From positions 992,001-1,056,000 of the forward strand of contig NZ_JAENZZ010000002.1 of NCBI RefSeq assembly GCF_016612865.1: DNA of 64,000 nt. The letters run 5' to 3'. Numbering within the stretch: position 1 is the first letter of the stretch; every line of letters starts with the position of its first letter. The position numbers were made by a program, and so were the translations under genes. Shown here piece by piece: positions 1 through 64,000 of this stretch. The notes beneath the pieces were generated by a model. The model had not been told where the DNA came from. It worked only from the letters and a program-made list of their open reading frames with translations, and did no database searches. This DNA is from Blastococcus sp. TML/M2B (lineage in GTDB: Bacteria; Actinomycetota; Actinomycetes; Mycobacteriales; Geodermatophilaceae).

Positions 1-1343
1 TCTGGAGCGGCAGGGTCGTCGCCGGTGGGGGCATCGACGACGCGGGTCACGTTCGGCACGTCGGTCGGCACCGGGACGACGCGGCGCTCGACCAGGCCCT
101 CCAGGAGGACGCCAGCTCGCGAAAGCAGCGCGTCGTATCGCTCGTGCGAGAGCACCTCGACGGTGTCGAGCAGCTCGACGCCGGTGTAAGAGCCCCACGG
201 CAGCCGGAGGCCGCGGCCGAGGGTCTGCTCCGTCAGGACGTCGGAGATCGACGGACGCAGGGAGCAGATGACGTAGATGTTCTTGACGTCCCACCCCTCC
301 TTCAGCATGTCGACGCTCACGATGACCCTGACTGGGCTGTCGGGCTCCTCCACGGCCCCCAGCCGCGCCAGGGCGTCGTCGGCAGCCTTGCTGTGGACGG
401 TGAGAACGCGCTGCTCGTAGTCGTGCTCGTACAGGCCGGGGCGGCGAAGCACCGCGGCGACTGCCTGCGCGGAGTCGATGGTGTCGGCCACGACGAACAT
501 GACGGCGTGGATGCGTGGAAGGCCGTGAGCGTCGGAGTACGCGTCAGCCGCCTTCTGCTTCGCGTGCAGGAGGGAGACGCCGTCGCGCAGGCGCACCTCG
601 ACGCTGTCCGCGGTGTCTGTCCGACCGACGAGCACCGGGGTCTTGACGTACTTGTCGGCGATGGCCCTGGCCAGCGGGTAGCGGTAGACGATCTTCGACA
701 GGTCCGACTTCGCCGGCGTGGCCGTCAGCCCGACGAGTGCCAGCGGGTCCAGGTCTCGGATGGCTGCGGAGAACGACGCCGCTTCCTCGGAGTACACGTG
801 GTGCTCGTCGGCGATGACGACCAGGTCTGGCCGCGACTTCAGGTAGGCGTAAAGGTCTTCGCCGAGCCACTCCTGGAACTTGCGGGTGCGGCGCGTGACC
901 TTGTCCGGCTTCGTCAGCGCATGGACGGTGAACACGAAGAGCTTGACGGTGTCCTCGTCGCCCAGCGCGGTGGCCACGTCTCCGGTGTTGAAGTTGTCGA
1001 CCGTGACGATGGTCGGACGGGTGGTCATCCCGCCGAGCACCGACTTCTTGTGTCCCTCGGTGAAGTTGTTGACCGTCTTGTCCAGGATGGTGCGCCCCGG
1101 GGTCACCACAAGGACGTTGCGGACACCGGACTCGGCCAGGTACTCGACGAGACCGGCGGCCAGGTAGGTCTTGCCGACGGCGGTAGCCAGATCGCACACG
1201 GCCTCCGTCGAGGCCCCGGCTGCGGCGTCGATGTGCTTGGCAACGGCGGCCAGAGCCTCGGCGTTGGGCACCCGCAGGTCCAAGCGCGCGGCGACGTCGT
1301 CGATGAGGGCCTGATCGAAGGGCACACTGAGGTGGTCGCTCAT
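1..1343 (-). CDS. res: Type III restriction enzyme Res subunit (DEAD/DEAH-type helicase), 3' end outside window
   Basis: Superfamily 2 helicase/translocase expected to pair with the Mod protein encoded just upstream to form a type III restriction complex. The minus-strand frame opens at ATG 1343 and runs without a stop to the window edge, giving about 447 residues. Visible motifs in order are a Walker A-like 'ATAVGKTYLA', motif II 'ADEHH', motif III 'GLTATPAK' and a motif VI-like 'EQTLGRGLRLPW'. The start overlaps the mod stop in an ATGA arrangement, so the two are translationally coupled. The C-terminal endonuclease domain (PD-ExK in this family) would lie before base 1 and cannot be checked. 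A DEAD-box helicase of another defence system is the alternative, but the Mod neighbour supports type III R-M. Confidence 0.85.
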   Translation of the reverse strand, partial: MSDHLSVPFDQALIDDVAARLDLRVPNAEALAAVAKHIDAAAGASTEAVCDLATAVGKTYLAAGLVEYLAESGVRNVLVVTPGRTILDKTVNNFTEGHKKSVLGGMTTRPTIVTVDNFNTGDVATALGDEDTVKLFVFTVHALTKPDKVTRRTRKFQEWLGEDLYAYLKSRPDLVVIADEHHVYSEEAASFSAAIRDLDPLALVGLTATPAKSDLSKIVYRYPLARAIADKYVKTPVLVGRTDTADSVEVRLRDGVSLLHAKQKAADAYSDAHGLPRIHAVMFVVADTIDSAQAVAAVLRRPGLYEHDYEQRVLTVHSKAADDALARLGAVEEPDSPVRVIVSVDMLKEGWDVKNIYVICSLRPSISDVLTEQTLGRGLRLPWGSYTGVELLDTVEVLSHERYDALLSRAGVLLEGLVERRVVPVPTDVPNVTRVVDAPTGDDPAAP

Positions 1344-2966
1344 GCCGTGTCACCGTCCGGGGTGGAAGTCAGGGAAACCAGCTGGCTGGGGAGGATGCCG
1401 CGGCGCGCGAGGTCGCGCGGCACCTTCCGGACCTTCGAGCCGCCCCTGCGGGCCGCGAGCAGCTCCTCGGCACCGGGCTCGATGGCCTGGGCCACCACCA
1501 GGAGGGTCTCGCGGTCGGCGAGCTTGGAGAGCAGCAACTCGGCCACGCCGGCGGTCAGCATGCCGTCCAGCACCGCGAGCCGGCTGCGACCCCGTCGGCC
1601 GGTGAACGGCCCGTCGGGCTCGTACTCATAGCGCACCTGCGCACAAATGGCGCGAGCGAGCTCACCGCCGACCGCCCAGTCGGCGAGGTACAGATCGCCG
1701 TCCTCGTCGGCCTCGAACATGCTCGAGGCGACGCGTACGAGACGGAACCCGCCGCCGCCCGCCCACGCTGCCGTGCCGGTCACCCCTCCGGCGTCCTCGC
1801 CCTTGACCACCTTCTCCAGGCGCGGCCGCACGAACGTGTCGATGTTGCTCTCCGACAGCTCCACGGTGACGAAGCGGCGGCCCATCTTGTGCGCGACCGC
1901 CGCCGTCGTGCCGGAACCGGCGAAGCAGTCGAGCACGATGTCGCCTGGGTCGGAGGCGATGTGGATGATCTGTTCCATCAGCCGCTCGGGCTTCGGTGTC
2001 GCGAAGATGGCGCTGCGGCCCAGCAGGGAGACGATCTCGCCCTTCGCCTCGCGGTTGTTGCCGACCTCCTCGTGAGCCCAGATGGTGGTCGGCACCAGGT
2101 CGCCGAGCTCGCTGCGGAACCGCTTGCGGAAGGGGAACGTACGGCCGGTCTTGCCCCACCAGAGGCGATCATCGGCCCGGAGCTCCTCGAAGCTCGTGGG
2201 TGACACGCCCCAGTAGCGGCCGGCGCGCGGCGTGAACTTGTCGCCGTGCGGACCCGTCACCTCGTACTTGCCGTCGTTGTAGGGCTTGGCCGCGGTGAGG
2301 TCCGACCGGCGCCAATCACCTCGCGGGTCGTTGTCCGGGTTCCAGAAGTCGGCGTCGCTCTTCGAAGTACGAGCGACCCGGTTGCGGCGCCACGCGGCCT
2401 TGTTGCGGGCGTACACGTGGATGAAGTCGTGGTCGGCGGAGAAGTGCTGCGCGGAGTTGTTCCGGCTGTGGCTCTTCTGCCAGATGACCGTCGCGACGAA
2501 GTTCTGGGCCACCGAAGACCTCGTCGAGCACGCAGCGGGCCCGGTGCTGCTCGACGTCATCGAGGTGGACCCACACGCTGCCGTCGTCGGCGAGCAGCCG
2601 TCGGATCTGGTTCAGCCGGTCGCGCAACATGGTCAGCCACACCGAGTGCTCGACGGCGTCGTCGTAGTGGGCGAACGTCTCCCCGGTGTTGAACGGCGGG
2701 TCGATGTAGACCAGCTTCACCTTGCCGACGTAGGCCTCGGCCAGGTCAGGCAGCGACGTCAGCGACGTCAGGGCATGCAGAGCGTCGCCGTGCACCAGGA
2801 GGTTGCGTTCGGGCTCGTCACCGATGTCGGCTACTGGGGCCAGCAAGCGCACCTCTGAGACACGCCAGTCGGTGGGCTGCACCCACTCGTACCGGTCCGC
2901 CCCGTGTGACAGGAGCCGCATGTCCTTGTTCGACCACGACAGCTCCAGCCGTCGACCACTCGCCAC
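1340..2966 (-). CDS. mod: Type III DNA adenine methyltransferase Mod, reading frame broken near 2510
   Basis: N6-adenine or N4-cytosine DNA methyltransferase of the beta class, the specificity and modification subunit of a type III system. The 5' part (GTG 2966, preceded by a strong AAGGAGG site) carries the catalytic DPPF motif at residues about 89-92. The 3' part, in a different frame, carries the SAM-binding 'FAGSGTT'. DPPF before FxGxG is the beta-class order. Reading continues across the frames at 2508-2511, where one extra base breaks what should be a DEVFG-x-QNF-type segment; removing it gives 541 aa, normal for Mod. The break lies on the 500-bp grid described in the findings, so I take it as a sequence error, though phase variation of mod genes is known and should be kept in mind. 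The stop overlaps the res start. Confidence 0.82.
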
Positions 2967-3438
2967 AGTTCCTCCTTGGTGACGCACGGTACGTGCCTGA
3001 CGGACCGTGCGAGGACCGCTACTGCGGGCATGTCGCCCCTCTGGCCCCGCTCGTACCGCCGGATCCGCGCGCGGCACGTGTTGGACTGCCAGCCGCGCCC
3101 AGTCAGCGACACCCACGTCCAGACGACGTCACTCCACGAGGCATCTTCCCTACCGGTGAGCGCAGTGGTCCGGCCTCGGCCATGTCCGTATGGGGCGGGG
3201 CAGCTGGCGGAAACCCATGCGTGTCCGCACCGACCGCACACCAACTGCCCGACCCCCGAGCGACGGGATCCCGCCGAACTCCCCCAGGGTCCCGAGCTGC
3301 CGCCCGCGACGGCGTGACGCATGTCTCTCGTGCGCCTACGATCATGACGCACCGGTTCCACGACGACCGGTGGCCTCAACCCGCCGTTCACGGACCGTCG
3401 GCGAGGTCGTCGACAGGTCGGGCGGGACGGGGGAGTGC
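2967..3438. other. Divergent intergenic region between mod-res and the sigma-like cassette
   Basis: About 470 bases separate the divergent starts at 2966 (minus) and 3439 (plus), so promoters for both units should lie here. I see no clear -10/-35 pair. A minus-strand open frame through this stretch (ending at 2831, overlapping mod) encodes a CGRCGH zinc-knuckle-like motif and an Arg-rich segment. It could be a small upstream protein or a gene remnant, but it lacks a convincing ribosome-binding site and I do not call it. Confidence 0.4.
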
Positions 3439-4431
3439 GTGAGCGAGTACGACCAGTGGCTGCTGGTCGGTGACGTCGAGGCGGGCCTGCAGCTGCTGCG
3501 CCGGATCGCCGCACAAGCCGTTCGCACCGGCCCCTTCCCGCCGCCGCAGGGCTACGACCGGTGGAGCGACGATGCAGTCGACGAGCTGCTGGTGGAGATG
3601 ATCGCCAAGAAGGGGAGTACCGCGTTCCTGCTCGACGCCCTGGCGTCGGTCGACAACCAGGGCTCCGCGGAGCGGTACCTGCTGGCGACGGTGCAGAACT
3701 TCCAGAAGGATCAGGCGAAGGCCACCGAGCACGGGAAGCTGCGTGAGCGCCTGAAGAACGTGCTCGGCAAGGACTCCCGGTTCATGTTCGTCACCAGCCC
3801 GCACGACGGCTGGCGGCTGGTCGACGGTCCCGCTGAGTGGTGGCAGGGTGACATCGCCGACCTGCACCGCACCGCCCTGCGGGTCCGCGGGGTGTCCATC
3901 CCCTCGTGGAACACCGCCGGCCCCACCGCTCGTCCAGCTCAGCACGCCCTCGCAACCGTGGCCGTCGCGGTGCTCACCGACGCCAACGGCACCGTGCGGG
4001 CCGAGGACCTGGCCCAGATCCTGCTGGAGCGGTTCCGCCACGAGATCGCGCCGGAGACCGTCGGCGAGTTGTTCCTCGCGGACGGCGATGAGCAGATCGG
4101 GCGCACCGACCAGGAGCTCGAGCACGCACTCACGGGCATCAGCGCCGAAGAGCTGTGGGCGCGGCTCACCAGCGAGCAGCGCGCCATCGTGCCCTACCTG
4201 ATCACGCCGGGCGACGCCGCCGCGCAACTCGGCATCGGTCCGAAGGAGGCGGCCGCACGCCGGGCTCAGGTCATCGAGCTGGTTCGGCTGGCGACCGTCG
4301 ACGACCCCCGCGCCGACGAGGTGGTGATGGCCTTGCTCGACATCGCCTCGCTGCCGGCCCGGCCGGCCGGGGAGATGGCTCGTCAGTCCCTGGAAGAACC
4401 GGCCGACACCGAAGGGAGGATGAGCTCGTGA
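3439..4431 (+). CDS. Sigma-70-like regulatory protein of unknown role (first gene of a three-gene cassette)
   Basis: A 330-residue protein with no firm family assignment. Residues about 45-110 look like a sigma-factor region 2 ('LLATVQNFQKDQAK' followed by a basic K/R-rich helix). Residues 240-285 look like a region-4 helix-turn-helix ('LTSEQRAIVPYL' then 'AAQLGIGPKEAAARRAQV'). The GTG start at 3439 is chosen because a GGGGGA site precedes it; the longer open frame upstream lacks one. The last codons overlap the next start in a GTGA arrangement, so it is co-translated with the PemK-like/HTH gene. It probably acts as a transcription regulator or alternative sigma factor for this cassette, or for the divergent R-M genes; this is inference from weak resemblance. 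Confidence 0.55.
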   Translation: MSEYDQWLLVGDVEAGLQLLRRIAAQAVRTGPFPPPQGYDRWSDDAVDELLVEMIAKKGSTAFLLDALASVDNQGSAERYLLATVQNFQKDQAKATEHGKLRERLKNVLGKDSRFMFVTSPHDGWRLVDGPAEWWQGDIADLHRTALRVRGVSIPSWNTAGPTARPAQHALATVAVAVLTDANGTVRAEDLAQILLERFRHEIAPETVGELFLADGDEQIGRTDQELEHALTGISAEELWARLTSEQRAIVPYLITPGDAAAQLGIGPKEAAARRAQVIELVRLATVDDPRADEVVMALLDIASLPARPAGEMARQSLEEPADTEGRMSS

Positions 4432-5309
4432 CCGAAGTTGAGGGCACTGCAGCTGCCCGGTTGCGAGCGGCCCTGACCGCAGCGGCGCTCCCTGCGGCGG
4501 TCCGACGAGCATGGACAGATCAGCCGCCGACACCCGCGCCGGGGCAGATCTGGCGGGCCCGATGGGGATCCACCGCCCAGTTGCTGCTCGTCGTGGACGC
4601 CTCCCGTCGCTCCGTGCGGGCCGTCCCAGTCACCTTGGACGTCGATGCCGCCGACGACAGCGCAGCCATGCTGAGCGCGGAAAGTAGCGATCTCGCCTGC
4701 TCGCTGGTCGTGTGGCTTGCCGACGCCACGTTGCTCCCGTTGCGCGTCATGGACCGCTACCTCGGATCGTTGACTGTCAACCTCGGAGAATTGAACGCCG
4801 CCGACCGCGGCCGGCCAGTGCTCACCGCCGCTGATGACCGCGCCGTACAGCGGGCGAGACGGCAAGACATCCTCGACACCTTCGTCGCTGCCCGCTGGGC
4901 GCCCGAGGGAAGCGGCAACCTCAAGGAGCTCCTGCCCTCATCTGATGTCAAGGGCCTAGCGCAGGTGCTTCAGGTGCCCGAACGCACTGTGGTCGCGCTG
5001 CGCCGGGGCCGGGCGGCGCTCACTTCCGAGCAGGCTGAGCGTCTGGCACCCGTCGTGCACCTGCCGGTGGAGAGGTTGCTGGCGGCCAACCCGCCACTAC
5101 CCGAAGACCTCGTCGCCGATCTGGATCAGCCCGGCTACCGGGCCAAGGTGGTCGCCCTCGCCGAGCGTCGGGGCATCGACGAGATCGAGGCTTGGCTGAC
5201 CGCCGGCTTCGCTGTCGCCGCCGTGGCCCACCGGCAGACCGAAGGCGAGAAACCGGCCTGGACCGACCGCCTCGATCACTACTTCGCGCTGGTGCTCGAT
5301 GAGCCTTGA
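4428..5309 (+). CDS. PemK/MazF-like N-terminal domain plus helix-turn-helix protein
   Basis: A 293-residue protein. Residues about 38-115 ('PGQIWRARWG', then strand-rich 'LLLVVD' and 'VRAVPVTLD') resemble the SH3-like fold of PemK/MazF-type proteins, but I see no convincing catalytic set. Residues about 174-215 form an XRE-like helix-turn-helix ('LAQVLQVPERTVVALRRG'). Its GTG start overlaps the preceding stop, and its own end overlaps the downstream metallopeptidase start by 11 bases, so the three genes are one translation unit. HTH proteins next to ImmA/IrrE-family peptidases are commonly repressors cleaved by the peptidase, and that is the likely relation here. The toxin-like domain call is tentative. 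Confidence 0.55.
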   Translation: MTEVEGTAAARLRAALTAAALPAAVRRAWTDQPPTPAPGQIWRARWGSTAQLLLVVDASRRSVRAVPVTLDVDAADDSAAMLSAESSDLACSLVVWLADATLLPLRVMDRYLGSLTVNLGELNAADRGRPVLTAADDRAVQRARRQDILDTFVAARWAPEGSGNLKELLPSSDVKGLAQVLQVPERTVVALRRGRAALTSEQAERLAPVVHLPVERLLAANPPLPEDLVADLDQPGYRAKVVALAERRGIDEIEAWLTAGFAVAAVAHRQTEGEKPAWTDRLDHYFALVLDEP

Positions 5310-6351
5310 GATCCCCGTGCGCCGCGACACCGTCCGCCGGCAGGCGCAGGCCATGCTCACCCTTCTCGACAGTCTCCTGCCCGGCCGCCGCGACGCGCTC
5401 GGTCGGGATCCGGTTGAGGTCCTGCGCACCTGGCCGGAGGTGGACTACCGGGAGGTGCCGCCGGCCGAGACCGGCAGCCGATGCAGCGTCGCCGGCGCCT
5501 ACTACGGCTCCGAGGATCCACCTCTGCTCACGGTGGCCGACGCCACCAGCCCCGGACGCCGGGCGTTCACCGCGCTGCACGAGCTCGGCCACCACCTGCA
5601 GCAGTCCGATCCCGACCTCGCCGAGACCGTCGACCTGCACGAGGGCGCCGCTGATCAGTTCGAGGACGCCGCCTGCGACGCCTTCGCCGCCGACGTACTC
5701 CTCTCCGAGGAGCTCGTCGCCCGCCATCTCCCGGCGGGCACGCCGACCGCCGACAACATCGTGGCCCTGCGCCGCGGCGCCACGGCCTCCCGCGCCGCCG
5801 TCTGCGTCCGCGCCGCGCAGCACCTGAGCTCACCCGGCCACGTGCTGCTCCTCGACGCGGAGGGCACCGTCCAGTTCGCCGCCTCGCATCTCATGCCCCG
5901 GCCCGGCCGCGGCAGCGACCAGAGCACCGCCGAAGTCATCCGCCAGGCCCTCAGCAATCCGGCCGGACAGGGCCGGTCCCGCGGCCGTACCCGCCTCCGG
6001 TACCGCAACGGCATCCAAGGGGACGAGCTGTACGCCCAGGCGGCACCGATGGACGGCTACCTCGTCGTCGTCGCCGTCACCGACCACGCCCCCTGGGAGA
6101 CCGGGTTCACCCTGCCGATCGCGCAGACCGGGCCGACGGCCGCCTGGCGGATCTGCGTCCACTCCGAGTGCGGCGAGGACTTCCAGACCTTCGAGGGCCC
6201 CTGCGCTCGTTGTGGTCACCACACCTGCACGAAGTGCAGCCGCTGCGCCTGCGCCCCGGTGGTGAAGGAGCGGGACTGCACCCGCTGCGGCCTCCGCCTC
6301 CCGGCACGGCTCTTCGACGGCGACGCCGACCGCTGCCGCGACTGCTCCTGA
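5299..6351 (+). CDS. ImmA/IrrE-type zinc metallopeptidase with C-terminal cysteine-rich zinc domain
   Basis: A 350-residue protein. The HELGHH motif at residues 94-99 is the HExxH zinc site of ImmA/IrrE peptidases, with acidic candidates for the third ligand in the following 'EDAACDAF' helix. After a middle domain of unknown type (about 145-275), the last 65 residues hold more than ten cysteines in CxxC pairs (for example 'CARCGHHTCTKCSRCAC' and 'CTRCGLRLPARL'), which suggests two or more zinc ribbons, possibly binding nucleic acid. IrrE-family members cleave an HTH repressor on stress; the upstream HTH protein is the natural substrate. A peptidase with this zinc tail could be the sensor that activates the cassette. 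Start ATG 5299 overlaps the upstream stop. Confidence 0.75.
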   Translation: MSLEIPVRRDTVRRQAQAMLTLLDSLLPGRRDALGRDPVEVLRTWPEVDYREVPPAETGSRCSVAGAYYGSEDPPLLTVADATSPGRRAFTALHELGHHLQQSDPDLAETVDLHEGAADQFEDAACDAFAADVLLSEELVARHLPAGTPTADNIVALRRGATASRAAVCVRAAQHLSSPGHVLLLDAEGTVQFAASHLMPRPGRGSDQSTAEVIRQALSNPAGQGRSRGRTRLRYRNGIQGDELYAQAAPMDGYLVVVAVTDHAPWETGFTLPIAQTGPTAAWRICVHSECGEDFQTFEGPCARCGHHTCTKCSRCACAPVVKERDCTRCGLRLPARLFDGDADRCRDCS

Positions 6352-6483
6352 ACTTCCTGTCCTCGATCGCCCTCTTCTGCCGAGATGGCTCGTCTGTCCC
6401 AGGTGAGGCCCCACGGCCCACCGCCGCGCAGCACCGACCTGCGCGGACGGACAGGACAGTCGGCACGAGAGGACACACAACTG

Positions 6484-7524
6484 ATGACTGACAAGCCCCC
6501 CACCATGGAGCAGCTGCTCACCCAGGCCCGCGGCCGCATCCAGATCACCGAGGAGGAGATCAAGGAGGCCCGCCGGCGCCGCGAGCTCATCGCCAGCGCG
6601 CTGCGCAAGGCGTTCCCCGGCTCCCGGGTCTACTTCAACGGCAGCCTCGCCCACGGCGACGCCCTCACCCCGCTGACGGACATCGACCTCGGCATCGTCA
6701 TCGCCGAGGCCAAGGACACCCACGGCCCCGGCAAGAAGGGTCCGCGCGACCTGATGGACCGCGCCGCCGAAGCCATCCGTGACGCGCTCGGCGAGGAGTT
6801 CCCCAAGCTCACCGTGACCGTCGAAGGCTGCACCCGTGCGGTGCTCGTCCGCTTCGGCGACCCCGTCCACGCCGGCGAGAAGGACTTCACCGCCGACGTC
6901 ATCTGCGCCATCGACAATGCGCGCGCCCCGGGCCTGTCCATCCCGAAGGCGCCCGGTTGGTCCCGCTCGGACCCCGAGACGCACACCCGGCTCGTGCGCC
7001 AGGCGATCGAGGACACCCGCGTCGCGTTCGCGCACATCGTCCGCCTGCTCAAGCACTGGGACCGCAGCAACGGCATGCCCCTGGTCAGCTGGAACATCAA
7101 GGCCCTGGCGCTGGGCTGCATCACCGCCCCCACGACGCACCTGGCCGGCCTGTCGAAGTGGTTCACCCACGCCGCCGACGAGCTGGACAAGGGCCTCACC
7201 GAGGACCCGGCGCGGGTCGCCGAGAAGCCGATCAAGCTGGGCAAGGACTGGACGCGCACCCAGGTCGTCACCGCCCTCCGCGACGCCGGCAAGCGCCTCG
7301 ACGAGGCGGCCCGCCTTGAGCGCGACGGCTACCCCCTGCTCGCCCACGACGAGCTGGCCAAGCTCTTCAACGACGAGGAGATGCTGCCGCGCCCGGACCA
7401 GGACGCTGTACGGGCCGAGGAAGCGCGCCGCATCCAGCGCGGCAGCCGCAACGGTGCCCCCACCACCGGCACCGGTGCCGGTGCCAGCCGCCCCCGGGTC
7501 CCGGTCCGGAGTTGGGCCCCGTGA
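6484..7524 (+). CDS. CBASS-type cGAS/DncV-like nucleotidyltransferase (CD-NTase)
   Basis: A 346-residue enzyme expected to make a cyclic oligonucleotide second messenger on phage infection. It has the polymerase-beta-like signature: 'GSLAHGDALTPLTDIDLG' gives G53-S54 and the metal-binding pair D66/D68, and D138 in 'FTADVI' is the likely third carboxylate. The C-terminal 30 residues are a flexible Gly/Pro/Arg tail, as expected for a CD-NTase whose C-terminus is joined to targets by an E2-type partner (inference). ATG 6484 is chosen over the longer frame because an AGAGGA-type site lies about ten bases upstream. It is followed immediately, in a GTGA overlap, by the E2-like gene. A plain nucleotidyltransferase of a toxin-antitoxin pair is the alternative, less likely given its neighbours. 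Confidence 0.85.
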   Translation: MTDKPPTMEQLLTQARGRIQITEEEIKEARRRRELIASALRKAFPGSRVYFNGSLAHGDALTPLTDIDLGIVIAEAKDTHGPGKKGPRDLMDRAAEAIRDALGEEFPKLTVTVEGCTRAVLVRFGDPVHAGEKDFTADVICAIDNARAPGLSIPKAPGWSRSDPETHTRLVRQAIEDTRVAFAHIVRLLKHWDRSNGMPLVSWNIKALALGCITAPTTHLAGLSKWFTHAADELDKGLTEDPARVAEKPIKLGKDWTRTQVVTALRDAGKRLDEAARLERDGYPLLAHDELAKLFNDEEMLPRPDQDAVRAEEARRIQRGSRNGAPTTGTGAGASRPRVPVRSWAP

Positions 7525-8030
7525 CCGCCTCCATCGACGGGCTGCTGTGGACCCAGCAGCCCGACGTCACGTGGTACGGCCTGCAGCCGTGGTGGCAGCG
7601 ATGGGTGGAGGCCGGCGCCCGTGCTGAGCACGGCGCTGACCTTCGGCTGGGCCTCGACCTCGACCGGATCACCTACCGCGTGCCGATCGAGGTCCGGGGC
7701 CGCCGGGACCCCGTCGACCTCCGGATCGAGTTCCACCGGTGGCCCCGGTATGACTGCTACGACCTCCCGCCGGAGGAGTACCCCCGGGTGTTCGCCGCTC
7801 CGGGGGCGGCCTCCCCGCACCGGATGCCCACCGACGACGCGCTCTGCCTCTACTTCCCCGACTCCCCGCCGTGGCGCCGGTGGCGGCCGGTCGACGGCCT
7901 GCTCGCGCTGATCGACCTGGCGCGCGACCACGTCTTCTTCGAGGACTACTGGCGCGCCACGGGCGGTCACCGCGGAGGCACCTGGCTGGGTGACGAGGCG
8001 CCGCACGGTTTCCCGGCGGTGGCCGCGTGA
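7521..8030 (+). CDS. Stand-alone E2-like ubiquitin-conjugating-fold protein of a short type II CBASS
   Basis: A 169-residue protein with the bacterial E2 pattern: a beta-rich N-terminus, a Pro-rich turn ('LPPEEYPRVF'), then H100 and the candidate catalytic cysteine C109 in 'DALCLYFP', and a C-terminal helix-turn segment with 'YWRATG' and 'WLGDEAPHG', typical of CBASS E2 proteins. No E1 or JAB deconjugase gene lies nearby, so this would be the E2-only (short) type II arrangement, in which the E2 is thought to modify the CD-NTase C-terminus and prime it. The GTG start overlaps the CD-NTase stop and its own stop overlaps the next start, which indicates tight co-translation. The family call rests on motif recognition only. 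Confidence 0.78.
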   Translation: MTASIDGLLWTQQPDVTWYGLQPWWQRWVEAGARAEHGADLRLGLDLDRITYRVPIEVRGRRDPVDLRIEFHRWPRYDCYDLPPEEYPRVFAAPGAASPHRMPTDDALCLYFPDSPPWRRWRPVDGLLALIDLARDHVFFEDYWRATGGHRGGTWLGDEAPHGFPAVAA

Positions 8031-8620
8031 TCCCCGAGCTCGTCGCCGCCGCGGTGCGCGCGACCGGCACCGTCGCCGCCCGAACCGCATGCGCACCCGT
8101 AGAACAGCCCGACCCCGGGTTCTGGTCCGACATCGACGCCGGCAACCTCCTCGGCGCCCTCGCGACGGTGATCGTCGGCATCGTCGCCGCCGTCGTCGCG
8201 GTCAACGCCTACAAGACCCAGCAGCGGGAGGCCCGCCGGCAGGAGAAGGCGAAGTTCTACGCCGAGGCGGTGCGCGCGGTCGAGGACTACATGGAGGCGC
8301 CGTACCGCATCCTGCGGAAGGACGGCTCAGCCGAAGCCCGCCGGGAGATCACCCAGCACATCAGCGACGTGAAGTCACGGATCAGCTTCTACACCGGCTG
8401 GATGGAGATCCATGGGACCACCGCGGTGTGCAGCGCCTACCGGGACTTCGTCGCCGCCTCTCAACGGGAAGCCGGCCCGCAGATGACCGCGGCCTGGAGC
8501 GCCAAGCCAGTCAAGAAGGACAAGGACGTGCCGCTGCGCACCGCACCGCTGCCCCGCACCGCCACCGACGCCGCACGGGACACGCTCGTGACCGCCATGC
8601 ACGACGACCTCAACCGGTAG
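8027..8620 (+). CDS. Single-TM protein, candidate CBASS effector
   Basis: A 197-residue protein with one clear membrane helix at residues 40-61 ('LLGALATVIVGIVAAVVAVN'), a basic stop-transfer segment (K63 to R71), and a soluble, mostly helical C-terminal domain of about 130 residues. I recognise no enzymatic motif. In CBASS operons the remaining gene is normally the cell-killing effector, often a membrane protein with two or four TM segments. Only one TM is visible here, although a weakly hydrophobic N-terminus (residues 1-22) could be a second. It starts at a GTG overlapping the E2 stop. Role as effector is inferred from position; it could instead be a membrane anchor or sensor. Confidence 0.6.
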   Translation: MIPELVAAAVRATGTVAARTACAPVEQPDPGFWSDIDAGNLLGALATVIVGIVAAVVAVNAYKTQQREARRQEKAKFYAEAVRAVEDYMEAPYRILRKDGSAEARREITQHISDVKSRISFYTGWMEIHGTTAVCSAYRDFVAASQREAGPQMTAAWSAKPVKKDKDVPLRTAPLPRTATDAARDTLVTAMHDDLNR

Positions 8621-8703
8621 CGAACTGGCCAGCTCGTAGACAGCCGGCCGGGCGGACAGCGCCGATCGCGACCAGCCCCCCGGAACGTCCACGTCGGGGT
8701 CGC

Positions 8704-9828
8704 ATGTTGAATCCGGCGGTGAGCTCCTCTCCGCACGACGCCGCAGCCCACCCCGAACCACCCAGGAGAGGCCGCCTGCAGAAGGCCCCCCGGACATCCT
8801 TCGTGGAGATGGTCAGGGGACGGCTATCGGCGACCTGGTGGCCCAGCGCCGCGCCGCCCGTCAACGCCGACGACCTCTACGCCTCCGCGCAGCGCCACGC
8901 CGTGCGGGCGTTCCGCGCGCGGGCCAACGACGACCAGGACGACGCGGCCCTGCAGTTCGGCGTGATGCTCGAGCACCTGGCGAAGGCCTACCTCGTCGGA
9001 CTCCATCCGACGCTGGTGCTCGAAAGGAACTTCGACTTCCCGACGCTCCTCCGCCTCGCCGGTCAGGGCCAGCGTGTCAAGCCCGGGCACGTACTCAAGA
9101 CGATCGGCCTACGCGGTGCCCTCGAGCGCTTTGGCGAGATGGAGGCAGCCGGCGCGCCAGGGGCCGGCAAGAAGCACGCGGACCGGTTCGAACTGCTGCT
9201 GCAGGCACGCGACGGCGTCGCGCACATCGGGGCCGCCGGCACCGCCGCCGACACGGTCGCCGAACTCGCCGTGCGCGGCGCCGTGGAGATCCTGGACAAG
9301 ATCAACCGACCCCACGACATGTTCTTCGGCGACTGGTCTGCACCCGCCCGGGCACTGCTCGATGAGCACGCGACGAAGGTTCATCAGCTCGTCCAGCTCC
9401 GGTTGTCGCAGGCCCGAGACGCCTTCACCCGGCGCTTCAGCGGACTCGACAAGCCGGACCGCGACGCCCAGCTCATCGCCCTCGACGTCCGCCCCGCCAC
9501 CGTCGCCGACGACACCAAGCTCGCCGTCACCTGCCCCGCCTGCAGCCAGCACGGCGTCCTCACCGGCACCGACGACCTCGACTTCGAGGCCGACTGGGAC
9601 GTCGAAGACGGTGACTCGTTCGTCAGCGGGGTCATCTCCACCGTGATCCTCCGCGCCGACGCCTTTACCTGCCCCGTCTGCGGCCTCCGGCTGACCGGCC
9701 GGGAGCAGCTCCTCGACGCCGGCCTGGACACTGTCGTCGACCTCCGCGCGGCGACCCAGGAGGACCTTGAGGCCTACGAGTCCAAGCGTCACGCCGACGC
9801 GTGGGAGCGCGAACCCGACCACGCCTGA
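8704..9828 (+). CDS. HEPN-like protein with C-terminal zinc ribbon
   Basis: A 374-residue protein. Residues about 55-200 are helical and contain R169-D-G-V-A-H174, matching the R-x4-6-H motif of HEPN domains, many of which are RNases in defence or toxin-antitoxin modules. A candidate zinc ribbon lies near the C-terminus, with 'CPAC' and 'CPVC' pairs about 45 residues apart. It follows the CBASS-like genes by 83 bases on the same strand, so it may be co-transcribed or form its own unit. The ATG at 8704 gives the longest plausible protein; ATG 8809 is an alternative start because the first 35 residues look disordered and no strong ribosome-binding site precedes 8704. Function unproven. Confidence 0.65.
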   Translation: MLNPAVSSSPHDAAAHPEPPRRGRLQKAPRTSFVEMVRGRLSATWWPSAAPPVNADDLYASAQRHAVRAFRARANDDQDDAALQFGVMLEHLAKAYLVGLHPTLVLERNFDFPTLLRLAGQGQRVKPGHVLKTIGLRGALERFGEMEAAGAPGAGKKHADRFELLLQARDGVAHIGAAGTAADTVAELAVRGAVEILDKINRPHDMFFGDWSAPARALLDEHATKVHQLVQLRLSQARDAFTRRFSGLDKPDRDAQLIALDVRPATVADDTKLAVTCPACSQHGVLTGTDDLDFEADWDVEDGDSFVSGVISTVILRADAFTCPVCGLRLTGREQLLDAGLDTVVDLRAATQEDLEAYESKRHADAWEREPDHA

Positions 9829-9967
9829 CCCACCCGAGGGCGCCGCCAACCCCGTAACCGCATACCGGGGAGTCTTTGTAGCCACCGGCGCCCTACAAGC
9901 CGTTGTCCTCGACGCCTATGCCCGGGGAACACCTCACCGGCGTTCTCCCCTTCTGCCTCAGAAGCGG

Positions 9968-10006
9968 CCAGCGGCCCGGCCCCTTGAGAAGGGACCGGGC
10001 CGCTGG
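9968..10006. terminator. Large near-perfect palindrome, possible bidirectional terminator
   Basis: An 18-base stem (starting CCAGCGGCCC) with one mismatch and a three-base loop. There is no U-tract on either side, so it may instead be a repetitive palindrome. It lies between the convergent ends of the HEPN gene and nrdJ. Confidence 0.5.
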
Positions 10007-10025
10007 ACGGGGTCGAGCTAGCCGC

Positions 10026-10105
10026 GGAAATGTCTCGCTGACCGAACCCGGGACAATGCTGACCGAACTCCGGACATTGCTGACCGCGCCAGCGCGGACA
10101 TTTCC
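10026..10105. repeat. 80-bp element: three 21-bp direct repeats inside 9-bp inverted ends
   Basis: The ends GGAAATGTC (10026-10034) and GACATTTCC (10097-10105) are exact inverted repeats. Inside, GCTGACCG recurs at 10037, 10058 and 10079, a 21-bp period, with partly conserved spacers. Repeated units at a terminus resemble ends of insertion sequences such as the IS21 family, so this may be a solo IS end or a small non-autonomous element. It marks the junction between the accessory block and nrdJ. Confidence 0.6.
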
Positions 10106-10117
10106 TGGCCGTTCACA

Positions 10118-12999
<2,882 letters not shown>

Positions 13000-13141
13000 G
13001 GTGTGGAGCTCTCCCTGTCGATGTGGTGCGCGGTGTGGTGCTCGGTGCGCGCTGCGGAGCCGCGCGGTGAGAGATCGGAGGGCTGGGGAAGAGCCGCGAT
13101 CGCGGTGCTCGGGTGATGTCTAACCGGAGGTGCTGACAGTT

Positions 13142-13627
13142 CTAGGAGCTGCCGGAGGGGCCCGCCGGCTCGGGGCCCCCGGTGGTGCGGGCCTTGAGCT
13201 CGGCGATCTCCTTCTCGAAGTCGGCCACCGAGGTGAAGGCGCGGTAGACGCTGGCGAACCGGAGGTAGGCGACCTCGTCCAGCTCCCGGAGGGGACGCAG
13301 GATGGCCAGCCCGACCTCGTGGCTGGGCACCTCCGCCGCGCCGCTGGCGCGGATGGTGTCCTCGACCTGCTGGGCGAGCAGCGCCAGCTGGTCCTCGTCG
13401 ACCGGCCGGCCCTGGCAGGCCCGGCGGACGCCGGCGACCACCTTGGCGCGGTTGAACGGCTCGCTGACGCCGCTGCGCTTGACGACGGCGAGGACCGCCT
13501 CCTCGACGGTGGTGAACCGGCGGTTGCACTGGGGGCACGACCGGCGACGACGGGTCGTGGCCCCCTCGTCGGCCTCCCGCGAGTCGATCACCCGGCTGTC
13601 GGGGTTGTGGCAGAACGGGCAGCGCAT
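13142..13627 (-). CDS. nrdR: Transcriptional repressor NrdR
   Basis: Nucleotide-sensing repressor of ribonucleotide reductase genes. Its 161 residues begin with the zinc ribbon '[17 protein letters not shown]', with the second cysteine pair in 'SCPQCNRRF', followed by an ATP-cone domain (about 46-136). This is the usual length and layout. It precedes nrdJ on the same strand with a 142-bp gap, and two NrdR boxes lie 125-170 bases upstream of its start, so it probably autoregulates and controls nrdJ. Confidence 0.96.
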
Positions 13628-13751
13628 CGCGGTTCACCTCCCTCGCGGCTCCTCGTCCGGGCGCCCTGTGGACCCTCCTGGGGACATCCGGTGGACGCCG
13701 CGGGGAGAACCTGAGGAGCAGCCTGTGGACAAGGCTTACAGCTCTGTAACT

Positions 13752-13795
13752 ACTAGATCTAGTGGAACCCTAAGCCTGGCCCCACTAGATGTGCA
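13752..13795. promoter_or_regulatory. Tandem NrdR boxes
   Basis: A perfect 12-bp palindrome ACTAGATCTAGT (13752-13763) and a related half-conserved copy ACTAGATGTGCA (13784-13795) start exactly 32 bases apart, about three helical turns. Paired NrdR boxes with this spacing are typical of ribonucleotide reductase promoters, and the nrdR-nrdJ unit begins downstream on the minus strand. Confidence 0.75.
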
Positions 13796-13925
13796 AGAGC
13801 GGGGATCGTCGGCGTGTTCCGCCCTGACCCGGCTGTCACCCCTGGGAACACGGCTTCCCAGCAGTCACACGACACGCCACGGCGACGCGCCGGTGGATCC
13901 GCCCGGAACTCCGGGAAGGGACCGG

Positions 13926-14752
13926 TCAGGCGGAGCGGGAGCCGCTCAGCCGGGGACGCCGGGCGCCCGGCGCCAGGTCGCTGAGGCGCATCGGCCGGGT
14001 GAGCAGATCGGGCTCCGCGTCGATCCGGCCGGTGCAGACCTCGGCGCGGCCGAGGGACTCCTCGGGGCGGGGCGTGCGAGCGGTGGGCACCGCCCAGCCG
14101 GCGCCGGTGTGCGGGCGCGCGGCACGGCGCGGCTCGGCGGCCGGCCCGGTGACGGCGGTCCCGGTGACGACGGCGTCGGCCACGGCGGGCAGCTGGTCGG
14201 TGGCGTCGGAGACCGCCGCGAAGACCTCGGTGTCGGCCGCGCGGTGGCGACCCTCCTCGCCCGGGGCGCGGTGCCGGCCCGCGGCGACCGGGCCCGCGAC
14301 CGCGGCGGCGGGCGCCCCTCCGGCGCGCGGCGGCGGCCGGTGCGACGGGCGGGCGCGACCTCGTCGCGGATCAGCGGGAGCGCGGCAGTGGCCGTCGTGT
14401 CGGCGGTCGCAGCGGTGGCAGCGGCGGCGGTGGCGGTGGCGGCCGTGTCGGTGACCCGGCTGCGGCTGCGCAGCGCCGAGATCGCCTGATCGGGCGGGAG
14501 CACCTGCTTGACCTGCGGGTCGATCCGGCCGGACCGCGCCGCGGCGGCCGCCTCGGCGTCCGGCAGGCGGAGCGCGGCGAGGTCGATCCACGCCGTCTCC
14601 TCGACGCCGCCGACGACGACCCGGACCCACATCTGACAGGCGCCGGAGGCGTCGTGCCGCCAGCCCAGCAGCTCGCCCGACCACCACGTGCCGGCCTGGA
14701 AGACCTCGACGGCCTGGGGGGAACTGGTGAAGACGGCCGCGCGGCTCTCCAT
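13926..14752 (-). CDS. Conserved hypothetical protein with low-complexity middle, frame broken about 14240-14330
   Basis: The N-terminal part (ATG 14752) is ordered: 'VEVFQAGTWWSGELLGWRHD' and an acidic/aromatic beta-rich segment of about 65 residues. Then come a Thr/Ala-only stretch and a basic linker. The C-terminal part, in another frame, reads '...ADTEVFAAVSDATDQLP...' to a basic Ser/Arg end at 13926. One base is missing or two are extra in the GC-rich linker, giving about 275 aa when repaired. Unlike the other breaks in this window it is not near a multiple of 500, so a real indel or a homopolymer error are both possible. I recognise no family; the first half resembles proteins found beside lexA-nrdR in actinobacteria, by position only. 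Confidence 0.6.
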
Positions 14753-14895
14753 GGCACCTGACACCCGACGACCGTAAGCGCTCGGACGACCACCCTCCGT
14801 GAAGGCACCCGGGCAGAGGATTGACGAACTGACCGCCTCGGCTTGACGAGGTGTTGCCCTGGCCGGCGCGCCGCCCGTGGGCAGGGCGCCCGCGG

Positions 14896-15462
14896 TCACG
14901 GGAGGACGAGCGTCTGGCCGGGCGCGATCGAGGCGTCCGCCAACCCGTTCAGCTCACGGATCTCGGCGACGACCGCGCGCACGTCGTCCCCGCTGCCGGC
15001 GACCGAGGCGGCGATGGACCACAGCGTGTCCCCGGACTGCACGACGACACTGCTCGCCCCCGCCAGGCGCAGCCCGCCGTCGTCGGAGACGACCGAGCCC
15101 ACCCACGAGCCGACGACCACCCCGACCGCCAGGCCCAGCACCACACCCAGCCGCCGGGCGCGACGGGTCAGCCGGAGCGCCGGGGCGGCCGGGCGCTCCA
15201 CCCCGCGACCCGGCACCGGCCTGCGTGCGGCGGGCGCGGAGGGCAGCGGCCGACCCGGCCGCGCCGCGGAGGGGCGCCGGCCGTGCACCGGGAGCCCGGC
15301 CGGCGACCGACCCGCACCTGGGGGCACCGCGACCCGGGGGCCGGCCTGGTCGGGGACGGCGCGGAGCTGCCCGCGCCGGACCGGACCACCGGCCAGCGGC
15401 GGGCGCCACGGCGCCTGCACGGCCTCGTCGAACTCCACCACTGCCTGCGCCACGCTTCCCAT
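14896..15462 (-). CDS. LysM-domain membrane protein divergent from lexA (ChiZ/Rv2719c-like)
   Basis: A 188-residue protein with a Pro/Arg/Gly-rich cytoplasmic N-terminus, one TM helix at about residues 105-125 ('[18 protein letters not shown]') and a C-terminal LysM motif ('[16 protein letters not shown]' to '[11 protein letters not shown]') that would bind peptidoglycan outside the membrane. ATG 15462 is chosen because GGGAGGA lies eight bases upstream. The gene is divergent from lexA with SOS boxes between them. In mycobacteria the LysM gene at this position is damage-induced and slows division, and a similar SOS checkpoint role is likely. Confidence 0.78.
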
Positions 15463-15492
15463 GACCACTCCTCCCGACGGCCGCCCGCGACC

Positions 15493-15510
15493 TTCGAACG
15501 GCTGTTCGAA
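15493..15510. promoter_or_regulatory. LexA (SOS) box, perfect
   Basis: TTCGAACGGCTGTTCGAA is a perfect CGAAC-N4-GTTCG dyad extended by flanking T/A. It lies 31 bases upstream of the LysM gene start, consistent with SOS control of that gene. Confidence 0.88.
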
Positions 15511-15574
15511 TCGAACGTCTGTGCGATGTCTACCGGACGGGTCCGACAGAAGCGACCCCGGCACGGCGACTTTC

Positions 15575-15592
15575 TTCGAACACCTGTTTGAA
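15575..15592. promoter_or_regulatory. LexA (SOS) box, one mismatch
   Basis: TTCGAACACCTGTTTGAA differs from the dyad at one position of the right half. It lies 76 bases upstream of the lexA start, consistent with lexA autoregulation. Confidence 0.85.
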
Positions 15593-15667
15593 AGCGAGAG
15601 CGATCGGCGCTACGGTCGTCCCGACGCACACCAGCACGGCTGCAGCGGCAGCCCGCGAGGAGGAGAC

Positions 15668-16435
15668 GTGGCGGAGACCAGCGGGACGTCGGGGGGCCGG
15701 CGCACGCGCAGCGCGACGGCCGAGCCGGGCACCGACGAGGGCACCGCCACGGTGCGCTCCTTCCCCGACCGCGGCGCCGACGGTGACGGGCTGACCCAGC
15801 GCCAGCGCCGCGTGCTCGAGGTCATCCGCGACTCGATCGACCGGCGCGGCTACCCACCCTCGGTCCGCGAGATCGGCGAGGCGGTCGGCCTGTCATCCGC
15901 CTCGTCGGTGGCCCACCAGCTCTCGGTCCTGCAGAAGAAGGGCTGGCTGCGGCGCGATCCGAACCGCCCCCGCGCCCTGGACGTCCGGCTGCCCGGCGAC
16001 ACGTCGCGCCCCACGGCACCGCTGGCGGAGCCGGTGGCCGGCACGGACGAGCCGGTGTCGGCGCCGACCTACGTGCCGCTGGTCGGCCGGATCGCCGCCG
16101 GCGGCCCGGTGCTCGCCGAGCAGGCCGTGGAGGACGTCTTCCCGCTGCCCCGCGAGCTCGTCGGCGAGGGCACGCTGTTCATGCTCAAGGTCGCCGGTGA
16201 CTCGATGGTCGAGGCCGCGATCTGCGACGGCGACTGGGTGGTCGTCCGCCAGCAGCCGACCGCGGAGAACGGCGAGATCGTGGCCGCGATGATCGACGGC
16301 GAGGCGACGGTCAAGACCTACAAGCGGCGCGACGGCCACGTCTGGCTGCTCCCGCACAACCCGGCCTACGACCCCATCCCGGGCGACGACGCCACGGTCC
16401 TCGGTCGGGTCGTCTCGGTGCTGCGGCGGGTCTGA
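15668..16435 (+). CDS. lexA: SOS repressor LexA
   Basis: Repressor of the SOS regulon that self-cleaves when RecA filaments form. The GTG 15668 start follows GAGGAGGAG and gives 255 aa. The N-terminal winged helix (about 38-105) contains '[17 protein letters not shown]'. The cleavage site is the Ala-Gly in '[13 protein letters not shown]', the catalytic serine is in 'GDSMVEAAI' and the lysine in 'ATVKTYKR'. The N-terminal extension of about 35 residues is typical of actinobacterial LexA. Two LexA boxes lie upstream. A convergent membrane-anchored protein gene ends 12 bases downstream. Confidence 0.97.
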
Positions 16436-16447
16436 GCGACCCGCGGA

Positions 16448-17518
16448 TCAGCGCTTGGCGCGCCGGCGCAGCGCGCCGCCGAGCCAGACCACGACGGTCG
16501 CCACCGCAGCCGCGATGAGCGCGGTGGTGACCGTCGACCGGCCCGACCCGGTGAGCTCGCTCAGGGTGGGCACCGGCCCGTCCGACGACGCCGGAGCATC
16601 GGAGGCCGATCCCGCCGGGATCGGCACGACGACGACGTCGCCGGGCACACCCTCGCTCGCCACGACGAGCCGCCGGCTGTCCGCCGTGAAGCTGATCGCC
16701 TCGCCCTGCGGCGAGTCGGGCAGGGCCACCCGCACGGGCGTGCCGGCGAGCGCGCCGGCCACGTCGGACCCGGACAGCGGCCAGACGTAGGCGTCGGTGT
16801 AGGTCCGCAGTGCCAGGGCGGACCCGTCGGCGGCCACCGCTCCCCCGGTGATCAGCAGCTGGCCGGCGCGGCCGACCGGTCCGCCCGCCGTCCCGGTGAG
16901 CGTCATGTTCACCGTCGCGACCCGCTCCATCGGCACCGTCGCCTGCTCCGACAGCGGTGCCGTGGGCCGGTAGACCCCGCTGGAGCCCAGGACGTCCTTG
17001 GTCACCAGGTACGGGGTGCCGTCGGGGGCCAGCAGCAGCGCCTCCGAGTCGTGCGCGCGGTCCGGGTAGGTGAGCCGGTGCACGCCCGCCGAGCCGTCGG
17101 GCCGCAACGAGAGCAGCGCGACGGTGGACCGGATCGCGGTGTTGTCCCCCGCGTCGGCCAGCCAGACGGTGCCGTCGGCGCTCATGCCGAGGTCCTCGGG
17201 GTCGTAGGGGTCCACGTCCGCGGTCCGCGTCTCCAACACCTGGCAGCCGGCGTCGAGCACCGTCACGGAGAGCTGGTCCCCGCCGTCGTTCATGACCAGC
17301 ATCCGGTCGCCCAGGTCGACCAGGCCGGAGATCTCGTCCAGCGCCGGATCGGTGATCGTGCAGCGGACCTCGGGCGCGCCGGCCTCCTCACCCGCCGCGG
17401 CCGGTGCACCGACCAGGAGCAGCGCGGCGCCGAGGAGGACGGCCCCGCCGAGCCGGACCGCCGGCGTGGCTCGTCGTCCTCCAGCGCCGCTAGGCGGTCG
17501 GCCGGCCTGCTCGGGCAC
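16448..17518 (-). CDS. Secreted, membrane-anchored beta-propeller-like protein
   Basis: A 356-residue protein with an N-terminal signal sequence ('LGGAVLLGAALLLVGAPAAA'), an extracytoplasmic domain of repeated strand motifs (for example 'LADAGDNTAIRSTVALL' and 'YLVTKDVLGSSGVYRP') that looks like a propeller of about six blades, and a C-terminal TM helix followed by a basic anchor ('LRRRAKR'). No catalytic motif is recognised; esterase-like-phytase/NHL-type folds are candidates. GTG 17518 is chosen as the first start giving a sensible signal peptide; it overlaps the upstream PAP2 gene by 29 bases. Role unknown. Confidence 0.65.
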   Translation of the reverse strand: MPEQAGRPPSGAGGRRATPAVRLGGAVLLGAALLLVGAPAAAGEEAGAPEVRCTITDPALDEISGLVDLGDRMLVMNDGGDQLSVTVLDAGCQVLETRTADVDPYDPEDLGMSADGTVWLADAGDNTAIRSTVALLSLRPDGSAGVHRLTYPDRAHDSEALLLAPDGTPYLVTKDVLGSSGVYRPTAPLSEQATVPMERVATVNMTLTGTAGGPVGRAGQLLITGGAVAADGSALALRTYTDAYVWPLSGSDVAGALAGTPVRVALPDSPQGEAISFTADSRRLVVASEGVPGDVVVVPIPAGSASDAPASSDGPVPTLSELTGSGRSTVTTALIAAAVATVVVWLGGALRRRAKR

Positions 17519-18278
17519 GGACCCAGCGTGACAGGACGACGGCGTCCAGTGCGTGAACCACGCCCAGCAGCACGATCCCCACGGCCGCACCGACGACGGC
17601 GTCGGTGACCCAGTGGAAGTCCAGCGAGATCATCGACAGCCCGGTCAGGACGGGGCCGACGACGCTCAGCCACCAGAAGACGTGCTGGACGCGCAGCGGC
17701 AGTCCGTACTCGACCGCCTGCCACCGGGCGACACCCCACATGAGCACCGCGTTCGCGACGTGCCCGGAGGGGAACGAGGCGCCGTCCTCGTGGAAGAAGT
17801 AGCTGCCGGGGTAGCCCGGCGCGGTCCGCCCGGTGCCGAACTTCAGCGCGTAGACGACCCCGGTCAGCAGGGCCAGGGCGACGAGCACGCGGACGAGGGG
17901 CAGCAGGGTGCGCCGCGTCCAGCCCAGGTAACCGACCAGGCCGGCCAGCACCACCAGGATGGTCACCCGGCCGCCCAGCTGGGTCACGACCCAGACCAGC
18001 GGGTAGGCCGCCGAGTCGGCCAGGCCCCAGCCCCGCACGACCTCGGAGACGCGGACGTCGAGCCGCTCGGTGGCGCCGGAGGCGAGCAGGTCCAGCGTGA
18101 CCAGGCCGCCGACCACGAGCGCGACGAGCACCAGCCACCAGGAGGGCCGGCCCACCGGCAGCCGGGCGTCGGTGCCCCGGGGGCCGGCGTCGCGCACCAC
18201 GCCGCTCGTCACCGGCCCACCGTACCGGGCCGTGACCTCGTCGTGACCTGGACGAGCCGGACCGGGCACGGGTGTCAC
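17490..18278 (-). CDS. PAP2-family membrane phosphatase
   Basis: A 262-residue multi-pass membrane protein with about six TM helices and the PAP2 signature 'KFGTGRTAPG', 'SFPSGHVANA' (catalytic His) and 'SLDFHWVTDA' (second His and Asp). Members dephosphorylate phosphatidate, undecaprenyl pyrophosphate or other lipid phosphates; the substrate here cannot be told. The GTG at 18278 overlaps the hflX stop, suggesting coupling; GTG 18212 is an alternative that removes a non-hydrophobic N-terminal stretch. Confidence 0.85.
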   Translation of the reverse strand: MTPVPGPARPGHDEVTARYGGPVTSGVVRDAGPRGTDARLPVGRPSWWLVLVALVVGGLVTLDLLASGATERLDVRVSEVVRGWGLADSAAYPLVWVVTQLGGRVTILVVLAGLVGYLGWTRRTLLPLVRVLVALALLTGVVYALKFGTGRTAPGYPGSYFFHEDGASFPSGHVANAVLMWGVARWQAVEYGLPLRVQHVFWWLSVVGPVLTGLSMISLDFHWVTDAVVGAAVGIVLLGVVHALDAVVLSRWVRARAGRPTA

Positions 18279-19774
18279 CCCACCGGGGCGGCGAACTCCT
18301 CGAGCGCCGCGGCCAGCGACCCGTCGACGCGGGCGGTGAGCCGGGTGCCCCCGGCCTCGTGCACCTCGGCGAGCACCTCGCCGTCGCGGTGGACGCGGGC
18401 GACGAGGTCACCCCGGTCGTAGGGCACGAGCACGTCGACGTCGACGTCCGGGTGGGGCAGGCGCGCCGCGATCAGCTCGCGCAGCCCGTCCATGCCGGCG
18501 CCGGTGCGGGCCGAGACCCAGACCGCACCGGGCAGCGCCTGGCGCAGGGTGAGGATCGCTTCCTCGTCCATCGCGTCGACCTTGTTGACGACGATGACCT
18601 CCGGGACCGCCGAGGCGTCGATCTCCCGCAGGACGACGTGCACCGCGTTGATCTGGCCGAGCGGGTCCGGGTCGGAGCCGTCGACCACGTGCAGCAGGAG
18701 ATCGGCCGCGGCCACCTCCTCCAGCGTCGACCGGAAGGCGTCGACGAGCTGGTGGGGCAGGTGCCGCACGAAGCCGACGGTGTCGGTGAGCGTGTACTCG
18801 CGGCCGTCCGGCCCCTCGGCGCGGCGCACGGTCGGGTCCAGGGTGGCGAACAGCGCGTTCTCGACCAGCACGCCGGCGCCGGTGAGCTGGTTGAGCAGGC
18901 TGGACTTGCCGGCGTTCGTGTAGCCGGCGATCGCCACGCTCGGGGTGGCGTTGCGGTCGCGGCTGCTGCGCTGGGTGGCGCGGGCGGTGGCCATCCCGGC
19001 GATCTCCCGGCGCAGCTTGCTCACCCGGGCGCGGATCCGTCGCCGGTCGGTCTCGATCTTCGTCTCACCGGGGCCACGGGTACCGATGCCGCCACCGCCG
19101 GCGACGCGACCACCGGCCTGGCGGGACATCGACTCACCCCAGCCGCGCAGGCGCGGCAGCATGTACTGCATCTGCGCCAGCTCGACCTGGGCCTTGCCCT
19201 CCCGGCTGGTGGCGTGCTGGGCGAAGATGTCGAGGATCAGCGCGGTCCGGTCGACGACCTTGACCTTGAGCACCTTCTCCAGCTGGTTGAGCTGGCCGGG
19301 GGTGAGCTCACCGTCGCAGATGACGGTGTCCGCACCGGTGGCGGCGACGATGTCGCGGATCTCGCCGGCCTTGCCCGAGCCGACGTAGGTGGCGGCGTCG
19401 GGCTTGTCGCGGCGCTGGCTCACGGCCTCGAGCACCTCGGAACCGGCGGTCTCGGCGAGCGCGGCCAGCTCGGCGAGGGATCGGTCGGCGTCGGCCTGGG
19501 TGCCCTCGGTCCACACGCCGACGAGCACCACGCGCTCGAGGCGCAGCTGCCGGTACTCGACCTCGGTGACGTCGGCGAGCTCTGTGCCGAGCCCGGCGAC
19601 GCGGCGCAGCGCGCCTCGCGCCTCTAGGTCGTAGGAGCCGGTGGTCTGGTCGTCGACGCGGCCGGCGGCCTTGTCGACCCGGGCCTGGGCGTCGTCGAGG
19701 AGGGCGCGGTTCTGGGCGGTGGTCATCGTCTCCAGCGTGGCACGGTCGTCGGCAGGTAGCACCTGAGTTGTCAT
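18275..19774 (-). CDS. hflX: Ribosome-associated GTPase HflX
   Basis: GTPase that binds the 50S subunit and can split stalled or hibernating 70S ribosomes. Its 499 residues show the HflX N-terminal domain ('VGSGKAGEIRDIVAATGADT'), the Gly-rich linker ('GGRVAGGGGIGTRGPGE') and the G domain with G1 'GYTNAGKSSLLNQL', G3 'DTVGFV' and G4 'NKVD'. ATG 19774 is chosen because upstream sequence in the same frame is a shadow of other genes; ATG 19726 is an alternative. The PAP2 gene follows with a GTGA overlap. Confidence 0.95.
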   Translation of the reverse strand: MTTQVLPADDRATLETMTTAQNRALLDDAQARVDKAAGRVDDQTTGSYDLEARGALRRVAGLGTELADVTEVEYRQLRLERVVLVGVWTEGTQADADRSLAELAALAETAGSEVLEAVSQRRDKPDAATYVGSGKAGEIRDIVAATGADTVICDGELTPGQLNQLEKVLKVKVVDRTALILDIFAQHATSREGKAQVELAQMQYMLPRLRGWGESMSRQAGGRVAGGGGIGTRGPGETKIETDRRRIRARVSKLRREIAGMATARATQRSSRDRNATPSVAIAGYTNAGKSSLLNQLTGAGVLVENALFATLDPTVRRAEGPDGREYTLTDTVGFVRHLPHQLVDAFRSTLEEVAAADLLLHVVDGSDPDPLGQINAVHVVLREIDASAVPEVIVVNKVDAMDEEAILTLRQALPGAVWVSARTGAGMDGLRELIAARLPHPDVDVDVLVPYDRGDLVARVHRDGEVLAEVHEAGGTRLTARVDGSLAAALEEFAAPVG

Positions 19775-19868
19775 CACCGTGCACAACACCGCGAGCGCCC
19801 CGGTGCATCCCGACCCGGTGCGCGGGTAGGGCGGTCCTGACCAGATCGCCCCACACGAGGAGGAACCG

Positions 19869-20094
19869 ATGAGCGGAAGCGGATCGAGCAGCATCGGATC
19901 GGGCAGGGCCGGATCGGGCGGCGAGCTGGACGATCCCGGCCGGGACCCGAAGGGCATCGGCGGGCCGCCGCGCAACCCGATGGGCGGCGGGCCGGACCAG
20001 GACAGCGGGCGCGGGCGAGCCGACCGGCAGCCCGGGCACCGAGGGCGAGTCGATGATGCCGGAGTCCCCCGACGGCGACGACGAGCGCGTCTGA
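19869..20094 (+). CDS. Small Gly/Ser/Pro/acidic-rich protein, frame broken about 20005-20016
   Basis: A strong AGGAGGAACCG ribosome site precedes ATG 19869. The first 44 residues ('MSGSGSSSIGSGRAGSGGEL' to a Gly-rich 'PRNPMGGGPDQD') continue after one extra base in the other frame into 'AGEPTGSPGTEGES' and an acidic end 'MPESPDGDDERV', giving 74 aa. The break is on the 500-bp grid. The protein is probably disordered; function unknown. The stop lies four bases from the convergent dapF stop. Its strong translation signal argues for a real gene. Confidence 0.6.
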
Positions 20095-20097
20095 GGA

Positions 20098-20970
20098 TCA
20101 GGCCCCCAGCCACTCCTCGGTGAGCGACCCGGTCGCCACCAGCACCGCGGGCCCGGTGAGCACCGTCGTCCGGGGGTCGATCTGCACCGACAGGCGACCC
20201 CCGGGCACGTCCACGACGACGGTGCCCTCGGTCCGGCCGGCGGCGGCCAGGGCGGTGTAGGCCGCCGCGCACGCGCCGGTGCCGCAGGACCGGGTCTCCC
20301 CCACGCCGCGCTCGACCACCCGGAGCCGGATGTGCGCGCCCGGTTCCAGCACGTTGACCAGCTCGACGTTCACGCCCTCGGGGAACAGCCCGGCGTCGAA
20401 CACCGGGCTCCCGGTCAGGTCGAGGGTGTCGACGTCGACCTCGGTGAGGGCCGCCAGGTGCGGGTTGCCCATGGAGACGGCGAGCCCGGAGAACGTGCGG
20501 CCGTCCAGCTCCGCCGTCCCGCGCCCGAACTCCCGGGCCGGCCCCATGTCCACCCAGTAGCCGCCGCCGGTGGCGGCCCCGACCCGGCGCGGGCCGCCGC
20601 GGGTGCCGACGAGCACGCCGTCGGCGCACGCGGCCCGGTCGAGCAGCCCCTCCTCGACGAGCGCGTGGAGGAACAGCCGGATGCCGTTGCCGCACATCTC
20701 GGCGTAGGAGCCGTCGGCGTTGCGGTGGTCCATGAACCACTCGCAGGCGTCCAGGTCCGGCCCGAGGACGGCGGGGGCGTCGGGCACGTGCGCGCTGCGG
20801 ACCAGCCGCAGCACGCCGTCGCCGCCGAGACCCGCGCGCCGGTCGCACAGCCGGCGCACCGTGGCGGCGTCCAGGCGCTCGCCGGTCCAGACCGTGCCGT
20901 CGGGGTCGGGCAGCACCACGAAGTCGTTCTCGGTGCCGTGCCCGAGCAGGACGCGGGGGGTGGCGGTCAC
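20098..20970 (-). CDS. dapF: Diaminopimelate epimerase
   Basis: Converts LL- to meso-diaminopimelate for lysine and peptidoglycan synthesis. It has 290 residues. The two catalytic cysteines are visible in '[10 protein letters not shown]' and '[10 protein letters not shown]', and the substrate-binding '[10 protein letters not shown]' is near the start. The GTG 20970 start overlaps the miaA stop (GTGA), forming the miaA-dapF unit also seen in mycobacteria. Confidence 0.96.
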
Positions 20971-21902
20971 GCGCCGATCGTACGGTCGGCGATCACGGCG
21001 GCCGCGGCGTCGAGCAGGTCGGGGCGGCCCGCGTCGAGCCAGGTGGTGGTCGCGTCGCGGCGGAACCACGAGCGCTGCCGGCGGACGAACCGGCGGGTGG
21101 TGTTGACCGTCCGCTCCTTCGCCTCCTCCGCGGTCAGCGTGCCGTCGAACTGGGCGAGCACCTGCGCGTAGCCCAGCGCGCGGGACGCCGTCGGCCCCTC
21201 GCGCAGCCCGTCGGCGGCCAGCGCCTCGACCTCCGCGACGAAGCCGGCCGCCCACATCCGGTCCACCCGCAGCGCGACCCGCTCGTCCAGCGCCGCGGGC
21301 TCGCGGTCCAGGCCCAGCACCACGGCCGGGTAGTGCGGCACCGGCTCGGGCATCGTCGCCCGGAACGGGCCGCCGGTGATCTCGACGACCTCCAGCGCGC
21401 GCACGATCCGCCGTCCGTTGCCGGGCAGCACGGCGGCCGCGGCGGCCGGGTCGACCCCGGCCAGCCGCGCGTGCAGCGCCGCCGGCCCGAGCTCGGCGAG
21501 CTCGGCCTCCAGCCGCGCGCGCACGGCGGGGTCGGTGCCCGGGAAGTCCAGCTCGTCGAGCACCGCCCGGACGTACAGTCCCGAGCCGCCGACCAGCAGC
21601 GGGACGACGCCGGCGGCGCGCAGCCGGTCGATCTCGGCGCGCGCCCGCTGCCGGTACTCGGCGACCGAGGCGGGTTCGCGCACGTGCCAGAGGTCGAGCA
21701 GGTGGTGCGGGACGCCGCCGCGCTCCGCCTCGTCCGGCTTGGCGGTGCCGATGTCCATGCCGCGGTAGAGCTGCATGGAGTCGGCGTTGACCACCTCCCC
21801 GCCGAGCCGGCGGGCCAGCCGCACGGCGAGCGCGGTCTTGCCCGTCGCGGTAGGGCCGACGACGGCGACGACCGGCGGCGCTCCGCTCACCGGTCCGCTC
21901 AC
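20967..21902 (-). CDS. miaA: tRNA dimethylallyltransferase MiaA
   Basis: Adds the dimethylallyl group to A37 of tRNAs reading UNN codons, the substrate later methylthiolated by MiaB (encoded 2.5 kb away). The P-loop '[12 protein letters not shown]' is near the start, with '[18 protein letters not shown]' and '[14 protein letters not shown]' typical of the family. About 311 aa. GTG 21902 overlaps the preceding gene's stop; GTG 21890 would also serve. Confidence 0.96.
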
Positions 21903-22624
21903 CGGACCGCCCAGTCGGCCACGAGGTAGCCGACGCCGAGAGGGGCGGTCGCGGCACGCAGCGAGGCGACGACAGCGCGGTCGGCGAGCGCCCGCCCGAC
22001 CGCTCGCCACACCGGGACGCCGGCGGCCAGGAGCCGCTCGCCCTCGGCGGCGTCGAGCGCGGCCAGGGCGGCGGCGTCCCCGCGCCCGAGCGCGCCGGCG
22101 ACGGCGGCGTCGAAGGGCTCGGCGGCCGGGTCGAGGTGGCCGGGCGCCTTGACGCTGCGGCGCGCCGAGCCGTCGCCCATCGCCAGCACGCCGACCCGGC
22201 CGGGCAGCGACCGCACCAGGCCGGGCAGGTCGTCGGGCCCGACGCCGACGCGCACACCGGCGTGGCCGGCCTGGTCCAGCAGCCACGCGCCGAGCAGGTG
22301 CGGCAGCGGCACCCGGCGCCCGCCCGGGCGGACCCGCCCGCTGAACGGCAGCTCCAGGTCCACGCCGAAGCCGCGCAGGTCACCGGCGTCGCCGTCGCCG
22401 AACCGCAGCCCCGCCGCGGGTCCGGCCCCGACCACGACGACCACCTCCGGCTCCGCCCCGAGCACCGCGGTCACGGCGTCGACGCATGCGGCACGCAGGG
22501 CCGCGGTGGCCGCGTCCGGCGTCCCCTCCACGGCCGGCAGCAGCAGCGGCGGAGCCGGGCAGAAGGCGACGCGGACCCCGTCCGGGGCGAACGGGACCGG
22601 AGACCTCCCGGGATCGGCACTCAC
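21899..22624 (-). CDS. Ala/Val-rich conserved protein, extradiol-dioxygenase-like fold (Rv2728c position)
   Basis: A 241-residue protein immediately upstream of and coupled to miaA. It has '[16 protein letters not shown]' near the start, '[16 protein letters not shown]', a middle '[15 protein letters not shown]', and a '[19 protein letters not shown]' segment resembling the LigB-type (class III extradiol dioxygenase) fold, but without a clear metal-binding set. The equivalent gene sits beside miaA in mycobacteria as a hypothetical. The GTG 22624 start leaves only 40 bases to the divergent DUF349 gene. Function unknown. Confidence 0.7.
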
Positions 22625-22664
22625 ATCCAGCAGTGTCGCCGATGCGACGTGGGACACTTCCGGG

Positions 22665-24332
22665 GTGTCGAGCACGGACAACCCCGGCAGCGGGGCGCAG
22701 CAGGCCACTCCACCGGTTGTGGGGACCCCCGACGGAGCGGGCCCGGAGGTGGAACAGGTACCGACGGCGGTGACGCCGGAGGCGGGCACCCCCGAGGCCC
22801 CGGCCCCCGGCGACGCCGCCCTCCCCGACCCCACCGGCGAGGCGACCGCCCAGGCCGCCCCGGCCGCGGCGCCGCAGGGCGCCGAGCCCGAGGTGGCGGT
22901 CCCGGCGGCGGAGACGCTGGAGACGGTGGCCCCCGAGGCCGCGGTCCCCCCGGCGGAGGAGCTCCCGCCCGCGGTCCCGGACGCGGCCCTCCCCGCTGAC
23001 GGCGGGACGCCCTCGGCGCCCGACGCCGAGACCCCGCCCGCCGCGGGCTCGGCCGGCCCCGCCGTGCCGCCGCCCGCTCCCGCCGTCCCCTCCCCCGCCT
23101 CGATCGCCCCCTCCGCCGCCGGCAGCGACCCGTCCCAGTGGGGCCGGGTCGACGAGGACGGCACCGTCTACGTCCGCACCGCCGAGGGCGAGCGCGCCGT
23201 CGGGTCCTGGCAGGCCGGCGAGCCCGTGGCCGGGCTGGCCCACTACGCCCGCCGCTTCGACGACCTCGCCACCGAGGTCACCCTGCTCGAGGCGCGGCTC
23301 AAGGCGCACACCGGCAACCCGGCCGAGATCAAGAGCAAGGCGCAGACGCTCGCCGACTCGATCCCGACCGCCGCCGCCGTCGGCGACCTCGAGGGCCTGG
23401 CCGCCCGCGCCCGCGCCATGGTCGGCACCGCCGACTCGGCCGCGGCCGAGTCCCGCGCCGAGAAGGCCGCCGCGCGCGCGGCCCAGGTGGCCCGCAAGGA
23501 GGCGCTGGCCGCCGAGGCCGAGCAGATCGCCGCCGAGTCCACCTCGTGGAAGGCCGCCGGCGACCGGCTCAAGGCCATCGTCGAGGAGTGGAAGACCATC
23601 CGCGGCATCGACCGCAAGACCGACGAGGCGCTGTGGACCCGCTTCGCCGCCGCGCGTGACGCGTTCGGCCGCCGCCGGGGCGCGCACTTCGCCCAGCTGG
23701 ACACCCAGCGCGGCGAGGCCCGCGCGGCCAAGCAGGAGCTGATCAAGGAGGCGCAGCGGCTGGCCACCTCCACCGAGTGGGGGCCGACCAGCGCGGCCAT
23801 GCGCTCGCTCATGGACCGCTGGAAGGCGGTGCCCCGTACCGGCCGCGACGGCGACGACGACCTGTGGAAGCAGTTCCGCGCCGCGCAGGACGTCTTCTTC
23901 GCCGCCCGCGCCGAGTCGGACAAGGCCCGGACCAGCGAGGAGACCGCCAACCAGGCGCTCAAGGAGGAGCTGCTGGCCGAGGCGGAGAAGCTCGACCCGG
24001 CCAAGGACCTGCGCGGGGCGCAGAACGCGCTGCGCAAGATCCAGGAGCGCTACGACGCCATCGGGCACGTGCCGCGCGGCGTGATGCGGCAGCTCGAGGA
24101 CCGCATGCAGGCCGTGGAGCAGAAGGTGCGCGGCGCCGCCGACGCCGGCCGCCCGCGCGCCGCCGCGGAGAACCCGATGGTCACCTCGATGCGCGCCGCG
24201 GTCACCAAGGCCGAGGAGCAGCTGGCGAAGGCCGAGGCCGCCGGCGACCAGCGCCGCATCGCCGAGGCGCAGGCCAACCTGGCCACCCGCCGCGAGTGGC
24301 TGGCCGAGGCGGAGAAGTCCGCCCGCCGGTAA
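22665..24332 (+). CDS. DUF349 coiled-coil protein with disordered N-terminus
   Basis: A 555-residue protein. Residues 1 to about 155 are a Pro/Ala/Glu/Thr-rich disordered region. The rest is helical, with repeated DUF349 units marked by 'W' and 'F' positions such as '[20 protein letters not shown]', '[20 protein letters not shown]' and '[15 protein letters not shown]', ending in a basic coiled coil. DUF349 proteins are widespread in actinobacteria; function is not established. GTG 22665 is the only start before the conserved part consistent with the divergent neighbour 40 bases away. A strong hairpin follows the stop. Confidence 0.85.
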
Positions 24333-24345
24333 CGGCCACGACGCG

Positions 24346-24378
24346 GAAGGGCCCCGTCCGGTTCGGACGGGGCCCTTC
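24346..24378. terminator. Bidirectional terminator hairpin
   Basis: A 14-base perfect stem (GAAGGGCCCCGTCC with its complement) closes on a short loop between the convergent DUF349 and miaB genes. GC-rich without a long T-run, as is usual here. Confidence 0.8.
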
Positions 24379-24390
24379 TCGCGCGCGGGA

Positions 24391-25869
24391 TCAGCAGCCG
24401 GAGGCGAGCACCGGCAGCGGAGCGGGGACGCCGATCCGCGGCATGCCCAGCGAGACGCCCGGGGTGGTCGGGCGGGTGCCCGCCTCGGCCGCGTCGCCGG
24501 CCCGGGTGCGCCGGTGCGCGAGCAGCAGCCCGTCGGCCACGAGGAAGTGCGGCTTGGCATCGGTGACGACGGTCTCGACGACGTCGCCGGGCCGGACGCC
24601 GTCCGCGGCGGTGAAGTGGACCAGGCGACCGTCGCGCGCCCGGCCGGAGAGCCGGCCCGTGGCGGCGTCCTTGCTGCCCTCGCCGGCGGCGACGAGCAGC
24701 TCGACCCGCCGGCCGACCTGCGCGCGGTTCTCCGCCCAGCTGATCTCGTCCTGCAGGGCGGTCAGCCGCAGGTACCGCTCCTGCACGACCTCCTTGGGCA
24801 GCTGCTCGTCCATCTCGGCGGCCGGCGTGCCGGGGCGCTTGGAGTACTGGAAGGTGAAGGCGCTGGCGAAGCGGGCCTGCCGCACGACCTCGAGGGTCTG
24901 CTCGAAGTCGGCTTCGGTCTCGCGGGGGAAGCCCACGATGATGTCGGTGGTGATCGCGGCGTCGGGCATCGCGGCGCGGACGCGCTCGATGATGCCCAGG
25001 TAGCGGTCCTGCCGGTAGCCGCGGCGCATCCGGCGCAGCACGTCGTCGGACCCCGACTGCAGCGGCATGTGCAACTGGTGGCACACCGCGGGCGTCTCGG
25101 CCATGGCGGTGATGACGTCGTCGGTGAACTCGCGCGGGTGCGGGCTGGTGAAGCGGATCCGCTCCAGGCCCTCGATCCGGCCGGCCGAGCGGAGCAGGTC
25201 GGCGAAGGCGCCCCGCTCGCGGAACTCCACGCCGTAGGCGTTCACGTTCTGCCCGAGCAGGGTCACCTCGAGCACGCCCTGGTCGACCAGCGCCTGCACC
25301 TCGGCGAGGATCTCGCCCGGGCGGCGGTCCTTCTCCTTGCCGCGCAGCGCCGGGACGATGCAGAACGTGCAGGTGTTGTTGCAGCCCACGCTGATCGACA
25401 CCCAGCCGGAGTGCGCGGAGTCCCGCTTCGCGGGCAGCGTCGAGGGGAAGACCTCGAGGGACTCGACGATCTCGACCTGCGCCTCGGCGTTGTGCCGGGC
25501 GCGGTCCAGCAGCGCCGGGAGCGAGCCCACGTTGTGCGTGCCGAAGACGACGTCGACCCACGGCGCGCGCCGGACGATCTCGCCGCGGTCCTTCTGCGCC
25601 AGGCAACCGCCGACGGCGATCTGCATGCCCGGGCGGGCGTCCTTCACCGGGCGCAGGTGACCCAGGTTGCCGTAGAGCCGGTTGTCGGCGTTCTCCCGGA
25701 CCGCGCAGGTGTTGAGGACGACGACGTCGGCCTCGTCCCCCTCGGCGGCGGCCCGGTAGCCGGCCTGCTCCAGCAGCCCCGAGAGCCGCTCGGAGTCGTG
25801 CACGTTCATCTGGCACCCGTAGGTGCGCACCCGGTAGGTGCGCTCGGGGCTCTCCACTGCGCTCTCCAT
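24391..25869 (-). CDS. miaB: tRNA-2-methylthio-N6-dimethylallyladenosine synthase MiaB
   Basis: Radical-SAM methylthiotransferase that adds methylthio to i6A37. It has 492 residues: the N-terminal UPF0004 cysteines ('TYGCQMN', 'NTCAVRENA', 'VGGCLAQK'), the radical SAM triad in '[17 protein letters not shown]', and a C-terminal TRAM domain (about 395-450). The last 45 residues are a non-conserved Pro/Gly-rich tail. ATG 25869 is chosen; an in-frame ATG lies 15 bases later. Confidence 0.96.
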
Positions 25870-26014
25870 GACAGGAGCGAGCGTACGGCGCGGGTGCCGG
25901 CGGCCGGCCGCGCGAGCCGCTCCCCGGCCACCGCCCGGTGCCCCGCACGGGTGGAACCGGTCGTTCGTTACCCCTTCGTGATCCCACGGTTCGGGATCCG
26001 GGCCCTCCCGGCTC

Positions 26015-26020
26015 TAGTCT
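26015..26020 (+). promoter_or_regulatory. -10 element of a probable leaderless promoter for gluA
   Basis: TAGTCT ends six bases before the GTG at 26027 and no ribosome site is present, the layout of a leaderless transcript. No confident -35 is seen. Confidence 0.5.
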
Positions 26021-26026
26021 CCCGGG

Positions 26027-26784
26027 GTGACCAGCCGTCCTCAGGGAGAACCCCTCGTCCGCCTCACGGGCGTCAACAAGTGGTTCGGCGACCTGCACGT
26101 GCTGCAGGACATCGACCTGACCATCGACCGCGGCGAGGTCGTCGTGGTCATCGGCCCCTCGGGGTCCGGGAAGTCGACCCTCTGCCGCACCATCAACCGG
26201 CTCGAGGGCATCGAGCAGGGCGAGATCACCATCGACGGCCAGCGGCTGCCCGAGGAGGGCAAGCAGCTCGCCCGGCTGCGCAGCGACGTCGGCATGGTGT
26301 TCCAGAGCTTCAACCTGTTCGCGCACAAGACGATCCTCGAGAACGTCAGCCTCGGGCCGATCAAGGTGCGCAAGCACTCCAAGGCCGACGCCGAGAAGCG
26401 CGCCCGCGAGCTGCTCGACCGCGTAGGCGTCGGGGCGCAGGCCGACAAGTACCCGGCCCAGCTCTCCGGCGGCCAGCAGCAGCGGGTGGCCATCGCCCGG
26501 GCGCTGGCGATGCGGAGCCCAAGGTCATGCTCTTCGACGAGCCGACCTCGGCGCTGGACCCCGAGATGATCAACGAGGTCCTCGACGTGATGACCTCGCT
26601 GGCCCGGGACGGCATGACGATGGTCGTCGTCACCCACGAGATGGGGTTCGCCCGCCGCGCGGCCAACCGCGTCGTGTTCATGGACGGCGGCCGGGTCGTC
26701 GAGTCCGCCGACCCGGAGTCGTTCTTCACGAACCCGCAGTCCGACCGGGCCAAGGACTTCCTGTCCAAGATCCTCAACCACTGA
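26027..26784 (+). CDS. gluA: Amino-acid (glutamate-type) ABC transporter ATPase, frame broken at 26512-26514
   Basis: ATP-hydrolysing subunit of a polar amino-acid importer. Walker A 'GPSGSGKST', Q-loop '[15 protein letters not shown]' and signature 'LSGGQQQR' are in the first frame. Walker B '[15 protein letters not shown]' and the H-loop '[12 protein letters not shown]' follow in the second. Two extra bases after 'ARALAM' cause the break; repair gives 251 aa, the family length. The break is on the 500-bp grid. First gene of a four-gene operon (ATPase, binding protein, two permeases), the gluABCD order of Corynebacterium. Confidence 0.92.
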
Positions 26785-26801
26785 CCACCGAAGGGATCAC
26801 C

Positions 26802-27695
26802 ATGCGCATCACCCGCTACGCCGCCACCGCGGCCCTCCTGAGCCTGGCGCTCGCCGCCTGCTCCAGCGACGCCGGCAACGAGAACGAGCAGGCCGCCGAC
26901 GAGACCGCCGCCGTCGAGACCGACGTCGAGTTCCCCGAGGGCTCCACCATGGCCCGGCTGAACGAGGCCGGCTCGATCACCATCGGCACCAAGTTCGACC
27001 AGCCCGGCTTCGGTCTGCTCAACCCGCAGACCCAGCAGCCCGAGGGCTTCGACGTCGAGATCGCCAAGATCATCGCCGCCGAGCTGGGCATCGAGGCCGA
27101 CGACATCGAGTGGACCGAGACGGTCTCGGCGAACCGCGAGCCGTTCATCCAGAACGGCCAGGTCGACATCGTCGTCGCCACCTACACCATCAACGACACC
27201 CGCAAGCAGGTCGTCGACTTCGCCGGGCCGTACTACGAGGCCGGGCAGGACATCATGGTCGCCAAGGACAACCCCGAGGGCATCGAGGGCCCGGACGACC
27301 TGGCCGGCAAGACGGTCTGCTCGGTCGAGGGCTCGACGCCGGCGCAGAACATCCGGGACAACTACCCGGAGGCGCAGCTGGTCACCTACGACGTGTACTC
27401 CAAGTGCGCCGACGACCTGAAGAACGGCAACGTCCAGGCCGTCACCACCGACAACGTCATCCTCACCGGCCTGGTCGCCGGCAGCCCCGACGCCTTCGAG
27501 CTGGTCGGCAACCCGTTCACGGCCGAGCCCTACGGCATCGGCCTGAAGAAGGGTGACGACGAGTTCCGTGCCTTCATCAACGACGTCCTCGAGGGCGCGT
27601 TCGAGGACGGCACCTGGGAGGCGGCGTGGGACCGCACCGCGGGCGCCATCAGCGGCACCGAGGCCCCCGAGCCGCCGAAGGTCGACCGCTACTGA
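26802..27695 (+). CDS. gluB: Substrate-binding lipoprotein of the glutamate-type ABC transporter
   Basis: Extracellular solute receptor of 297 aa. A signal peptide ending in the lipobox 'LAAC' (Cys20) anchors it to the membrane. The SBP type-3 fold shows 'GTKFDQPGFGLLNPQTQ', 'EGFDVEIAKIIAAELG' and 'VDIVVATYTINDTRKQVVDF', typical of glutamate/glutamine/aspartate binders. Spacing to gluA is 17 bases with GAAGGGA as ribosome site. A hairpin follows the stop. Confidence 0.94.
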   Translation: MRITRYAATAALLSLALAACSSDAGNENEQAADETAAVETDVEFPEGSTMARLNEAGSITIGTKFDQPGFGLLNPQTQQPEGFDVEIAKIIAAELGIEADDIEWTETVSANREPFIQNGQVDIVVATYTINDTRKQVVDFAGPYYEAGQDIMVAKDNPEGIEGPDDLAGKTVCSVEGSTPAQNIRDNYPEAQLVTYDVYSKCADDLKNGNVQAVTTDNVILTGLVAGSPDAFELVGNPFTAEPYGIGLKKGDDEFRAFINDVLEGAFEDGTWEAAWDRTAGAISGTEAPEPPKVDRY

Positions 27696-27706
27696 CCGCC
27701 GCCGGG

Positions 27707-27733
27707 TGGGGAGCCGGTGCACCCGGCTCCCCA
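27707..27733 (+). terminator. Intra-operon hairpin after the binding-protein gene
   Basis: An 11-base stem TGGGGAGCCGG with its complement. Hairpins here in such operons usually limit read-through and stabilise the binding-protein mRNA, raising its yield over the permeases. Confidence 0.6.
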
Positions 27734-27762
27734 TCCGCGCTGCCTGACCGAGAGGGGGCGAG

Positions 27763-28413
27763 ATGTCCTTCCTGGCCGACAACTTCACGCTCCTGCGGGA
27801 CGCGTTCCTGACGACCCTGTCGCTGGCTGTGGTCAGCGGCATCTGCGCCCTCGTGATCGGCACGCTGCTCACCGCGATGCGGGTGAGCCCGGTCGCCCCG
27901 CTGCGGGGTGCGGCCGGCTTCTACGTCGAGGTCTTCCGCAACACCCCGCTGACGGTGGTGTTCTTCTTCCTCGCGTTCGGCATCGTCCAGATCGACCTGC
28001 AGTTCCCCTCGCGGTTCATCACCGCCGTGGCGGCCCTGTCCCTCTACACCGCCGCGTTCGTCTCCGAGGCGCTGCGCTCGGGCATCAACTCGGTGCCCCC
28101 GGGCCAGGCCGAGGCCGCCCGCGCCCTGGGCCTGGACTTCCGGCAGACGCTCACCTCGATCGTCCTGCCCCAGGCGTTCCGGACCGTCGTCCCGCCGCTG
28201 GGCAACGTGTGGATCGCGCTGGCGAAGAACACCTCGATCGCCGCGGGCTTCGCCGTCACCGACCTGACCGCGGCGCTGCAGCGGCTGACCAACCAGAACG
28301 CCGACCAGCTGCTCGTCGTCTTCCTCGCGATCGTCTGCGGGTACCTCGTGATCACCCTCCCCTCCGCCTGGCTGATCGGTGTCATCGAGCGGCGGACGGC
28401 GGTGCTGCGATGA
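27763..28413 (+). CDS. gluC: ABC transporter permease (glutamate type)
   Basis: Inner-membrane channel subunit of 216 aa with about five TM helices. The EAA loop 'GQAEAARALGLDFRQTLTSI' contacts the ATPase. 'EVFRNTPLTVVFFFLAFG' is typical of His/Glu/Gln-type permeases. Its stop overlaps the next permease start (ATGA). Confidence 0.94.
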   Translation: MSFLADNFTLLRDAFLTTLSLAVVSGICALVIGTLLTAMRVSPVAPLRGAAGFYVEVFRNTPLTVVFFFLAFGIVQIDLQFPSRFITAVAALSLYTAAFVSEALRSGINSVPPGQAEAARALGLDFRQTLTSIVLPQAFRTVVPPLGNVWIALAKNTSIAAGFAVTDLTAALQRLTNQNADQLLVVFLAIVCGYLVITLPSAWLIGVIERRTAVLR

Positions 28414-29303
28414 CCGCCAACGTCCTCTTCGACATCCCCGGGCCGCGCGCCCGCCGGCGTCACCGCATCGGCACCTTCGTCGGCGGCCTCGTCGTCCTCG
28501 CGCTCATCGGCCTGGGTCTGTGGCGGCTGGGCTCCAACGGCCAGCTCGAAGCCGAGCGCTGGGCGGTGCTGTTCGACTCGAGCAGCGGCGTTCCGCAGGC
28601 CTTCGGCCGCGCCCTGGTCGACACCCTCCAGGTCGCCGCGGTCGGCATGGTCGCCGCGACCGTGCTGGGGGCGCTGCTCGCCGTCGGCCGGCTCTCCGAC
28701 CACGCCTGGGTGCGCGTCCCGGTCACCACGGTCATCGAGTTCTTCCGCGCCGTGCCGCTGCTGATCCTGATCCTGTTCTGCCTGCTGTACCTGCCCACCG
28801 TCGGCCTGGACATCGGCCCGTTCGGGGCGCTGGCGCTCGGCCTGACGCTCTACAACATGGCCGTCCTCGCCGAGATCTTCCGGGCCGGCATCCTCTCGGT
28901 GGACCGCGGGCAGCGCGAGGCCGCGTTCGCGATCGGCATGCGCAAGTACCAGGTGATGACGCTGGTCCTGCTGCCGCAGGCGGTGCGGCGGATGCTGCCG
29001 GTGCTGATCGCCCAGCTGGTCGTCCTGCTGAAGGACTCCTCGCTCGGCTTCATCGTCGGCTACTTCGAGCTGCTCCGTCAGGCGCGCAGCCTGGTGGAGT
29101 TCTTCAACTTCCGGTTCGGCGACCGGTACACCTTCCAGATCTACGTCGCCGCGGCGGTCATCTACATCGTCGTGAACGTCCTGCTGTCGCTCCTGGCGCG
29201 CTACGTCGAGCGGCGCACGCGCACGAACCGCAAGACGGCCGCGACCGAGGAGCTCGAGCTGCCGGCCGACGTCCAGATGGGTGGAGGCGGCGGAACCGTC
29301 TGA
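28410..29303 (+). CDS. gluD: ABC transporter permease (glutamate type)
   Basis: Second permease of the heterodimeric channel, 297 aa. It has a longer N-terminus with a first TM ('IGTFVGGLVVLALIGLGLW'), the conserved 'EFFRAVPLLILILFCLLY' and the EAA loop 'GQREAAFAIGMRKYQVM'. The C-terminus is charged and Gly-rich. ATG 28410 overlaps the gluC stop. Confidence 0.94.
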   Translation: MTANVLFDIPGPRARRRHRIGTFVGGLVVLALIGLGLWRLGSNGQLEAERWAVLFDSSSGVPQAFGRALVDTLQVAAVGMVAATVLGALLAVGRLSDHAWVRVPVTTVIEFFRAVPLLILILFCLLYLPTVGLDIGPFGALALGLTLYNMAVLAEIFRAGILSVDRGQREAAFAIGMRKYQVMTLVLLPQAVRRMLPVLIAQLVVLLKDSSLGFIVGYFELLRQARSLVEFFNFRFGDRYTFQIYVAAAVIYIVVNVLLSLLARYVERRTRTNRKTAATEELELPADVQMGGGGGTV

Positions 29304-29305
29304 CC

Positions 29306-29333
29306 GGCCCGGACCCGACCGGGGGTCCGGGCC
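29306..29333 (+). terminator. Terminator hairpin of the glu operon
   Basis: GGCCCGGACC pairs with GGTCCGGGCC starting three bases after the gluD stop. No T-run. Confidence 0.65.
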
Positions 29334-29433
29334 GCCCACCGGCCAGAATCTCGCCACGCCCGGCCTCAAGAGCCCTGCTCCGGCGCCCGATGGGAGACCC
29401 TGGCACTCCCCCACCGGAAAGGCGAGCGCGACC

Positions 29434-30291
29434 GTGACCGTGACGACGGGTTCCCCCCGCCCGGCTGCCGCGCCGATCCCGGCCGACGGCCTCGCCGGCG
29501 ACCCGGCGTCCCGCACCCCCGCGCGACCGCGCTGGTGGGTCGAGTTCGCCGTCGTGGGCGCGCTCTACGCCGTCTACTCGCTGGTGCGCAACAGCGTGGG
29601 GGACGTCGTGGCCCGCGCATACGCCAACGGACGGGAGATCCTCGCCCTGGAGGACGGCTGGGGGCTGGCCGTCGAGCGCGGGCTCAACCGGTGGGTGCAC
29701 GACAACGACGTGGTCTCCGCCGCGGTCGCGCTGCACTACGCGACGCTGCACTTCCTGGTCACCCCCGCGGTGCTGGTCTGGCTGTTCTTCCGCCGGCCGA
29801 CGCGGTACCGGGTGAGCAGCGCCGTCCTCGTGGTCACGACCGCGCTGGCGCTCATCGGCTTCTACTGGCTGCCGACCGCTCCGCCGCGGCTGCTCGGCGA
29901 GGAGGGCTTCGTCGACGTGATGAGCCAGACCTCGTCGTGGGGCTGGTGGCCGTCGTCGGGGACGCCGGGGTCCGACGCGATCTCCAACCAGTTCGCCGCC
30001 ATGCCCTCGCTGCACTGCGCCTGGGCGGTCTGGTGCGGGCTGGTGCTGGTGCTGCACGCCCGGTGGACCTGGCTGCGGCTCGTGGGTGCCGGATACCCGG
30101 CGACGACCTTCTTCGTGGTCCTGGGGTCGGGCAACCACTACCTGCTCGACGTCGTCGGCGGCGTGCTCGTGCTGGCTGCCGGGGCGGCCGTGGTCCTGCT
30201 GGCCTCGTCCGCCGCCACCCGGAGCCGCGCGCCGGAGCCGCTGCACGCCGTGGACCACGACGCAGACGACGCGGTCCCGACCGCCGCCTGA
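29434..30291 (+). CDS. PAP2-like membrane protein (AUR1/inositol-phosphotransferase type)
   Basis: A 285-residue integral membrane protein with about six TM helices. 'FYWLPTAPPRLL', 'QFAAMPSLHCAWAVW' (catalytic His) and 'SGNHYLLDVVGG' (His and Asp) match the PAP2_3/AUR1-type family, which transfers or hydrolyses lipid phosphates. The conserved 'MPSLH' replaces the 'PSGH' of classic PAP2. GTG 29434 follows a GAAAGG site. It is separate from the glu operon, with a terminator between. Substrate unknown. Confidence 0.82.
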   Translation: MTVTTGSPRPAAAPIPADGLAGDPASRTPARPRWWVEFAVVGALYAVYSLVRNSVGDVVARAYANGREILALEDGWGLAVERGLNRWVHDNDVVSAAVALHYATLHFLVTPAVLVWLFFRRPTRYRVSSAVLVVTTALALIGFYWLPTAPPRLLGEEGFVDVMSQTSSWGWWPSSGTPGSDAISNQFAAMPSLHCAWAVWCGLVLVLHARWTWLRLVGAGYPATTFFVVLGSGNHYLLDVVGGVLVLAAGAAVVLLASSAATRSRAPEPLHAVDHDADDAVPTAA

Positions 30292-30349
30292 CCCGCCCGT
30301 CCCACCCGTCGCACGGCTCGGCGCGCCCTCCCTCGACGAGGCCGGAGCC

Positions 30350-30853
30350 GTGGCGAGACTGACCGTCACCATGGAGACCATCCACGCCGGTCGGCGCCGC
30401 AGCCTGCCCCCCGTTCCGCGCACCGCGATCGACGGCGACATGCCGCTCGAGACCGTGGCCAGCGCCGGCGCCCTCGCCCTGGCGCTCGCGGCCGGCGACG
30501 AGCGTGCCGACGACGCCGCCCAGCAGTTCGTCGCCCGCCTCCGCGGTGCCGCGGCCGGGTTCGCCGTCGCCGCCGGTGCCGAGTCCGCCGTCGTCCGAGA
30601 GGTCGTCCCCCCGGCCCGCCACCGCCGCTCGCGCTGCCGCGTCGTGCTGCGGCAGGCCGACGGCCGCCAGACCGACGTGACGTTCCTCGGCCCCGCCGGC
30701 CGCCCGTCCGACGGCGCGCAGCCCGGGTTCGACCTCGACATCACCCGCTGGCTGGCAAGCGGGCAGCTGCGGGACGACGCCTGGCTGGTCCCGGACGCGG
30801 ATGCCCCCGACGGCGTGGCCGTCGACCTGAGCGCGTGGCGCGCGGTGTCCTGA
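30350..30853 (+). CDS. Conserved hypothetical protein
   Basis: A 167-residue soluble protein with an Ala-rich helical middle ('[18 protein letters not shown]') and a C-terminal part with '[19 protein letters not shown]'. I recognise no family. It lies 58 bases after the PAP2-like gene on the same strand. GTG 30350 and ATG 30371 are both possible starts. Confidence 0.55.
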
Positions 30854-31049
30854 CCGCCCGGGCAGATCGCACCGGTTCCGCTCCGCCCCGGGTTTCCCTC
30901 TCCGCCCCGGTGGGCGACGATGGCTGTGCCGCCGCTCGCAGCACCCGGGCGGCGTCCGTACCGCGTCATCGACCTCCAGGGGCGACCATGTCCGGACTGC
31001 GCATCACCGACCGACGGGCCTCCGCCCGGCCCCGCACCGGAGCCGCCGC

Positions 31050-32810
31050 GTGACCGCCATCGCCCCGCGGCCGATCATCAGCCGGCCCGGCCCCGTCGCG
31101 GTTCCGACGAAGGGCTCGCGGCTGTCGAACCTGCTGCGGACCACCGACCACAAGACCATCGGCCTGATGTACCTGGTCACGGCGTTCACGTTCTTCATCG
31201 TGGGCGGCCTGATGGCCATGCTCATCCGGGCCGAGCTGGCCCGGCCGGAACTGCAGTTCCTGTCCCCGGAGCAGTACAACCAGCTGTTCACGATGCACGG
31301 CACGCTGATGCTGCTGATGTTCGCGACACCGCTGTTCTTCGCCTTCGGCAACCTGATCATGCCGCTGCAGATCGGTGCGCCGGACGTCGCGTTCCCGCGG
31401 TTGAACGCCCTGTCCTTCTGGCTGTTCCTCTTCGGTTCGCTGATCGTGCTGTCCAGCGTCGCGACCCCCGGTGGCGCGCCGGACTTCGGCTGGACGGCCT
31501 ACACGCCGCTGTCCGATGTCGCGCACTCCCCGGGCGTGGGCGGCAACCTGTGGATCGGTGGCCTGGCCGTCAGCGGCCTGGGCACGATCCTCGGTGGCGT
31601 CAACTTCGTCACCACGATCGTCTGCCTGCGCGCCCCGGGCATGACGATGTTCCGGATGCCGATCTTCACCTGGAACGCGCTGGTCACCAGCCTGCTCGTG
31701 CTGCTGGTCTTCCCGATCCTGACCGCGGCGCTGATGGGCCTGCTGCTGGACCGGAACCTGGGAGCGCTGATCTACTCCGCCGAGAACGGCGGGCCGATGC
31801 TGTGGCAGCACCTGTTCTGGTTCTTCGGCCACCCCGAGGTCTACATCATCGCGCTGCCGTTCTTCGGCATCGTCACCGAGATCATCCCGGTGTTCGCCCG
31901 CAAGCCGCTGTTCGGTTACAAGGGCATGGTCGGGGCGACCCTGGCCATCGGGTTCCTCTCGCTGGCCGTCTGGGCGCACCACATGTTCGCCACCGGCGCG
32001 GTGCTGCTGCCGTTCTTCGCCTTCCTCACCTACCTCATCGCGGTGCCGACCGGGCTGAAGTTCTTCAACTGGATCGGCACCATGTGGCGGGGTCAGATGA
32101 CCTTCGAGACGCCGATGCTCTGGTCGATCGGCTTCATGGTCACCTTCCTCCTGGGTGGGCTCACCGGTGTGCTGCTGGCCTCGCCGCCGCTGGACTTCCA
32201 CGTGCACGACTCCTACTTCGTGGTCGCCCACTTCCACTACGTCGTCTTCGGCACCGTCGTGTTCGCGGCCAACGCCGGCATCGCGTTCTGGTTCCCCAAG
32301 ATGTGCGGCCGGATGCTGGACGAGCGGCTCGGGAAGCTGCAGTTCTGGATGACCTTCGTCGGCTTCCACGGCACCTTCCTGGTGCAGCACTGGCTGGGCA
32401 ACGAGGGCATGCCGCGCCGGTACGTGGACTACCTGCCCACCGACACCTTCACCACGCTGAACATGATCTCCACGATCTTCAGCTTCGTCCTGGGCGCCTC
32501 CATCATCCCGTTCCTCTACAACGTGGTGCGCTCCTGGAAGTACGGCCAGCTCGCCCTGCGCGACGACCCCTGGGGCCACGGCAACTCCCTGGAGTGGGCC
32601 ACCTCGTCCCCGCCGCCGCGGCACAACTTCGTGGAGATCCCCCGCATCCGCTCCGAGCGCCCCGCCTTCGAGGCGCACTACCCCCACCTGGCCGGCCGGC
32701 TGCAGGACGAGGCGCACGCCGGCAGGCGCCACGAGCCGTACGGCGGGGTCAGCGAGATCGGTGTCAGCGCGGGCCCGCGGCAGGGACCGAACGACCCCGA
32801 CCCCACCTGA
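31050..32810 (+). CDS. ctaD: Cytochrome c oxidase subunit I (aa3 type)
   Basis: Catalytic subunit of the terminal aa3 oxidase, with 12 TM helices in 586 aa. Haem a/a3 and CuB ligands are visible: '[14 protein letters not shown]' (His), '[19 protein letters not shown]' (His and Tyr of the cross-link), 'WAHHMFATG' (two His) and '[14 protein letters not shown]' (two His). Separated from subunit II, as in many actinobacteria. The GTG start overlaps a short upstream open frame whose reality is doubtful. A perfect hairpin follows. Confidence 0.97.
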
Positions 32811-32825
32811 GCCGGCCGCCGCGCC

Positions 32826-32861
32826 GGCACGGCCCAGCACGGCACAGCACGGCGCAGCACG
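32826..32861. repeat. Short tandem repeat of GCACGG units
   Basis: GCACGG recurs four times at a ten-base period between the ctaD stop and its terminator. Purpose unknown. Confidence 0.5.
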
Positions 32862-32864
32862 GGA

Positions 32865-32895
32865 GAGGCCCGGAACCGCACCGGTTCCGGGCCTC
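32865..32895. terminator. Terminator hairpin after ctaD
   Basis: The 13-base stem GAGGCCCGGAACC with its perfect complement, between the convergent ctaD and recX genes. Confidence 0.8.
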
Positions 32896-32953
32896 GTCCG
32901 TTCACGGCCGGCGCACTTCCGCCGGGGAGACGCCGGGTGGCGCACGGCCGGCG

Positions 32954-33595
32954 TCAGGGCAGCAGGGCGTCCTGGTCGAGCTCGTCGACACCGGGGACCG
33001 CGTCGTCGTCGGCGCCGTCGGCGTCGAGCGCCTCGCGCACCACGCCGGCCGCCAGGCCGCCGCTGTAGCCCTTGCGGGCGAGCACGCCCATCAGCCGACG
33101 GGTGGCGGTGGCCCGGTCGAGCCGGCGCATGGCGGGCAGCTTCCGCTCCACCAGCCGCCGCGCGGTCTCCCGCTCGTCGTCGTCGTCGACCGCCTCCACG
33201 GCGATGGCCGCGACCTCGTCGTCGACGCCCTTGGCGCGCAGCTCCGCCTTGAGCGCCCGGCGGGCCAGGCCGCGACCGGCCTGGCGGGAGGTGACCCATG
33301 CCTGGGCGAAGGCCTCGTCGTCGATCAGGCCGACCTCGGTGAGCCGGTCCAGCACCGTCTCCGCGGCGTCCTCGGGCACCTCGCGCTGGGCCAGGAGATC
33401 AGCCAGCTGCTGGCGGGTCTTCGGGGCGCCGGTGAGCGCCCGGAGGCAGAGGTCGCGGGCGACCGCCTCGGGGTCCTTCATCGGCCGGGCCTCGACACCG
33501 TCGGCGCCCTCCGCACCGCCCGCGGTGGAGGGCCGCCGCCGCGTGCCCCAGGAGCTCTGGGGCGCGCGGCGGCGTCCGGCCGATCGCTCGGTCAT
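32954..33595 (-). CDS. recX: Recombination regulator RecX
   Basis: Inhibitor and modulator of RecA filaments. 213 aa; three tandem three-helix repeats follow a disordered basic N-terminus of about 40 residues ('ALTGAPKTRQQLADLLAQR', 'LIDDEAFAQAWVTSR', 'LMGVLARKGYSGGLAAGVV'). ATG 33595 lies eight bases past the recA stop, so it is the second gene of the SOS-controlled recA-recX operon. Confidence 0.95.
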   Translation of the reverse strand: MTERSAGRRRAPQSSWGTRRRPSTAGGAEGADGVEARPMKDPEAVARDLCLRALTGAPKTRQQLADLLAQREVPEDAAETVLDRLTEVGLIDDEAFAQAWVTSRQAGRGLARRALKAELRAKGVDDEVAAIAVEAVDDDDERETARRLVERKLPAMRRLDRATATRRLMGVLARKGYSGGLAAGVVREALDADGADDDAVPGVDELDQDALLP

Positions 33596-33603
33596 CGAGC
33601 GGC

Positions 33604-34644
33604 TCAGAAGTCGACGGCGTCGGCCACCGGCTTGTCCAGCGCCGGACCGATGCCGAGCTTCTCCTTGATCTTCTTCTCGAGCTCGTCGGCGAGGTCGGGG
33701 TTGTCCTTCAGGAAGTTGCGCGAGTTCTCCTTGCCCTGCCCGAGCTGGTCGCCGTCGTAGGTGTACCAAGCGCCGGACTTCTTCACGAAGCCCTGCTCGA
33801 CACCCACGTCGATGAGCCCGCCCTCGCGGCTGAAGCCCTGACCCCAGAGGATGTCCAGCTCGGCCTGCTTGAACGGCGCGGCCACCTTGTTCTTGACGAC
33901 CTTGACGCGGGTGCGGCTGCCGACCGCGTCGGTGCCCTGCTTCAGGGTCTCGATGCGGCGGACGTCGAGGCGCACCGACGAGTAGAACTTCAGCGCGCGA
34001 CCACCGGTGGTGACCTCCGGCGAGCCGTAGACGACGCCCACCTTCTCGCGCAGCTGGTTGATGAAGATCGCCGTCGTCCCGGAGTTGCTCAGGGCACCGG
34101 TGATCTTCCGCAGCGCCTGGCTCATCAGGCGGGCCTGCAGACCCACGTGGCTGTCACCCATCTCGCCCTCGATCTCGGCGCGCGGCACGAGCGCGGCCAC
34201 CGAGTCGATGACGATGATGTCGAGCGCGCCGGAGCGGATCAGCATGTCGGCGATCTCGAGGGCCTGCTCACCGGTGTCCGGCTGGCTGACCAGCAGGGCG
34301 TCGGTGTCCACGCCGATGGCGCGGGCGTACTCCGGGTCGAGCGCGTGCTCGGCGTCGACGAAGGCGGCGATGCCGCCGGCGGCCTGGGCGTTGGCCACGG
34401 CGTGCAGGGCCACGGTCGTCTTACCGGAGGATTCCGGGCCGTAGACCTCGATCACGCGGCCACGCGGGAGACCCCCGATGCCGAGCGCGATGTCGAGGGC
34501 GATCGACCCGGTCGGGATGACCTTCATGGCCACCTCGGGGCTGTCACCCAGCCGCATGACCGAGCCCTTGCCGAACTGCTTGTCGATCTGGGCGAGGGCC
34601 ATGTCGAGGGCCTTGTCGCGGTCGAGTGTCGCCATGGTGGTCAC
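33604..34644 (-). CDS. recA: Recombinase RecA
   Basis: Strand-exchange ATPase and LexA co-protease. 346 aa with Walker A 'GPESSGKTT', Walker B '[12 protein letters not shown]', loop L2 '[17 protein letters not shown]' and the C-terminal DNA-gathering domain. ATG 34644 follows 'AAGGTGACC'. No intein is present. A perfect LexA box lies 113 bases upstream. Confidence 0.99.
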
Positions 34645-34756
34645 CTTCGGTTCGCGGGAAGCGGGTCGGGACCGACGCTAGGACGAGCCACCGACAGTTC
34701 TCGGATCTCGACCGGGATTGTGGACATCCCGGTCGCCTGTGGACGCCACTGTAGGC

Positions 34757-34770
34757 CGAACACCTGTTCG
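34757..34770. promoter_or_regulatory. LexA (SOS) box of the recA promoter
   Basis: CGAACACCTGTTCG is a perfect dyad of the same type as the lexA/LysM boxes, upstream of recA on the minus strand. Confidence 0.9.
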
Positions 34771-34852
34771 ACTGCCAGGTCGACACGCCCGGTTCCTGCC
34801 GCCGTCGGCCCACCGGTCCCACGGGTCACCGGCGCGCGCCCGGGACGGGTGC

Positions 34853-35047
34853 TCAGCGCTCCTTGAGCGGTACGTCGTAGGCGTCGCAGATCGCCAGCCA
34901 GACCTTCCGCACCGGCACGCCGGCGTCGATGGCCTCCACGGCGTTGCGCCCGCCCAGGCTGGAGAAGTGGTGGTCGCGGGTCATGCTCTGGGCGCGCATC
35001 GGCCCGAACCGCTCGTCGAGCCGGGACCAGAACTCCTGCAGGCGCAC
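34853..35047 (-). CDS. DUF3046 small protein
   Basis: A 64-residue protein: 'MRLQEFWSRLDERFGPMRA' then 'DHHFSSLGGRNAVEAIDAGV' and 'VWLAICDAYDVP'. This is the whole DUF3046 family, found next to recA in actinobacteria. Function unknown; it is on the recA strand, upstream of it. Confidence 0.9.
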   Translation of the reverse strand: MRLQEFWSRLDERFGPMRAQSMTRDHHFSSLGGRNAVEAIDAGVPVRKVWLAICDAYDVPLKER

Positions 35048-35117
35048 GCCCCGACGCTAGCGCGCCCCGGGCCCTCCCCGCCGCGGCCGTCCGGACGCCG
35101 GTGGCGCCCGGCCCGTC

Positions 35118-36393
35118 CTACCTGGTCCGCGCGGCCGCGCGGGTGGAGGTGGCCCAGACCACCGCCAGCGGCAGCACCAGGGCCGCCGAGACCGCGCTGA
35201 CCAGCCCGAAACCACCGGCCGCCAGCAGCGGCCCGCCCACGACGCCGGCCAGGGCGGCCCCCAGCCCCATGAGCAGGTCGGTGCCGCCCTGGGCGGTGGG
35301 CCGCAGGTCGGCGTCGACCGCGCCGGTGACGAGGGTGGAGCCGGCGATGAGCCCGCAGGACCAGCCCAGGCCCAGCAGCAGCAACCCGGTCCCGAGCCGG
35401 ACCGACTGCGCGGGGCCGGCCGTCCCGGCGACGGCGGTCGCGGCCAGCAGGAGCAGCCCGCCCAGCGCCACGACCGCGGGTGCGCCGATGCGGTCGGCGA
35501 GCGCGCCCGCCAGGCGGGGAGAAGAGGTACATGCCCGCGACGTGCACGCTGATGACCAGGCCGACGACCCGCAGGACGGCGTCCTCTGCCCCGCCGGCGT
35601 GGCCCATGTGCACCGGCGTCATGACCATCACGCCGACCATCACCGCGTGCGCCACGACCACGGCGACCAGGCCGAGCCGGCCGGCGGGCGAGGACCAGAC
35701 CGCCCGCAGCGCCGTGCCGGTCGGGGTCCGCGGGGGCGCGCCGCCCGCACCCCCGCCGAGCCGGCGGGCGAGCAGCAGCGGGTCCGGGCGCAGCAGGGCG
35801 GCCAGCACGAGCGCGACCACGGCGAAGACGACTCCGGAGACCACGAACGCCCCGGCGAGCGCCGGCAGCCCGAGCGCGGTGCCCAGGCGCGCGCCGGGCG
35901 CGGCGAGGTTGGGCCCGAGGACCGAGCCGACCGTCGTCGCCCAGACGACCAGCGACAGCGCCCTCCCCCGGTGCTCGGGCGTGGCCAGGTCGGCGGCGGC
36001 GTACCGGGCCTGCAGGCCGCAGGCGGTCGCGGCGCCGAACAGGAACAGCCCGGCGACGAGCAGCAGCAGCGAGGACGCGGCAGCCGCTGCGACGGTGACG
36101 AGCGCACCGACCACGCTCACCAGGTAGCCGACCGCCAGCCCGGCCCGGCGGCCGGCGACGGCGCTGATCCGCGCCAGCGGGACGGCGAGGACGGCCGCGC
36201 CCAGCACCCCGGCGGTCTGCCCGAGCCCGGCGGCGCTGTCGGTGCCGGCGACGTCCCGGGCGAGCAGGCCGCCCGCGGTGATGCCGACGGTCACCCCGAG
36301 CCCGGCGAGGGCCACGCTGCCGCTGAGGACGCGCACCGTCCGGCGCTGCACCGGCGCCACGTCGGTGACGGCGGATCCGGCCTCCGGGCGCAT
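35118..36393 (-). CDS. MFS transporter, frame broken at 35514
   Basis: Major facilitator permease with about 12 TM helices in 424 aa after repair. The first nine helices are read from ATG 36393 in one frame ('LGQTAGVLGAAVLAVPLARI', 'YLVSVVGALVTVAAAAASS', 'HVAGMYLFSP') and the last three in another ('MALGGLLLLAATAVAGTAG', 'GGTDLLMGLGAALAGVVGG'). One extra G near 35514 separates 'YLFSP' from 'LAGALADRIG', which would be the normal loop between helices. The break is on the 500-bp grid. Substrate unknown; drug-efflux type by general look. Confidence 0.85.
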
Positions 36394-36513
36394 GCCGGAA
36401 GTCTGCCGCACCCCGGCGACGTCGCGGGGGCGCCCGGTACCCGGCCGCCCGAGCGGGTGGTCGGGGCCGCTCCGACCGGCGGAGTGTCGTACCCCGCGGG
36501 GACACTGGCTGCG

Positions 36514-41117
<4,604 letters not shown>

Positions 41118-41133
41118 TCGGGAGCGGTCCTGC

Positions 41134-41718
41134 CTACCGGCGGCTCTCCGCAGGGCGCAGCCAGCCGCCCAGCAGCCGGGTGAGCGCGGGCATGGCGACG
41201 TGGCCGAGGAGCAGCACCACGACGGTCGCCGAGAGCAGCAGCCGCACCTCCACCGGCCACCCGCCCAGGTGCGGGGTCACGAGCAGCTGGAACAACGACG
41301 TGATGGCGAAGACGGCGGCGATGGTCACCAGGGTCAGCCGCCAGCGCGGGCCCGCCGGGGCCGACCGCGGGAGGAAGTTCTCCAGGCCGTCGACGCGGGC
41401 GTAACGGACCTCGGGCGCCAGCTCCTCGGCCCGGGCCAGGGCGGCGCGGCGCTCGGCCGAGCCCTCCCAGGCGGCCAGCGCCTCGTCGTCCGCGAAGCGG
41501 TAGACCAGGTGGTACTCGGCGCTGTCCGGTCCGGGCAGCAGCAGCGACGCACCCAGGTTGCCCGGGAAGCCGGCCGCCACCTGCAGCACGTCGTCGGCCC
41601 ACCGCTCGAAGGCCGCCCGCCGATCCGACGGGACCACCCGGGCCACCGTCACGGTGACCGGCCGCCCACCCGGGGTGCGCGGGCCGGTGCGGGCACGACG
41701 TCGCCGGGTTCCGATCAC
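41134..41718 (-). CDS. Antibiotic-biosynthesis-monooxygenase-domain protein with C-terminal TM helices
   Basis: A 194-residue protein. The ABM-type ferredoxin-like domain (about 22-115: 'FERWADDVLQVAAGFPGNLG', 'YHLVYRFADDEALAAWEGS') is followed by two TM helices ('LTLVTIAAVFAITSLFQLL' and 'LLLSATVVVLLLGHVAMPAL'). This fused form is a known ABM family subgroup of unknown function. It sits between the convergent lhr end and the divergent nei2. GTG 41652 is an alternative start. Confidence 0.8.
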   Translation of the reverse strand: MIGTRRRRARTGPRTPGGRPVTVTVARVVPSDRRAAFERWADDVLQVAAGFPGNLGASLLLPGPDSAEYHLVYRFADDEALAAWEGSAERRAALARAEELAPEVRYARVDGLENFLPRSAPAGPRWRLTLVTIAAVFAITSLFQLLVTPHLGGWPVEVRLLLSATVVVLLLGHVAMPALTRLLGGWLRPAESRR

Positions 41719-41814
41719 AGGAGCCGACAGCGCACCCGACCGGTGCGGGCATCCCGGTTGTCGGCGGGCTCACACCGCAGAGCAGGGCCGACGACCACCG
41801 GGGACACTGGAGCC

Positions 41815-42672
41815 GTGCCCGAGGGAGACACCGTCTGGCTGGCGGCCAAGCGGATGAACCAGGCACTCGCGGGCGCCACCCTGCGCCGCGGCGAGTTCCG
41901 CCTGCCGCAGCTGGCCGCGCTCGACCTCACCGGGGCCACGGTGCGCGAGGTGGTACCCCGCGGCAAGCACATGCTGATCCGGCTGGGCGACGAGCGCACC
42001 CTCCGCACGCACTACCGGATGGACGGCAGCTGGCACATCTACCGTCCGGGGGCGCGGTGGCGCGGCGGGCCGGCACACGACGTGCGGGTCGTCCTGGCCA
42101 GCGACGAGTGGGAGTGCGTCGGCTACCGGCTGCACGACGTCGAGATCCTGCCCACGAGCGACGAGGACCGCCTCGTCGGTCACCTCGGGCCCGACGTGCT
42201 CGGCCCGGACTGGGACCTGGCCGAGGCGCTGCGCCGGCTGCGCAGCCACCCGGACGAGCAGATCGGCGTCGCGATCCTCGACCAGCGCAACCTGGCGGGC
42301 CCCGGAAACCTGTACAAGGCGGAGTCGCTGTTCCTCTGCGGCGTGCACCCGTGGGCGCGGGTCGCGGACGTCGACGCCGAGCTCGAGCCGCTGGTGACGC
42401 GGGCCAGGACGCTGATGCTGGCCAACCGCGACCACCCCGAGCAGAGCACCACCGGTGACACCCGCCGCGGCCGGGACCACTGGGTGTACGGCCGCAAGGG
42501 CAAGCCGTGCCGCCGGTGCGGGACGCCGATCCTCATGGGCGACCAGGGGCCGCACCTGCAGGAGCGGGTGACCTTCTGGTGCCCCCGCTGCCAGGCCACC
42601 GACGCCTCCGTCGACCCGCTGGCCCGCACCGGCGAACCGGGGCGGCCCCGGCCCGTGTCCACCCCCAGCTGA
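41815..42672 (+). CDS. nei2: Endonuclease VIII-type DNA glycosylase Nei2
   Basis: Bifunctional glycosylase/AP lyase for oxidised pyrimidines. 285 aa. The catalytic Pro2-Glu3 follow the GTG start ('PEGDTVWLAAKR'), the conserved Lys is in 'RGKHMLIRL', H2TH is near 'DQRNLAGPGNLYKAE', and the C-terminal zinc finger 'CRRCGTPI...CPRCQ' ends the protein. The start is fixed by the Pro-Glu requirement at 41815. A strong terminator follows. Confidence 0.95.
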   Translation: MPEGDTVWLAAKRMNQALAGATLRRGEFRLPQLAALDLTGATVREVVPRGKHMLIRLGDERTLRTHYRMDGSWHIYRPGARWRGGPAHDVRVVLASDEWECVGYRLHDVEILPTSDEDRLVGHLGPDVLGPDWDLAEALRRLRSHPDEQIGVAILDQRNLAGPGNLYKAESLFLCGVHPWARVADVDAELEPLVTRARTLMLANRDHPEQSTTGDTRRGRDHWVYGRKGKPCRRCGTPILMGDQGPHLQERVTFWCPRCQATDASVDPLARTGEPGRPRPVSTPS

Positions 42673-42678
42673 CCCGGA

Positions 42679-42725
42679 ACGACGACGCGGCGGCCCCCGG
42701 GAACCGGGGACCGCCGCGTCGTCGT
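42679..42725. terminator. Bidirectional terminator hairpin
   Basis: ACGACGACGCGGCGG pairs with its complement around a CCCCCGGGAACCGGGG core, between the convergent nei2 and pspA. Confidence 0.8.
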
Positions 42726-42738
42726 GCGAGAGGGGGCG

Positions 42739-43584
42739 TCAGCCCTGCTGGCCGGGCCGCTCGACCGGCTGGGCCTCCTGCTGCTCCGTGGCCGGCTGGC
42801 CGACCGCCGGGGTGCCCTGCTCGAGCGCGGCGGCCGGGCTGCCGGCCTCGACGGCCTGCGTCCCACCGCTCATCGAGGCGCGGATCGCGTCGAGCCGCGA
42901 GGCGCCGGCGACGTCCAGGGTGGCCTTCTCCACCTCGAGCATCCGGCCCTCGACCGAGGTCTGGGCCAGCTCGGCCTGCCCCAGGGCGTTGGCGTAGCGG
43001 GCCTCGATCTTGTCGCGGACCTCGGACAGGCTCGGGGTGTTGCCGGGCGCGGAGAGCTCGTTGACCTGCTTGAGCGAGCTCGCCACGTGCTCCTGCATCT
43101 TGGCCTGCTCGAGCTGGCTCATGAGCTTGGTGCGCTCGGCGAGGGTCGTCTGCAGCCGCATGCGGCTCTGCTCGACCGCACCGCGCGCCTGCTCGGCGGC
43201 CTGGAGCGCCTCGTCGTGGCTGCGCTTGAGGTCCTCCATGGACTGCTCGGCGGCGACCAGCTGGGTCGCGAACGCCTGCGCGGCGTTCTCGTACTCGGCG
43301 GCCTTGGCGGCGTCGCCACCGGCGCGCGACTTGTCCGCGAGGACGAGCGCCTGGCGCGCTGAGGCCTGGAGCTTCTCGACCTCCCCCAGCTGCCGGTTCA
43401 GGCGCATCTCCAGCTGGCGCTGGTTGCCGAGGACGGCAGCGGCCTGGTTGGCCAGCGACTGGTGCCGCTGCTGCTCGGCCTCGATCGCCTGCGCGATCTG
43501 GATCTTCGGGTCGGCCCGCTGGTCGATCTGCGCGTTGGCCGACGCCGTGAGGTACTTCCACAGCTTCACGAACGGGTTGGGCAT
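42739..43584 (-). CDS. pspA: Phage-shock protein A homologue
   Basis: Coiled-coil ESCRT-III-like protein that protects the membrane under envelope stress. 281 aa. The amphipathic N-terminal helix starts '[18 protein letters not shown]', followed by long helical repeats and a Gln/Glu/Pro-rich tail. ATG 43584 is preceded by GAGGAAG; the longer frame to 43647 is unlikely. Its regulator ClgR is encoded about 2 kb away, as in mycobacteria where the two are adjacent. The N-terminus faces the divergent pfkB gene. Confidence 0.93.
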
Positions 43585-43718
43585 TGCTTCCTCCTGCTCC
43601 GGCACCGAAGCCGGGGGGTGGGTGGCCGGCGCGGCGATGTTCGTCACCCCATCGTCCCAGGTGACCGCCCCTCGTAGCCAACGCGGTCACCCCGGACGTG
43701 GCGACCTACGGTGGGCCC

Positions 43719-44733
43719 GTGTCCGCACCCATCCCGAAGCTGTGCGTCCTGGGCGAGCTCGTGGTCGACCTGCTGCCCGTCCCCGGGGCCGGGGCCGGTC
43801 CCCAGGGCACCGCCCCGCAGTACGTCGCGCGCCCCGGCGGCAACGCCCTGAACGCCGCCGTCGCCGCCGGCCGGCTGGGCGCACCGGTGGCGCTGGTCGC
43901 CCGCCTGGGCACCGGGCCCCTGGGGGCCGCGCTGCGGCGGCACGCCGAGCTGGCGGGGGTGGACGTCTCGGGTTTCGTGGCCGCCGCCGAGCCGGTGAGC
44001 CTCGCCGTCATCGGGTCTGCTCCCCGACGGCTCCCCGGACTACGGCTTCCACGTGCTCGGCGCCGCCGACTGGCAGTGGACGGACGACGAGCTGGCCCGC
44101 GCGGTGCCGGAGGGGACGGCGGTGCTGCACGTGGGCTCGATCTCCAGCTGGACCGAGCCCGGCGCCGGCGCCGTCGCCGGCCTGGTCGAGCGGCTGGCCG
44201 GCACGGTCCTGCTCAGCGTCGACCCGAACATCCGGCCTCCGCTGGCCGACGGGCCCGTCGGTGCCTCCCTCGGCAACGACCGCGCCGGGGTCACCGCGCG
44301 GCTGGACCGCCTGGTCGCGCAGGCCGACGTCGTCAAGGTCAGCGCCGAGGACCTCGCCTGGCTCGAGCCCGGCACGACCGACCTGGACGACGCCGCGCGC
44401 CGCTGGGCCACCCGCGGGCCCGGGCTCGTGCTGCTCACCGACGGCGGCGCACCGCTGCGGGTCGCGCGGCCCGGCCGGCCGGTTGAGCACCGGGAGCCGC
44501 CGCGGGTCGAGGTGGCCGACACCGTCGGCGCCGGCGACTCGCTCGCGGCCGGGTTGCTCAGCGGGCTGCTCGCCGCGGGCGTGACCGACCGCGCCGCGCT
44601 CGAGGGGCTGGACGACGAGCGGCTGCTGGCGATCGTCGACGACGCCGCGCTGGTCGCCGCGCTGAACTGCACGCGGGTCGGCGCCGACCCGCCGACCCGT
44701 GCGGAGCTCGACGCGGCGCGCGCCGCCCGGTGA
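43719..44733 (+). CDS. PfkB-family sugar kinase, frame broken at 44016
   Basis: Ribokinase-type carbohydrate or nucleoside kinase of 337 aa after repair. The N-terminal 'VLGELVVDLLPV' and 'ARPGGNALNAAVAAGRLG' give the substrate-binding region. The second frame carries 'VDPNIRPPL', 'EDLAWLEPG' and the catalytic anion hole 'DTVGAGDSLAAG' with Asp. An extra base separates 'SLAVIG' from 'LLPDGSPDYGFHV' near 44016, on the 500-bp grid. GTG 43719 is preferred to GTG 43698; a TACGGT -10 just upstream suggests leaderless expression. Substrate is probably fructose-like, unproven. Confidence 0.88.
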
Positions 44734-45215
44734 GCGCCGCCCTGCGCCTCGTCGGGTTCGAGGAGCTCTCCGCCGGCGTCCTGCGGGCCCGCCTGCTCGC
44801 GCGCCGCGGCTCGTTCTGGTCCGGAAGCGTGCTGACCGACGAGGAGCTGCTGGCGCTGCACGACCCGCTGTTCTTCCACCAGCTCGGGGGCTTCGGCGCG
44901 GTCGCGCTCACCCAGGACGACGCCGACGCCGGCTACCTGCTCGGCGTGGTGAGCGCCGACCGCCTGGGCGTTGTGCACGCCGTCGCCGTCCACCCCGACC
45001 ACCGCGGCCGCGGGCTGGCCGGCCGGCTGCTGCAGCGCTTCGCAGGCCTCGCCGCGGGGGCCGGGGCGCGGGTGGTCCAGGCCGTCGCGCGACCCGACGA
45101 CGTCGCCGCGCGCGGACTGGCCGAGCACTGCGGTGCCGTGGCAGCCCCCTCTCCCGGCCACGCCGGCCCGGGTGCCGACCGGACGGTCTACACGCTGCCG
45201 CTGCGCCGCGGCTGA
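44730..45215 (+). CDS. GNAT-family N-acetyltransferase
   Basis: A 161-residue acetyltransferase with 'VVHAVAVHPDHRGRGLAGRL', the acetyl-CoA-binding Q/RxxGxG/A loop. It starts at a GTG overlapping the pfkB stop, so the two are coupled. Its end overlaps the convergent TetR gene by 28 bases. Substrate unknown. Confidence 0.85.
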   Translation: MSAALRLVGFEELSAGVLRARLLARRGSFWSGSVLTDEELLALHDPLFFHQLGGFGAVALTQDDADAGYLLGVVSADRLGVVHAVAVHPDHRGRGLAGRLLQRFAGLAAGAGARVVQAVARPDDVAARGLAEHCGAVAAPSPGHAGPGADRTVYTLPLRRG

Positions 45216-45706
45216 GCCGCCGGCCCACCGAGGACGGTCGCCAGGCGGGCGGCCTGCCGGTGCCGGTCGATCGACCGCCCCGGCTGGACGACGACGCCCA
45301 GCAGCCAGCGGCCGGCGAGCTCGGCGCCGTCGTCGTCGGTGCCCAGGGCGGCGGCCAGCCGGTCCCGCAGCGCCCCCCACCGGTTGGCGTCGACGGCGAG
45401 CAAACCGGCGAGCACCTCCGGCTCGGTCGTGGCGAGCCGGCGGAGCACCGGGTGGCCGCCGAGCTGGTCGGAGAGCACGGCGAGCGCCTCGGCCGCCGGC
45501 CGCTCGGCCGCGAGGTCGGTCAACCGGTCGAGCTCGAGGCCGAGCAGCTCGCGGGCGACCTCGTCCTTGGTCCGGAAGTGGTTGTACAGCGTCGCCTTGG
45601 CGACGCCGGCGGCCGCGGCCACCGACTGCATGGTGCTGCGGCGCAGCCCGTGCTCGGCGAACGCGCGGGCGGCGCCCTCGAGCAGGCCGCGCCGGGTGGG
45701 GTTCAC
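45188..45706 (-). CDS. TetR-family transcriptional regulator
   Basis: 172 aa. N-terminal HTH 'GAARAFAEHGLRRSTMQSVA' and recognition 'GVAKATLYNHFRTKDEV' are standard TetR. The C-terminal ligand domain is short. GTG 45706 lies 29 bases after the clgR stop, so it may share its transcript. Ligand unknown. Confidence 0.88.
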   Translation of the reverse strand: MNPTRRGLLEGAARAFAEHGLRRSTMQSVAAAAGVAKATLYNHFRTKDEVARELLGLELDRLTDLAAERPAAEALAVLSDQLGGHPVLRRLATTEPEVLAGLLAVDANRWGALRDRLAAALGTDDDGAELAGRWLLGVVVQPGRSIDRHRQAARLATVLGGPAAQPRRSGSV

Positions 45707-45734
45707 GACCCCGCCCGGAGCGCGCCCGGGCGCA

Positions 45735-46151
45735 TCAGGCGGCGAGCGAGACCGCCTCGCCGCGGCGCAGGGCCCCGCGGGCGGGGGCACCGACCAGGGC
45801 CAGCGCGGGCTCGGCCACGGGCACGCCGGCCTCCTCGGCCGCGGGCCGGTCCTCGGCGGCGGCTGCGTCGGCGGCCTCGTCCGGGACGGGGTGCGCGAGC
45901 GCCCGCACGCCGCCGGCACCGGCGACGCGGAGCTCCAGGCTCACCTCGGCCAGCAGGTCGGCGAGCTCGACGTCGAGGGCGTCGCAGATGGAGGCGAGCA
46001 GCTCGGAGGAGGCTTCCTTCTGCCCGCGCTCGACCTCGGAGAGGTAGCCCAGGCTGACCCTCGCCGCGCCGGAGACGTCGCGCAGCGTCCGGTGCTGACG
46101 CAACCGGTGACCCCGCAGGGTGCTCCCGAGCTGGGTACGCAGCAGCAACAT
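45735..46151 (-). CDS. clgR: XRE-type regulator ClgR
   Basis: Activator of clp proteases and of the psp system in actinobacteria. 138 aa. HTH at about 15-65 ('[20 protein letters not shown]' then '[17 protein letters not shown]'), with an Ala/Pro/Glu-rich C-terminus unlike the short ClgR tail. ATG 46151 lies about seven bases after AGGAGA. Position between pspA and pgsA/ftsK matches mycobacterial Rv2745c. Confidence 0.88.
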
Positions 46152-46304
46152 GGCCACTCTCCTGTCCTGCGAGCGGGGGAAGCACCGGCACCCTTCGCAG
46201 GCGCCGTGCGCTCACGGTACGCGGCGCCTCGCCCGGTGGCTGGCCCACCCGGCTCGCGTCCTCTCACGGCGTAACGCCGCCGCTCGGGCCGCCCTTCCCG
46301 CGGC

Positions 46305-46775
46305 TCAGGCCAGGCGGGCGAGGAGGGCGTCGGTGGCCGCGTCGACGGCGGCCGACCGCACCGCGGCGCGGTCCCCGGCGAGGTCGAGCTCGAGGACGTC
46401 GGTGCGCGCGCCGTCGGAGAGCCCGAGGTAGACCCGGCCCGGGCCGTGCCCGTCGACGCGGGCCGGGCCGGCCACCCCGGTGAGCCCGACGCCCCAGGTC
46501 GCGGCGCACCGCACGCGCACCCCCTCGGCGAGCGCCGCGGCGGTCTCCGGGCTGACCGGGCCGTGCGCGGCCAGCAGGTCGGCGGGCACGCCGGCGAGCG
46601 CGGTCTTGAGGTCGGTGGCGTAGACGACCACTCCCCCGCGCAGCGTCGCGCTCGCGCCGGGCACCTCCGCCAGGCGGGCGCAGAACAGCCCGGCGGTCAG
46701 CGACTCGGCCGCGGCCACCGTCTCCCCGCGCGCCAGCAGCGCGGCGTGCAGCCGGGCGGTCCGGTCGTCGGCCAC
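46305..46775 (-). CDS. pncC: Nicotinamide-nucleotide amidohydrolase PncC (CinA C-terminal domain)
   Basis: Deamidates NMN to nicotinate mononucleotide in NAD salvage. 156 aa. Typical 'AAAESLTAGLFCARLAEVPG', 'GGVVVYATDLKTALAGVP' and 'GVGLTGVAGPARVDG'. GTG 46775; pgsA ends 11 bases upstream. The full CinA N-terminal domain is absent, as in many actinobacteria. Confidence 0.92.
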   Translation of the reverse strand: MADDRTARLHAALLARGETVAAAESLTAGLFCARLAEVPGASATLRGGVVVYATDLKTALAGVPADLLAAHGPVSPETAAALAEGVRVRCAATWGVGLTGVAGPARVDGHGPGRVYLGLSDGARTDVLELDLAGDRAAVRSAAVDAATDALLARLA

Positions 46776-46786
46776 GGGGCGCCCGC

Positions 46787-47461
46787 TCAGGCGGCGGTGT
46801 CGGTGCGCGTGCCGGTGGCCCCGGCGCTGCCCGCGTTCGACCGGCGGGCGGCCGCGGCCTTCATCGCGCGGGCACTGGTCCGGCGCAGCCGCAGCGCGCG
46901 GACGACGTAGTCCAGGCCGGTGACGACGGTGAGGACCACCGCCAGCGCCATCACCCACCAGCGCGCGGTCGCCGCCGCCCCAGTGAGCGGCAGGATGTAC
47001 GCGCCGATGGCCAGCGCCTGCGCGACGGTCTTGGCCTTGCCACCGCGGCTGGCGGCGATGACACCGTGCCGGATGACCCAGAACCGCAGCACGGTGACGC
47101 CGATCTCGCGCACGAGGATCAGCCAGGTCACCCACCAGGGCAGCAACCCCAGCGCGGAGAGCCCGATGAGCGCGGTGCCGGTGAGCGCCTTGTCGGCGAT
47201 CGGGTCGGCGAGCTTGCCGAACTCGGTGACCTGCCCGGTGCGGCGGGCGATCATCCCGTCGTACCGGTCGGTGATGATCGCCAGCGCGAACACCAACGTC
47301 GCCCAGTAGCGACCGGCGTCGTCGAGGCCGTCGTCCTTCACCAGGAGGTAGGCGAACACCGGCACCACGGCCAGGCGGAGCACGGTCAGGGCGTTGGGCA
47401 GGTTCACCAGGCGTGCCGTCTGCGGCGGCGTCGCCGCGGGGTCGGGCAGCACCTCGCTCAC
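46787..47461 (-). CDS. pgsA: CDP-diacylglycerol-glycerol-3-phosphate 3-phosphatidyltransferase
   Basis: Makes phosphatidylglycerophosphate, the precursor of phosphatidylglycerol. 224 aa, about five TM helices, with the CDP-alcohol phosphotransferase motif D-x2-DG-x2-AR-x8-G-x3-D-x3-D in '[12 protein letters not shown]' to '[11 protein letters not shown]'. The basic C-terminus is an Ala/Arg-rich tail. Lies four bases from the rimO stop, in one operon. Confidence 0.94.
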
Positions 47462-47465
47462 GGGA

Positions 47466-48891
47466 TCACCGGCCGGCCGGCTCGGCGGCGCGGGCCAGCA
47501 GGTCGATGCCCTCGGTGCCCACCACGGTCGCCGGCACGAGCTGCCCCGCCACGGCGCCCTCGGGCACCCCGGTGACCGTGGTCGTGCCGTCGGCGTCGGG
47601 GTCCTGGTGCGCGGCGTGGCCGAGCCAGGTGCCCGGCCCGTCGGTGGCCGAGAGGTCCTCGGTGAGCAGCACCTCGACGTGCTCGCCGATGCGGTCCTCG
47701 GCGCGCTGCGCGGTCAGCTCCTCCACCAGGTCGGTGATCCGGCGGACGCGGGCGTCGATCTCGGCCTGGTCCAGCTTGCCGGGCAGGCCGATGGCCTCGG
47801 TCCCCTCCTCGTCGGAGTAGCCGAAGACACCGACCGCGTCGAGCCGGCCGTAGGTCAGGAAGCGCTCCAGCTCGGCGACGTCCTCCTCGGTCTCCCCCGG
47901 GAAGCCGAGGATGACGTTGGTGCGGAAGCCGGCGCCCGGCGCGAGGCTGCGCGCGCGCTCGATCGTGCGCAGGAAGTCGTCGGTGCCGCCGAACCGGCGC
48001 ATGCGGCGCAGCAGGGTCGGCGAGGAGTGCTGGAACGACAGGTCGAAGTAGGGCGCCACACCCGGGGTCGTGGCGATGAGCTCCAGCAGCCCCGGGCGCA
48101 GCTCGGCCGGCTGCAGGTAGGCCACGCGCACCCGCACGATGCCCGGGACGGCGGCCAGCTCGGGCAGCAGCTTCTCCAGCGAGCGCAGGTCGCCGAGGTC
48201 CTTGCCGTAGGAGGTCGAGTTCTCGCTGACCAGCACGAGCTCGGTGACGCCCTGCTCGGCCAGCCAGTGCGCCTCGCCCAGCACCTCGGCCGGCGGCCGG
48301 GAGACGAACGCGCCGCGGAAGGTCGGGATGGCGCAGAACGCGCACCGCCGGTCGCAGCCCGAGGCGAGCTTGAGGGCGGCCATGGGGCCCGAGGCCAGGC
48401 GCTTGCGGCGCAGCCAGTCGTGGCCGGGGATGACCGGCGCGTCGGCCGCGGCGGTCGCCGCGGTGCGCTGCACCGGGCTGATCGGCAGCAGGGTGCGGCG
48501 GTCGCGCGGGGTGTGCGGGCACCAGCGGGCGCCCGGCGATCACGTCGTCGAGCCGCTCGCCGATCTGGGCGTAGTCGTCGAAGCCGAGGACGGTGGCCTC
48601 GGGCAGCGCGCCGGCCAGCTCCGAGCCGTAGCGCTCGGCCATGCAGCCCACGGCGACGACCGGGGCGCCCGAGTCGGTGGCCGCGAGGATCGCGTCGACG
48701 GAGTCCTTCTTGGCCGACTCGATGAACCCGCAGGTGTTGACCAGGACGGCGTCGGCGGCGTCGGCGTCCTCGACGAGCTCGTAGCCACCCGCGGCCAGCC
48801 GGCCGGCCAGTTCCTCGGAGTCGACCTCGTTGCGGGCGCACCCGAGGGTCACCACCGCCACAGTCCGGGCAGGGGAGGGCGCAGCTGTCAC
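47466..48891 (-). CDS. rimO: Ribosomal protein S12 methylthiotransferase RimO, frame broken at about 48517
   Basis: Radical-SAM enzyme modifying Asp of ribosomal protein uS12. The first frame (48891) has '[17 protein letters not shown]', '[19 protein letters not shown]' and '[13 protein letters not shown]', the UPF0004 cysteines. The second has the SAM triad '[18 protein letters not shown]' and the TRAM domain. The join runs '[18 protein letters not shown]' after removing one base. Repair gives 474 aa. The break lies on the 500-bp grid. pgsA follows. Confidence 0.94.
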
Positions 48892-48956
48892 CGGGCCATC
48901 GTAGTCGCCCGGACCGCCGCCCTCCCCGCTCCCGGGAGTGATCCCCGTCGTCCGCG

Positions 48957-51447
<2,491 letters not shown>

Positions 51448-51536
51448 GCGTCGAACGGTAATCCGCTCGGAGGCCGCGAACGGGCAGGCAGAGCGTCGTG
51501 TCCCGCACCGGCGACCCATCTCATAACGTCACAGGC

Positions 51537-53475
51537 ATGAGCCCGACGCGCACCCCCGGCAGCTGGCCGACCCCGATCACCTCGGAGCTGGTGGTCCGCG
51601 CGGCCGCCCGGATCGGCGAGGTCGTCGTCGACGGCGCCGACGTCTGGTGGTCGGAGTCCCGGCCCGACGAGGGCGGCCGGTCGGTGATCGTGCGGCGGGC
51701 TGCCGACGGCGCGGTCAGCGACGTGCTGCCCGCGCCGTGGAACGCCCGCACCCGCGTGCACGAGTACGGCGGCGGGGCCTGGACGGTCGCCGGCGGCACG
51801 CTGTGGTTCACCGAGTTCTCGGACCAGCGGCTGTACCGGCTCGACCCGGGCAGCGCCTCCCCCGTCGCCGTCACGCCGGAGCCCGCGGTGCGCGCCGGTG
51901 TCCGGCACGCCGACCTGACCGCCGTCGCCGGCGGCGTGCTCGCCGTCCGCGAGCACCACCCCGCCGAGCACGCCCCCGCCGCGGACGTCGTGAACGAGGT
52001 GGTGCGCATCGGCCCCGACGGCGCCGAGGTGCTGGTGAGCGGCCCCGACTTCGTCTCCGACCCGCGGCCCGGGCCCGGCGGCGAGCTGGCCTGGCTGCAG
52101 TGGGACCACCCGCACATGCCGTGGGACGCCGCGCAGCTCGTGGTCCGGGCGGCCGACGGGAGCGAGACCGTCGTCGCGGGCGGACCGGGCGAGTCCGTCG
52201 TGCAGCCGGTGTGGGCGCCCGACGGCGCGCTGTGGTTCCTCTGCGACCGCACGGACGTCTGGTCGCTGTACCGGTGGCGCGCGGGTGCCGCGGCCGAGCT
52301 GGTGCTCGACGTCGGCAGCGACATCGCCGGGCCGCAGTGGGTGTTCGGCGCCAGCCGCTTCGCCCTGCTCGACGACGGCCGGATCGTCCTGGCCCACGGG
52401 CGCGAGGGCCGCGACCGGCTGGTGGTCCGCTCCCCCGACGGCGGGCTGCGCGAGGTCGAGCTGGCCTACGCGGCGCTGCGCGACCTGGTCGCGGCCGGGA
52501 ACGACGTCGTCTGCGTCGCCGGTGGCCCGGACAGCGAGCCGGTGGTGCTGCGGGTGCCCCTGGACGGGAACGCCCCGGTGGTCCTGCGCCCGGCGCGCGA
52601 CCTCGGGCTGGACCCGGCCTGGTTCTCCCGCCCGGAGCACGTGAGCTTCCCGACCGAGGACGGCGGCACCGGCATCGGCGTCGCGCACGCCCTCGTGTAC
52701 CCGCCGGCCAACCCGGAGGTGACCGCGCCCGACGGCGCGCTGCCCCCGCTGCTCGTGCTCGTCCACGGCGGCCCCACCTCGGCCGCCTCCCCGGTGCTCA
52801 ACCTCGCCGTGCAGTACTGGACCTCGCGCGGGTTCTGCGTCGCCGACGTCGACTACCGCGGCTCCACCGGCTACGGCCGCCGGTACCGGGACGCGCTGCA
52901 GGGCCGGTGGGGCGTGGTCGACCTAGACGACGTCGTCGCCTGCGCCCGGTACCTGGCCGACGCCGGCCGGGTGGACCCCGCGCGCATGGCGATCCGCGGC
53001 GGCTCGGCCGGCGGGTACAACGACGCTGGCCGCCCTCTCCATGCGCCCGGGGGTCTTCACCGCCGGCGCGAGCCACTACGGCGTCGCCGACCTCGGCGCG
53101 CTGGCCGCCGAGACGCACAAGTTCGAGTCCCGCTACCTCGACGGGCTCGTGGCGCCGTGGCCTGCGGGCGCCGACGTCTACGCGGAGCGCTCGCCGATCA
53201 ACCACGTGGACGCCCTCGACACCCCGCTCGCCGTGTTCCAGGGCGACGAGGACGCGATCGTGCCGCCCGACCAGGCCGAGGCGATCGTGGCGGCGCTGCG
53301 CGCCAAGGGTGTGCCGCACGCCTACCTGCTCTTCGCCGGCGAGCAGCACGGCTTCCGCCAGGCGGCCAACATCCGGGCCGCGCTGGACGGCGAGCTGTCG
53401 TTCTACGCCCAGGTCTGGGGCTTCGACCTCCCGGCGGACGAGGACATCACCCCGATCGACGTCGTCGCCCTGTGA
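51537..53475 (+). CDS. S9-family (prolyl-oligopeptidase-type) serine peptidase, frame broken at 53019
   Basis: 645 aa after repair. An N-terminal beta-propeller of about 380 residues is followed by an alpha/beta-hydrolase: nucleophile in 'IRGGSAGGY' (GGSAGG), acid '[11 protein letters not shown]' and His 'GEQHGFRQ'. '[13 protein letters not shown]' gives the oxyanion region. An extra A at 53019-53020 separates 'SAGGY' from '[13 protein letters not shown]'. On the 500-bp grid. Cytosolic, no signal peptide. ATG 51537 is the start; ftsK is divergent, 89 bases away. Confidence 0.9.
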
Positions 53476-54002
53476 CCGTCATCCGGCCGGCGACGGTCGC
53501 CGACCTGCCGCGCCTGCGGGAGATCGAGCGCGCCGCCGGCCGGGCGTTCGCCGGGCTCGGCATGCACCTGGTCGCCGACGACGAGCCGCCGGCGCTCGAG
53601 GAGCTGCGCGGCTACGCCGACGCCGGCCGGGCGTGGGTCCGCACCGACGACGACGACCGGCCGGTGGCCTACCTGCTCGCCGACGTCGTCGACGGCTGCG
53701 CGCACCTCGAGCAGGTGAGCGTGCACCCCGACGCCGCGGGGCACGGCCACGGCCGGGCGCTCGTCGAGCACCTCGCGACCTGGGCCCGGGAGCGGGGGCT
53801 GCCCGCGGTCACCCTCACCACCTACGTGGACGTGCCGTGGAACGGCCCGTACTACCGCCGGCTGGGCTTCTCCCCCGTCGACCCCGCGGAGCTCTCCGCG
53901 GGCCTGCGGGAGATCCGCCGGGTCGAGGCCGCGCACGGCCTCGACCGCTGGCCCCGCGCCGCGATGCGGCGCGAGATCAGACCTCGAGGACCGTCGGGAT
54001 GA
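53472..54002 (+). CDS. GNAT-family N-acetyltransferase
   Basis: 176 aa. '[19 protein letters not shown]' is the acetyl-CoA loop and '[13 protein letters not shown]' the C-terminal GNAT signature. The GTG overlaps the peptidase stop (GTGA), so it is coupled. Its end overlaps the convergent rnj by 26 bases. Confidence 0.86.
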
Positions 54003-55677
54003 TCATCGGGCGGCGGCGGTGCTTGTCCGACACCCACTTGCCGACGGTCCGGCGGATGATCTGCGACAGGCGGTGCGCGTCGACGTCGTCGTCCTGCAGC
54101 GCGCGCCGCAGGTTGTCCTCGACCAGGCGGAGCGCCTCGTCGAAGGTCGACGGGTCATCGGAGAAGCCCTTGGTCGACAGGTGCACCGGACGCACGATGG
54201 TGCGCGTCGAGGGCTCGACGACGACAGTGAGGGCGACGAAGCCCTCGTCGCCGAGGATGCGCCGCGCCTGCAGCGACTCCTCGCCGACGTCGCCCACGTT
54301 GAGCCCGTCGACGTAGACGTCGCCGATGGGGACGCTGCCCACGATCGAGGCCTTGCCGTCGACCAGGTCGATGACCACACCGTCCTCGGCGAGCAGCACG
54401 CGGTCGGCCGGCATGCCGGTCTCCTCGGCGAGCTTGGCGTGGGCGCGCAGGTGCCGCCACTCGCCGTGCACGGGCATCAGGTAGCGCGGCTTGGCCACGT
54501 TGAGCAGGGTGCGCAGCTCACCGGCCGGGGCGTGCCCGGAGACGTGCACCTTCGCCGTCTCCTTGTGCACGACGGTGGCGCCGAGGCGGGACAGCCCGTT
54601 GATGACCTTGTAGACGGCCGTCTCGTTCCCCGGCACCAGCGACGAGGCGAGGACGACGGTGTCGCCGGGCTCGATCGTGACCTGGTGGTGGTCGCCGCGG
54701 GCCATGCGGCCCAGCGCCGAGAGCGGCTCGCCCTGGGAGCCGGTGCTCACCAGCACGACCTGCTCGGGCGGCATCTTGGCGGCGTCGTCGAGCGACACCA
54801 TGAGGCCGGGTGCCATGTGCAGCAGGCCGAGGTCGCGGGCGACGCCCATGTTGCGGACCATCGAGCGGCCCACCAGCGCCACCTTGCGGTTGTGCTTGTG
54901 CGCGCAGTCGAGCACCTGCTGGATGCGGTGCACGTGGCTGGCGAAGCTGGAGACGATCAGCCGCTGCGTCGCGCGGGCGAAGACGTCGTCGAGGACCGGG
55001 CCGATGCTGCGCTCGGGGGTGACGAAGCCGGGCACCTCGGCGTTGGTCGAGTCGGCCAGCAGCAGGTCGATGCCCGAGACGCCGAGCCGGGCGAAGGCGC
55101 CCAGGTCGGTGAGGACGCCGTCGAGCGGCAGCTGGTCCATCTTGAAGTCGCCGGTGTGCACGAGCAGGCCGGCCGGGGTGTGCACCGCGACGGCCAGGGC
55201 GTCGGGGATCGAGTGGTTCACCGAGATGAACTCGCAGTGGAACGGGCCGGCCAGGTGGTCGTCCCCGGCGGCGACCTCGACCAGCACGGGGTCGATGCGG
55301 TGCTCGCGCAGCTTGGCCTTGACCAGCGCCAGGGTGAACCGGGAGCCGACCAGCGGGATGTCCTCGCGCAGCCGCAGCAGGTACGGGATCGCCCCGATGT
55401 GGTCCTCGTGGCCGTGGGTCAGGACGACGGCGGTGATGTCGTCGAGGCGGTGCTCGATGACGCCGAAGTCCGGCAGGATCAGGTCGACGCCGGGCTGCTC
55501 CGCCTCGGGGAAGAGCACGCCGCAGTCGATGACGAGCAGCTGCCCGTCGAACTCCAGGACCGCCATGTTGCGGCCGATCTCGCCCAGGCCGCCCAGGGCC
55601 ATGACGCGCAGGCCGCCCTCGGGCAGCGGCGGCGGGGCCTTGAGGTCCAGGTGCGGTTGGGTGACCACGCCACTCAT
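53977..55677 (-). CDS. rnj: Ribonuclease J
   Basis: Metallo-beta-lactamase-fold 5'-exo/endoribonuclease in RNA processing. 566 aa, with 'LTHGHEDHIGAIPYLL' (zinc site), 'VHTGDFKMDQLP', the beta-CASP 'STNAEVPGF' and 'VSGHAPAGELRTLLNVAKP'. Ends in a C-terminal RNase J domain. dapA lies 10 bases upstream on the same strand, the thyX-dapA-rnj order of mycobacteria. Confidence 0.96.
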   Translation of the reverse strand: MSGVVTQPHLDLKAPPPLPEGGLRVMALGGLGEIGRNMAVLEFDGQLLVIDCGVLFPEAEQPGVDLILPDFGVIEHRLDDITAVVLTHGHEDHIGAIPYLLRLREDIPLVGSRFTLALVKAKLREHRIDPVLVEVAAGDDHLAGPFHCEFISVNHSIPDALAVAVHTPAGLLVHTGDFKMDQLPLDGVLTDLGAFARLGVSGIDLLLADSTNAEVPGFVTPERSIGPVLDDVFARATQRLIVSSFASHVHRIQQVLDCAHKHNRKVALVGRSMVRNMGVARDLGLLHMAPGLMVSLDDAAKMPPEQVVLVSTGSQGEPLSALGRMARGDHHQVTIEPGDTVVLASSLVPGNETAVYKVINGLSRLGATVVHKETAKVHVSGHAPAGELRTLLNVAKPRYLMPVHGEWRHLRAHAKLAEETGMPADRVLLAEDGVVIDLVDGKASIVGSVPIGDVYVDGLNVGDVGEESLQARRILGDEGFVALTVVVEPSTRTIVRPVHLSTKGFSDDPSTFDEALRLVEDNLRRALQDDDVDAHRLSQIIRRTVGKWVSDKHRRRPMIIPTVLEV

Positions 55678-55687
55678 CGGGTGTCAC

Positions 55688-56584
55688 TCACAGGTCGATG
55701 CCTCCGTCGGCGAGGTCGATGCGCAGTTGCGCGAGCTGTTCGTCGGTCGCCTCGACCAGTGGCGGCCGCAGCGGGCCGGCCGGCAGGCCGAGAGCGTTGA
55801 GCGCCGCCTTGACCAGGATCGCGCCCTGGGTGCGGAAGATGCCGGTGTAGACCGGCAGCAGGCTGTCGTTCACGGCGCGGGCCCGGGCCAGGTCACCGGC
55901 CTCGACGGCGGCCACCAGCTCGGCCAGCCGTGGCCCGGCCAGGTGGCCCACCACGCTGACCACGCCGACGCCGCCCATCGCGAGGATCGGCAGGTTCAGC
56001 ATGTCGTCGCCGCTGTAGTACGCCAGGTCGGAGCGCGCACGGGTCCAGGCCAGCGCGCCGAAGTCGCCGCGGGCGTCCTTGACCGCCACGATCCGCGGGT
56101 GCTCGGCGAGGCGGACGAGCGTCTCGACCTCGATCGGGATCACCGAGCGGTGCGGGATGTCGTAGAGCAGCACCGGCAGGTCGGTGCTGTCGGCCACCGT
56201 CGTGAAGTGGCGCAGCAGGCCGGCCTGCGGGGGCTTGTTGTAGTACGGGGTGACGACCAGCAGGCCGTCGGCGCCCAGCCGCTCCGCGGCCCGCGCCCGC
56301 TCCGCCGAGTGGGCGGTGTCGTTCGTGCCGACGCCGGCGATGACCGTGGCGCGGTCGCCGACCGCGTCGATCACCGCCTCCAGGACGGCGTTGGTCTCGC
56401 CGTCGCTGAGGGTCGGCGCCTCGCCGGTCGTCCCGGTCACCACGAGCCCGTCGTGCGACTGGCGGTCGACCAGGTGCGCGGCCAGCTCCTGCGCGCCGGC
56501 GAGGTCGATCGACCCGTCCTCGGCCAGCGGCGTGACCATCGCCGTGAGCACGCGCCCGAACGGTCGGGCGGGGTCGGTGGTCAT
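55688..56584 (-). CDS. dapA: 4-hydroxy-tetrahydrodipicolinate synthase
   Basis: Condenses pyruvate and aspartate semialdehyde, first step of diaminopimelate/lysine synthesis. 298 aa. 'VVTGTTGEAPTLSDGE', 'YYNKPPQAGLLRHF' and the Schiff-base Lys in 'IVAVKDARGDFGAL' are present. Upstream dfrA ends 10 bases before its start; the genes form a chain thyA-dfrA-dapA-rnj. Confidence 0.96.
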   Translation of the reverse strand: MTTDPARPFGRVLTAMVTPLAEDGSIDLAGAQELAAHLVDRQSHDGLVVTGTTGEAPTLSDGETNAVLEAVIDAVGDRATVIAGVGTNDTAHSAERARAAERLGADGLLVVTPYYNKPPQAGLLRHFTTVADSTDLPVLLYDIPHRSVIPIEVETLVRLAEHPRIVAVKDARGDFGALAWTRARSDLAYYSGDDMLNLPILAMGGVGVVSVVGHLAGPRLAELVAAVEAGDLARARAVNDSLLPVYTGIFRTQGAILVKAALNALGLPAGPLRPPLVEATDEQLAQLRIDLADGGIDL

Positions 56585-56594
56585 GGGTCTGAAT

Positions 56595-57119
56595 CTACCG
56601 ATCCGCGCGATCGGGCACCGGCCCGCCCACGGCGGCGCGCTCGTACTCCGACACCGCGTAGCGCAGCCCGCCCGACGTCGACTCCGCCCAGCCCCGGTCG
56701 GGGGTGCGTGCGGTGCGGGTCCAGCCCTCGTCCAGCGGCGGCGCCCAGGTGTCGCCCTCGACCGCCACGTCGACGTCGGTGACGACCAGGCGACCGGCGT
56801 GCGGCAGGAACGCGGCGTACACCGCTCCCCCGCCGATCACCCAGCACGACGGGTGCTCGGCGAGCACCTGCTCCACCGAGGCGGCGGTCCGCGCCCCGTC
56901 GGCCGACCACGCCGGATCGCCGGTCAGGACGACGTTGAGCCGGCCGGGGAGGGGGCGGAAGCGCTCGGGCAGCGACTCCCACGTGCGCCGGCCCATGACG
57001 ACCGTCGACCCCGTGGTGAGCCGCCGGAACAGCGCCAGGTCCTCGGGCAGGTGCCACGGCAGGCCGCCGTCGGCACCGATCACCCCGCCCCGCCCCTGGG
57101 CCCACACCATCCCGATCAC
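56595..57119 (-). CDS. dfrA: Dihydrofolate reductase
   Basis: Reduces dihydrofolate to tetrahydrofolate, regenerating the cofactor used by ThyA. 174 aa with 'GVIGADGGLPWHLPEDLALF', 'VVMGRRTWESLPERFRPLPG' and 'CWVIGGGAVYAAFLPHAGRL'. GTG 57119 is the start; the ATG at 57110 is possible. thyA ends 14 bases upstream. Confidence 0.95.
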   Translation of the reverse strand: MIGMVWAQGRGGVIGADGGLPWHLPEDLALFRRLTTGSTVVMGRRTWESLPERFRPLPGRLNVVLTGDPAWSADGARTAASVEQVLAEHPSCWVIGGGAVYAAFLPHAGRLVVTDVDVAVEGDTWAPPLDEGWTRTARTPDRGWAESTSGGLRYAVSEYERAAVGGPVPDRADR

Positions 57120-57132
57120 CGGCAGCGGCCGA

Positions 57133-57940
57133 TCAGACGGCGACGGCGCCGCGGATCGCGGGGTGGTGCCGGTAGCCGCCGAGGGTGAAGTGGTCGTAGG
57201 TGTAGTCGAACAGCGAGGGCACGGGCGCGAGCTCCAGCGTGGGGAACGGCAGCGGGTCGCGGGAGAGCTGCTCGGTGACCTGCGCGACGTGGTTGCTGTA
57301 GACGTGGCAGTCGCCGCCGACCCAGACGAAGTCACCCGGCTCCAGGCCGACCTGCGCGGCGACCATGCGGGTGAGCAGCGCGTAGCTCGCGATGTTGAAC
57401 GGGACGCCGAGGAACATGTCAGCGCTGCGCTGGTACAGCTGGCAGGAGAGCTTGCCGTCGGCGACGTAGAACTGGAACAGCGCGTGGCAGGGCGCCAGCG
57501 CCATCTCCGGCAGGGCGCCGGACGTTCCAGGCCGAGACGACCATGCGGCGGGAATCGGGGTCCGAGCGCAGCGTGTCGAGGACGGCGGCGATCTGGTCGA
57601 TCTGCTGCCCGTCCGGCGCGGGCCAGGACCGCCACTGCACGCCGTAGACGGGGCCCAGCTCGCCCTCGGGCGACGCCCACTCGTCCCAGATGGTCACGCC
57701 CTGCTCGCGCAGCCAGCCCACGTTGCTCTCGCCGCGGAGGAACCACAGCAGTTCGACGGCGATCGACTTGAAGTGCACCTTCTTCGTCGTCACCAGGGGG
57801 AAGGTCTCCGACAGGTCGTACCGGAGCCGCTCCCCGAACAGGCTCAGGGTGCCGGTCCCCGTGCGGTCCTGCTTGGGCGTGCCCTGCTCCAGGATCCGCC
57901 GCAGGAGGTCCTCGTACTGGGTGTCGATCGCCGCTGCCAC
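57133..57940 (-). CDS. thyA: Thymidylate synthase ThyA, frame broken at 57520
   Basis: Folate-dependent conversion of dUMP to dTMP. 268 aa after repair. First frame: '[20 protein letters not shown]', '[19 protein letters not shown]' and '[10 protein letters not shown]'. Second: the catalytic Cys in '[14 protein letters not shown]' and '[20 protein letters not shown]'. One extra base separates 'AWNV' from 'GALPEM'. On the 500-bp grid. Followed by dfrA, its functional partner. Confidence 0.95.
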
Positions 57941-58003
57941 GGACCCGAGACTACGGCCGGGGACCGACCGGCGGGCGGGGCCGTCGCAGACGCCCCACGG
58001 GCC

Positions 58004-58756
58004 TCAGCCCTCGCCGACGAGCGGGCTGGCCGCGACGTGCGTGCCGTCGGCCAGCGCGCTGATCCGGAAGTCGCCGAACACGTTGCCGGCCACCCGCTGC
58101 AGCTCGCGCAGGCAGGCGATCGCCAGCGCGCGGAGCTCGACGTCGGCGTGCTCGCTGGCGCGCATCGCGACGAAGTGCCGCCAGGCCCGGTAGTTGCCGG
58201 TGACGACGATCCGCGTCTCCGTGGCGGCCGGCAGCACCGAGCGCGCGGCCTGCCGCGCCTGCTTGCGCCTCAGGCCCGCGCCGGGCCCGTCCCCGACCCG
58301 CCGCTCCAGCCCGGCCCGCAGCTGCTCGTAGGCCTCGGCCGCCGCACCGGTGGCGGCCTCGAACAGCGCATGCAGCTCCGGGTCGGCGGCGATCGCGGCC
58401 GGCTCGACCACGGCGGCGTCCTGCTCGGGGACGAACCGCTGCGAGAGCTGGCTGTAGGAGAAGTGCCGGTGCCGCACCAGCTCGTGGGTGAGGGTCCGGG
58501 AGACCCCGGTGAGGTACATGGTCACCGAGGCGTGCTCGAGGACGGAGAGGTGGCCGACCTCCAGCAGGTGCCGGAGGTAGGCGGCGTTCGTGGCCGTCGC
58601 GGGGTTGGGCTTGTCCCAGGACTGGTAGCAGGCCCGACCGGCGAACTCGGCCAGCGCCTGCCCGCCGTCGGCGTCGGTCTCCCACGGCACGTCGGCCGGC
58701 GGGGTGAACTGGGTCTGGGCGACGACCTGGACCTTCAGCGGCACGATGTCGGGCAC
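58004..58756 (-). CDS. thyX: Flavin-dependent thymidylate synthase ThyX
   Basis: FAD/NADPH-dependent dTMP synthesis, mechanistically unrelated to ThyA. 250 aa with the ThyX signature '[14 protein letters not shown]', '[20 protein letters not shown]' and '[20 protein letters not shown]'. GTG 58756 is the start. Lies upstream of thyA (63-base gap) on the same strand; both enzymes coexist. Confidence 0.95.
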
Positions 58757-58784
58757 GCCGCCGAGCGTACGGCCGGGGCGGGGG

Positions 58785-58790
58785 CAGACT
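58785..58790 (+). promoter_or_regulatory. -10 element of a probable leaderless promoter (DUF1232 gene)
   Basis: CAGACT ends six bases before GTG 58797 with no ribosome site. Confidence 0.4.
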
Positions 58791-58796
58791 GGCCGC

Positions 58797-59213
58797 GTGG
58801 AGCCGCTGCGGGTGCTCGTCGCCGTGGGTGGCGGCCTGGTGCTGCTCTGGCTCCTGCTGCTGCTCCTGCTGTGGCGCTCCCGCACCCTGGCGCCGCGCGA
58901 GGCGCTGCGTCTGCTCCCCGACCTGGTCCGCCTGGTCCGCCGGCTGGCCGCGGACGGCTCGCTCCCCCGCGGGGTCCGCGTCCGGCTGTGGCTGCTGCTC
59001 GGGTACCTGCTCTCGCCGATCGACCTGGTCCCCGACGTCGTCCCCGTCCTCGGCTACGCCGACGACGTCGTCGTCGTGGCGTGGGCGCTGCGCGCGGTGG
59101 TCCGCCGCGCCGGGGACGACGCGCTGGCCCGCCACTGGGCCGGGAGTCCTGCGGGGCTCGCGCTGGTCAGACGGCTGGCCGGGCTGCCGGCAGCGGGTGC
59201 ACCGCGCGGCTGA
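58797..59213 (+). CDS. DUF1232 (YkvA-like) membrane protein
   Basis: 138 aa. One N-terminal TM helix ('[18 protein letters not shown]'), then the DUF1232 core '[20 protein letters not shown]' and '[16 protein letters not shown]', a hydrophobic hairpin. Function unknown. It is divergent from thyX (40-base gap). Its end overlaps the convergent glycosylase gene by 47 bases. Confidence 0.85.
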
Positions 59214-60399
59214 GCTCCGCGGCCAGGTCCCCGCGCTCGACCACCTCCACGGCCTCGAGCTCGAGCCAGTCGGCCAGGAGCCGCAGCTCCGCGGCCAGTT
59301 CGCGCGCCACCTCGACCGGGTCGACGCCGTCCTCGGCGTGCGCGGCCTGCACGCGCAGCACCGCGGCCCGCCGGTCGGCCTTGAGGTCGACCCGGGCGAC
59401 CAGCCGGTCGCCGAGCAGGAAGGGCAGCACGTAGTAGCCGTGCACCCGCTTGGGCGCCGGGGTGTAGATCTCCAGCCGGTAGCGGAAGCCGAAGATGCGC
59501 TCCACCCGCGGTCGCTCCCAGACCAGGGAGTCGAAGGGGCTCAGCAGCGCCCGCGCCCGGATCCAGCGCGGCCGCCGCGCCGCCGGGTCCAGCCACGCCG
59601 GCCGCCCCCACCCGGCCACCTCGACCGGCAGCAGCTCGCCGGCGTCGGCGAGCTCCGCGATCGCGGTGCGCGCGTCCGCCGGGGAGAGCCGGAAGTAGTC
59701 GCGCAGGTCGGTCTCGGTCGCGACGCCGAGCGCACGGGCGGCGGTGCGCACCAGCACGCGGACGGCGTCGGCCCGCTCGGGCACCGGCTGGGCGAGCACG
59801 GCGGCGGGGATCACGCGTTCGGTGAGGTCGTAGACGCGCTCGAACCCGGCGGTGCGCCCGCGCGTGGTGAGGACCCCGGTGAAGAACAGGTACTCCAGGG
59901 CTGCCTTGCCCTCGTGCCAGTTCCACATGCTGCCCGGGCGGTCGGGGCGGGTCTCGCCGAGCTCGGCCGCGCGCAGCGGCCCGTCCCGGCGGATCCGCTC
60001 GACCAGGGCGGACAGGTACTCGGGGCGCTCGCGGGCGACCCGCGTCATGGAGCCCCACGCCTGCGAGTCGGCGGCCGCCATGCGCCAGCGCAGGTAGGGG
60101 TGCAGCCGCACCGGCAGGAAGGACGCCTCGTGCGCCCAGTACTCGAACACCGTGCCGCGGCCGGCGGTGAACGCGTCCAGCGCGGCCCGCGGATAAGGAC
60201 CGAGCCGGCTGAAGAAGGGCAGGTAGTGCGAGCGCGACAGCACGTTGACCGAGTCGATCTGCACCACGGCCAGCCGCTCCGCCGTCGCCCGCAGCTGACG
60301 GGTGCCCACGGGCGTGGCCGGGCGCGGCACCGCGAAGCCCTGGGCGGCGAGCGCGATGCGCCGGGCCAGCGGGGCCGGGAGGTGCTCGGGGCCGGTCAC
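59167..60399 (-). CDS. YcaQ/AlkX-like winged-helix DNA glycosylase
   Basis: 410 aa. The HTH_42 family. 'RLAVVQIDSVNVLSRSHYLP' includes the QxD motif (Gln-Ile-Asp) that is catalytic in E. coli YcaQ, a glycosylase opening DNA interstrand cross-links. Later 'EYWAHEASFLPVRLHPYLRW', 'LLSPFDSLVWERPRVERIFG' and 'YYVLPFLLGDRLVARVDLK' are typical. GTG 60399. A repair function is likely. Confidence 0.85.
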   Translation of the reverse strand: MTGPEHLPAPLARRIALAAQGFAVPRPATPVGTRQLRATAERLAVVQIDSVNVLSRSHYLPFFSRLGPYPRAALDAFTAGRGTVFEYWAHEASFLPVRLHPYLRWRMAAADSQAWGSMTRVARERPEYLSALVERIRRDGPLRAAELGETRPDRPGSMWNWHEGKAALEYLFFTGVLTTRGRTAGFERVYDLTERVIPAAVLAQPVPERADAVRVLVRTAARALGVATETDLRDYFRLSPADARTAIAELADAGELLPVEVAGWGRPAWLDPAARRPRWIRARALLSPFDSLVWERPRVERIFGFRYRLEIYTPAPKRVHGYYVLPFLLGDRLVARVDLKADRRAAVLRVQAAHAEDGVDPVEVARELAAELRLLADWLELEAVEVVERGDLAAELSRAVHPLPAARPAV

Positions 60400-60449
60400 G
60401 GAGCAGATCCTGCCGTCAGCCACCGACAGCCCGCGCCCCTGGGGCTGCC

Positions 60450-60455
60450 TAGGCT
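60450..60455 (+). promoter_or_regulatory. -10 element of a probable leaderless promoter (GNAT gene)
   Basis: TAGGCT ends seven bases before GTG 60463 with no ribosome site. Confidence 0.45.
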
Positions 60456-60462
60456 CGCGGGC

Positions 60463-61068
60463 GTGACCCTGCCGCCGTTCCCCCGACTGACCGGCACCGC
60501 CGACGTGCAGGTCCGTCCCGCGCGGCCGGCGGAGGCGGCCGACATCGCCCGCGTGCAGGCGCTCGCCTGGCGGACGGCCTACCGGACGCTGCTGCCTCCC
60601 GAGGTGCTGGACACCTGGGACGAGGACTCCGCGGCGCAGTCCTGGCGGGCCGCCGTCGCGTCCCCGCCGACGCCCGGGCACCTCGTGCTGGTGGCGCTCG
60701 AGGGCGAGACGGTGGTGGGGTTCGCCGCCGTCGCGCCCGCCGAGCTGGACGAGGACGAGGACGAGCAGCGGTCGCACGCCGGTCCGCTGTCTGAGATCTC
60801 GACCCTCCTGGTGGAGCCGCGCTGGGGGCGACGGGGCCACGGCAGCCGGCTGCTCGCTGCCGTCGTCGACCTGGCCCGGGCACAGGGGGTGGCCGAGCTG
60901 CGCACCTGGCTGCCCGAGCAGGACCGGACCTCGGCGTCCTTCCTCGAGTCCGCCGGCTGGGCACCCGACGGCTGGGCACGGACGCTGGACACCGGGGCTG
61001 CGCCGTTGCGGGAGCTCCGCTGGCACGCACTGCTGGACGACGACCTCGACGAAGGAGACCGCAGGTGA
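60463..61068 (+). CDS. GNAT-family N-acetyltransferase
   Basis: 201 aa. 'ISTLLVEPRWGRRGHGSRLL' is the acetyl-CoA loop and 'SASFLESAGWAPDGWARTLD' the C-terminal signature. Divergent from the glycosylase gene. Its stop overlaps the DUF2461 start (GTGA). Confidence 0.87.
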   Translation: MTLPPFPRLTGTADVQVRPARPAEAADIARVQALAWRTAYRTLLPPEVLDTWDEDSAAQSWRAAVASPPTPGHLVLVALEGETVVGFAAVAPAELDEDEDEQRSHAGPLSEISTLLVEPRWGRRGHGSRLLAAVVDLARAQGVAELRTWLPEQDRTSASFLESAGWAPDGWARTLDTGAAPLRELRWHALLDDDLDEGDRR

Positions 61069-61724
61069 GCTTCGCAGGCTTCCCCGACGAGGGGCTGGTG
61101 TTCTACGAGGGCCTCGAGGCGGACAACAGCAAGACCTTCTGGACGGCGCACAAGGCGGAGTACGACACCTTCGTCCGCGCACCCGTGCTGGCCCTGCTCG
61201 AGGAGCTCAGCGCCGAGTTCGGGACCGCGAAGGTGTTCCGCCCCTACCGGGACGTCCGGTTCAGCCACGACAAGACGCCGTACAAGACGCACCAGGGGGC
61301 AGTCGTGACGCCCGAGGGACGCGGCGCCGGCTCCTGGTACGTGCAGATCTCCGCCGACGGCCTGCTGGTGTCCGGGGGGAGCTGGCGGCTGGAGAGCGAC
61401 CAGGTGGCCCGCTACCGCCGAGCCGTCGCCGACCCGGTGCAGGGCCCGCTGCTGGAGGCGGAGGTCGAGCGACTGCGCGCCGCCGGCTGGGCGATCGAGG
61501 GCGACCGGCTGGTCCGCGTGCCCGCCGGCTACTCGGCCGACGACGAGCGGATCGAGCTGCTCAAGCACAAGGCGCTGCACGCCACGCGGAACTGGACGCC
61601 GACCGACTGGCTGCACACCCCGGCCGCCCTGGACCGCGTGCGCGACGCGTGGCGCGACCTGGCGACCCTCAACGCGTGGCTCGCCGACAACGTCGGCGCC
61701 ACCACGAAGGAACCCCGCCGCTGA
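61065..61724 (+). CDS. DUF2461 family protein
   Basis: 219 aa. 'GLEADNSKTFWTAHKAEYD', 'VFRPYRDVRFSHDKTPYKTH' and 'WYVQISADGLLVSGGSW' match the DUF2461 (TIGR02453) family; function unknown. Coupled to the preceding acetyltransferase. Confidence 0.9.
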   Translation: MSFAGFPDEGLVFYEGLEADNSKTFWTAHKAEYDTFVRAPVLALLEELSAEFGTAKVFRPYRDVRFSHDKTPYKTHQGAVVTPEGRGAGSWYVQISADGLLVSGGSWRLESDQVARYRRAVADPVQGPLLEAEVERLRAAGWAIEGDRLVRVPAGYSADDERIELLKHKALHATRNWTPTDWLHTPAALDRVRDAWRDLATLNAWLADNVGATTKEPRR

Positions 61725-61853
61725 CCTACCCCTACAGAAGCCGGCTGCCGGTCCGCGGAGAGGCGGCCCGCTTCTCCGCGGAAAGCCAGGGCTTCGTTTC
61801 CGCAGTACACACGTCTGCTCCTCCCGGGACGAGCGGCGTTTCTCGGGGACGCC

Positions 61854-61889
61854 GAAAGGGGCCCCAGCGCGGATGCTGGGGCCCCTTCG
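61854..61889. terminator. Terminator of the rRNA operon (minus strand)
   Basis: The 14-base stem AAGGGGCCCCAGC with its complement closes on GCGGAT, just past the 5S 3' end and convergent with DUF2461. Between 61725 and 61853 I see nothing else. Confidence 0.8.
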
Positions 61890-61901
61890 GGAATGGTTGT
61901 C

Positions 61902-62016
61902 CGGCGGCGTCCTACTCTCCCACCCCGTCTCCAGGGCAGTACCATCGGCGCTGAGAGGCTTAGCTTCCGGGTTCGGAATGTTGCCGGGCGTTTCCCTCTC
62001 GCCATGGCCGCCGTAA
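61902..62016 (-). rRNA. rrf: 5S ribosomal RNA
   Basis: On the minus strand the sequence begins TTACGGCGGCCATGGCGAG and ends near ...AGGACGCCGCCGG, with the conserved CCCGGCAACATTCCGAACCC loop region. Ends are approximate by a few bases. Confidence 0.93.
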
Positions 62017-62128
62017 CTCTGTGAACTTGAACCATCGTCTGGTTCGTGCGTTCAGAACCGCACAGTGGACGCGAAGCACTCTTCGTCAGTTGACACTTGA
62101 TCTGGCACGACAGCCCGAGTGGGTGTGT
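62017..62128. other. 23S-5S intergenic spacer
   Basis: About 110 bases; no tRNA is seen in it. Confidence 0.7.

Positions 62129-64000
<1,872 letters not shown>

Follow-up and report, generated by a model that had tools for sequence, protein, structure and literature searches.

A HEPN-zinc-ribbon gene beside a CBASS operon in Blastococcus is probably a separate, mobile defence module

The gene directly following a CBASS operon in Blastococcus sp. TML/M2B is probably a defence module complete in a single gene, which spreads by horizontal transfer and encodes a predicted HEPN ribonuclease. It lies in the window analysed here, a stretch of 64,000 nucleotides of contig NZ_JAENZZ010000002.1, and its features are collected in Table 1. 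Within this one genome it has the appearance of a further gene of the CBASS operon, but its homologues elsewhere show it to be a separate module, so linkage in a single genome is misleading. The homologues outline a HEPN family in Actinomycetota and Pseudomonadota with two arrangements, either solo or paired with a dioxygenase gene.

Table 1. Features of the HEPN-zinc-ribbon gene and its surroundings (window coordinates).
Feature	Position	Strand	Basis or remark
CapP-like protease, CD-NTase, E2 and 1TM effector of CBASS	5299..8620	+	context, outside the HEPN unit
Upstream stretch, likely the gene's own 5' region	8701..8802	+	conserved with the gene in locus L006, without coding constraint
HEPN + C-terminal zinc-ribbon gene, most likely extent	8803..9828	+	GTG start
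HEPN domain, helical, model residues 1-153	8854..9312	+	AF2 model; VIA-align to 2hsb
E-x3-K motif, second HEPN helix	8971..8985	+	E invariant, K at least 90% in 29 members
RDGVAH (Rx4H), predicted RNase motif	9208..9225	+	family alignments
C-terminal domain, putative zinc ribbon; a long beta hairpin separates its two cysteine pairs	9439..9825	+	AF2 model
CPAC, first cysteine pair	9532..9543	+	family alignments
CPVC, second cysteine pair	9670..9681	+	family alignments

Results and discussion

Gene start and coding constraint

The open reading frame runs from 8704 to 9828 on the + strand (374 aa). Its closest relative was found at locus L006 in Geodermatophilaceae bacterium URHA0031, with a protein 86% identical to the window protein. 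For this one sequence pair, dN/dS was 1.05 over residues 3–33 (numbered from 8704) and 0.19 over residues 34–372, with 0.09 in the HEPN part (residues 52–215) and 0.26 over residues 216–335. Third-position bias was absent from residues 3–33, and the counterpart of ATG 8704 was out of frame in L006. A start at ATG 8704 was rejected, as the first ~33 codons look non-coding. Since coding constraint begins only at about residue 34 and ATG 8704 has no in-frame counterpart in L006, the gene probably starts at GTG 8803. Judged by these substitution rates, the gene is under purifying selection. The first-pass annotation had placed it 83 bases behind the CBASS-like operon on the same strand; the strand holds, whereas the gap from the end of the CBASS membrane gene (8620) to the likely start grows to 182 bases. 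Sigma-70 promoter-like or intrinsic terminator-like matches were not found in 8500–10150, which carries little weight in a high-GC actinobacterium.

Predicted fold and conserved motifs

Two residue numberings are used below: R169 and H174, counted from 8704, correspond to R136 and H141, counted from 8803. In the motif R169-x4-H174 (RDGVAH), the histidine was present in 37 of 37 aligned members and the arginine in 36, the exception being L012, which has glutamine. The paired CPxC motifs (CPAC at 277–280 and CPVC at 323–326, numbered from 8704) recurred as a CxxC pair in 36 of the 37 members and were missing from the truncated L057. In a 29-member alignment (numbered from 8803), E57 and H141 were invariant, and K61, R136 and the four cysteines were each at least 90% conserved, with merely 16–30% identity to the window protein in 26 of the 28 other rows. 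Because the members were collected by BLAST and a family profile, part of this conservation arises by construction. Passages of PMC3710099 characterise HEPN domains by Rx4-6H with a polar residue after the arginine and by E-x3-[KR]; RDGVAH has the former pattern, and the latter is present as the invariant glutamate and the lysine four residues on.

The AlphaFold2 model of the window protein, built from 20 input sequences, reached a pLDDT of 89 and a pTM of 0.80. Its best VIA-align match was 2hsb (AF0298; Z 13.1, 3.2 A, 121 residues), followed by 1ufb (12.0), a sacsin HEPN domain (11.9) and an archaeal HEPN homologue (11.5); Csm6 (9.2), MntA-HepT (8.7) and AbiV (7.4) were also matched, and the first unrelated fold appeared at Z 5.1. 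Since Z values below about 13 may reflect a common helical arrangement by chance, we place weight on the make-up of the list and on the motifs. Among the best 24 entries, 17 were titled HEPN, Csm6, AbiV or MntA-HepT, and the other seven were 1ufb, 2q00 and 3mfn (uncharacterised by title), 5yep, 7bxo and two ANT(4') entries. We take 5yep and 7bxo to be toxin–antitoxin pairs of the HEPN kind. The C-terminal domain of ANT(4') is counted as HEPN in a passage of PMC3710099. Foldseek gave no match at E ≤ 0.001 for the model, with Csm6, AbiV and 2hsb within the first five rows, and a comparison with the sequences of solved structures gave weak matches only, Csm6 being fourth (E 0.98).

Motif and predicted fold together show the N-terminal domain to be HEPN, so far as a structural model can. 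This bears out the HEPN-type fold proposed in the first-pass annotation, and the conserved motifs together with the structural comparisons also speak for the putative zinc ribbon proposed with it. Taken alone, the C-terminal domain had no confident structural relative (best Z 3.3); against RNA polymerase and ribosomal proteins it scored Z 2.0–2.4.

Comparison with known families

No Pfam, NCBIfam or PADLOC model matched the window protein above chance. In its predicted fold, in an Rx4H motif whose arginine is followed by a polar residue and in E-x3-K, the protein agrees with the HEPN superfamily (PF05168 and relatives; AF0298, HepT, Csm6, AbiV). It differs in that no Pfam HEPN model matches it, that its C-terminus forms a putative zinc ribbon with a long hairpin and that no antitoxin gene was recognised beside it. 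Support at the sequence level is indirect. PF05168 weakly matched 8 of 29 family members at E ≤ 0.1 (best 0.003), and four of these eight, viewed singly, lay below the PF05168 cut-off. Two distant relatives reached via the family profile, L060 and L062, matched the PADLOC model DUF3644 (9e-13 and 2e-23, respectively) and also HEC-08 (1.9e-22) and PDC-S64 (1.9e-16), none of which matches the window protein. These two relatives have more CxxC pairs, in another arrangement than in the window protein. DUF3644 is a HEPN family in PMC3710099, a passage of which describes DUF3644/EC042_2821-type HEPN proteins with wHTH, REase and zinc ribbon domains. A literature search, in which coverage of subscription journals and bioRxiv was limited so that absence is unproven, found no paper on the HEPN-zinc-ribbon family or on a HEPN-TauD pair.

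Distribution

Homologues were present in 5 of 60 genomes of relatives and, in a class-wide profile search, in 21 of 394 genomes, the window's own genome being included in both counts. One further homologue, that of L006, came from a search of genome contigs, and 32 plasmid records, mostly from Streptomyces, also held homologues. Phage records contained no match to the window protein or to its relative at L046; among viral contigs, 45 stretches matched the single pattern used and none was confirmed.

Relation to the neighbouring CBASS

The first-pass annotation had considered the gene as a possible fourth component of the CBASS. Such a component or accessory effector would be triggered by the cyclic nucleotide of the system, and its same strand and close spacing speak for it. 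The linkage is not conserved. DNA identity with L006 (87%) covers window 8701–9845, that is, the HEPN gene and about 100 bases of its 5' region and nothing of the CBASS, so it begins after the CBASS genes. The proteins of the window's CBASS had no tblastn match in 31 homologue loci (11 + 20), a search that covered CBASS of the window's own type, and a CD-NTase profile found nothing at E ≤ 0.01 in 39 homologue loci, among which L060 and L061 are nearly identical and some are cut by contig ends. A survey of this kind for homologues beside CD-NTase or E2 genes, as proposed with the annotation, thus found no such linkage.

The reciprocal comparison gave the same picture. The four best related CD-NTase loci outside the window's genome (L104–L107) held relatives of the CD-NTase, E2 and 1TM genes, and L106 and L107 additionally held relatives of the protease and of the two genes before it. 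A HEPN relative was found by tblastn in none of the four, of which L106 extends only some 1.5 kb past its 1TM gene; the family profile gave a single chance-level match, on the other strand of L107 (E 0.035). The candidate role as a component of CBASS of the window's own type was rejected on these grounds, being contradicted from both sides, and we regard it as highly improbable.

The CBASS operon itself extends over 3190–8620 and includes, upstream, two additional genes and an M78/CapP-like protease that carries a C-terminal cysteine cluster of its own; relatives of all six operon genes occur in L106 and L107. A second, distant CD-NTase-like match lies elsewhere in the window's genome (G000:C1:880020-880862; 27%, E 2e-10).

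Genomic setting of the gene and its homologues

Similarity to all 10 fetched congeners (of 22) stops at window 10115–10118, on the 3' side of nrdJ. The content of the congeners beyond this edge varies, which makes it a variable site in the genus. Some blocks beyond the edge are shared, namely between L093 and L094 and between L097 and both L098 and L102, and congener G022 (L095) matches window 124–2948, the methyltransferase region, at 68–69%. Two 21-base near-repeats (86%) lie at 10037–10078, close to where the variable region ends on its right side. On the – strand at 1340–3116 there is a DNA methyltransferase-like gene, seemingly split over two frames that overlap at 2316–2560.

Solo homologues sit in mobile or variable DNA, some of them beside other defence systems. 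The only neighbours shared among the 17 solo loci were an annotated IS5 transposase, an annotated integrase, a relaxase and a transposase recognised by eye, and two short matches; no conserved partner or antitoxin was found in these 17 loci. At L006, a Pycsar cyclase (2.6e-95) and PycTM (8e-43) lie about 3 kb upstream of the HEPN gene, with two genes between. Inspection by eye placed Lamassu-like genes next to L058 and a SIR2-like gene next to L052, and L050 was surrounded by prophage-like genes. At L013, the HEPN gene is preceded by an ATPase that matches the mad3 (2.6e-21) and LmuB (7.8e-20) models, which is weak evidence because mad3 models match control proteins too (1.2e-26). Many homologue loci had no recognised defence neighbour. 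A different protein beside the Pycsar genes (L006:3361-4698) has its own R-H-R-V-V-H motif and matched no PADLOC model at 0.01.

At a threshold of 1e-10, 122 neighbour proteins from 23 homologue loci, a mixture of both family branches, matched 54 PADLOC models (25 of them listed), compared with 15 models matched by 116 control proteins from 20 loci; these figures count models, not proteins or loci. Among the matches listed, type II restriction enzymes and methyltransferases, Lamassu, IetA, SIR2 and PycC were found in the neighbour set only, while mad2 and mad3 models matched both sets alike. We take these figures as suggestive of a defence setting. That the gene might be an independent defence module had been the other proposal of the first-pass annotation, and it fits the presence of defence genes and mobile elements around some of the loci, from which a role in defence may be presumed.

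Proposed mechanism and alternative explanations

By analogy with other HEPN RNases, two HEPN domains would pair as a homodimer, in which the Rx4H motifs and the E-x3-K helix may form a metal-independent RNase site. The C-terminal putative zinc ribbon with its long beta hairpin might bind nucleic acid or a phage product and would keep the RNase off until infection. The active enzyme would then cut RNA, so that growth stops before the phage spreads. As far as the linkage data indicate, the module would act independently of the second messenger of the adjacent CBASS. The lack of a conserved partner or antitoxin in the solo group weighs against this reading.

The same neighbourhoods might instead belong to an addiction-type toxin that mainly serves the maintenance of mobile elements, its antitoxin being encoded by a distant gene, transcribed as an RNA from the conserved stretch upstream, or formed by its own C-terminal domain. 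Homologues are indeed numerous on plasmids (32 records and, for the L012 protein, 26 records) and lie near integrases, transposases and relaxase-like genes, but a conserved antitoxin-like partner is missing from the solo group and part of the loci have defence neighbours, and we consider such a toxin unlikely. The ribonuclease activity itself might be doubted, as some HEPN families are not considered nucleases in a passage of PMC3710099, and the protein could then be a nucleic-acid-binding regulator with a HEPN fold. According to the same passage, however, such families have wholly or partly lost Rx4-6H, which is kept here in 36 of 37 members, so this explanation appears improbable as well. 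A mobile one-gene defence module with a HEPN ribonuclease thus remains our preferred reading.

Dioxygenase-paired branch of the family

In one branch of the family, the HEPN-zinc gene directly follows a gene for a TauD/TfdA dioxygenase. This was the case in all nine plasmid loci opened (L012 and eight, L128–L135, of the 26 records found with its protein), with either an overlap of 4–8 bases or 1–2 bases between the two genes. With a profile built from these dioxygenases, seven genome loci (L015, L016 and L045–L049) also proved to have the gene immediately before the HEPN-zinc gene, and all 10 dioxygenases tested scored above the cut-off of Pfam TauD. The profile had no match in the 64 kb window at E ≤ 1. 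The partner was thus directly upstream in 16 of 17 testable branch members, from which L014 and L055 were left out as their contigs end upstream. The gene at L053, the exception, is broken; its N-terminal part clusters with L014, L049 and L055, and the locus contains no dioxygenase.

In a tree of 34 rows with the tails removed, the 16 partnered members and L014 were placed on one side of a branch with 100/100 support, and the window protein and 16 other solo members on the opposite side, the position of the root not being fixed. Both groups share domain order and motifs and fall into one alignment and tree, whereas members of the paired branch have a dioxygenase gene next to them and mostly end in YGND, neither of which holds for the window protein. 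A YGND ending was present in 13 of the 16 partnered proteins and in none of the 20 solo ones, a count from which L014 (which also ends in YGND) was excluded. The tail changed twice and the partner once on the tree, so their association rests on very few events.

Our guess is that the dioxygenase acts on the YGND tail of its HEPN partner. A wider reading would make the window protein a solo member of a HEPN-zinc-ribbon defence family in whose other branch the Fe(II)/2-oxoglutarate-dependent TauD/TfdA dioxygenase governs the HEPN RNase, perhaps through oxidation of the Tyr-Gly-Asn-Asp tail. Oxygen, iron or 2-oxoglutarate would then gate RNA cleavage, and solo members would use their own C-terminal domain instead. 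We put this forward as a possibility, though a doubtful one. If the pair works as proposed, an RNase would be under the control of an oxygenase, and the pairing suggests a possible route for switching RNA-cutting enzymes on or off. The HEPN proteins were annotated as hypothetical in 26 of the 26 records found with the L012 protein and in 19 of the 20 records listed among the 32 plasmid records, the remaining one being unannotated.
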